Of a stretch of DNA of 31,741 nucleotides, positions 1 to 31,741 are shown in pieces (within the stretch, counting starts at the first letter, position 1; each line of letters opens with the position of its first letter). The position numbers were made by a program, and so were the translations under genes. Below the pieces are notes generated by a model. The model was not told the origin of the DNA. It made no database searches and saw only the letters and a list, made by a program, of their open reading frames with translations. Source of the stretch: a virus; the IMG/VR virus record IMGVR_UViG_3300043446_002530, positions 1 to 31,741 of that record, one strand, 5' to 3'.

Positions 1-25
1 TACCTAACTTAAAAAGGATTATGTA

Positions 26-358
26 ATGGAAAAGCACCCCATCACCCCACCGCCGGAGCTGGTGCAGCAGTGGGTTGCCGAATACGCCGCCCACCGCCCT
101 GAGCTGCCTGAGCAGGTTTACATCGCCGCCCGCGCCGCCCAGTGGGGTGCCGACCAGGAGCTGGAGGCGTGTTGCCAGTGGATCAGCGACGACGCTGAGG
201 CTCTCCGCATCGCCCGCCGCCCCAAGCTTCCGAGCCTGGCGGAGGAGGCGCTGGATGAGCTGTACATCAGTAATGCCAAGTGCTGCCTTGGCGAAAGATC
301 CGCAGCCACCATCCGCCGCGCCCTGGAGCGCTTGCAGGAACTGGAGGGCAATGGCTGA
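26..358 (+). CDS. Conserved hypothetical protein, 110 aa
   Basis: The product is soluble, largely helical and rich in Ala, Glu and Arg, with no membrane segment or motif that I can tie to a function. It opens with a Pro-rich stretch (ITPPPELVQQW) and then alternates acidic and hydrophobic residues. I recall similar short proteins starting with this PPPELVQQW motif in Synechococcus and cyanophage sequences, but this is memory, not a search. The ATG at 26 is preceded by AAGGA at 14-18, a good ribosome binding site at 7 nt spacing. The stop overlaps the next gene by 8 bp, which places it first in a coupled run of small genes. Function unknown. Confidence 0.8.
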   Translation: MEKHPITPPPELVQQWVAEYAAHRPELPEQVYIAARAAQWGADQELEACCQWISDDAEALRIARRPKLPSLAEEALDELYISNAKCCLGERSAATIRRALERLQELEGNG

Positions 359-638
359 TCTTTCCCCCGCCGCAGAACGGGTGCTGAATGCCGTAACGCT
401 AAAGCGATACGACGTCCCCTACCAAGCCTGTCCGAAATCAATCGACCAAATCAGATCCGACGTAGCCGCCGCGCTGCGTGCGCTGGCGGATCAGGTGGTG
501 CCATGGCAGCAAGAACCAACCGAAGATTCTGTTGGTCCAACCATTGACTTCGGCTATGCCTGGGCTTTATTCAGCAAAGCCAATGATGTCCGCCAAGAGA
601 TTATTGCCATTGCCGACGAACTGAAGGGTGGCGAATGA
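351..638 (+). CDS. Hypothetical protein, 95 aa
   Basis: I chose the ATG at 351 because it starts a protein-like sequence (MADLSPAAERVLNA) and overlaps the previous stop by only 8 bp; the reading frame is open further upstream but that part is the shadow of the preceding gene. The product is helical, with a segment around residues 28-42 (DQIRSDVAAALRALA) that looks like an amphipathic helix. The sequence has no transmembrane segment and no cysteine cluster. It ends in an ATGA overlap with the small membrane protein that follows. I do not recognise a family with known function. Confidence 0.72.
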   Translation: MADLSPAAERVLNAVTLKRYDVPYQACPKSIDQIRSDVAAALRALADQVVPWQQEPTEDSVGPTIDFGYAWALFSKANDVRQEIIAIADELKGGE

Positions 639-790
639 GCTTCATTGCTTCTATTTGCGTTGTTGCGATCGTTGTGGTGTTCTGGGGCGCTGCGCTAGCC
701 GCTTTGCTCGCGTGCGCTGTGCTCGCTTGGCTGACGGTGTTGGACGAGCTGCATGAGCGCCGCACACGCAGACGCCGGTCACAGCCATGA
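635..790 (+). CDS. Small single-pass membrane protein, 51 aa
   Basis: This short gene starts with ATG inside an ATGA overlap with the preceding stop and ends in another ATGA overlap with the next start, so it sits seamlessly in the operon. Residues about 4-36 are almost entirely hydrophobic (for example CVVAIVVVFWGAALAALL), enough for one long membrane helix, and the C-terminus is strongly basic (HERRTRRRRSQP). The positive-inside rule suggests that the C-terminus is cytoplasmic. Function is unknown; small membrane proteins in phage early regions can act on the host membrane, but nothing in the sequence shows this. Confidence 0.7.
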   Translation: MSFIASICVVAIVVVFWGAALAALLACAVLAWLTVLDELHERRTRRRRSQP

Positions 791-1026
791 AGTTCACCCA
801 CGACGAGTACCGCGCTCAAGGCTTGTTCCCGCCCTGCCCCCGTGCGGTCTACATCCCTTCGTCATCGCCGCATTGTGCAGGCGACTGCTGGGCTCCTGAC
901 GACAGCACAGAACTGTTTGTGGCGTGGGAACAGCGCTGCATGTCAACCGGCGGCGTCTACACAACTCGCCTCTGGTGGGTGCCCCAATCAGAACTTACAA
1001 AGACGAAACACCAAGGGGTTGGGTAG
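787..1026 (+). CDS. Hypothetical protein, 79 aa
   Basis: The ATG at 787 lies in an ATGA overlap with the small membrane gene before it. The product contains several Cys residues (C17, C30, C34, C51) and Pro-rich, Trp-rich stretches such as LFPPCPRAVYIPSS and TTRLWWVPQSEL. The spread of cysteines could suggest metal binding, but the spacing fits no motif I know. A gap of about 210 bp with a terminator-like hairpin follows, so this may be the last gene of the first small cluster. Function unknown. Confidence 0.6.
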   Translation: MKFTHDEYRAQGLFPPCPRAVYIPSSSPHCAGDCWAPDDSTELFVAWEQRCMSTGGVYTTRLWWVPQSELTKTKHQGVG

Positions 1027-1196
1027 GTGGCGCCGACTCACGCATCCGCACGCCTCACCGCTGCCTACCCACAGCGGACTTCCCACTACCTTGCGGCAGA
1101 TGGATCCAAACCCTAGCCAGCACCAGCCGCCTTGGCGATTGTAAAGAAAAACAACTGCCGGGGGTTGACGCTGGGCTGATCGTGTGTAACGCTAAG

Positions 1197-1228
1197 GGCA
1201 GCTCACAGCAGTGGGCTGCCTTGTTTTT
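1197..1228 (+). terminator. Rho-independent terminator or attenuator
   Basis: GGCAGC (1197-1202) pairs with GCTGCC (1215-1220), with further CA/TG pairing inside the loop, and TTGTTTTT follows to 1228. It would end transcription of the 26-1026 cluster. The next ATG is only 9 bp further on, so it may instead act as an attenuator. The gap 1027-1237 otherwise holds only a weak promoter-like TTGACG (1165-1170) 16 bp before TAACGC (1187-1192), which I do not rely on. Confidence 0.6.
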
Positions 1229-1237
1229 GTACTACTA

Positions 1238-1468
1238 ATGAAACCACGCATTGAATTACCAACTGATCGCCTGACGCAATGGCACTTTGCTGTGCAGTGG
1301 GCATCCATCGTGCTTAAACAAAAAATTGAGCGTTTGGAGGAGCTAGGTTTACGCGCAGATTACGACAAAGACAAAGTGTCCCAGTTAGACGATCTGGACA
1401 TGTTTTTGCAGATGACGTGGGACAACTACATGGATAACATTCGCACCCCTGTTAAGGAGGCCAAGTGA
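1238..1468 (+). CDS. Hypothetical protein, 76 aa
   Basis: The start is taken as ATG 1238 (MKPRIELPTDRL). An in-frame GTG at 1211 would add nine hydrophobic residues but lies inside the terminator hairpin. The protein is charged, helical and probably coiled-coil forming in the middle (SIVLKQKIERLEELGL). The sequence has no cysteine or transmembrane segment. It overlaps the next start by GTGA. No clear Shine-Dalgarno sequence precedes the ATG; the upstream bases belong to the hairpin and its U-tract. Function unknown. Confidence 0.68.
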   Translation: MKPRIELPTDRLTQWHFAVQWASIVLKQKIERLEELGLRADYDKDKVSQLDDLDMFLQMTWDNYMDNIRTPVKEAK

Positions 1469-1719
1469 CAGTAATTAGCATTGAAGATCTGGAGTTTAAT
1501 GGTGACTATTTGCTGGTCGAAGCAGTTGTGGATCACATGGTGCTTGTGCGGCCGCAGACGCTTGAAGATCCAGCAGAGTGGGGGCCTGCTTTGTGCCGAG
1601 GCACCTTCTACTTTTCTGATGAGGATCTGATTCCTGCGACTGATGCCGAACTCCAACAGCTCATCAGTGAACGAGTCGACGACTGGTCACCCGTTGACAC
1701 GTCTGATTGGGACGACTGA
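1465..1719 (+). CDS. Acidic hypothetical protein, 84 aa
   Basis: The GTG start at 1465 overlaps the previous stop (GTGA) and has a strong ribosome binding site, AAGGAGG at 1454-1460. The product is markedly acidic, mainly beta at the N-terminus (DYLLVEAVVDHMVLVRPQTL), and ends in an Asp/Trp-rich tail (SPVDTSDWDD). The frame of the next gene is already open inside its last third, so the two genes overlap or are joined by a frameshift. I do not recognise a family. Confidence 0.7.
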   Translation: MTVISIEDLEFNGDYLLVEAVVDHMVLVRPQTLEDPAEWGPALCRGTFYFSDEDLIPATDAELQQLISERVDDWSPVDTSDWDD

Positions 1720-1969
1720 GGCCCGTGAGCTTCGCAACGCTGACGACTACGACGACTGGGAAGTAGGGCTAGAGCCAATCCCCGGCGATACACACTGGGT
1801 CAGGGCTCGAACCTTGACTCAGCTGTATAGACACCTGATATACGTGTTCGCCACCAGCGACACCATCAGCTCCACTCGCCTCGCCGAGATGGCGATCCAC
1901 GAGATTCTCAAGTTGAGACTCACGGATCTCACCCGGTTGAGGCATCAAGACCCTAGGTATTTCGCATGA
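1643..1969 (+). CDS. Hypothetical protein, start uncertain, up to 108 aa
   Basis: The protein-like part runs from about residue 28 (ELRNADDYDDWEVGLEPIPG) to the end, and the helical second half (TRLAEMAIHEILKLRLTDL) looks genuine. No start codon exists after the previous stop at 1719, so the start must lie inside the previous gene: ATG 1643, GTG 1667 or TTG 1694, none with a clear ribosome binding site. A +1 frameshift from the preceding gene is the alternative explanation. It ends in an ATGA overlap with a 26-codon gene. Function unknown. Confidence 0.55.
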   Translation: MPNSNSSSVNESTTGHPLTRLIGTTEARELRNADDYDDWEVGLEPIPGDTHWVRARTLTQLYRHLIYVFATSDTISSTRLAEMAIHEILKLRLTDLTRLRHQDPRYFA

Positions 1970-2046
1970 CTGACTGGTACGCTTTTGCTACTGTCGCAGA
2001 GTACGATGCTTGGATCGAAGAACGCCGCCGTGCGTACTTCGGTTGA
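1966..2046 (+). CDS. Micro-ORF, 26 aa
   Basis: The ATG lies in an ATGA overlap with the preceding stop, the signature used by most genes of this cluster. The product is short and mixed charged/aromatic (MTDWYAFATVAEYDAWIEER), with the look of a single amphipathic helix. It is too short for family recognition. It could be a real micropeptide, or a coupling device that carries ribosomes to the next ATG at 2064, which lacks a good ribosome binding site of its own. Confidence 0.4.
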   Translation: MTDWYAFATVAEYDAWIEERRRAYFG

Positions 2047-2063
2047 ATTTAAGCCGACAACAA

Positions 2064-2321
2064 ATGACTGACACCGCAATGGTGCCGTTTTACAGGTCTT
2101 ACCTGTTAAACCAGACCGTTCACTTGGACAAAATTAAGGACATGCCTCTTAGGGATGTCGAGTTGCTGAATGTTGAGACGCTTGCAGCACTCAATGAGGC
2201 ACGTCACCGCTATGGGCTGCTTGAAAGCAAAGATAGTGATGAGGCCAGCGGAGAGTTCCGCAAAATGAAGATTGCTGGCTACTTTCAGGCAGCGATCCAG
2301 ATTGAGCTGGCTAATCGCTGA
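2064..2321 (+). CDS. Hypothetical protein, 85 aa
   Basis: The frame is open from 2010, but the natural start is ATG 2064 (MTDTAMVPFYRSYLLNQ), just after the preceding micro-ORF. The product is helical and charged, with segments such as VETLAALNEARHRYGLLES and MKIAGYFQAAIQIELANR. It has no membrane segment or cysteines. A 30-bp gap with an AT-rich TTGTACTACACT stretch (a possible but unproven -10 region) separates it from the HTH gene downstream. Function unknown. Confidence 0.68.
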   Translation: MTDTAMVPFYRSYLLNQTVHLDKIKDMPLRDVELLNVETLAALNEARHRYGLLESKDSDEASGEFRKMKIAGYFQAAIQIELANR

Positions 2322-2351
2322 TCTTGTACTACACTTCACACGTTCTTCCCG

Positions 2352-2747
2352 ATGAACATGCACATCCTTTCTGACCAGCAGTTTCAGCAGATCACCAAAG
2401 CGCTTGAGCTTGCCAGCACAGCTCTGCAGGACTGCCAGCATGTGGAGCTGGATCTGACTAAAGCCAAACAGTCGTCCTCTACTACTGAGCAGCTTGTACG
2501 TACAAACGCCGTACAAAAGCCCAAGTCTCAAAGTAAGACTCGTAAGTCCAGCCACAAGAGGGGTCGTGGCGTGCAAGTGCTGAACGAAGGTCAGGTGCTG
2601 GAAATTAAGCGCCAGCTGCTGGACGGTACGTCAGCCGCAAAAGTTGCTCGTGCTTTTGGTGTGCACGTGACAACTATTAACTGCATTAAGTGGGGCAAGA
2701 CGTGGAAACATGTGCAGCTCCAGCAAATTCAAGAGGTGGCCGAGTGA
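2352..2747 (+). CDS. Helix-turn-helix DNA-binding protein, 131 aa
   Basis: Residues about 1-45 form a helical region. A linker rich in Lys, Ser and Arg (residues about 55-72) follows, and residues about 78-122 form a helix-turn-helix of the kind found at the C-terminus of HNH homing endonucleases: helix EIKRQLLDG, then AAKVARAFGVHVTTINCI, then GKTWKHV. No nuclease motif is present, so this is inferred to be a free-standing DNA-binding protein, perhaps a regulator. The same type of module occurs in the products at 3508-3996 and 29727-30233. The gene overlaps the dCTP deaminase start by GTGA, so the two are likely co-translated. Target unknown. Confidence 0.75.
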   Translation: MNMHILSDQQFQQITKALELASTALQDCQHVELDLTKAKQSSSTTEQLVRTNAVQKPKSQSKTRKSSHKRGRGVQVLNEGQVLEIKRQLLDGTSAAKVARAFGVHVTTINCIKWGKTWKHVQLQQIQEVAE

Positions 2748-3253
2748 TCCTGTCGGATCTTGAGTTGATTACGTTGTGCAAAAGGGGGCTGGTGCAGCCC
2801 TTTGAGTACGACTTTATTAACCCGGCCAGTATTGATGTCCGACTTGGACTCAATATTTTGGTTGAAACGCAGGGGTCGCCTAGTTTTGTGGCGCACTCAA
2901 TTGCTGATTGCACAGCAGAACGGCCGTTTTTGCTCCAGCCGCACCAGTTCATTTTGGCGGACACACTGGAGCAGTTTCATTTGCCGGACTGTGTTGCAGC
3001 GCAGCTAGCGTTGAAATCCAGCCGGGCTAGGGAAGGACTGGAGCATTTGATGGCTGGGTACGTGGATCCTGGCTATAGGGGAAGGTTGACACTTGAGCTG
3101 CAAAATGCACGCAAGCTTCATCCCATCCCTTTGTGGCCTGGGATGCGTATTGCGCAGCTGGTGTTCCACAAAATGTCGATGCTGCCCGGACGGGATTACT
3201 CCTTGACTGGGCGTTATTACGACGACACAACTGTTCAGGCGTCTAAAGGATGA
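2744..3253 (+). CDS. dcd: dCTP deaminase (Dcd/DUT superfamily), 169 aa
   Basis: It should deaminate dCTP to dUTP, feeding thymidylate synthesis during phage DNA replication. The start is GTG 2744, inside a GTGA overlap; translation from it gives the family N-terminus VILSDLELI, whereas the open frame further upstream belongs to the previous gene. Family signatures are INPASIDVRLG near residues 26-36, LKSSRAREGLE around residue 90, VDPGYRGRLTLELQN around 108-122 with the catalytic glutamate in LEL, and PGMRIAQLVF. The C-terminal GRYY also fits. Length is near that of monofunctional enzymes (about 170-195 aa). A bifunctional deaminase/dUTPase cannot be excluded from sequence. It is coupled by ATGA to the DUF3310 gene. 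Confidence 0.9.
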   Translation: MILSDLELITLCKRGLVQPFEYDFINPASIDVRLGLNILVETQGSPSFVAHSIADCTAERPFLLQPHQFILADTLEQFHLPDCVAAQLALKSSRAREGLEHLMAGYVDPGYRGRLTLELQNARKLHPIPLWPGMRIAQLVFHKMSMLPGRDYSLTGRYYDDTTVQASKG

Positions 3254-3492
3254 GTGATGCAGTTAATCAGCCCGCCCATTACACGGCGGGCCGTGTCGAA
3301 GTTATTGATGTTATCGAGGATTGGGTAAAGGGTGCTCCAGATGCCGTGGTTGGTGGCTTGCATTGGCAGGTCATTAAGTACGTCAGCCGGGCGTGGTTGA
3401 AGAAAGATCCTTACGAGGATTTTTGCAAAGCCCGCTGGTATTTGAATCGCTTGATTAACACTCTTGCGACTGAACCTTACAAACAAAACTGA
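3250..3492 (+). CDS. DUF3310 family protein, 80 aa
   Basis: The pattern fits Pfam DUF3310, a small protein common in phage replication regions: NQPAHYTAGRVEVIDVIEDW at the N-terminus, then HWQVIKYVSRAWLKKDPYED and a C-terminal AR.YL.R.I helix (KARWYLNRLINTL). In this family the His-Tyr and Glu residues of the first motif are conserved. Phage literature sometimes labels such proteins as nucleotide kinase-like, but the biochemical role is not settled. The ATG is inside an ATGA overlap with the dCTP deaminase stop, which would fit a role in nucleotide or DNA metabolism. Confidence 0.85.
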   Translation: MSDAVNQPAHYTAGRVEVIDVIEDWVKGAPDAVVGGLHWQVIKYVSRAWLKKDPYEDFCKARWYLNRLINTLATEPYKQN

Positions 3493-3507
3493 GTGCACTA
3501 AACGGCA

Positions 3508-3996
3508 ATGGAGTGCCAACACACGCGGCGAAGTACGTTCGGTACGTACAAATGGAAGACTATTAAAGGCGTTCAGTTGCGTCGATACCAGTGCAGCATT
3601 TGTGGGTATCGGTGGTCAATTTACAAATGCCTAGAAACAGGCAAAGAAATTACGCCTAGTCGAGAGAATGGGCTTCTGCAAAAGAAGCCGCGTAATTTCA
3701 CACGAGAGCAAATCAGAGAGATATTGCTAGATCCACGCAATGATGTTCAGGTTGCACGGGCTTATGGCGCAAAAGTGCAGTCGGTGTGGGCAATTCGGGT
3801 AGGTAAAAGTTACCCGTATTTATGGCCTGAACTTAAACGCCGCGTTGTACAAGAACGCGCTAAGCCAAAATCTAAACAAGAGCCTAAGGCTCAGTGCTCC
3901 AGCTGTACAAATTGGTACAGAAATTCTTGTTCTTTTGGATTTCCTGATGCGGGAGGATCTTTTGCTGAAGAGTGCTCGCTCTTCTCTGACGCTTAA
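3508..3996 (+). CDS. Zinc-ribbon/HTH protein with C-terminal Cys motif, 162 aa
   Basis: Three parts are visible. Residues 1-42 resemble a transposase-type zinc ribbon (ECQH near the start, then YQCSICGYRWS). Residues about 66-112 form a helix-turn-helix like that of the 2352 product (FTREQIREILL, then VARAYGAKVQSVWAIRVGKS). Residues about 129-159 hold a cysteine motif, CSSCTNWYRNSCSFGFP, followed by a final EECSLF. The last motif is shared with the next protein. It is probably a DNA- or RNA-binding regulator; an enzymatic role is not evident. It lies 15 bp after DUF3310 and overlaps the next gene by about 35 bp. Confidence 0.75.
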   Translation: MECQHTRRSTFGTYKWKTIKGVQLRRYQCSICGYRWSIYKCLETGKEITPSRENGLLQKKPRNFTREQIREILLDPRNDVQVARAYGAKVQSVWAIRVGKSYPYLWPELKRRVVQERAKPKSKQEPKAQCSSCTNWYRNSCSFGFPDAGGSFAEECSLFSDA

Positions 3997-4255
3997 TCAG
4001 CGCAGGTGTGTGGAGTGCGGTGCACCAACGACTTCGGCGGTGTACTGCTATCGGTGTTATCGCGCCAGTGAGGCGGGGCTAGCGGAAAATCGCTACGCCC
4101 ACACCATCAGGAAGTACAAGCCCCAGCTGGATGGGGGGCCTTGCAAGCACTGCATACACTGGGCGGGCTACTGCACGCTGGGACTTCCCGAGGGTGGGAC
4201 ACTCGCGGCTTTGCAGTTGTGCTCCGCGCGGCAGCTTGACAGCCTGCTAGAGTAG
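3962..4255 (+). CDS. Cysteine-rich putative metal-binding protein, 97 aa
   Basis: The N-terminal part carries a four-cysteine zinc ribbon, RRCVECGAPTTSAVYCYRCY. The C-terminal part carries CKHCIHWAGYCTLGLPEGG followed by a last Cys in LQLCSA, the same pattern as the end of the preceding protein (C-x2-C-x2-W-x3/4-C-x-[FL]-G-[FL]-P). I chose the TTG start at 3962 because GGGAGG (3951-3956) sits 5 nt upstream; ATG 3947 in the same frame is the alternative. A zinc or Fe-S centre is inferred from the cysteines only. It is followed at once by the DNA polymerase gene, so a replication-linked role is possible. Confidence 0.7.
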   Translation: MLKSARSSLTLNQRRCVECGAPTTSAVYCYRCYRASEAGLAENRYAHTIRKYKPQLDGGPCKHCIHWAGYCTLGLPEGGTLAALQLCSARQLDSLLE

Positions 4256-4275
4256 TAGGGTACAAGTTGCCCTAC
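4255..4275 (+). promoter_or_regulatory. Hairpin just upstream of the DNA polymerase start
   Basis: GTAGGG (4255-4260) and CCCTAC (4270-4275) form a 6-bp stem with a 9-nt loop, 5 nt before the polymerase ATG at 4281. It could control translation initiation or act as a protein operator. A TTGACA-like -35 lies at 4236-4241, but a convincing -10 at the right spacing is missing, so a promoter here is only a possibility. Confidence 0.4.
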
Positions 4276-4280
4276 CAGGC

Positions 4281-6107
4281 ATGACGATTCTGCAAGGCAT
4301 CGAGCACCTTCACACGCTCGATGACGCCAGCTTTGTTGCGTTTGACGCTGAGACCACCGGGCTCCAGCCGAAGTTTGGTGGTCTGCGTCTCTTGCAGCTG
4401 GCGACTTTTAATCAGCCGCCGGTGGTACTGGATTGCTGGCAGTTCAGTGATGACGACTGGATCACGCTGGAGGAGTTTTGCAGCGTTAAGCGCACGTGGC
4501 TGGCGCACAATGCGGTGTTTGATCTTGGCTGGCTCCAGGAGCACGAGATTTACCCGGAGGGCAGTATTTATTGTTCGATGCTGGCCAGTCGAATCCTGAC
4601 CAATGGAATGCCGAACATGAAGCACGGGCTGCAGCACGTGGTGCGGCGCTACCTCAAGTTGGAGATCTCGAAGGAAGAGCAGCGCAGCGATTGGTCGGCG
4701 GACTTGTCTGCCAGTCAGATTGAGTACGCCGCGAAGGATGTGGTCGTGTTGACCCAGCTGTGGCGGCCGATCATGGAGCGTATGGGCACTGGTGCGTTGA
4801 TGCCGGCCTGGAAGTTGGAGTGCAAAGCTTTGCCGGCGATGGCGCAATTATGGCGAACAGGCCTTCCCTTTAATAAGGAAATGCTTATTCAACTTATTAA
4901 GGATTTGGACATTGAGAATGTAGAAATTGGCGAGCAGTTTATTAAAGACTTTGACGCAGCGCTACCGAAAGAGTACAAGTTGTGTCGGGGGCTGGATGGG
5001 AAGTTGCTGTACCAGACAAAACCGGGGCCAAAAGGTAAGAAGCCGGATCCCAGCGTTTTTAATCTCAACAGTCCAGCGCAGTTGCTGAAAAAGTTCACGG
5101 CGTTGTTGGGTGAGCCGCCGATGGATATGAAGAACGGGAAGCCGAGCGCCAGTCGTTCTGCTCTGCAGGAATACGTTGGTGATCACAAAGTTGTGGCCGA
5201 TTATTTGAGGTGGAAAAAAGTAGAGAAGCGGCGGCAGATGGCTGAGACGTTGCTGAAGAATTATTCAGAGGATGGGTTTATTCGTGCCAGCTATTTGCAG
5301 CTTGGAGCGGATACTGGGAGGATGAGTTGTATTACGCCGAATTTGCAGCAGATTCCACGGGATCCACGGTTTCGATTGGCGGTGCAAGCTCCAGCTGGGT
5401 GGAAGCTGGTTGTGGCGGACTATGGGCAGATGGAGTTGAGGTTGGCGGCGGCAGAAGCGCAGGATCCCTTAATGACTGAAGTGTTCCAGCAGGGGCAAGA
5501 CCTTCATACGATGACGGCGACGCAGATTTATGGCGTGGAGCCGGATGAAGTTACAAAGGAGCAGAGGCAAATTAGTAAATCGGCAAACTTCGGATTGTTA
5601 TACGGGAGTGGAGCAAAAGGACTCAGGAATTACGCAGCAGCGACCGGAATCCAGATGGATCTTGATGAGGCTGCGGAAGTCCGGGAAAAGTTCCATGCTG
5701 CATATAAAGGCATCTCCGCATGGCAGCGCAAAAATGCTGCAGCTGCTGATGCGGCTAAGGACAATCCATCTATCCGCATACGCATCTCGGGCTTGCGGAG
5801 GTTTTTACCGGGCGAAAACAATAAACTTACGACCCGTTGCAACACCCCAATCCAAGGAGCTGGAGCAGCCGTTCTCAAACTTACGCTCGGCAAATTGTGG
5901 CCGTTACTTAAGTCCGACGGGGAGGACGTGGTGCGTTTGGCCGGCGTGGTGCATGACGAAATTATCTTGCTTGTAAAAGAAGAACACGCTGAAACATGGG
6001 CGCTCCAGCTACAGACAATCATGGAAGAAGCTGAAGCCAAGTGGCTGGGAGATATTCCGCCGCTTGCCGAGGCTAAGGTCGGGGATAGTTGGCAAGAGGC
6101 CAAGTGA
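4281..6107 (+). CDS. Family A DNA polymerase with 3'-5' exonuclease domain, 608 aa
   Basis: This is the replicative or repair-type DNA polymerase of the phage. The N-terminal proofreading domain has ExoI D22-A-E24-T-T-G, ExoII N77-A-V-F-D81 and ExoIII Y149-A-A-K-D153. The polymerase domain has TGRMSC and NLQQIPRDP, motif A with D380-YGQMELR, motif B R429-QISK433-SANF437-GLLY441-G, and motif C H558-D559-E560. All catalytic residues are intact. No 5' nuclease domain is present, as is usual for phage enzymes. F437 lies at the position equivalent to E. coli Pol I F762, which fits normal discrimination against dideoxynucleotides. The ATG follows a hairpin, and the stop overlaps the next GTG. No helicase or primase is in the window. 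Confidence 0.95.
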   Translation: MTILQGIEHLHTLDDASFVAFDAETTGLQPKFGGLRLLQLATFNQPPVVLDCWQFSDDDWITLEEFCSVKRTWLAHNAVFDLGWLQEHEIYPEGSIYCSMLASRILTNGMPNMKHGLQHVVRRYLKLEISKEEQRSDWSADLSASQIEYAAKDVVVLTQLWRPIMERMGTGALMPAWKLECKALPAMAQLWRTGLPFNKEMLIQLIKDLDIENVEIGEQFIKDFDAALPKEYKLCRGLDGKLLYQTKPGPKGKKPDPSVFNLNSPAQLLKKFTALLGEPPMDMKNGKPSASRSALQEYVGDHKVVADYLRWKKVEKRRQMAETLLKNYSEDGFIRASYLQLGADTGRMSCITPNLQQIPRDPRFRLAVQAPAGWKLVVADYGQMELRLAAAEAQDPLMTEVFQQGQDLHTMTATQIYGVEPDEVTKEQRQISKSANFGLLYGSGAKGLRNYAAATGIQMDLDEAAEVREKFHAAYKGISAWQRKNAAAADAAKDNPSIRIRISGLRRFLPGENNKLTTRCNTPIQGAGAAVLKLTLGKLWPLLKSDGEDVVRLAGVVHDEIILLVKEEHAETWALQLQTIMEEAEAKWLGDIPPLAEAKVGDSWQEAK

Positions 6108-6271
6108 TCCAGGAGTTCGAGTATCGCGTGCGGCTTTATCAGCGGCACGGTGCGATGCACGACGTCTTCGTTACTGCTCCAGATGCCTTCACTGCAAAGC
6201 AGAAGGCACTGGAGCTTTTTCCTGATCACATGCCCCAGTCCATTACGAGAATCTCAGAGTTGGTCGCATGA
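6104..6271 (+). CDS. Hypothetical protein, 55 aa
   Basis: The start is GTG 6104, in a GTGA overlap with the polymerase stop, with AAGAGG just upstream. The predicted fold is a short beta-hairpin followed by a helix: EFEYRVRLYQRHG, VFVTAPDAFTAKQKALELFP. The layout (aromatic beta strands, then a D.F.A..KA.EL helix) resembles the N-terminal half of the product at 7092-7322, so the two may be distant paralogues. This type of small domain often handles long strings of residues in cyanophage proteins, but I cannot assign a function. It is coupled by ATGA to the next gene. Confidence 0.7.
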   Translation: MIQEFEYRVRLYQRHGAMHDVFVTAPDAFTAKQKALELFPDHMPQSITRISELVA

Positions 6272-6477
6272 GTCGCGCCCGTACGGGAAGGGAATTGGTA
6301 TTGGAGTGGCTCCAGCAGGAGGTGCGGCTGGCGAAGACGGCGGATCTGCAGCGGGCTGCGGCGTTCTTGGAGTGGGCAAGGCAGGTAAGGAAGGGATGTG
6401 CCAAGCAGCGGGGTGGGGCGCGGGTAGCGCAGGCCAACGCTTGGCGGAAGCGGGTGGATGAGGATGTGCGGTGGTAG
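6268..6477 (+). CDS. Basic helical hypothetical protein, 69 aa
   Basis: The ATG lies in an ATGA overlap. The product is all-helical and strongly basic (many Arg and Lys, for example ARQVRKGCAKQRGGARVAQA and NAWRKRVDED), which would allow nucleic-acid binding, but no specific motif is visible. It is the last gene before a 49-bp intergenic region with palindromes, so it probably ends the transcript that includes the polymerase. Function unknown. Confidence 0.65.
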   Translation: MSRARTGRELVLEWLQQEVRLAKTADLQRAAAFLEWARQVRKGCAKQRGGARVAQANAWRKRVDEDVRW

Positions 6478-6511
6478 GACTACTGTGTCGCAATCTGCTA
6501 GTGTGTAGCAG
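6478..6511 (+). promoter_or_regulatory. Candidate operator region upstream of the ribbon-helix-helix gene
   Basis: Two elements lie in the 49-bp gap. GACTACTGTG (6478-6487) recurs inverted at 6859-6868 on the other side of the downstream gene. A perfect 6-bp inverted repeat, CTGCTA-gtgtg-TAGCAG, covers 6495-6511 and contains a possible -10 (TAGTGT). Ribbon-helix-helix proteins typically bind short inverted repeats and often regulate their own gene; assigning these as its sites is inference. Confidence 0.4.
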
Positions 6512-6526
6512 AGTAGACAGCTTGTT

Positions 6527-6802
6527 ATGCCGCTGAATCACGGAAATAAGTTTTACTGCCAGCTGCTTTTGGATCCACACCGGTACAAGCTGGCAGAAAC
6601 GTTGGCGGCAGTAGAAGGAAAAAAGGTGACGGCGCTGCTGCGAGAAATGGTGTATGCGGCGCTTGAAAAGGCTTTGCCTGCTTCGGAGTACAAGGCGGCA
6701 GAAGCTGCGGATGAAGCGGCTTGGCAGGAGTCGGTAAAAAGGCGGGTGCAGGGAAGGATGCGCTCCAGGCAAGAAAAGCCTGTGTCAGAAAAAGACGCAT
6801 GA
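6527..6802 (+). CDS. Ribbon-helix-helix (Arc/MetJ-like) putative regulator, 91 aa
   Basis: The N-terminal 50 residues fit the ribbon-helix-helix pattern: a beta strand (KFYCQLLLDPHRY), helix A (KLAETLAAVEG) and helix B (VTALLREMVYAALEKAL). Such proteins form dimers in which the paired strands contact DNA. The C-terminal 40 residues are charged and helical (EAADEAAWQESVKRRVQGRM) with no toxin-binding or enzymatic motif I recognise. The gene stands alone between two intergenic regions that carry palindromes and an inverted 10-bp repeat, fitting autoregulation. No toxin-like partner follows directly. It could control early-to-late switching; that is inference. Confidence 0.65.
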   Translation: MPLNHGNKFYCQLLLDPHRYKLAETLAAVEGKKVTALLREMVYAALEKALPASEYKAAEAADEAAWQESVKRRVQGRMRSRQEKPVSEKDA

Positions 6803-6858
6803 GACTCTGTTGTACATCGTTATAGTCTGTAGCTGGGCAGCCACGTTTACTAGGCTTG

Positions 6859-6873
6859 CACAGTAGTCACTGT
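6859..6873 (+). promoter_or_regulatory. Repeat/hairpin upstream of the 6880 gene
   Basis: CACAGTAGTC (6859-6868) is the inverted copy of 6478-6487. The partly overlapping ACAGT-agtc-ACTGT (6860-6873) is a 5-bp stem followed by TTTGTT, directly before ATG 6880. The rest of the 77-bp gap (6803-6879) contains a TATAGT hexamer (6821-6826) without a recognisable -35, and a GCTG-gg-CAGC palindrome (6832-6841). Confidence 0.35.
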
Positions 6874-6879
6874 TTTGTT

Positions 6880-7095
6880 ATGACGCGCTACGTGGTGATG
6901 GCGGGAGATCGCTGGGTAACAGCGGTGTACGAGCCGGGCGCTGGTGTGCAGTTCACCTGCTGTAAAGAAGACGCGTCTAGTTGGGTGACCTATGAGCGTG
7001 CTGTCGATGCAGCTCGGGCTGTGATGCAGGTTGTGGACGAGCCTGTGTTTGTCCACAGCGTTCAAGAACCGCTGTATCCGAGGTCGTGGAAGTGA
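6880..7095 (+). CDS. Hypothetical protein, 71 aa
   Basis: The start is ATG 6880 (MTRYVVMAGDRWVTAVYEPG); the frame is open a little further upstream but that part is the intergenic repeat. The product is a small alpha/beta protein: an N-terminal pair of beta strands, a central VQFTCCKEDASSW segment, and a helix (YERAVDAARAVMQVV) before a final strand (DEPVFVHSVQ). It overlaps the next gene by GTGA. I recall similar architecture in other small cyanophage proteins, but the function is unknown. Confidence 0.65.
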   Translation: MTRYVVMAGDRWVTAVYEPGAGVQFTCCKEDASSWVTYERAVDAARAVMQVVDEPVFVHSVQEPLYPRSWK

Positions 7096-7322
7096 GTTCT
7101 ACGCTGCACGAGGTGCTTGTGTGGCTGCCTGGGCGAGGGGCTATGCGAACTGTGGTGCGCGCTGATTCGCTCCAGCAGGCTGTGGAGTTAGCGGAAAGAC
7201 GCTACAAGCAGTGTCTTGTGGAGGTGCCGCAGGAAACTGTCAAACCTAAGCTGGTGCGGTCGCACACAGGCCCAAAGCTGGCGGCGCGTTTACGTAAAAA
7301 ATTGATGGAAACCAATGGCTGA
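7092..7322 (+). CDS. Hypothetical protein, 76 aa
   Basis: I chose GTG 7092 because it forms a GTGA overlap with the previous stop; GTG 7086 in the same frame is possible. The N-terminal half (LHEVLVWLPGRGAMRTVVRA, then DSLQQAVELAERRY) has the same strand-strand-helix layout as the product at 6104-6271, including the GAM and the A-D/A-P-D-x turn. The C-terminal half is very basic (VKPKLVRSHTGPKLAARLRK), suggesting nucleic-acid contact. It overlaps the following gene by 8 bp. Function unknown. Confidence 0.65.
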   Translation: MSSTLHEVLVWLPGRGAMRTVVRADSLQQAVELAERRYKQCLVEVPQETVKPKLVRSHTGPKLAARLRKKLMETNG

Positions 7323-7551
7323 ACAGTGGGCGCAAGATGCATGGGCCAAAGTCCAAGAAGATCAGCTAAGGACTGATTTTCTGGAATTCCTGTATTTTCA
7401 GGATGGCCGGGGGTCAAAGGACCATCCGCTGCATAGCTTGTACACAGGGTTGTACGAGCAGTGGTTGAGCTATGAGCGAAGCACTGGTGACACTGCTGTA
7501 CTTGGCAGTGATGTACTGGCTGATATGCCTACTGGTGCTGTGTCTGTGTAA
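7315..7551 (+). CDS. Hypothetical protein, 78 aa
   Basis: The ATG at 7315 overlaps the previous stop by 8 bp. The protein begins with an amphipathic helix (EQWAQDAWAKVQEDQLRTDF) and continues with FLEFLYFQDGRGSKDHPLHS and LYEQWLSYERSTGD, rich in aromatic and acidic residues. It has no transmembrane segment. Its last third overlaps a 31-codon frame for a hydrophobic peptide. It is the last sizeable gene of the plus-strand region before the convergent lysis cassette. Function unknown. Confidence 0.65.
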   Translation: MAEQWAQDAWAKVQEDQLRTDFLEFLYFQDGRGSKDHPLHSLYTGLYEQWLSYERSTGDTAVLGSDVLADMPTGAVSV

Positions 7552-7567
7552 AAAACTTTTGCCTTAG
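7472..7567 (+). CDS. Possible 31-aa hydrophobic membrane peptide
   Basis: This frame overlaps the end of the previous gene by 80 bp and encodes a short peptide that is almost wholly hydrophobic (ALVTLLYLAVMYWLICLLVL) with a basic end (CKKLLP), ideal for one membrane span. It ends 4 bp into the convergent gene on the other strand. The composition is striking and the position next to the lysin suggests a lysis-related role, but a chance hydrophobic frame is also possible because the ATG has no strong ribosome binding site. Confidence 0.35.
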   Translation: MSEALVTLLYLAVMYWLICLLVLCLCKKLLP

Positions 7568-7791
7568 GCTGAATCACGGTCTAGGCCAAAACGCTCGGTG
7601 AGGTTATCTGCGGCTTCGCGGATTGCCCATCGAGCTTTTGTTTGTTCCAGCTGGTGGAGTGTGTTCAGGATTAGGGCGGCTTCAAGTAGGCCGCGATAAT
7701 CGCCTGAATTGAAGCGATCCACAAGCCATCTGTCTGTGGCTGCTTTGTTAAAGGAAGATTCAGTAGTGTGCTCGATTGGATTCATGATCAC
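7564..7791 (-). CDS. Hypothetical protein downstream of the lysin, 75 aa
   Basis: It starts with GTG at 7791 in a GTGA overlap with the lysin stop (ATG 7785 is a near alternative). The protein is soluble and helical; its core, DYRGLLEAALILNTLHQLEQ followed by KARWAIREAADNLTERFG, looks like two amphipathic helices. I recall small proteins with a similar WAIREA motif in cyanobacterial phages, without known function. Being last in the minus-strand cassette and directly coupled to the lysin, it may act late in infection. Confidence 0.65.
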   Translation of the reverse strand: MIMNPIEHTTESSFNKAATDRWLVDRFNSGDYRGLLEAALILNTLHQLEQTKARWAIREAADNLTERFGLDRDSA

Positions 7792-8915
7792 TTGGTACGG
7801 ATTTTCATGTACCAGCCTGTATCGTCACCGTCTATTAGCCAACGAGGAATCCAGTTTTTTCTGGAATACGCCACTCCAGCGCCTCCTTTATTGCTGACGT
7901 AACCGCCGGTCAACAGGTTGGCCTCCCCGAATGGATCGTTGTGGATGATGTGAGTGGGCGTGTAGCCAATCACAGTGCTCCAGTGGCCTGTACCAGTGGG
8001 CTCGGAGACAAGACCTTTGTGTAACCAGCCGACAGGGACGGGGTGACCTTCGCTGATTTCGTTTTCTAAGTCTTCAACGGTGCCATCCATTTCAAATGTG
8101 GCGGTAAGACCTAAAGCTTTGAGAGCAGCTAATTGAGCTTTGGGATCTGTTGTATCGCCAAAACGAGCACGCAGTTTGTTGTACTCGTAGTCTCCTGAAA
8201 TTTTGCCGTAGTACCTGGCGACCATTGCGCAGCTGGAACTAAAGCACTGGCGATAACCTGTCTTTCCGTCGTCCGGTCCCAGCTGGTATTCGTAGGCGAC
8301 GCGCAGGATTTTTTCTTGAGGGCGTACTGCTGGTTTTGTTCCAGCGTGTTGATCCATTAGCTGAATTAGTTTGCCCGCATAATTGGGGTCAGTTGCGTAA
8401 TTTTCTTTAACAAGCCACTTTGCTGCCTCTTCACGGGTACTCGCGTTATTACAGCCTTTGTAATTTTTGTAGTCTTTGTACCAGCGTTCTACTAAATATG
8501 TGACGCAAGATAAAACGTCGGGAAAATCAATGAAACTATCTGTGATCGTTATCCACTGATTGTTGATAAATTCCTGTGTTTCTGTGGCTGTACCGTCGCC
8601 TTTAAGACCGAAAAAGTTGTTTCGGCCTGATACAAGTTTTCCGTAGCTGGATTCCAGTGCCCATTGGGCGCATACAAGCTCTGGGAATTTTGCGCCAGCG
8701 ACGCGGGCTGCTTCAAGAATTCCTTCCCAAGTATTAGGGAAGTTGCTCTGTTTGCCTGCAACGCTCCAAGTTTTGAACCAGCCTTGGTCGCGGCCCAAGA
8801 TGTGGGGATTGGCTTTGTTAATGGCAAATTCCAGTTCGGTTATGGCTGCCATTTGATGGGGCAAGCCCTTGTAGTACCGGAAAAGGTCATACAGGCGGAT
8901 TGTGTTTGTTGCCAT
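7788..8915 (-). CDS. Two-domain endolysin: GH73 glucosaminidase plus C39-like peptidase, 375 aa
   Basis: This is the best candidate for the host-lysis enzyme. Residues 1-50 hold a helical segment with YYKGLPHQMAAITELEFAI, which may bind the wall or the substrate. Residues about 62-190 match the glucosaminidase (GH73/FlgJ-type) fold, with the conserved ALE88SSYGK motif and NNFFGLKG. Residues about 205-375 resemble C39/C39_2 cysteine peptidases: C224 in YRQCFSSSCAMVARYYG, H311 in GTGHWSTVIGY and D327 in HNDPFG would be the catalytic triad. Together they could cut both glycan and peptide bonds of peptidoglycan. A virion-associated role is an alternative. No signal peptide is visible, so a holin would be required. 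Translation is coupled to the 75-aa gene downstream. Confidence 0.85.
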   Translation of the reverse strand: MATNTIRLYDLFRYYKGLPHQMAAITELEFAINKANPHILGRDQGWFKTWSVAGKQSNFPNTWEGILEAARVAGAKFPELVCAQWALESSYGKLVSGRNNFFGLKGDGTATETQEFINNQWITITDSFIDFPDVLSCVTYLVERWYKDYKNYKGCNNASTREEAAKWLVKENYATDPNYAGKLIQLMDQHAGTKPAVRPQEKILRVAYEYQLGPDDGKTGYRQCFSSSCAMVARYYGKISGDYEYNKLRARFGDTTDPKAQLAALKALGLTATFEMDGTVEDLENEISEGHPVPVGWLHKGLVSEPTGTGHWSTVIGYTPTHIIHNDPFGEANLLTGGYVSNKGGAGVAYSRKNWIPRWLIDGDDTGWYMKIRTK

Positions 8916-8969
8916 GAGACCTGTTACGCGAGCGTTTACGGCGCTTTTGTTGCGGAGACTTTTTCCGGT

Positions 8970-9107
8970 TCAGCGCTTTGGGAAAATAATACGCAGTAGT
9001 TTCAGTGCCAGCTGGACCCAGCTGTTTTCGCGAATAGGTAGCAAAGCAATAATTTCTGAGCCTGCTGCTACAGCAATGGCGATGGCTGCAGTAGTCGTTG
9101 GATCCAT
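8970..9107 (-). CDS. Small membrane protein, 45 aa, holin candidate
   Basis: The product starts MDPTTTAAIAIAVAAGSEII and ends LKLLRIIFPKR. I recognise this pattern from memory in cyanophage genomes, where such 40-50 residue proteins are common. Residues about 5-23 could span the membrane, and the C-terminal half is an amphipathic basic helix. Its position directly upstream of the lysin (54 bp) makes it a holin or antiholin candidate, which is inference. The ATG at 9107 has no strong ribosome binding site. Confidence 0.65.
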   Translation of the reverse strand: MDPTTTAAIAIAVAAGSEIIALLPIRENSWVQLALKLLRIIFPKR

Positions 9108-9206
9108 GCGAACTAGGTGGTCTTACGCCAGCTTAGCTGTACTAGAGAAGACAAGCCAAGCGCGTAATAGTTTCTACCGCTACATTTTGGGTAGCTACTG
9201 GGGAGT

Positions 9207-9527
9207 ATGGACCATCGCATTGAAGATGGCGAATACTTAAATAAAAAACAATCCCGGTTAAGGTTTAGGCAAGACATTATTTGGCGTTGGCGTAATCGGT
9301 GCGCTTATTGCCATTGCGATTTAGGTAAATCGGCCACGCTTGATCATGTGCTGGCAAAAAGTAAAGGCGGGCATACGCACCCTAAAAATATGGTGCCAGC
9401 CTGTTTGTCGTGCAATGTACGAAAAGCTAGTGCTGATTGGCGCGAATGGTTTAGAGCGCAGGAATTTTGGGATGCTCGGCTTGAAAAGGAAATTGAAGAC
9501 TGGATTAACTTACCGGAGGCTGCGTAG
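9207..9527 (+). CDS. HNH endonuclease, 106 aa, inserted on the opposite strand
   Basis: The protein is a compact HNH nuclease: C32-A-Y-C35 and C66-L-S-C69 form the structural zinc site, and L45-D46-H47 with N61 supplies the HNH active site. Family length and layout fit stand-alone HNH proteins of phages, which are either homing endonucleases or packaging-associated nucleases. Here it lies alone on the plus strand within a minus-strand cassette and far from any terminase, so a selfish homing role is more likely. Its last 23 bp overlap the end of the convergent 61-aa gene. The ATG is preceded by GGGGAG very close by, so the start is not certain. Confidence 0.85.
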   Translation: MDHRIEDGEYLNKKQSRLRFRQDIIWRWRNRCAYCHCDLGKSATLDHVLAKSKGGHTHPKNMVPACLSCNVRKASADWREWFRAQEFWDARLEKEIEDWINLPEAA

Positions 9528-9690
9528 GATTCCAGCCCATACCTTCTAGGTACATGCGGGCGATGTATTCGTCTTCGGCATAACGGCAAATACTACCTGT
9601 ACAAGCGCGGTAGTACAAATCGCCACGCTCGTTTTCCAGTTGCTCCAGCTTGAAACCATTGCCGTAGTCTGTGGATTGGATAATGCTCAT
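9505..9690 (-). CDS. Hypothetical protein, 61 aa
   Basis: It starts in an ATGA overlap with the stop of the upstream membrane gene. The product is acidic and mixed (FKLEQLENERGDLYYRACTG, then YAEDEYIARMYLEGMGW), probably a small beta-hairpin plus helix; two cysteines are spaced CTGSIC. There is no membrane span. The 3' end is overlapped by the plus-strand HNH gene, which suggests that the HNH insertion altered or trimmed the C-terminus. Function unknown. Confidence 0.68.
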   Translation of the reverse strand: MSIIQSTDYGNGFKLEQLENERGDLYYRACTGSICRYAEDEYIARMYLEGMGWNPTQPPVS

Positions 9691-9938
9691 TTGCCAGAAC
9701 CGATGCGCATTTCGATTTGACGGACGCGATTTTCAAGGTCGCTTAAGCGTTCTTTAGAGTCGTTTTTTAGTTCTTGAATATCGGCCGCAACTGTGTTTAC
9801 GGATTGATCTAGTTTGGCTACTTGCATGAAAAGACCGCCGAGACCTAGGACTGCGGCGGTTAAAAGCGCTGGAACAGCTTGGTTCCAGGGGTTGTTAGGG
9901 GGTTCAGCTGTGATGTGAGCCTCGTCGTGATGGTCCAT
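9687..9938 (-). CDS. Membrane protein with C-terminal coiled coil, 83 aa, lysis candidate
   Basis: Residues 1-20 are polar, residues about 22-40 (AVPALLTAAVLGLGGLFMQV) form one transmembrane helix, and residues about 41-80 form a charged coiled coil (VAADIQELKNDSKERLSDL, ENRVRQIEMRI). This layout resembles small holin-associated or hemolysin XhlA-like proteins, although in XhlA the order is coiled coil then membrane span. It lies in the lysis cassette. A holin, antiholin or inner-membrane spanin-like role is inferred, not shown. Confidence 0.7.
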   Translation of the reverse strand: MDHHDEAHITAEPPNNPWNQAVPALLTAAVLGLGGLFMQVAKLDQSVNTVAADIQELKNDSKERLSDLENRVRQIEMRIGSGK

Positions 9939-9969
9939 TGCGAGGCATAAACGCAGCCTTTTTTACAGC

Positions 9970-10104
9970 CTAGCGTCCTTGGCCGCGAGTCTTTTTACGA
10001 CCGTGGTTTGGAAGACTGTGCTGGCCTTGACCTTGCCGAGACTTTTTAGGCTTGCCTGGTTTGTGCTCAATACGTCCCAATGCTGTTTTAGATTTAACGG
10101 CCAT
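9970..10104 (-). CDS. Small basic protein conserved in cyanophages, 44 aa
   Basis: The product is very basic, with repeated Lys, Arg, Gly and Gln (MAVKSKTALGRIEHKPGKPK, then HGRKKTRGQGR). I recognise the MAVKSKT.LGRIEHKPGKPK pattern from memory as a recurring small protein in marine cyanophages. Its composition suggests that it is unstructured and could bind nucleic acid or the virion interior, but its role is unknown to me. The ATG shares its A with the stop of the upstream 26-aa gene (TAATG), a translational coupling signal. Confidence 0.75.
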   Translation of the reverse strand: MAVKSKTALGRIEHKPGKPKKSRQGQGQHSLPNHGRKKTRGQGR

Positions 10105-10184
10105 TAGTCGTCAGTGCGGGGGTTGATGGCTACTAAGCAATAGGCAAGCCCAATACCTAGTAGCCATAAAGTAATTAGGACCAA
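10104..10184 (-). CDS. Micro membrane protein, 26 aa
   Basis: Starting from TTG at 10184, inside the end of the upstream gene, the frame encodes a peptide of one membrane span with a short polar tail (LITLWLLGIGLAYCLVAINP, then RTDD). The stop overlaps the next ATG as TAATG. The strongly hydrophobic span with a polar tail and the exact coupling support a real gene. The start is uncertain because no ATG or GTG is available. Function unknown; it may belong to the lysis group. Confidence 0.5.
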   Translation of the reverse strand: MVLITLWLLGIGLAYCLVAINPRTDD

Positions 10185-10483
10185 GGCAGACCAGCAGATT
10201 TGCTGGGTGCGTGCTGTTCGTCCAGCTGAGTTTGCAGCGCAGCTTCGATTTCAGCAACCTTGTCGGGGCCAATTTTGTCTTTGACCCAGCCAGTCACAAT
10301 CTCTGGCGTTAGATCTGCAAAGGGGATCATGCCATCGGCAGGACGTTCCAAGCCGATGCTGCCGTAGGCGCCAGCAGAGTAGGTGTCGTCTTTGGCGTCC
10401 ACGGTGTAGTGGGCTGTGAAGACATAGCCATCGGCGGTTTCCCGCTCAAGGTTGGCGATGTTCCAGGTAAAGGTGGTGGTCAT
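10175..10483 (-). CDS. Conserved cyanophage protein, DUF7936-like, 102 aa
   Basis: The first half is beta-rich (TTTFTWNIANLERETADGYV, then FTAHYTVDA) and the second half helical (EIVTGWVKDKIGPDKVAEIE). I recognise this sequence type from memory as widespread in cyanophages, where it lies near structural genes; the DUF label is my recollection and should be checked. A virion or tail accessory role is plausible. It is the first gene of the lysis/accessory cassette, preceded by a 73-bp gap with an inverted repeat. Its 3' end overlaps the 26-aa membrane gene. Confidence 0.75.
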   Translation of the reverse strand: MTTTFTWNIANLERETADGYVFTAHYTVDAKDDTYSAGAYGSIGLERPADGMIPFADLTPEIVTGWVKDKIGPDKVAEIEAALQTQLDEQHAPSKSAGLPWS

Positions 10484-10506
10484 GAAATCAAAGGGTAAAG
10501 TTTTGT

Positions 10507-10529
10507 GTGACCAGTTGAAGGCCGGTCAC
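10507..10529 (-). repeat. Inverted repeat in the 73-bp gap after the last fibre gene
   Basis: GTGACC (10507-10512) and GGTCAC (10524-10529) flank an 11-nt spacer. No U-tract of useful length follows on either strand, so this is not a clear terminator. It could be an operator or processing hairpin between the tail fibre and lysis units. The same gap contains GGACTAC (10544-10550), part of the repeat found near 6478 and 26404. Confidence 0.4.
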
Positions 10530-10556
10530 CCGCCAAGTGAGTAGGACTACAAGGCG

Positions 10557-11693
10557 TCACCAAGTAGATAACGCTGCCCGCTTCCAAGTGTTGGTAGCGG
10601 TACAAACGTAGATGTAGCTGGCGTCCCAAGCAATCTGGCCAGTGGTACCAGTGGCAGTGGCCGAGGCGGGAGTTTTGCTAGTAGCGATCTGGAAGTTGTC
10701 ACCTGCAATTTTGACGGCCCCATCGTTACTAATCCTCATCCGCTCCGTAGGACTGCTCGCCCCATCAGCAGTAGTACTAAAGACCAACCTGCCCGGCATG
10801 TCGTTGAGGCCAGGGGTGCCGTCTACAGCAGCAGAAACGCGAGCGGCCTCGATGTAGGCAGCGCCGTCATAGCCAGCAAAACGCTGCAGGCTTAGACCGT
10901 CGCCATCTGAGACGATGGTCGGAGCGCTAATTGTTCCGCGAGACTTGGCGTAGACGATTTCAGTGGCACCGTTGTCAGTCGTATTGCGGATAAGACTGAC
11001 AGTTCCTGTTGATGCTGCAAATTGCGTCCCCGAGTTGTAGCCGAGCAGTGCAACCGAGCTACTCGTCCCCACCAGCAGGCGGCCGGAGGAGTCGATGCGT
11101 AGGCGTTCGCTCAACCCTGCGCCTGTTCGGAAGATTAGATGCCCGGGACCATCGTTGTAAATATGAGAATAAGCAGTACCGTCAACTGCAAAGAATATGC
11201 CATGATCTGAATACGTGCCGCCACTGTTAGCTCTTAAATTTATAGAGGCATCGGCAGCAATAACGTTAAATGTTTTGGCAAAAGCTGCAGCGCCTAGGCT
11301 TACTTTCCCGTCGCTTGCAACAAACAACCTTCCCGTCCCATTTGTGCTGATTGCCAGCTGGTCAGCGCCGGGGCTATAGATGCCGGTGTTGGGATCGCCA
11401 ATCCAGCTCAAAGCTGGTGCTGCGGCAGTACCAAGTGCGGAAATTTCAATTTGACCGGTTGCGTCAATACGCAGGCGTTCAGTGCCGGAAGTAGTTGCAG
11501 ATAACTGATTAGCGCCAGGGCTGAATAGACCTGTATCAGTATCACCAGTAAAAGCAAGGCTAGGTACAGCAGCCGTTCCGGATGCGAGCGTGGATACTGA
11601 GCCGGTTGCTCCGGTGGGACCTTGGATGCCCGGAACTGCAATAACAACCTGCGTATTTTCTTCGTCGATAACAGCAAGTTGTACGTCAGCCAT
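10557..11693 (-). CDS. Tail fibre protein with beta repeats, 378 aa
   Basis: The N-terminus (residues 1-35) carries a short collagen-like GPTGATG. Two similar tandem units of about 45 residues follow (PSLAFTGDTDTGLFSPGANQ and PALSWIGDPNTGIYSPGADQ), and motifs of the type ERLRID..G.L.VG recur at least four times, as in beta-helical phage fibres. The C-terminal segment, TTGQIAWDASYIYVCTATNT then WKRAALSTW, resembles the end of many cyanophage fibres and the DG.TW segments in the 815-aa fibre. It is the last gene of the tail cluster, fitting a distal receptor-binding or side-fibre role. Confidence 0.8.
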   Translation of the reverse strand: MADVQLAVIDEENTQVVIAVPGIQGPTGATGSVSTLASGTAAVPSLAFTGDTDTGLFSPGANQLSATTSGTERLRIDATGQIEISALGTAAAPALSWIGDPNTGIYSPGADQLAISTNGTGRLFVASDGKVSLGAAAFAKTFNVIAADASINLRANSGGTYSDHGIFFAVDGTAYSHIYNDGPGHLIFRTGAGLSERLRIDSSGRLLVGTSSSVALLGYNSGTQFAASTGTVSLIRNTTDNGATEIVYAKSRGTISAPTIVSDGDGLSLQRFAGYDGAAYIEAARVSAAVDGTPGLNDMPGRLVFSTTADGASSPTERMRISNDGAVKIAGDNFQIATSKTPASATATGTTGQIAWDASYIYVCTATNTWKRAALSTW

Positions 11694-11696
11694 GGC

Positions 11697-12281
11697 TTAG
11701 TTCCTTGAGTACGTTTGTTGCACTGTGGCAACACCTGTCAACCAATAGTAACGCTGACCGCTGGCACTGGTTAGGCTGATGTCGTAGCCGTACCGGCCAG
11801 TGCCAAGCAAGACTGAAGCGGCAGGCGGTAGCAGTAATTGAAACTGGCCATCAGCTGCAACAGTAATTGAACATGAAAAAGACGTGACGTATGTTTGATC
11901 ATTTAGTGTTTTAATGTCTGCATCTACGGTATAACCGGTTAAATTAAGTGGCGTGGCTACATAAAATGTTCCAGCTGCAGTACCACTAACAGTGATAGAA
12001 GCGCCGCCAGCAGATGTAGATACTTGAAATGCAGAAGTTGTAAGGTTTGCGGCAATAACGTAATAAACAACGTTTAAGGATATGCCGCACGGAACAGTAT
12101 CTCCGCCAGTGAAAATAACCTTGTCGCCAGCCGCAAGGCCGTGACATGCAAGATTAAATGTTGGTGTACCAGCTGTAATTGTAATGCTTTGCAGTGCTCT
12201 TCTGTTTTGCGTGGCACGAAATACCCCGCTCCATGTAGAGTTTTGGAGGATTGTAATGTTGTACTCGGCGGGGTAAATCAT
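11697..12281 (-). CDS. Virion/tail structural protein, 194 aa
   Basis: The N-terminus (IYPAEYNITILQNSTWSGVF) and C-terminus (GRYGYDISLTSASGQRYYWL) frame a beta-rich protein. Residues about 31-110 form a distinct beta module (LAAGDKVIFTGGDTVP, VVYYVIAANLTTSAFQVSTS, then GGASITVSG) that clearly resembles an insertion in the tail tube protein at 26482-27252. It lies between the fibre assembly chaperone and the last fibre, fitting a baseplate or fibre-connecting role. The exact function is unknown. Confidence 0.7.
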   Translation of the reverse strand: MIYPAEYNITILQNSTWSGVFRATQNRRALQSITITAGTPTFNLACHGLAAGDKVIFTGGDTVPCGISLNVVYYVIAANLTTSAFQVSTSAGGASITVSGTAAGTFYVATPLNLTGYTVDADIKTLNDQTYVTSFSCSITVAADGQFQLLLPPAASVLLGTGRYGYDISLTSASGQRYYWLTGVATVQQTYSRN

Positions 12282-12315
12282 GACGGCGCTGCTCGTAAAT
12301 GCAGTCTACGAACGT

Positions 12316-12738
12316 TTAGGTGAGAGGAGGTTGTGGCCAAATAATGGCAAAAGGATCAGGCTCTTGCGTAATGTCACGCAGCGCTTGCCGGTAAGAGGCC
12401 CATGCCTGTTTATCTGCGGGACTATCCGGTAGCTGGGTCCAATCACACAACTGCAAAAGGCGATTACGCTCCAAGCGCACCTCTACCCATTGTCGGTCTT
12501 TGGCAGCGTTTTGCTCGTCGGGTGTCATGGGGCGCACCAAATAAGCGGTCCCAACCCAATCGAGCACTTCTGTGTGGCTGTCGTAAGTCGGCAGGGTATA
12601 AGGACCGGTGTAACCCCAAGCTTTCAACTCGGCTTCGGTGAACGTACTCGGGTCAGTGCGCGTAGTGCCGTCAGGCAGGTATACGCGGAACGGCAGGGCT
12701 GCGGGCCATGCGTTGTTCAAGGAGTACAGCGCAGTCAT
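12316..12738 (-). CDS. Tail fibre assembly chaperone, 140 aa
   Basis: Residues about 90-138 match the phage tail assembly chaperone pattern (Phage_tail_APC type): RLERNRLLQLCDWTQLPDSP, WASYRQALRDITQE and a final AIIWPQPP. The N-terminal half contains strands typical of the linker to a fibre end (FRVYLPDGTTRTDPSTFTEA). Proteins of this type help fold or attach tail fibres. Its location, directly after the glycine-rich adhesin candidate (ATGA overlap) and before two fibre-related genes, supports the call. Confidence 0.85.
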   Translation of the reverse strand: MTALYSLNNAWPAALPFRVYLPDGTTRTDPSTFTEAELKAWGYTGPYTLPTYDSHTEVLDWVGTAYLVRPMTPDEQNAAKDRQWVEVRLERNRLLQLCDWTQLPDSPADKQAWASYRQALRDITQEPDPFAIIWPQPPLT

Positions 12739-13601
12739 GGGTTAAATTCTCCGGTGATAAGGTAAATAGCCTTGATGTCTTTGTTGCCCGTGTAGGTATA
12801 GGCAGCAGATGTTGTTACGTTTGTTACTGTAATTTGCGCGCTGCCGGTATGTGATCCATTGGAGTGAGTTAGGTATTGCATGTATACATCAGGTAGTACG
12901 GTCAGATTTCCACTTGTAGCGGATTGCTCTTGGTAAATTCGTAGGTTTCCGCCGCCGCCGTTGCCGCCGTCATAGGGGCCGGGGTTGGACCAATTAGTGC
13001 TGCCGTAACAACCGCTGGAATTTGCTGATCCTCCCCCAATACCACCACCGCCTTTACCGGTTACGGAAAAACCGTAATACGTTGGTGTATCTGGGTTGTC
13101 GTAAGCATTGCAAGCTTGGCCGACGCTGCCGTTGCTGGGTGTGCCAGCACCTACAGCGTTACCGTAACCACCGAAACCTTGGCCTCCATTACTTCCAGTC
13201 TCGCTGGAAAAACTGGCGCTTGGAATGGTGTACACACCTCGACCGCCGCCGCCACCGCCTCCTCCTGTTACAGCTAGCCACTCATCAGCAACAAGCACAC
13301 CTGATCCTGCGCCGCCTTCGGTGCCATTGCCGCCGGCGCTAGGCAAATACCCTGGGCGGATTTGCAATGTGCGACTGGACGGGACTTTTAAACGTACTTT
13401 TGTGTAGCCGCCGTTTCCTCCGTAACCAGCGCCGGCATTGGCGTAACGAAAATAATTACTGCCTTTTCCGCCGTAAAGCTCTACATCAATAATTACTTCG
13501 GAAACGCGACTAATGCCGCCAATAACGTGGACGCCAGAAGGAAACGGTTGGCGGTAATCCAAACCGATGTAACCGCCGTTTCGTTTGTGCACGGCAGTCA
13601 T
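12735..13601 (-). CDS. Glycine-rich tail protein, putative adhesin, 288 aa
   Basis: The N-terminus (residues 1-60) is beta-rich and probably anchors to the tail. The middle is dominated by glycine runs: AGAGYGGNGGY, GGGGGGGGRG, GGQGFGGYGN, GKGGGGIGGGS and GGNGGGGN. Similar spaced glycine stretches form polyglycine-II sandwich domains in some phage tip adhesins (gp38 of T4-like phages), with variable loops that bind receptors; this comparison is inference. The C-terminal 60 residues are beta-rich (QITVTNVTTSAAYTYTGNKD). It is coupled by TGATG to the upstream gene and by ATGA to the fibre chaperone gene, which supports a chaperone-dependent fibre. Confidence 0.7.
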   Translation of the reverse strand: MTAVHKRNGGYIGLDYRQPFPSGVHVIGGISRVSEVIIDVELYGGKGSNYFRYANAGAGYGGNGGYTKVRLKVPSSRTLQIRPGYLPSAGGNGTEGGAGSGVLVADEWLAVTGGGGGGGGRGVYTIPSASFSSETGSNGGQGFGGYGNAVGAGTPSNGSVGQACNAYDNPDTPTYYGFSVTGKGGGGIGGGSANSSGCYGSTNWSNPGPYDGGNGGGGNLRIYQEQSATSGNLTVLPDVYMQYLTHSNGSHTGSAQITVTNVTTSAAYTYTGNKDIKAIYLITGEFNP

Positions 13602-13939
13602 CAGGTGATCTCCAGTGCAGAAACAGTTACTTCGAGATCTCCGCCAGCGCTGGCATTAGCTCGGATCTTTTCGCCTCGCTTAAGCACCAGCTTGTTAGGG
13701 ATAGCCTCAAGTGTACTGTCGGCCGGCACCGAAATCGTGTTAGCAATTTTGGCGATGGCGCTATCAGTGCTACCTGTAATTGTCAACGTGATGTCGGCAG
13801 CATTGACGCCATCGACGTTGGCGACAAGGCAACTCAGTACAATCGCACGGTTTGCATCAGCAACGTTCGGAGCTTGATAAACGTCGGTAATGCTCGTGGT
13901 GGATAGAGCAACCGAAGAGCGGTTAAACGTTTCAGCCAT
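13601..13939 (-). CDS. Virion structural protein, beta-sandwich, 112 aa
   Basis: The sequence is almost all beta strands (VALSTTSITDVYQAPNVADA, ADITLTITGST, TISVPADSTLEAIPNKLVLK), with few charged helices. I recall similar short proteins among cyanophage tail genes. It sits between the long fibre and the glycine-rich protein and starts 2 bp after the fibre stop. A fibre-joining or capping role is a guess from context. No catalytic motif is visible. Confidence 0.65.
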   Translation of the reverse strand: MAETFNRSSVALSTTSITDVYQAPNVADANRAIVLSCLVANVDGVNAADITLTITGSTDSAIAKIANTISVPADSTLEAIPNKLVLKRGEKIRANASAGGDLEVTVSALEIT

Positions 13940-13940
13940 A

Positions 13941-16388
13941 TCAGGAAAGGGCTAGGACTGTGCCAAGGGTGACGCCACCGGCACTCGGTGTGCTCCAACT
14001 CAGTGTACCGCTGCCGTCAGTGGTTAACACTTGATTGGCTGTCCCATCGGTGGCGGGGAGTGTGAAGGTCACATTGGCAGCGACTGTTGCCGGAGCCTGC
14101 AGTGCGATGTAGTTGCTGCTGTCCGAATCAGCGAAGCGCAAATCGGATTGCGCGTTTAGTGTGATGTCACCGGTAAAGGCGCCGCCTGCTTTTGGCATAG
14201 CGGCAGTGGCCAAGTCGTAGGCGGACTTGACGGCAGCAGGCGTGGCAGCAGTCGTAGTGCTTGTGCTGCTGGTGCTATTGGTTAGCTGGACCTTACCAGC
14301 TGTACTAGTTGTACCAGTGACGACTGTAGTGACACCGGTATTTGTGATGCTGACGTCGCCACTAAGCGCAACCGGCGTGGCCACATTGCTTGCGTTGCCG
14401 ACCAGCACTGTGGCGCTGGTCATAGTTGCTAACTTACTAAATGCAATGTTGGCGCTGGCATTGATGTCTGCGTTGACAATGGCACCAGCTGCAATATCAA
14501 TAACGCCAGCAGTGCTGAGTGTCACATCGCCAGAAACGGCTACGGCGGTGGGCACACTGCTGTTGTTGCCGACAATGATATTGCCGCTGCTGAGTGATAC
14601 AAGTTTGCTGAGGGCAATGCTGCCGGCCAGCATCGTGTTTGTAACTGTGCCAGTGTCTGCATCAGTTATTACTGTGCCGGAACGATCGGGCAGCGTGATA
14701 GTTCTATCGGCCGTTGGATCAGTAACAGCAAGCGTAGTTTCAAACGCGTTGGCTGTAGCACCTTCAAATACAAGCGATCCAGACGTACCAATCAGTAATT
14801 CACCGGTAATAGTTGAGCCGGCTGCGCTAATTTTTTCTGTATCCAGTTCCTCCAGTGCTGTTTGGACATTGGTGGATTGGATGCCACCAGCAGGGGTGAC
14901 CGTAATACCGCTTGCTTGAGTTGCGCCCGTGACAGAAGTAGAGACGTCAATCTCCTCCCAGCTGGTGCCGTTGGACAGGATCATGTCCGGTGCAGCCAGC
15001 GTTACATGCGGCGCTTGCCCTGTGGTGATTGTGCCGCCTGTGGCAACAACAAGGTAATAGCGATTGTTAGTAGCGCTTGCAGCAGGCAGTGCGCCGTTGA
15101 CCGTCAGGCCAATGGCTTGGCCGGCAGTTGTGACGGATGCAACCTTGCCAGTACCGGATGGTGATGCAGCGTTAAACGTACCTGCGTAGATAATTTCGCC
15201 GGCTGTAATTGTGATGGCTTGCCACGCGTTACCGTCCCACAAGTACAGATCGCCATTGATTGAGTCAAAAAAGTATTGGCCTGTAAATTCGGCAACTGGA
15301 AACGTGACGACACCAGTTGTAGAGCCAGCGCCACCAAATTTAACGGTGGAGTAGTTTGCAAGTTTGGCGCCTGCGACTGTGTTTGTACCAAGTAATCCTG
15401 CATCCAGGATGCCGGACGTCAGTTTAGTTGCAGGCAGATTAGGAATATCTGTATCAGCAAGCGTTGCGCCAGTGCTGACATGCCCCTGCGCATCGACGGT
15501 GACTTTGGTGTATGTACCTGGCGTTGTGGAATTGGTGTGGTTGAGTGCTCCAGCGCCGGTTACAGTTAAACCGCTGCCTGGAGTAATGGCGCCCTTAGCG
15601 CCAGCAGTTGCTACCGGTAGGTCTGCTGCCGTGATGTCGCGAGCAGCTGTGATCAGACCTTTGCTGTTGTATTGCGCGACTTGATACGTGGTGCTGTTAG
15701 CGGTGACGCTGTTATCAATTTGCAGCGTATTGCCGCTCATCGTTAGGCCGTTGCCGTTGACTACAACGCCGCCTTTGGCTGTAGTGGTTGCAGTAGGTAG
15801 ATCGTCGCCAGCGATTGTGCGGTAACCAACGGCGCCAGCAGAGGCAGTGGGACCAGCTAAAAACTGCGCTGCTGCGCTGGTGTTATCAAGTGTGGCGCTT
15901 ACGGTTACGGTTGAGCCAACTTGGTTGGCGACAATGTTGATTGGGCCGCTAGTGCTGCCGATGACGCTGTTGACGCTGCCCGAGGCTTTGATTGGCTGCC
16001 ATGTGGAGCCGTCCCAGCAGTAGACGTAACAATCGTCAGTATCAAACGCTAGTTGACCAATAAATGCACCGGTTGCTGGCAAGGATGCAGCAACAACCGT
16101 GGATGACTGCGCAGCAAGCTTTGCGGCAGTGATACTGCTGTCGCTCAACTGCGTAGCACTAATGCCTCCGGCAGCAATAGCAGCGCCTGGGATCTGATTG
16201 CTGTTAAATAAAATCTTGGCGCCCGGAATTGTAGCGTCGGCAATCAAAGTGACGCCGTAGCCGATGGCGTCTTGGATCGTAATTTTCTTGGTTTCGCTGG
16301 CGCTGATGTCGGCTACGGGCAGCAGGTCACCGGCAGCCAGATTGGCGCCAGCCAGTGCGGCTAGCTCGCTGATACGAAGGTCTGCCAT
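13941..16388 (-). CDS. Long tail fibre, 815 aa
   Basis: The N-terminus (MADLRISELAALAGANLAAG, then DLLPVADISASETKKITI) is of a type used in phages to join fibres to the tail. The rest is low in charge and rich in Thr, Ala, Gly and Val, with repeated units: two copies of a FDSINGDLYLWDG..WQAI / FDTDDCYVYCWDG..WQPI motif (near residues 115-130 and 370-390) and two copies of an ALSKL/AFSKL...VGN.S.V...V.LSGDV segment (near 585-690). These repeats suggest a beta-rich trimeric shaft. The C-terminus (TDGSGTLSWSTPSAGGVTLG) may be the tip. It is the largest fibre in the window and probably determines host contact. Confidence 0.85.
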   Translation of the reverse strand: MADLRISELAALAGANLAAGDLLPVADISASETKKITIQDAIGYGVTLIADATIPGAKILFNSNQIPGAAIAAGGISATQLSDSSITAAKLAAQSSTVVAASLPATGAFIGQLAFDTDDCYVYCWDGSTWQPIKASGSVNSVIGSTSGPINIVANQVGSTVTVSATLDNTSAAAQFLAGPTASAGAVGYRTIAGDDLPTATTTAKGGVVVNGNGLTMSGNTLQIDNSVTANSTTYQVAQYNSKGLITAARDITAADLPVATAGAKGAITPGSGLTVTGAGALNHTNSTTPGTYTKVTVDAQGHVSTGATLADTDIPNLPATKLTSGILDAGLLGTNTVAGAKLANYSTVKFGGAGSTTGVVTFPVAEFTGQYFFDSINGDLYLWDGNAWQAITITAGEIIYAGTFNAASPSGTGKVASVTTAGQAIGLTVNGALPAASATNNRYYLVVATGGTITTGQAPHVTLAAPDMILSNGTSWEEIDVSTSVTGATQASGITVTPAGGIQSTNVQTALEELDTEKISAAGSTITGELLIGTSGSLVFEGATANAFETTLAVTDPTADRTITLPDRSGTVITDADTGTVTNTMLAGSIALSKLVSLSSGNIIVGNNSSVPTAVAVSGDVTLSTAGVIDIAAGAIVNADINASANIAFSKLATMTSATVLVGNASNVATPVALSGDVSITNTGVTTVVTGTTSTAGKVQLTNSTSSTSTTTAATPAAVKSAYDLATAAMPKAGGAFTGDITLNAQSDLRFADSDSSNYIALQAPATVAANVTFTLPATDGTANQVLTTDGSGTLSWSTPSAGGVTLGTVLALS

Positions 16389-16430
16389 ACGTCTGAACCG
16401 CGCCTAGTGGCTTTTGTCTGAGTCTAAGGT

Positions 16431-17324
16431 CTACTCCGGTTCTTCCAATAGCAGCGCTCCGCTTGTTTGCTCCAGTTCGAGTTTGGAACCTGTTTCTTGG
16501 AGCACAAACCGTTTAGCTTGCGTGCTGGCACGCAGTCGTACTGGACCAGTAGTAACAAACGAGATTGTTGCGTCAACAACTTCTCCGGCAGAAAAGCCCA
16601 TGGCCGCACTCGTTACAACGGCATCAAATTCCCACCAAAGAGAATCGTTTGCTTGGCTTGTTTGGTAACTGCCGGCTTGTGGAATAGCGTAAGGTGTTTT
16701 TACGTAAAACTTTCCTCGAAAAGTTGCTCCTACTTCTGTCCGAAGAATTAGCTGCAGTAAGTAATTGACAGGCTCGGTATCGGTTGCAGTTGCGTAATCC
16801 CACTGTGCCGTAAGTTGCCCACTACCACTAATAAGGCTGCTGTACTGTTGACGATGCTCGTCACTAAGTACGGTTACATCTACAGTTTCTCTATTTGTAT
16901 TTAACTCGTACTCGGTGATTTGTCCGAGGATCCGTGAATCACGATCACGAATTGAAACTGTAATAGGGATGTCTCGCGCAATATCTGCTAACGGAACTAC
17001 GTCTTCGGGACCGCCATCGAGGCTGCCCGAAAATGTTGTGTATAGCTTGATTCCACCTAGTTCGTCAATAAATACGTACCAGTTGCCACTGGATTGGACA
17101 ATACCATTGGCCCAGCCGGCAGCTGAAATAAAGTCCAGCGGCGTGCCGTCTGTGGTGGTCAGCTCTACAAGATCACCAGTAATTAAAAAGCCTTCGTCAA
17201 AATCAAAACTAAAACGCTTGCGTGTTACGTTGACGTCTGAAGGATTGACAATAGATTCTTTGCTCCCGTCAAGTGATTTGCGGGTCAATTCGATATTGCC
17301 AGATTGGCCAAGGTAGATGCCCAT
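16431..17324 (-). CDS. Minor tail protein with tail-tube-like C-terminal domain, 297 aa
   Basis: The protein starts MGIYLGQSGNIELTRKSLDG and its second half (from about residue 135) resembles the 141-aa product encoded upstream: strands with TEYELNTNRETVDVTVLSD, then GQLTAQWDY, and a final VTSAAMGFSAGEVVDATISF. This last motif matches SVSFGAAVGEVSRADITF of the neighbour. That pattern is typical of the phage tail tube fold, so this is likely a fused tube-like protein of the tail tip, placed after the J-like gene. It overlaps the upstream gene as TAATG. Function at the tip is inferred. Confidence 0.7.
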   Translation of the reverse strand: MGIYLGQSGNIELTRKSLDGSKESIVNPSDVNVTRKRFSFDFDEGFLITGDLVELTTTDGTPLDFISAAGWANGIVQSSGNWYVFIDELGGIKLYTTFSGSLDGGPEDVVPLADIARDIPITVSIRDRDSRILGQITEYELNTNRETVDVTVLSDEHRQQYSSLISGSGQLTAQWDYATATDTEPVNYLLQLILRTEVGATFRGKFYVKTPYAIPQAGSYQTSQANDSLWWEFDAVVTSAAMGFSAGEVVDATISFVTTGPVRLRASTQAKRFVLQETGSKLELEQTSGALLLEEPE

Positions 17325-17749
17325 TACAGACTCACTTCATTGAGCGCTCCAGTTGCTTGGAACGTGATGTCTGCGCGGCTGACCTCCCCAACGGCAGCAC
17401 CAAAGCTGACGCTTGTGATGTAAGCCGTGAGCTGAACGTCGCTATTAGTGTTTCCGTCTACAAGGCGCAGCCGAAGATCAACAGTGTCTGTATCTGCGAC
17501 TGCGCCAGTGCGAATCACTTTTTTAAGTGCTGCTGCTGCATCGTTGCGGCCTTGGCCGTCGTTGTAGTACAAAAGTGCCGCACTGCCGTTAAACTCTTGC
17601 ACGCCTGAGGTGTAGGTGCGCTGCGATTCGCCCAGCGTCGTTGTTTCAAGCATCTCAAGGCTGCCGCTCATGGACCAGTTGGTCACCTTGAGCTGTTCCA
17701 GCCCATCAATCAGGAGGCGGCCATCCCGGCCTGTGTAGATCTTGGCCAT
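17324..17749 (-). CDS. Tail-tube-fold protein, 141 aa
   Basis: The sequence fits the tail tube fold: AKIYTGRDGRLLIDGLEQLK, VTNWSMSGSLEMLETTTLGE, SGVQEFNGSAALLYYND, and ITSVSFGAAVGEVSRADITF near the end. The main tail tube protein is more likely the 256-aa product at 26482-27252, which sits at the usual place before the chaperones. This one lies after the J-like gene, so it may form a ring at the distal tip or be a second tube protein. No promoter is evident; it is encoded within the minor tail operon. Confidence 0.75.
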   Translation of the reverse strand: MAKIYTGRDGRLLIDGLEQLKVTNWSMSGSLEMLETTTLGESQRTYTSGVQEFNGSAALLYYNDGQGRNDAAAALKKVIRTGAVADTDTVDLRLRLVDGNTNSDVQLTAYITSVSFGAAVGEVSRADITFQATGALNEVSL

Positions 17750-17758
17750 GGGTTGAGT

Positions 17759-18133
17759 CTAGAGAACCGCGATGAGTTGTACTTGAACGGAGCTGATTCC
17801 GGGACGTACAGCATTGATGGATGGCGCATCCGCGTAGCGCCACTGGTTGATACCTGATGCATCTAGGTTGGCGCTTGTACCTGCCCAGCCGGTTTTAGCT
17901 CCAGCAGGCAGCGTGAACGTGCCGTAAGTTCCTTTGACTTCGTTGTAGTGGTCTAGGAATAGGTCGGCGTTAGCGTCTGTGATGTTGTCGTAGGTCAAAT
18001 TCATTTGCATTCCAGTGCGACTGTCTCCGTACAGGATGCGGACCTCAGCGCCGGACTGCGAACGGAATTGTTTGATGGGGTAGTCACCAGGCGTAAAGTC
18101 ACGCGATGTTGGTACCAGTGTTGGGTAAGCCAT
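17759..18133 (-). CDS. Minor tail protein, 124 aa
   Basis: The ATG at 18133 shares bases with the J-like stop (TGATG). The product has an N-terminal AYPTLVPTSRDFTPGDYPIK motif with a following FRSQSG, typical of small minor tail proteins, and a middle TYDNITDANADLFLDHYNEV segment that resembles proteins with a phage-tail beta core. Near the end, INQWRYADAPSINAVRPGIS and VQVQLIAVL resemble features of tail tip proteins that follow J in cyanophage clusters. It probably belongs to the distal tail complex. The exact role is unknown. Confidence 0.7.
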   Translation of the reverse strand: MAYPTLVPTSRDFTPGDYPIKQFRSQSGAEVRILYGDSRTGMQMNLTYDNITDANADLFLDHYNEVKGTYGTFTLPAGAKTGWAGTSANLDASGINQWRYADAPSINAVRPGISSVQVQLIAVL

Positions 18134-21100
18134 CAATCAAGCACCGTGAAGAGTGACGTATCTAATACATCTTGCACAATACGACTGCGCAGCAAGCTGT
18201 CGCAGGGATGGTGCGTGGCTTGAATTTCAACCAACCCGTCCTCGTCCATGGTGATCTGGGTGACTTGATAAACGCTTTGCCCTGCGTCGTTTGCGGTATC
18301 TGCTTTTACTGTAAACAGACTGTTGTACAGAGAAGAATCGCTGGTGACACCGTTAGTTACGGTCAGCGTAGTTTCGCGGACGTCATTGTCCCCAGTGCGG
18401 TAGGCGAAAATGTTGTAGGTTCCGGCAAGATCGCCGGACAGACTCGTGACATTGCCGGCAGAGTCAATTACGCCGTTTTGATATGAAACGCTTGGCGACG
18501 CTTTTGTGATGACGCGGATGTATTGACCTGGTGCCAGATACAGTCCTTCGGGAGTTGTTTTAAAAGACACCTCATGGGTTACGCGGCGACGAACGCTGAG
18601 CAGGTAGCGCGCAGTCATAAATGCTTGCTCGCGGTATGTGCAAAACGAACTCAGATCAAATGTTTCTATCTTGGCTTGGCCGCTATCGACTAAATCAGCC
18701 CAAAGCACCATCAGAGAGCGGGATTCCGGCAGCTGATTTTTGACGCGTTCTTGGTACGTCATGACGGCGCGAAAATCTTGCCGTTCGCTTAAATCGGAAT
18801 ATGTAACAGCGAAGCTATCTTCAATGATGTTGCCTGCTGTAAACAATGCGCTAATTGGGATGGCGTCTTGATCCAGCGTGCCGTCTGCATTGGTAGGCAA
18901 CGCCGGCTCCATCGAGAATTTGCCGTTGGCGATGACAAAATTGCAAAGATGTAGTGGAGCTGTTCCACTGATAAATTCGCGGATGTTTGTTTGCTCTTCA
19001 ATAACGCCGTCGAAGTAAATGCGGTTTTGCACAAGGAAGCGCGATGTGCGCTGGAAACCAGCAGTATCTACGAGTGCGCTAGATACACGGCGACCTGCGC
19101 CCATGCGAGTATCGGTCAGCAAGAAATAAACAAGATCCGAGAATTTGTTTGCTGGTCCGACACTTTCAAAGTCAAAGCGGTAAGCAGGGACGCCGTTGGG
19201 CACCCACAGGCGTACCTGTTCCAGGCTTGTTACTGAGCGACTTGAACGCAACGCCATACCAAACATGGTCATGGAGTTGTACGTAGGTGTCTCGTCGTTG
19301 CCCACGCTTTCATTTACGTAGACAATTTCATGCTCTGGATTTGAGCTGTTGGATTTTTCTAGTTCTTCGTAGTGAGAAACATCCGCAATTTGGCTAGATG
19401 TCTCGAACCAGCGTTCCTCGGCAGCGGGGTCACCTTTGACGTAAACAGCGTCATGGACAACGCGCAGGCGAGGGCCTGTAGTAATAGCCGCAAACGCATT
19501 GTTGACGGCTACTTGTGTTTCAAATTCGTAGTTGTTGGGCGGCTCGTGCGACCAACCAACGATCGTCATTGTGGATGGGTTGCGCCATTCCCAGCCATCG
19601 TTAAGGGATTGCTGTTGCCTGTATTGAGAAATGGCCGTGATGCGAACATCAACTGTTTTACCTGTTGCCCATGTCAGCGTGACAACGACAGAGCGTTCTT
19701 GGTTTTTGTAGTCCTTAGGATTGCCAAGGTAGTGCGTGTGCCAGCCACCGAATTTGCCGCTGGTTAAATAACTCGGCAACCATGCGACAACTTCCATGCG
19801 TGCCGCTTGATTGACCCAGCTGCCATCAGTACCGGATTTTCCTTTTGTGCGGAACTCTTCGTTGGCGCGAACGTCAATTGCGGCTACCCATTCGCCGACA
19901 ACTGTTACTCGAAACTGGCCGTAGTCTGTTGCACGGTCAATACCAATTAGTTCGCCGCCGTTTGCGTTAAGGCGCAAAAATTGCGTGTCATCGGGGCTAA
20001 ATAGGCGCACATCTGCGCCAGTCTTTGGAACAATCCGGTATTCAAATTGGCCGCGAACGCCGCTTTTGATTCGGATGAAATTGTATTGATCAACAGGAGA
20101 CTGTCCTGTTACGCAGAATTGCTCGCCGAGCATCGACCATGGATATAACTGGCCGTTGGGCGCCAGTCCTACAGGGCGCAGTTGGATTGTGAATACACTG
20201 GTGCGGCGCATGTAGGAGTTGCGCGAGCCGGTGGTCAGTGTTGTACCGGCCTCGTCAAACTTGATTAGGCGTGCAGGCGTCGGGACTTCCGGGAAGTTAC
20301 AGAGGCCATTGGCGCGATTCCAGACCTGAGATTTAATGCCGAGTTCAGTTGCATCAACGGGGCGCTGGTTACGGACGGTGGCAAAAGCGACGCGCAGCAA
20401 AGGAAAGTATGACGGCCCCAGCCATTGAGGCTCATAGTTTTTGCCGTCGTAACCGATTTGATTTGTGATGGCACGGATTCCAGCGATGCCGATTTCATTG
20501 GAGCCGCTGGTTAATTCAACGCACTTAAGGATGTAAGTAGCAGGACCATCTTTGCGGCGCCAGATGTTTGTAGGGCGCTGCGTAACCTGCCAAACGGTGC
20601 GGCCGATAATAAACAGTTCGCCGATTTGCAATTTGTCGTCGGCTTCTTCGCGCTCCTTAACTGTGCGCTGGTCTTGATCATCGAGTGTAACGCCTGACTT
20701 TGGATCAAATTTGTCTTCGTCGTTGTACTTGGTGTCGTTGATGCGATAAGCGATTTCATCGCCAACGGCAACTTTTACGCGCGCTGGATATTGATATTCG
20801 GTGTAGGTGCCGTTGACGCTTTTATGGCCAATAACGCCCATGAAGCAGCTATAGCCGGCGCCTTCGCCCTTCATGCCATCTTGCAGTTGGTTGGCCGCCC
20901 CACCTGCAATCTTGCGGCGGGTTGCCCGGATGCGGCGTTCCGGGTCTTCGCCGTTGGGCAGCGAAACAACTTGCCAGTTGATTTTGTTATGTGTACCGTT
21001 TTTGATTGGGTCGTATGCGCCAAATGCCGTACTGCCCGTGGGCGTATAGACAGAGCAGAATCCCGTGTCCACCATCGCCTGCAGCGTGGGGCACTGAAAA

Positions 21101-21864
21101 ATATCGTCGTAAGGTTCTGGATCGCCTGCTGTTTTGTCGCCTCGTGTTCCAGCGAAAAGGTCTGCGGCTTTGACGCGGTTGTCGCCGTCGCGGCTGGCCC
21201 AGTAAAAGGCATATTGCTGCGGTGGCAGGGATGCCAGCGGCATTGAGCCCAAGTAAATTCCCGCTACTTCAGGAGTGGTCAGCGTCGTTTCGCCTACGAC
21301 GTAAAGGCCTTTGTACCCTTGGCTGCCGCCATGACTAAACATCCGAGACCACACCAGAGAAGGAGTGACGAGGATGCCGCCAGTGGTGTGGCTTTCGCGT
21401 TGTTCGTAGCGGCCCCAGACGATAGGAATAGGCAGGCCGTACTCGGCAATATCGGCGGCGCCTTCAAAGCCAAAGGCTTGGTTGAACCGCGAGCGGCCGT
21501 TGGCGGATGCCAGTGTGCGGCTACGTTGCCGTGCTGGAGTTTCTGGGCGCGGCGTTAGAAAGTAAGCAGCGGCTGTACTGGCCACGCCAATCGCAAGGCT
21601 GATCAGCGTTGATACCAGCCAGGGCTCTAGGCCGGTATTTTGTACGTCAGGAATATTGCTGTATTCAGCTGGACGGATGCGCGATTGAAATGCAACGCGA
21701 GTGCGGTACCAGCGATATTCGTCTTCGCTGCAGGCGATTGTTGCAATCAGATCCCGTTCATACGGGAGCAGTGGCGCACTGTATAAACGGGCTTCAGCAT
21801 TGCGGTAGGGGACCAGGCCGCTTGCTGCCGGGCCTCGTTGATGTAGATCACTCCGTGCTGCCAT
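18133..21864 (-). CDS. J-like tail tip/host specificity protein, 1243 aa
   Basis: The size, position after TMP and the gpL- and gpK-like genes, and repeating beta-rich architecture fit the central tip protein of siphophage tails (lambda gpJ family), which contacts the host. A hydrophobic segment lies at residues about 82-103 (WLVSTLISLAIGVASTAAAY), as is common near the N-terminus of such proteins, followed by EYGLPIPIVWGRYE. The C-terminal part (SVRRRVTHEVSFKTTPEGLY, then LAPGQYIRVI) matches the conserved J-type barrel. The ATG at 21864 overlaps the upstream NlpC/P60-like gene by 118 bp; no later ATG, GTG or TTG is available nearby, so the start is uncertain. Confidence 0.85.
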   Translation of the reverse strand: MAARSDLHQRGPAASGLVPYRNAEARLYSAPLLPYERDLIATIACSEDEYRWYRTRVAFQSRIRPAEYSNIPDVQNTGLEPWLVSTLISLAIGVASTAAAYFLTPRPETPARQRSRTLASANGRSRFNQAFGFEGAADIAEYGLPIPIVWGRYEQRESHTTGGILVTPSLVWSRMFSHGGSQGYKGLYVVGETTLTTPEVAGIYLGSMPLASLPPQQYAFYWASRDGDNRVKAADLFAGTRGDKTAGDPEPYDDIFQCPTLQAMVDTGFCSVYTPTGSTAFGAYDPIKNGTHNKINWQVVSLPNGEDPERRIRATRRKIAGGAANQLQDGMKGEGAGYSCFMGVIGHKSVNGTYTEYQYPARVKVAVGDEIAYRINDTKYNDEDKFDPKSGVTLDDQDQRTVKEREEADDKLQIGELFIIGRTVWQVTQRPTNIWRRKDGPATYILKCVELTSGSNEIGIAGIRAITNQIGYDGKNYEPQWLGPSYFPLLRVAFATVRNQRPVDATELGIKSQVWNRANGLCNFPEVPTPARLIKFDEAGTTLTTGSRNSYMRRTSVFTIQLRPVGLAPNGQLYPWSMLGEQFCVTGQSPVDQYNFIRIKSGVRGQFEYRIVPKTGADVRLFSPDDTQFLRLNANGGELIGIDRATDYGQFRVTVVGEWVAAIDVRANEEFRTKGKSGTDGSWVNQAARMEVVAWLPSYLTSGKFGGWHTHYLGNPKDYKNQERSVVVTLTWATGKTVDVRITAISQYRQQQSLNDGWEWRNPSTMTIVGWSHEPPNNYEFETQVAVNNAFAAITTGPRLRVVHDAVYVKGDPAAEERWFETSSQIADVSHYEELEKSNSSNPEHEIVYVNESVGNDETPTYNSMTMFGMALRSSRSVTSLEQVRLWVPNGVPAYRFDFESVGPANKFSDLVYFLLTDTRMGAGRRVSSALVDTAGFQRTSRFLVQNRIYFDGVIEEQTNIREFISGTAPLHLCNFVIANGKFSMEPALPTNADGTLDQDAIPISALFTAGNIIEDSFAVTYSDLSERQDFRAVMTYQERVKNQLPESRSLMVLWADLVDSGQAKIETFDLSSFCTYREQAFMTARYLLSVRRRVTHEVSFKTTPEGLYLAPGQYIRVITKASPSVSYQNGVIDSAGNVTSLSGDLAGTYNIFAYRTGDNDVRETTLTVTNGVTSDSSLYNSLFTVKADTANDAGQSVYQVTQITMDEDGLVEIQATHHPCDSLLRSRIVQDVLDTSLFTVLD

Positions 21865-22130
21865 GCCACTCCAAACGCGTGCTTGTGCGTGGACAGCAAT
21901 ACCACGTCACCATCCAGCTTAGCGTCGGTGACGCGGTTGCCCCAGTGCAAAAGTTCGCGGGCTACTTGCCGCCACGTTGCTGTGTACCAGTGCGGTGATG
22001 ACGGTGGGCGAGGTATTACGAGTTCGTCTAAAACAGCCAATACAAGGTGGATGCAGTCGAGCGCTTTGTCTGGGTCTGATCCAGTTGCGCCATAGCGGTA
22101 GGGGCGACCAATCAGATCAGAAGCGCACAT
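21747..22130 (-). CDS. NlpC/P60-like tail assembly protein (gpK-like), 127 aa
   Basis: I chose the ATG at 22130 because it opens MCASDLIGRPYRYGATGSDP, the typical NlpC/P60 N-terminus; the frame is open further upstream but is shadow of the preceding gene. D-C26-IHLVLAVLDEL supplies the nucleophile Cys, and H in VAWQHGVIYI (about residue 95) the probable catalytic His. Family members between gpL- and gpJ-like genes are tail assembly cysteine peptidases that may also cleave peptidoglycan on DNA entry. It overlaps the previous gene by 14 bp and the next by 118 bp. Confidence 0.75.
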   Translation of the reverse strand: MCASDLIGRPYRYGATGSDPDKALDCIHLVLAVLDELVIPRPPSSPHWYTATWRQVARELLHWGNRVTDAKLDGDVVLLSTHKHAFGVAWQHGVIYINEARQQAAWSPTAMLKPVYTVRHCSRMNGI

Positions 22131-22578
22131 AGGACGAAGTGGGTAAGCGCCCAACAAGTCGTTGGTGCAAGCTGCGATTAGGAATGTCGCCGCCCACTGC
22201 GTCAAGCACGCTATTGAGTCGGAGATTGATGGATGTTTCGTCCCAGCCGCCAGCGGCGATGACACCTGCGTAGGTGTGCAGCAGTTGCTGCGTGTTGGAG
22301 TCGTCTGGATTGAGCAGGCAGACGTCAACAGTTGCGACCCATGCCTCGGTGGTAGCTTGGTCCGCCCACGCACGACTGAGATCGTTGTTAGGGAAAGTCA
22401 AAGCAGCATCTACATTGTCGCCGCGCGTGTTGATTGAAATGCCGCTAAATCCAAAGGGCATAAATGCGTGAAGGTAGCCGTCACGGTTGACGCCGCCACG
22501 AATAAAGAAGTTCTGGAAAGCCAGAACGTTGTTGTTGGCTTGCGTGAAGCGAACGAAGTGGCCGAGTGCGTACTGCAT
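22117..22578 (-). CDS. Minor tail protein (gpL/M-like position), 153 aa
   Basis: It lies between the tape measure and NlpC/P60-like genes, the position of gpM/gpL in lambda-type tails. Its start shares bases with the tape measure stop (TGATG). The sequence is beta-rich (QYALGHFVRFTQANNNVLAF, DAALTFPNNDLSRAWADQ, WVATVDVCLLNPDD) and ends with LNSVLDAVGGDIPNRSLHQ, resembling small minor tail proteins with a C-terminal loop. gpL-type proteins may carry an Fe-S site; here only one Cys is visible, so that function is not supported. Call from position and composition. Confidence 0.7.
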   Translation of the reverse strand: MQYALGHFVRFTQANNNVLAFQNFFIRGGVNRDGYLHAFMPFGFSGISINTRGDNVDAALTFPNNDLSRAWADQATTEAWVATVDVCLLNPDDSNTQQLLHTYAGVIAAGGWDETSINLRLNSVLDAVGGDIPNRSLHQRLVGRLPTSSYVRF

Positions 22579-25500
22579 CAGATCCCAATCCGGCGGCGGG
22601 TTGAGGATGATTGCTGCAGACGGCGCAGCGCGGCCTGCTCACCGCGCGTGGCACCTTGCGATGCCGCCTGCTGCATACCGCGCTGGAACTGATCGGCGGT
22701 GACGTAATCGACGGAGTTGATGCGCTCCACGCTGTAGCGCACGTCGATTGGGCCAACTGCTGCTATGCCGCCATCTGCACCAGTCGCCTGACCGCTACTT
22801 GGGATAACTGCAGCGCCGCGTGCTCCGCCTGCGTAGCGCTGCATGGCACCACGCATCTTGCTGGCCGGGATGACGTACTCCGGCTGACCGCCTTCGCCAA
22901 TCATGGCGCGAGTGGGACCGGTTACAAATCCACCTTCGGCATAGCCAGCTCCAGCGAGAGGAGTGCTGAACACTCTGTCCATAAAAGATGCATTTCCGCC
23001 CGGTGTAGCTGGTTCAAGGCCAGCACCTCCACCTGGAATGGCGCCCGCCATAGATTGGAATATAGTAAATATAAGTTTTTGAGCTAACATTTGAGTAGCC
23101 ATATCAATAAAAGCCTTACCAATATTTTCAAACATTGTGCTAAAAGCTTCGCTTACAGTTTGCGTACCTGTAATTAAACCTGTAATAGAACTTGTAAGAG
23201 CATTACTTACTTCGGTGCTAATAAAACCATACTGTTTATACAGCTCGTTAAGCCTAAACTGCCTTTGCTCTAGTGCTGTGCGCAGCGACAGTTCTTGCCC
23301 AAGCTGCTGGACAAACTTTTGCTGTGTATTAAATTCTTGCTGTTTAATTTGTAACGTTTTTTCGTCAAAAGCGCCGCTTTGAATTTCACGCTGCAAATCA
23401 CGAAGTTTTTCTTGCTCTGGCCGCAATTCACTATAGACACGAACACTTTGCTCTAGTAAAAATAGTTGCTCTCGAAGCTGAGCTGAATCAGGCATAAATG
23501 TATTTTCTACGCGTAAACGCTGACTAGTTTCAGAAACTCCCCGTAATGTGTTTGCTTGCGCGCGCTGCTTATCAATACGTGCTTGTTGTTCAGATAGTTG
23601 TAGTTGCTTAATTTTGCGTGCAAGAATATCGCCTTCTAAATTCATTTCAGTATTAAGTTGCGCAAGGCGTATGTCATACAATTCTAAAACTTGTTGAGCT
23701 GTTCCGGTTTTACGTGCTTCTTCAATAGCTTGTTGACGTTCAACATCAAGAGCTTTAGTTTGTAATGTGTAGTTGTACTCAAGTAGTTCTTGTTGTTTAG
23801 TGAGCCCCGCTTCTGTTCCTTGGTAAAACTCCACGCTGCGGACACGAAGCTCGATGCCTTTGCGTTCTTGCTCGTACAAATCACGTTCCAGTGTGAGACG
23901 AGCTTTTAGCGTTTGTTCTGCGGCACGAGCTGCCTCCTCCGCAGCTTGTTTAGCGGCACGAGCAGCCTCTTCTTGACGACGCTGAATTTCTTGGATACGT
24001 TCTCTTTCAATATTGTTTAACGCAACCTGTGTTTGCACGCGGCTTTTATCCAGCAAAAGTAAACGCTCTTTTGCGCTTATCTGCCCCTGTGTAAATTTAT
24101 ATTCAATTTCAGATTCTCTGTTAATGCGTTCTTGCTGTGCAAGCCTCTGCGACGTGTAAACAAATAGGTCTAAATTATTTTTTGCACTTAATGTACCCAA
24201 AGATGCTTGTGTACGCAACTGATCTGTTTCTTGTTGTAGAGTTTTTACACGCTGGGCAGCTTCTGGTGTAAGAGCTGCAGGAGCAGCACGTTTTTCTCCT
24301 TGTAAAGCAAGATTACCTATAAAGCTAACTAGACCGCCTTGCCCCGGATACTGCTTTTCTATTTCTTTAAATGTCCTAATAACGTTTGCGGTTATATCAG
24401 TCAACGTAGTCTTAACTTGTTTACCAAAATTGTCCCAGCCATTTCCTGCATCTTGTATGGCTTTTGCATTTTCACTTCCTATTGTTTTACTTAACTCTTT
24501 AAAAGCTACATCAGCCGCTTTTGCTACTTGACCACTACTTTGCAGATTTGTAATTAAAGTTTTTGTTTCAGAATCAAGTCCTCCTAAAAGTGTTTCAAGA
24601 ACTTGTGCGGCATCACCATTACCACGAAGAGCTTTGGCAAAATCTCTAGACGAGTTAGCAGCGTTATCAAAAGCAGCACCTATTGCAGTGCCAACAAGAG
24701 ATAGACCAAAACCTAACGATCCGCCTAGTGCTCCGCCTAAAGCACCACCTGCACCACCGCCGACTGCTGCACCTAAACCTTGTCCAAATAGCAGTGGAAA
24801 TGCGCCACCTATGATTGCGTTACTTGCTGCTTCGCGTGTTTGGCGGCGTGCATCTGTTCTTTTTTGTACTGCGGCAGCGTTACGCTCCAATAACTTATTA
24901 AGTCTTAACTCAAATAATTCTTCTCGTGTAACCAGTTGCAAAGTTTCTCGGCGTGCTGCATTTTCTTGAACTTTACTTTTTAGTATTGCTTGCTGATTTG
25001 CTTGAGTACGTTGGGATGCGGTATAACCACCACTAAAACCGAGACCTCCTGGACCTAGTTCAACAGTTCCTGATGTACCCCGTAAAAGCTGCAACTGTAA
25101 ACGTTGTTGGCGCACAAATTCAGCTGTCTGTGCTTTAGCGGCTCGTGCAGCTGCTTCTGTACGCTGTGTAAATTCTTGCTGCCTATCCGAAAGTTTTTGT
25201 GTTTGGCTAGCGCTCTCAGCCGCAGCATGTGCCTGTGCTTCTAAAGCTGTTTGTACCTTTGCTGCTTGTGCATCAAGTTTTGAGTTAGCTAGCTGACGTT
25301 CTTTTTCAAACTGATTTTGTAAGATAGTGTTTAATTCTGCACGCCCTTCGCGTTCAGCAAGAATTTGTTCTGTGCGCCCTCGCAATTGAGAAGATAAAGC
25401 CACAGGCGATGCTTGGCCAGGACCAATCGGACCGCCGTACTGTGTAGTTTCTCGAATACCGGCAGCTGCAAGTTTAGCTTTACGCTCTTGTTCTGTAATT

Positions 25501-25802
25501 TGCTTTAGTAATTCCGCTCGTTCACGTAGACCGGCATTAAGTTGAGTAGTAGCTGTAATGTATTTTTTAGCGGCAATAGTAGCTTCGTCTGTACCTAACG
25601 CGGCTTTATTAAATACTAGTGCTGCGTTTCCTACAGCATCTTTAAGATTGTTTATGTTGCGTACAACGCCTCCACTACCGATATTTTCAAGGTATTTATT
25701 TAAGCCATCTACTAATTTAGATGTTGCGGATACTTCGTTTTGAAGACGCTTGAGTTCTTGGGCGCCGCGTACCGCAATCTCAATATCGGCTCTGTAAGCC
25801 AC
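22578..25802 (-). CDS. Tape measure protein, 1074 aa
   Basis: This long protein sets tail length. It is almost entirely helical with many Gln, Arg, Glu and Ala, forming coiled coils at about residues 150-330 and 560-860 (for example EEAARAAEQTLKARLTLERD). A Gly/Ala-rich hydrophobic region near residues 330-385 (LGAAVGGGAGGALGGALGGS, then LGFGLSLVGTAIGAAF) may insert in the host membrane. The C-terminus has the typical YAEGGFVTGPTRAMIGEGGQ followed by EYVIP. At about 0.15 nm per residue, it predicts a tail of roughly 160 nm. The GTG start at 25802 lies 38 bp after a terminator, so this gene may use read-through or its own promoter. Confidence 0.93.
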   Translation of the reverse strand: MAYRADIEIAVRGAQELKRLQNEVSATSKLVDGLNKYLENIGSGGVVRNINNLKDAVGNAALVFNKAALGTDEATIAAKKYITATTQLNAGLRERAELLKQITEQERKAKLAAAGIRETTQYGGPIGPGQASPVALSSQLRGRTEQILAEREGRAELNTILQNQFEKERQLANSKLDAQAAKVQTALEAQAHAAAESASQTQKLSDRQQEFTQRTEAAARAAKAQTAEFVRQQRLQLQLLRGTSGTVELGPGGLGFSGGYTASQRTQANQQAILKSKVQENAARRETLQLVTREELFELRLNKLLERNAAAVQKRTDARRQTREAASNAIIGGAFPLLFGQGLGAAVGGGAGGALGGALGGSLGFGLSLVGTAIGAAFDNAANSSRDFAKALRGNGDAAQVLETLLGGLDSETKTLITNLQSSGQVAKAADVAFKELSKTIGSENAKAIQDAGNGWDNFGKQVKTTLTDITANVIRTFKEIEKQYPGQGGLVSFIGNLALQGEKRAAPAALTPEAAQRVKTLQQETDQLRTQASLGTLSAKNNLDLFVYTSQRLAQQERINRESEIEYKFTQGQISAKERLLLLDKSRVQTQVALNNIERERIQEIQRRQEEAARAAKQAAEEAARAAEQTLKARLTLERDLYEQERKGIELRVRSVEFYQGTEAGLTKQQELLEYNYTLQTKALDVERQQAIEEARKTGTAQQVLELYDIRLAQLNTEMNLEGDILARKIKQLQLSEQQARIDKQRAQANTLRGVSETSQRLRVENTFMPDSAQLREQLFLLEQSVRVYSELRPEQEKLRDLQREIQSGAFDEKTLQIKQQEFNTQQKFVQQLGQELSLRTALEQRQFRLNELYKQYGFISTEVSNALTSSITGLITGTQTVSEAFSTMFENIGKAFIDMATQMLAQKLIFTIFQSMAGAIPGGGAGLEPATPGGNASFMDRVFSTPLAGAGYAEGGFVTGPTRAMIGEGGQPEYVIPASKMRGAMQRYAGGARGAAVIPSSGQATGADGGIAAVGPIDVRYSVERINSVDYVTADQFQRGMQQAASQGATRGEQAALRRLQQSSSTRRRIGI

Positions 25803-25840
25803 GGTGCCACATCACAGTCTGGTACTTCAGTTTACGGCGG

Positions 25841-25866
25841 AAAAAAGCCGCCGGGTTAGCGGCGGC
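25841..25866 (-). terminator. Rho-independent terminator after the tail chaperone genes
   Basis: Read on the minus strand, GCCGCC (25866-25861) pairs with GGCGGC (25852-25847) around an 8-nt loop that contains the stop codon of the extended chaperone frame, followed by six T residues (25846-25841). The strong stem and U-tract make it a convincing terminator, partly insulating the tape measure gene. Confidence 0.75.
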
Positions 25867-26394
25867 GTTTGGCTTTGTCGAGTTCCTTTTGTTGGTCCTC
25901 GTTCAGGATTTGAAAGTAGGCGCTCCAGCCGAGTAATTCCTCGGCGGTCATGGTGGCGCGGACTTGGCTGAGGGTGAGTCCCAGCTCTTTGGCGACGCCG
26001 AATTGCAGCAGGAGCCAGTTGTCCTTGCGAAGTTCGGCGCTCAGGATTTTGGGTCGATGGGCTCGGCGTCGTCCGTGAGGATTGCCAGCATCAAAGCCTG
26101 GAGGTCCTTGTCCTTGACCTCGTTTTTGAGGACGTCAATTTCGCCGGCGCTGAACAGTTTGGCTCCAGTCTCATCGAGAGCCTTGGAGATTAGTAGTTGA
26201 AGCGCGAAGGCGTTGGCGTCGTCGGACTTGGCTTGTTTTTGAGCGCGTTCACGCTCGGCCATGGTCATAGGTGACACCCACATTTCAAATGTGCTGCCAT
26301 CGGAGAGTTCGACAACCTTTTTGGTAGGTTCGAGGTTGGCGGCCTTGCGCAGGCGGTCGATGGCACGTAGTTGTTGAGCTGGCATACCAGTCAC
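25856..26394 (-). CDS. Frameshifted tail assembly chaperone (gpGT-like), about 179 aa
   Basis: This is the product of a -1 ribosomal frameshift at the CCCAAAA site (26053-26047), which joins the 117-aa upstream chaperone to a second frame ending at 25856. The extension has ILSAELRKDNWLLLQFGVAK, ELGLTLSQVRATMTAEELLG and WSAYFQILNEDQQKELD, the look of gpT-like extensions (a short helical domain with a W-x-AYF motif). Without the shift there is no good start for this frame except an internal ATG, so fusion is the natural reading. Such G/GT pairs guide tail tube and tape measure assembly, as known for lambda-type phages. Expression ratio unknown. Confidence 0.75.
26041..26394 (-). CDS. Tail assembly chaperone (gpG-like), 117 aa
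   Basis: The product is small, helical and acidic, with a beta-hairpin in the first half (KKVVELSDGSTFEMWVSPMT) and helices after it (MAERERAQKQAKSDDANAFA, LQLLISKALDETG). It lies between the tail tube and tape measure genes, the classic position, and its 3' end holds a slippery heptamer. The start is GTG 26394; ATG 26385 in the same frame is an alternative and may be better spaced. A TACAGT hexamer (26414-26409 on the minus strand), just after a terminator, could be its -10 element. Confidence 0.8.
   Translation of the reverse strand: MTGMPAQQLRAIDRLRKAANLEPTKKVVELSDGSTFEMWVSPMTMAERERAQKQAKSDDANAFALQLLISKALDETGAKLFSAGEIDVLKNEVKDKDLQALMLAILTDDAEPIDPKS
26047..26053 (-). promoter_or_regulatory. 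Programmed -1 frameshift slippery site CCCAAAA
   Basis: Read on the minus strand, the bases are C-CCA-AAA in the zero frame, the X-XXY-YYZ pattern, ending 3 nt before the TGA stop at 26043-26041. Slipping -1 changes the codons to CCC-AAA and continues in the longer frame to 25856. Position and pattern match the G/GT switch of lambda-like tail operons. Confidence 0.75.
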
Positions 26395-26427
26395 AGGGGT
26401 ATGGGACTACTGTAGCTGATTAGAAAT

Positions 26428-26453
26428 AAAAAACCCCGGCTTGTGGGCCGGGG
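26428..26453 (-). terminator. Rho-independent terminator after the tail tube gene
   Basis: On the minus strand, CCCCGGC (26453-26447) pairs with GCCGGGG (26440-26434) around a 6-nt loop, followed by six T residues (26433-26428). It lies 28 bp after the tail tube stop at 26482 and would raise the ratio of tube to downstream tail transcripts. Confidence 0.85.
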
Positions 26454-26481
26454 CGCTGATTCTGACTGCTTTAGCAGCCTA

Positions 26482-27252
26482 TCAAGCGGTCTTGATCAGG
26501 TCGAAAGTAGGGGTGGAGCTGGGGCGGAAGTTGATGGCCACGGCAATGGCATCATCCGGGTTAACCGTCAGACTGGCGGAAGTCAGTACGATCGGCATAG
26601 AGATCGAGCGGCTGAGGGTGTCACTGACAACACCCGCGCTGTAAATACGGTCAACGTACAGTTTTACGTATGCGCCGGTCTGGTTGCGTTGGATGATGTC
26701 GTTGATCATCCGGTTGGCGAAGTTTTCGTCGTCAGTCGTGAAGTACACGGTGGTAGAACCAGTGCCTTCGGCAAAGCCGGCGACGTAACTACGGAAGGGG
26801 GCGTACTGTGCGGCGTTCTGGCCGATGGTCGTAACGTCAATTTCAGTACGAGTGATTTCAAAAGTCCAGTCGCGGACTTGGCCGACCGACTCGTAGTCGG
26901 CGTACGCAACTTGGAAGTAGTTGTTGCCGGTGGCGGTGCCGTCGTCTGTGATGTCCACAGCCGCGCCGCCATCAGTGGCGGAAACTTGCAGAGCACCAGT
27001 AGAAGCGGTGTAGCTGCTGACGTAGTAGGTCGTGCCAGCAGTTAGGCCAGCAGGCAGAGTGCCAGTGGGGGTAGCGCCAGCGCTGTTTTGCACGCTGAAT
27101 TTAACGGGGTCACCGACTTGGAAACCAAAGAAGGTTTCGACGGTGATGGTGTTTGTGGTGGCGTTTACGGTCGCTTCGCCGAAGGTGCCAACAGTGCCTG
27201 CGGGCTTGTAGTAGAAGGCACCGGAAGTGCCCGTGATAACGGTGGCAGTCAT
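26482..27252 (-). CDS. Major tail tube protein, 256 aa
   Basis: Position, size and pattern fit the major tail tube protein. The C-terminal half (about residues 120-256) carries the tube-fold features: VRDWTFEITRTEIDVTTIGQ, YVAGFAEGTGSTTVYFTTDD, and MPIVLTSASLTVNPDDAIAV. An additional domain lies at residues about 25-115 (VGDPVKFSVQNSAGATP, AGLTAGTTYYVSSYTASTGA, LQVSATDGGAAVDITDDGTA) and resembles the beta module of the protein at 11697-12281. It is followed by a strong terminator and preceded by two hairpins, which fits a highly expressed gene. Confidence 0.85.
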   Translation of the reverse strand: MTATVITGTSGAFYYKPAGTVGTFGEATVNATTNTITVETFFGFQVGDPVKFSVQNSAGATPTGTLPAGLTAGTTYYVSSYTASTGALQVSATDGGAAVDITDDGTATGNNYFQVAYADYESVGQVRDWTFEITRTEIDVTTIGQNAAQYAPFRSYVAGFAEGTGSTTVYFTTDDENFANRMINDIIQRNQTGAYVKLYVDRIYSAGVVSDTLSRSISMPIVLTSASLTVNPDDAIAVAINFRPSSTPTFDLIKTA

Positions 27253-27273
27253 GGGTAACTGGTTGAAGAGGGG

Positions 27274-27314
27274 CGGGCACTGCCCGGCTTAATACAGGTT
27301 AGCGCCTGTACTAA
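27274..27314 (-). repeat. Two hairpins in the leader of the tail tube gene
   Basis: CGGGCA-c-TGCCCG (27274-27286) and a 10-bp arm pair TTAATACAGG / CCTGTACTAA (27289-27298 and 27305-27314, one G-U pair in RNA) lie in the 69-bp gap before the tail tube gene. Neither is followed by a U-tract on the minus strand. They could stabilise mRNA or mark an RNA processing point. Confidence 0.5.
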
Positions 27315-27321
27315 CGATCAC

Positions 27322-27753
27322 TTAAGACAACACAGTTGCTGTGTACGAGGTGTCGATGCGGCCCACAAAATGTGGAGAGTCTTCTGTCGTAGAAAATGTA
27401 GGTCCATTAATCTCGCCTACGCGGAAATAAACGCCACTGGTTGTTTTTGCTGTGTTGTTAAGGGTTTCCAGTGCAGTTACTGCGGTGGTAAGCAAGGTCT
27501 GGTTGCGGGCGGGGCCACGGCCTTTTTCCGTAAAAATGCGGATGACAACTGCACCACGCGCGTTGTCCACGCTGCTGGTAAGCGTGGGCTCGTTGGTAGT
27601 GCCGAAAGTAACATTGACGCGGACGTACTCAGTTGTAGTGTTTGCTGGTACGGCTGTGATGTTGTCGAAGTAAACAGGAACAGCAGGTACCAGTGAATTA
27701 AACGCTGTCAGCAGCGGATTTTCAACGGCAGCGCGGATGGCTTGGTAATTCAT
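27322..27753 (-). CDS. Tail terminator protein (DUF4128/gpU-like), 143 aa
   Basis: The pattern fits tail terminators of siphophages: N-terminal helix (YQAIRAAVENPLLTAFNSLV), PVYFDNITAVPANTTTEYVR, then GAVVIRIFTEKGRGPARNQT, and GVYFRVGEINGPTFS. It lies between the gp10-like and tail tube genes, its usual position. The protein caps the tail tube and joins it to the head. It is coupled to the upstream gene by ATGA. Confidence 0.85.
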   Translation of the reverse strand: MNYQAIRAAVENPLLTAFNSLVPAVPVYFDNITAVPANTTTEYVRVNVTFGTTNEPTLTSSVDNARGAVVIRIFTEKGRGPARNQTLLTTAVTALETLNNTAKTTSGVYFRVGEINGPTFSTTEDSPHFVGRIDTSYTATVLS

Positions 27754-28340
27754 GAGAATCTGCGGTTGATGGCCGCATCCATTTCAATTTGAACGGCTCT
27801 ACCTAAGTTAGAGCTGGCGTAAGTAGCAAACCAGTCAAGAGGTGCTGTGCGGCTGGAGTTTTGGCCCTCGTTTCCGCCGCCAATCTGACCTCGATATGTG
27901 GCTTGAGCACGCGGTCCAGAAACTTCCCACTTTTGACGACCAAGGGCTGTTTGAGGTTCAGCTGTTCGACGGCGAGCATAGTATTGGCGATCGTGCTCAA
28001 CAGCATCTACTGCTTCTAAAGCGTGAGGAGCAAAATTGCTGATACGGAAAACTACGCTGTCTTTTGTGCCAAAACTTTTAACTACTTGTACGCCAGATAG
28101 TGCGGGAGTGAATACAGGTCTTGGCTCTCCAGGTTGGCCTGTGCCACGAGCAGTTGTAGTAGGTGTTTGAATTTCCCAAGAGTTAGAAAATTCGCCGCTC
28201 CAGCTTGGGCCTGCTTGCTGCATTTCGCGTACGACGCGCTCGGCAACACGTTTTGGGCCGTTGTAAATCGTTGTTGCGGCTACGCGATCAAGTTCTTGGA
28301 GCAGGTTTATGCCGCCTTGCCAGAAACCTTTACGTGCCAT
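27750..28340 (-). CDS. HK97 gp10-like tail component, 196 aa
   Basis: The protein is basic and mixed alpha/beta, with ERVVREMQQAGPSWSGEFSN, SGVQVVKSFGTKDSVVFRIS, and NFAPHALEAVDAVEHD, the last typical of gp10-like head-tail or tail-completion proteins (the N..pyA...E.G pattern, here NFAPHALEAVD). It lies between the adaptor gene and the tail terminator. The start shares bases with the upstream stop (TAATG). The exact role in neck assembly is known only by family. Confidence 0.8.
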   Translation of the reverse strand: MARKGFWQGGINLLQELDRVAATTIYNGPKRVAERVVREMQQAGPSWSGEFSNSWEIQTPTTTARGTGQPGEPRPVFTPALSGVQVVKSFGTKDSVVFRISNFAPHALEAVDAVEHDRQYYARRRTAEPQTALGRQKWEVSGPRAQATYRGQIGGGNEGQNSSRTAPLDWFATYASSNLGRAVQIEMDAAINRRFS

Positions 28341-28717
28341 TATTGGGGCCTCACGATTAGAGAGTGGTAAATCGGGTTATCGCCGCGATAGGTGGTGATG
28401 GCGATGATTTTGGCCTCGCGGGTTGCTCCAGCTTGGGTGTATTGGATGCGGTCGGCTTGGGTGGGGTAGTACGTCCCAAGCTCGCTGGAGCCAATGAGGA
28501 TTTTGAGGTCTGTGGATTGGTAAAGACCTTCAGATTCGCGCGGACTGATGCGAGTAATGACGCCTTTGACGGAGACTGTGGTGTCCGCTCCAGAGACATT
28601 GCCCGTGGTGGGGTCGTAGGTGCGGGGGGTGGCGGTTTTGATGTACGTGAGGGTTTGGCCCCAGTCGTTGAGGAGGGAGGCCGGGATTGGGGCAAAGGTG
28701 GTGTCAATGAGGCCCAT
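28340..28717 (-). CDS. Head-tail adaptor/stopper-like protein, 125 aa
   Basis: The ATG at 28717 begins MGLIDTTFAPIPASLLNDWG and follows the previous stop by one base; the frame is open further upstream but there it is shadow. The product is a beta-rich protein (QTLTYIKTATPRTYDPTTGN, VKGVITRISPRESE, REAKIIAITTYRGDNPIYHS), typical of small head-tail joining stoppers. It lies between the DnaT-like connector gene and the gp10-like gene, where such proteins usually occur. Confidence 0.75.
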   Translation of the reverse strand: MGLIDTTFAPIPASLLNDWGQTLTYIKTATPRTYDPTTGNVSGADTTVSVKGVITRISPRESEGLYQSTDLKILIGSSELGTYYPTQADRIQYTQAGATREAKIIAITTYRGDNPIYHSLIVRPQ

Positions 28718-28718
28718 G

Positions 28719-29249
28719 TCAACCTCGGCGTAGGCGGACGGCATAGTTGGCGGCACCGCCCATGCAGTAAGGGCCTAGGTAGGACTGGAGCCAGGGATAG
28801 ACGTCAAAGACGTTGGTGACGAGGCCAACGGCTTGGCTGGTTTTGCTGTATTTGACCTTCAGTTCGCCAAGTTCCACTTGGTCGTAGAGGCCGGTGGTGC
28901 CAGTGCTGCTGGTGACAGAGTCGGTGTCGTTGGCGAGGGCGCGTGCCAGCTCGTAGGTAGCGACTTTGACTTCTTGAGGGATGGCGGAGCAGGTCAGGGC
29001 AACGCCATCGACTTCGTAGTCTTCACGCGGCCATTTCAGTGCTTGCGTGGTGGTGCAGCGGTCGCCGTAGAAACTCAGCGAGTCGATCCAGCGGGTGGCG
29101 CTGATCAGGGCGCGGTTTTTCTGATCGTCGGTTTTGTCGGTCCAGGTGCCGGATTCCGGTACTGTTTCGAAATAGCTGTTGGCGGCAGCCAGAGTTACGT
29201 AGCTGTTAGCCGATGTGCCGGCCACGGTGGCGTCAATGGTGGCGGGCAC
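28719..29249 (-). CDS. Head-tail connector (DnaT-like/adaptor Ad1 type), 176 aa
   Basis: The sequence starts from GTG 29249. It shows the family pattern: SANSYVTLAAANSYFETVPE near the N-terminus, DDQKNRALISATRWIDSL, ALKWPRE, and IPQEVKVATYELARALAND. Phage annotation often calls this family a DnaT-like ssDNA-binding protein, but its place in head clusters suggests a head-completion adaptor. The C-terminus (NVFDVYPWLQSYLGPYC) is hydrophobic and may fit the portal or stopper. Confidence 0.82.
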   Translation of the reverse strand: MPATIDATVAGTSANSYVTLAAANSYFETVPESGTWTDKTDDQKNRALISATRWIDSLSFYGDRCTTTQALKWPREDYEVDGVALTCSAIPQEVKVATYELARALANDTDSVTSSTGTTGLYDQVELGELKVKYSKTSQAVGLVTNVFDVYPWLQSYLGPYCMGGAANYAVRLRRG

Positions 29250-29252
29250 GGC

Positions 29253-29447
29253 TTAATACAGTCTTTTCTGGAGTTTAGCTCCAGTGCGGTAGTTTCTTTG
29301 TTTTGGTGGTGAGCTAAGTAGAGCGGCGTGGTAAACGGTGGCGCCGGTCATCTCTAGGTCGGCTTGGGTTTCTACGTGCTGGCCGTAGGGGACGTCAATG
29401 AAACTGCGGCGATTATCCTGTAGTACGAAAAGACGCACGGTTGCCAT
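29253..29447 (-). CDS. Small hypothetical protein in the head cluster, 64 aa
   Basis: The frame encodes MATVRLFVLQDNRRSFIDVP, then a beta-rich middle (YGQHVETQADLEMTG) and a basic tail (RNYRTGAKLQKRLY). The ATG at 29447 faces the ATG of the plus-strand HTH gene; the two start codons overlap within CATG. The stop is 3 bp before the connector start. The sequence looks protein-like, but I do not recognise the family, and a non-coding spacer cannot be ruled out. A small head accessory or decoration role is possible. Confidence 0.55.
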   Translation of the reverse strand: MATVRLFVLQDNRRSFIDVPYGQHVETQADLEMTGATVYHAALLSSPPKQRNYRTGAKLQKRLY

Positions 29448-29730
29448 GCCTGCTCGTAAACCAGTCAACGCCGAAGACAGCCTAGAAGTGAAAGACAGTT
29501 CTACTTCCTCGGCACTGCCCGGAAATACTGTCCGATCTCTTGAGGTTGTGGCAGAAGCTGTGCGCAGCATGTTTGCTGACGGTGTTTCTGCTGAGACGAT
29601 CCAGCAGGAGTTGGCTGTAAGTCCACATGTGTTTCGGGAGTTGCTGAGCCACTCGTACAAAATGGTTGGGCGAGCCCCAGAAATTTTTGAGTACCAGGAG
29701 AAGGTGCGTGTTGGTGAGTTTGAGGGTTAG
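29446..29730 (+). CDS. HTH-containing protein on the opposite strand, 94 aa
   Basis: From ATG 29446 the product has a polar Ser/Asp-rich N-terminus (residues 1-30), then a likely helix-turn-helix at about residues 34-66: VVAEAVRSMFADGVSAETIQ, QELAVSPHVFRELLSHSYKM. The C-terminus is charged (FEYQEKVRVGEFEG). It lies opposite to the late operon, sharing bases with the divergent 64-aa gene and ending 4 bp into the convergent HNH gene. It may be a regulator, or may belong with the HNH gene as an inserted pair; both are inferences. The antisense frame on the minus strand looks like shadow. Confidence 0.65.
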   Translation: MPARKPVNAEDSLEVKDSSTSSALPGNTVRSLEVVAEAVRSMFADGVSAETIQQELAVSPHVFRELLSHSYKMVGRAPEIFEYQEKVRVGEFEG

Positions 29731-30233
29731 ATATGCGTCCAGGTGCGCCGCAAAAGTATTTTTGATGCGGCAGACGGAGTAATCTTGTATTTTTTAGCTA
29801 AACGTTTTAGGTATCCTGGCTTGCGGTCATCTTCGGCCCGCAGAGCCAGGACTTTTTGTTCATCCAGTTTTGCTAAAAGGCACTCAGAACCTTTGCGTAT
29901 AGGAGGTTTTGGGCTTAGACCGTAGCCGTATGCGTGTGCCATATTTTCGCTTTGTGTGCAATACTCTAGGTTTTCTAAACGGTTATCTGTTTTAATTCCG
30001 TTTTTGTGATTCGTTACGCAGCCGTCGGGACAAGGGCCTACCCACGCTTCCAAAACGAGGCGATGCACCAATTTATTTTTTATCCCTGCGGAAGTTTTTA
30101 AGGATACTTTTTTGTAGCCTTGACGATGATCTGCTTGTTTTAACTCAAACGGTTCTAACCGGTGATAACTAATTATTTTTCCGCACCGTGACGCGCTGTA
30201 GCCAATAGCGGATGGGATGGGGCGACTTTCCAT
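29727..30233 (-). CDS. HNH homing endonuclease with C-terminal HTH, 168 aa
   Basis: Residues about 1-55 have the IGYSASRCGKIISYHRLEP segment typical of the NUMOD4-type start of such enzymes. The HNH_3 domain follows: VH57RLVLEAWVGPCPDG, NH76KNGIKTDN84RLEN88LEYCT, then EN97MAHAYG. Residues about 117-168 form an HTH (LLAKLDEQKVLALRAEDD, LAKKYKITPSAASKILLRR, then TWTHI). It probably spreads by cutting alleles without the insertion near the capsid gene. Its ATG directly follows the U-tract of the capsid terminator, with no ribosome binding site. It converges on the plus-strand HTH gene. Confidence 0.88.
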   Translation of the reverse strand: MESRPIPSAIGYSASRCGKIISYHRLEPFELKQADHRQGYKKVSLKTSAGIKNKLVHRLVLEAWVGPCPDGCVTNHKNGIKTDNRLENLEYCTQSENMAHAYGYGLSPKPPIRKGSECLLAKLDEQKVLALRAEDDRKPGYLKRLAKKYKITPSAASKILLRRTWTHI

Positions 30234-30234
30234 G

Positions 30235-30257
30235 AAAAAGGGGCCACGAAGGGCCCC
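30235..30257 (-). terminator. Rho-independent terminator after the capsid gene
   Basis: Read on the minus strand, GGGGCC (30257-30252) pairs with GGCCCC (30245-30240) around a 6-nt loop, followed by five T residues (30239-30235). The HNH start codon begins 2 nt further. It ends the scaffold/capsid transcript. Confidence 0.8.
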
Positions 30258-30267
30258 TATCCTACAC

Positions 30268-30289
30268 TACTGATAACCTGTTATCAGTA
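30268..30289. repeat. 10-bp inverted repeat at the capsid stop codon
   Basis: TACTGATAAC (30268-30277) and GTTATCAGTA (30280-30289) are perfect arms with a 2-nt centre. The capsid stop codon (30286-30284) lies within it, and the strong terminator follows 11 bp downstream on the minus strand. It could protect mRNA ends or be an operator-like site. Confidence 0.6.
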
Positions 30290-31390
30290 TGCCGAGACAT
30301 CTAGCGGAGTGTTAACAAGCAGGCGTGCGATGGGCACTTGCTTGGTCGTGCTGTAGACGAGGTTCCAGCTGCTGGTGTTGGCCAGGTTGCCGGAGGTGGA
30401 GGCGTTGGTGGGGTTGTCACCAGCGGCAACCCAAGAGGTGCCGGTGATGTGGTAACCGTAGTGGTAGTCAACCGCCAGGATGTCCTGCATGGACAGGATG
30501 TTGCGGTCGGCGCCGAGGCGGAGGTCCTGTTGGACACCCTCGGAAACAACGCCAGTCTTGAACAGGTAGACCGGGTACTTCACCGCATGGGTGGAGGTGC
30601 CGCCAGTCAGATAGGTCAGTTGGTCGTCGATGACGACGCGCAGACCGGCGAAGTAAGGCACTGCGGTTTGTTCCAGGCCGACGCCGCCGTTGCCGAAGGT
30701 GATAGCGGTGCCGCTGGACAGAGCAGAAGCGCCGAACGTCAGCATTCCGACCTGCTGGAGGTAGTACGCAACGTTCGAGTGCATGGCGATCGAGTCGAGG
30801 TCGTCGCCGCGCTCGCCGAGTTTGGCCTTGGCCTTGACCACGTTGGCTGCGTTCAGGAAGTTGGCTTCCGTCATCGAGCCGGGCACACCAGCAAAGGAGG
30901 CGTTGACTTGGTTGGGGCCAAGCACACCGGCGCCGCTAATACCGCCAAACAGACCGAGCAGCTGGTTGGTCAGCGTGGCGGTCTTGAGTTTGTTGATGGC
31001 GGCTGTCAGCTGGTTGCGGACGTGGCTGAGGGGGTCAGCTCCAGAGCCGAGTTTGCTGAGGTCGTCCGCGGCGTAGGCGAAACCGCGGTGCAGAATCGTC
31101 ATGATCTGCTCGTCGGCAGTGACGTTCTGGGCGGTCAGGTAGCCGAGGCCGCCGTTCCAGGTCGAGGTCGACAGGATCTGGGTTTCGGTCGGGGAGATGG
31201 GATCGAAGAACGGCACGCGGACGCGGGTGCCGCCGGCGCGGGCGTCAAGCGCAGCGTTGCGTTGCACAATGCCGCTCTGGATCCACTTCGATTGCTCGAA
31301 AATGCCCTCGGCGGTGTACTGGAGGAACTCGGGGCGAGTTACCAGGTTCGAGAGAAACGTTCCCGAAAAATTGCTGTTCGTTGCAGACAT
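30284..31390 (-). CDS. Major capsid protein, 368 aa
   Basis: It forms the head shell. The N-terminal part (TFLSNLVTRPEFLQYTAEGI, then FEQSKWIQSGIVQRNAALDA) and the following GGTRVRVPFFDPIS, with QILSTSTWNGGLGYLTAQNV and HRGFAYAADDLSKL, match the HK97-fold major capsid type found in many siphophages. Further on, SIAMHSNVAYYLQQ and FAGLRVVIDDQLTY are typical of the central domain. It is preceded by the scaffold-like gene, has GGAG upstream of its ATG, and is followed by a terminator, consistent with high expression. No protease-cleaved delta domain is obvious. Confidence 0.9.
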   Translation of the reverse strand: MSATNSNFSGTFLSNLVTRPEFLQYTAEGIFEQSKWIQSGIVQRNAALDARAGGTRVRVPFFDPISPTETQILSTSTWNGGLGYLTAQNVTADEQIMTILHRGFAYAADDLSKLGSGADPLSHVRNQLTAAINKLKTATLTNQLLGLFGGISGAGVLGPNQVNASFAGVPGSMTEANFLNAANVVKAKAKLGERGDDLDSIAMHSNVAYYLQQVGMLTFGASALSSGTAITFGNGGVGLEQTAVPYFAGLRVVIDDQLTYLTGGTSTHAVKYPVYLFKTGVVSEGVQQDLRLGADRNILSMQDILAVDYHYGYHITGTSWVAAGDNPTNASTSGNLANTSSWNLVYSTTKQVPIARLLVNTPLDVSAY

Positions 31391-31436
31391 GGGGTAGCTC
31401 CGGTGGAGTCAGGGTTGGGGTGGCGCCCCACAGGGG

Positions 31437-31741
31437 CTAGTTGATGCCGGCTTCGGCTTTGAGAAGCCGGGCTTTGTCCGGGTCGTTGGCCAGCATCAAC
31501 ATCTGGTTGGTGATGTTCCAGCTGTCCTTAGACCACGGGTTGGCTTGGCCGGGAAGGGCGGTGGCGCGGGCACTACCCGTGACACCCATCCCAGAGCGGT
31601 TCGTGGCAGAAAAATGGTGCTCGTAACCGCTGCCGGGATTTTTAAGGTTGGCGATGTATTCGCCGATTGGTACTTCCACGCCGCCGACATAAGCCACAGG
31701 CTGTCCTTCTTTGGCGCGCAAGTTCTCCTGCACTAAACGAT
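31437..31741 (-). CDS. C-terminal part of scaffolding-like protein (truncated by the window edge)
   Basis: The frame is open to the edge of the window, so only the last 100 residues are visible; an in-frame GTG at 31733 is probably not the true start. The visible part is helical and polar (QENLRAKEGQPVAYVGGVEV, then PIGEYIANL) and ends with NITNQMLMLANDPDKARLLK, AEAGIN. Being directly upstream of the major capsid gene, it is most likely the scaffold or a capsid-assembly protein, but the N-terminus is missing. The 46-bp gap to the capsid contains a TGGGG-tggcg-CCCCA hairpin (31416-31430). Confidence 0.65.
   Translation of the reverse strand, partial: RLVQENLRAKEGQPVAYVGGVEVPIGEYIANLKNPGSGYEHHFSATNRSGMGVTGSARATALPGQANPWSKDSWNITNQMLMLANDPDKARLLKAEAGIN

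Follow-up and report, generated by a model that had tools for sequence, protein, structure and literature searches.

A cyanophage-like siphovirus very probably uses a programmed -1 ribosomal frameshift in its tail assembly chaperone gene, by which a short chaperone, G, and a longer G-T fusion would be made from one gene. Our analysis concerns a window of 31,741 bases (the whole stretch of DNA studied, an IMG/VR virus record) whose nearest named relatives are cyanophages; its host is probably a cyanobacterium. The reading builds on the sequence anatomy of the gene, on a frame and a heptamer that relatives conserve, on signs that T is selected for coding, and on a predicted chaperone fold and the gene order; we infer that slipping occurs, how efficient it is and what G and GT do. 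Judged by the alignments, this is a real and conserved programmed -1 site of the lambda G/GT kind, new as a member of that class only.

Slip site and reading frames

Read directly from the minus strand, the zero frame ends with ATC GAC CCA AAA TCC TGA. The initial annotation had described a CCCAAAA motif read as C-CCA-AAA with a TGA one codon further on, and precisely this arrangement is seen (Table 1). The phase of C_CCA_AAA is the one required for tandem -1 slippage, from CCA AAA to CCC AAA, and the -1 frame (CCC AAA ATC CTG AGC ...) remains open through 63 new codons to a TAA at 25858-25856, in good agreement with the extension of about 62 codons ending at 25856 that had been proposed. The 117-aa length originally given to the upstream protein holds for the GTG start; the better-conserved ATG, which shortens G to 114 aa, is the likelier start because relatives align from that methionine. 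No clear Shine-Dalgarno sequence precedes either of the two candidate starts. Counted from the ATG, the predicted fusion has about 176 aa, with ..EPIDPKILSAELR.. as its predicted junction peptide. The bare heptamer is not rare, with five copies in the window versus 6.25 expected, and its frequency was therefore dropped as evidence; what goes beyond chance is its phase, its position and its conservation.

Table 1. Features of the chaperone region and its neighbourhood in the window
Feature	Position	Strand	Remarks
Tail length tape measure protein	22578..25802	minus	next gene downstream; phrog_339 (1.7e-11), phrog_1538 (1.2e-9)
Intrinsic-terminator-like hairpin	25847..25866	minus	GCCGCCG-CTAACC-CGGCGGC-TTTTTT; TAA of the extended frame in the loop, followed by T6
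T-like extension, -1 frame	25856..26047	minus	63 codons, then TAA; own usable start absent
G-like ORF, zero-frame tail assembly chaperone	26041..26394	minus	117 aa (GTG 26394) or 114 aa (ATG 26385)
Zero-frame stop TGA	26043-26041	minus	one codon past the heptamer
TCC codon	26046-26044	minus	between heptamer and stop
Slippery heptamer C_CCA_AAA	26053-26047	minus	-1 frame codons CCC AAA
Gene directly upstream	26482..27252	minus	in the major tail protein slot; itself without a confident family match
Tail terminator protein	27322..27753	minus	tail-module context; PF13554 (1.7e-8), phrog_179

Conservation of the slip site

We collected 80 relatives by protein similarity, and a codon-neutral pattern (any proline codon, any lysine codon) added others. 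The resulting close set holds 121 distinct members and two more distant -1 groups hold 65 and 29, a total of 215, whose members share ancestry so that member counts exceed the number of independent events. T lies at -1 in all 121 close relatives. Conservation of the heptamer in homologues had been put forward as a check on the original proposal, and it was borne out: a canonical in-phase heptamer is kept in 108 of the 121 close relatives, versus 18.5 expected from synonymous resampling by codon usage. The same resampling predicts 5.6 and 4.2 cases in the more distant groups, where 65/65 and 29/29 were found, so that all -1 members together retain the heptamer in 202 of 215 cases versus about 28 expected from synonymous codon choice.

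The close relatives use C_CCA_AAA (84), C_CCA_AAG (22), A_AAA_AAC (2) and C_CCC_AAG (13), and the more distant groups A_AAA_AAC, C_CCA_AAA, A_AAA_AAA and G_GGA_AAC. In the close set, the slip-site proline is encoded by CCA in 108 members, by CCC in 13 and never by CCG or CCT, whereas all four codons are in use elsewhere in the gene (CCA in 117 of 583). Its synonymous entropy of 0.49 is the lowest among the proline columns, the others ranging from 1.23 to 1.64. Double coding does not explain this constraint on CCA AAR, because ribosomes making either product read both codons in the zero frame. In two relatives the heptamer has lost its first C (GAT CCA AAA), and A_AAA_AAC has been gained one codon later. 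Prochlorococcus phage P-HS2 (L086) carries T at -1 with A_AAG_GAA and no X_XXY_YYZ heptamer; its motif corresponds to what PRFect (PMC10885494) calls the 'threetwotwo' pattern. For some S-H1-like members, alignments that began upstream of the G gene gave the false impression of early stops.

The T frame as protein

Of the codons that differ by a single change, 79% are synonymous in the T frame, whereas the two remaining frames give 13% and 4%. T-frame diversity in the close relatives falls mostly at third positions, and the frame is free of stops. Sequence comparison thus indicates that T evolves as a protein and that both the G and the T frame are under protein-level selection. A usable T start was searched for in the 121 close relatives and none was found: nearly all of them lack a T-frame start ahead of the conserved region, the first ATG, GTG or TTG of the second frame lies 32 nt past the first stop, within conserved T sequence, in 104 of 121, and none of the remaining first-start positions is plausible as a gene start. 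The initial annotation had named an independent T start as one observation that would count against a fusion; with no plausible start among these relatives, the fusion reading survives.

Protein family, fold and gene neighbourhood

G matches the PHROGs families phrog_344, tail assembly chaperone (E 1.6e-5), and phrog_20784 (E 2.7e-32), T matches phrog_26456 (2.9e-7) and the tail protein family phrog_337 (6e-5), and the fused protein matches phrog_14766, a tail protein, over both halves (4.3e-6). Distant relatives show the same pattern of PHROGs matches. Pfam and NCBIfam gave no above-threshold match for G, and a sequence-profile search of the PDB with G returned none. An AlphaFold model of G has moderate confidence (pLDDT 67.6); its two best PDB matches (E 6e-4 and 8e-4, probability 1.0, TM about 0.46-0.49) are both chains of 2OB9, a tail assembly chaperone from HK97, and its named BFVD matches include several tail assembly chaperones. 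The model and the family matches support the assignment of G to the tail assembly chaperone fold or family.

The gene directly upstream of G corresponds to a slot that in cyanophage S-2L carries the annotation major tail protein. The order is major tail protein, chaperone gene and tape measure, the first of these being a likely assignment. From these data, two PHROGs families that have no assigned function would receive roles, phrog_20784 as G and phrog_26456 as T, and a T half so far missing from annotations is identified in a large family of cyanophage-like phages whose annotation is poor. By eye, two candidate HNH homing endonuclease ORFs were noted elsewhere in the window, one at 29727-30233 (minus), flanked by the capsid gene and the connector genes, and one at 9207-9527 (plus).

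Alternative explanations

T might be a separate small gene, translated from its own start by reinitiation or from an internal ribosome binding site and with no frameshift. Many relatives do have an in-frame ATG about 32 nt past the first stop, but it falls inside the conserved T domain, where its use would remove conserved residues (AELRKDNW...), and the start position is inconsistent among relatives. A separate gene would moreover leave the synonymous conservation of CCA AAR without explanation, and phrog_14766 proteins cover both halves; we consider it very unlikely. Even less probable is transcriptional slippage on the A4/C3 run as the source of the fusion. Polymerase slippage underlies some bacterial recoding, usually reported at runs longer than four A, but the run here comprises only four, and the A_AAA_AAC, G_GGA_AAC and C_CCC variants share a logic of codon-anticodon re-pairing with no long run.

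That G alone is expressed, T being a non-functional overlap, is scarcely credible given the strong coding signature and the family matches of the T frame, which persists across both the -1 and the +1 groups. One contig (L002) has part of G in the T frame, looks like the product of an indel or sequencing error, and could be cited in favour of the split being a sequencing or assembly error or a single gene in decay. The split occupies an identical position in well over 200 distinct contigs, however, is present in the cultured phages KBS-S-2A, S-H1, S-2L and P-HS2, and is accompanied by protein-level selection on both frames; the comparative data refute an error or decay, whose probability we regard as practically nil. 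A programmed -1 frameshift hence remains the reading that we favour.

Stimulators and terminator hairpins

For the window and the heptamer group, downstream RNA structure showed no excess stability compared with synonymous shuffles, no covariation and no conservation. A stem-loop 6 nt 3' of the window's heptamer (GCGCCGAA...TTCGGCGT) was accordingly rejected as a stimulator (z = -0.9, no covariation). Read by eye, the sequence GACGACGCCGAGCCCATCGA upstream of the slip site contains nothing AGGAGG-like, such as a Shine-Dalgarno-like stimulator about 10-14 nt 5' of the site would require. A bare heptamer is nevertheless plausible as a site because C_CCA_AAG is highly shift-prone in E. coli (PMC5009743) and V_VVA_AAR motifs, C_CCA_AAA included, are among the most efficient there (PMC4066793), values that in both cases apply to E. 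coli ribosomes as opposed to cyanobacterial ones.

The terminator loop that had been reported to enclose the stop of the extended frame is present, with the TAA in its loop, and a hairpin enclosing the T stop and followed by a T run recurs in 115 of 119 relatives versus 0 of 479 control windows. A role in stimulating the slip is unsupported, as the hairpin lies about 0.2 kb from the slip site; we read it as a transcription feature that probably lowers transcription into the tape measure gene. A strong terminator-like hairpin (z -3.9) at 26433-26454 (minus) also separates the chaperone gene from the tail gene that precedes it. Together, the two hairpins could produce a stepwise fall in expression from the major tail protein over the chaperone to the tape measure protein. 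Another terminator-like hairpin (30239-30258, minus) immediately follows the probable capsid gene (30284-31390).

Relatives with C_CCC

Thirteen of the 121 close relatives read GAC CCC AAG AAY TAG and lack a canonical heptamer here; the sole tetramer that permits -1 re-pairing within their overlap is C_CCC. All 13 have a strong stem-loop about 8 nt past C_CCC (mean -20.5 kcal/mol, z about -1.8), while z ranges from 0 to +0.7 for the same region in the other groups, and a broader scan found the stem-loop in all 30 distinct C_CCC cases (mean z -2.0). Third-position diversity in this group drops to 0.047 in the 45 nt past the slip site, compared with 0.32 in adjacent upstream G and 0.31 in T over the 45 nt that follow; none of the heptamer subsets matched for G diversity fell below 0.18 past the slip. 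In E. coli, frameshifting at C_CC.C rose above background when a 3' pseudoknot was added (Sharma 2014, PMC4066793). It would thus appear that in the C_CCC relatives a tetramer with a 3' stimulator substitutes for the heptamer.

Carriers of C_CCC_AAG_AAY_TAG include L027, L087, L175 and L402-L436. The link between C_CCC and the hairpin is not a universal rule: no hairpin accompanies the CCC_AAG_AAC of L401, a contig from a gammaproteobacterial MAG. The G/T tree places the C_CCC relatives in at least two spots, and the G tree forces two changes. Two independent origins were not adopted as the explanation, since the L175 junction is closer to the other C_CCC clade than to its own sister, which makes transfer of a cassette just as likely and suggests that a junction cassette has been transferred among these relatives.

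Relatives with T at +1

A marine sister group around AG-345-A17 (rows L083 and L321-L400) has T at +1 (or -2) in 73 of 74 distinct members, with the signature TTR_AAA_AGC and an overlap of 11-14 nt. AGC directly follows AAA in 72 of 73 marine members, whereas the rest of G uses it for 96 of 534 serine codons. The conservation of CCA carries more weight than this, because the alanine codon GCN of the T frame partly fixes AGC. Three KBS-like contigs (L306, L313 and L317) likewise have T at +1, with ATG_AAA_AGC. The marine sister group and two or more KBS-like lineages may use a +1 shift at AAA_AGC, which would account for these frames, the frame being the evidence for it. The protein tree requires several changes of direction, and some of the rows concerned sit on long branches; the direction of frameshifting may possibly have changed between related phages.

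Proposed mechanism and turnover of the signal

The data lend themselves to a model in which the majority of ribosomes read C_CCA_AAA_TCC_TGA and release the short chaperone G. A minority would slip by -1 with tRNA-Pro on CCA and tRNA-Lys on AAA, re-pair on CCC and AAA, and continue to the G-T fusion. By analogy with lambda gpG/gpGT, G would coat the tape measure protein and the T domain would recruit the major tail protein. Tail assembly would then be governed by the G:GT ratio that results from the slip.

We lean slightly towards the view that the frameshift signal is an exchangeable module, in the form of a bare canonical heptamer, a weak C_CCC tetramer with a near-invariant 3' stem-loop, or a +1 site at AAA_AGC, with the G-T fusion kept throughout. 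Across more than 300 distinct junctions, selection appears to maintain G-T despite variation in the slip signal and even in shift direction. Such turnover among recoding signals is more interesting than the new member itself, and a specialist might not expect it; we found no earlier report of it in the open-licence literature. If true, these phages would offer a natural system for studying how one protein ratio survives changes in the mechanism and direction of recoding.

Comparison with known systems

The minority of relatives with C_CCC share with the C_CC.C site of Sharma 2014 (PMC4066793) the Z_ZZN motif, here combined with a conserved 3' stem-loop; they are known by sequence comparison alone, and the motif is absent from the window. 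The HK97 tail assembly chaperone (2OB9), the best PDB match of the predicted G fold, is only 15% identical to G, and that match comes from a moderate-confidence model. Among cyanophages, the CPKG_00058 region of KBS-S-2A encodes a fusion 59% identical to that of the window, with T at -1 in both; its slip site is A_AAA_AAC, and the record annotates the short protein only, as hypothetical. S2L_44 of cyanophage S-2L, annotated as a putative tail assembly chaperone, is a homologous G with C_CCA_AAG and T at -1, but its zero frame extends about 17 codons past the slip site. The T half is missing from the deposited annotations of KBS-S-2A (HQ634187.1), S-2L (MW334946.1) and P-HS2 (MT490303.1).

The closest parallel in design is lambda, in which gpG attaches to the tape measure protein and gpGT brings in the major tail protein through its T part (PMC5009743). 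The initial annotation had placed the frameshift among those of the lambda-like G/GT kind, an assignment that the PHROGs matches, the gene order, the HK97 fold match and the heptamer conservation support by inference. Both systems combine a short chaperone with a C-terminal extension, have an X_XXY_YYZ site for -1 slippage near the end of G, lie just upstream of the tape measure gene, and have a T frame that lacks a usable start. They differ in the heptamer (C_CCA_AAA in the window, G_GGA_AAG in lambda), in the probably cyanobacterial host of the window virus, and in the position of the window's extended-frame stop within a terminator hairpin ahead of the tape measure gene.
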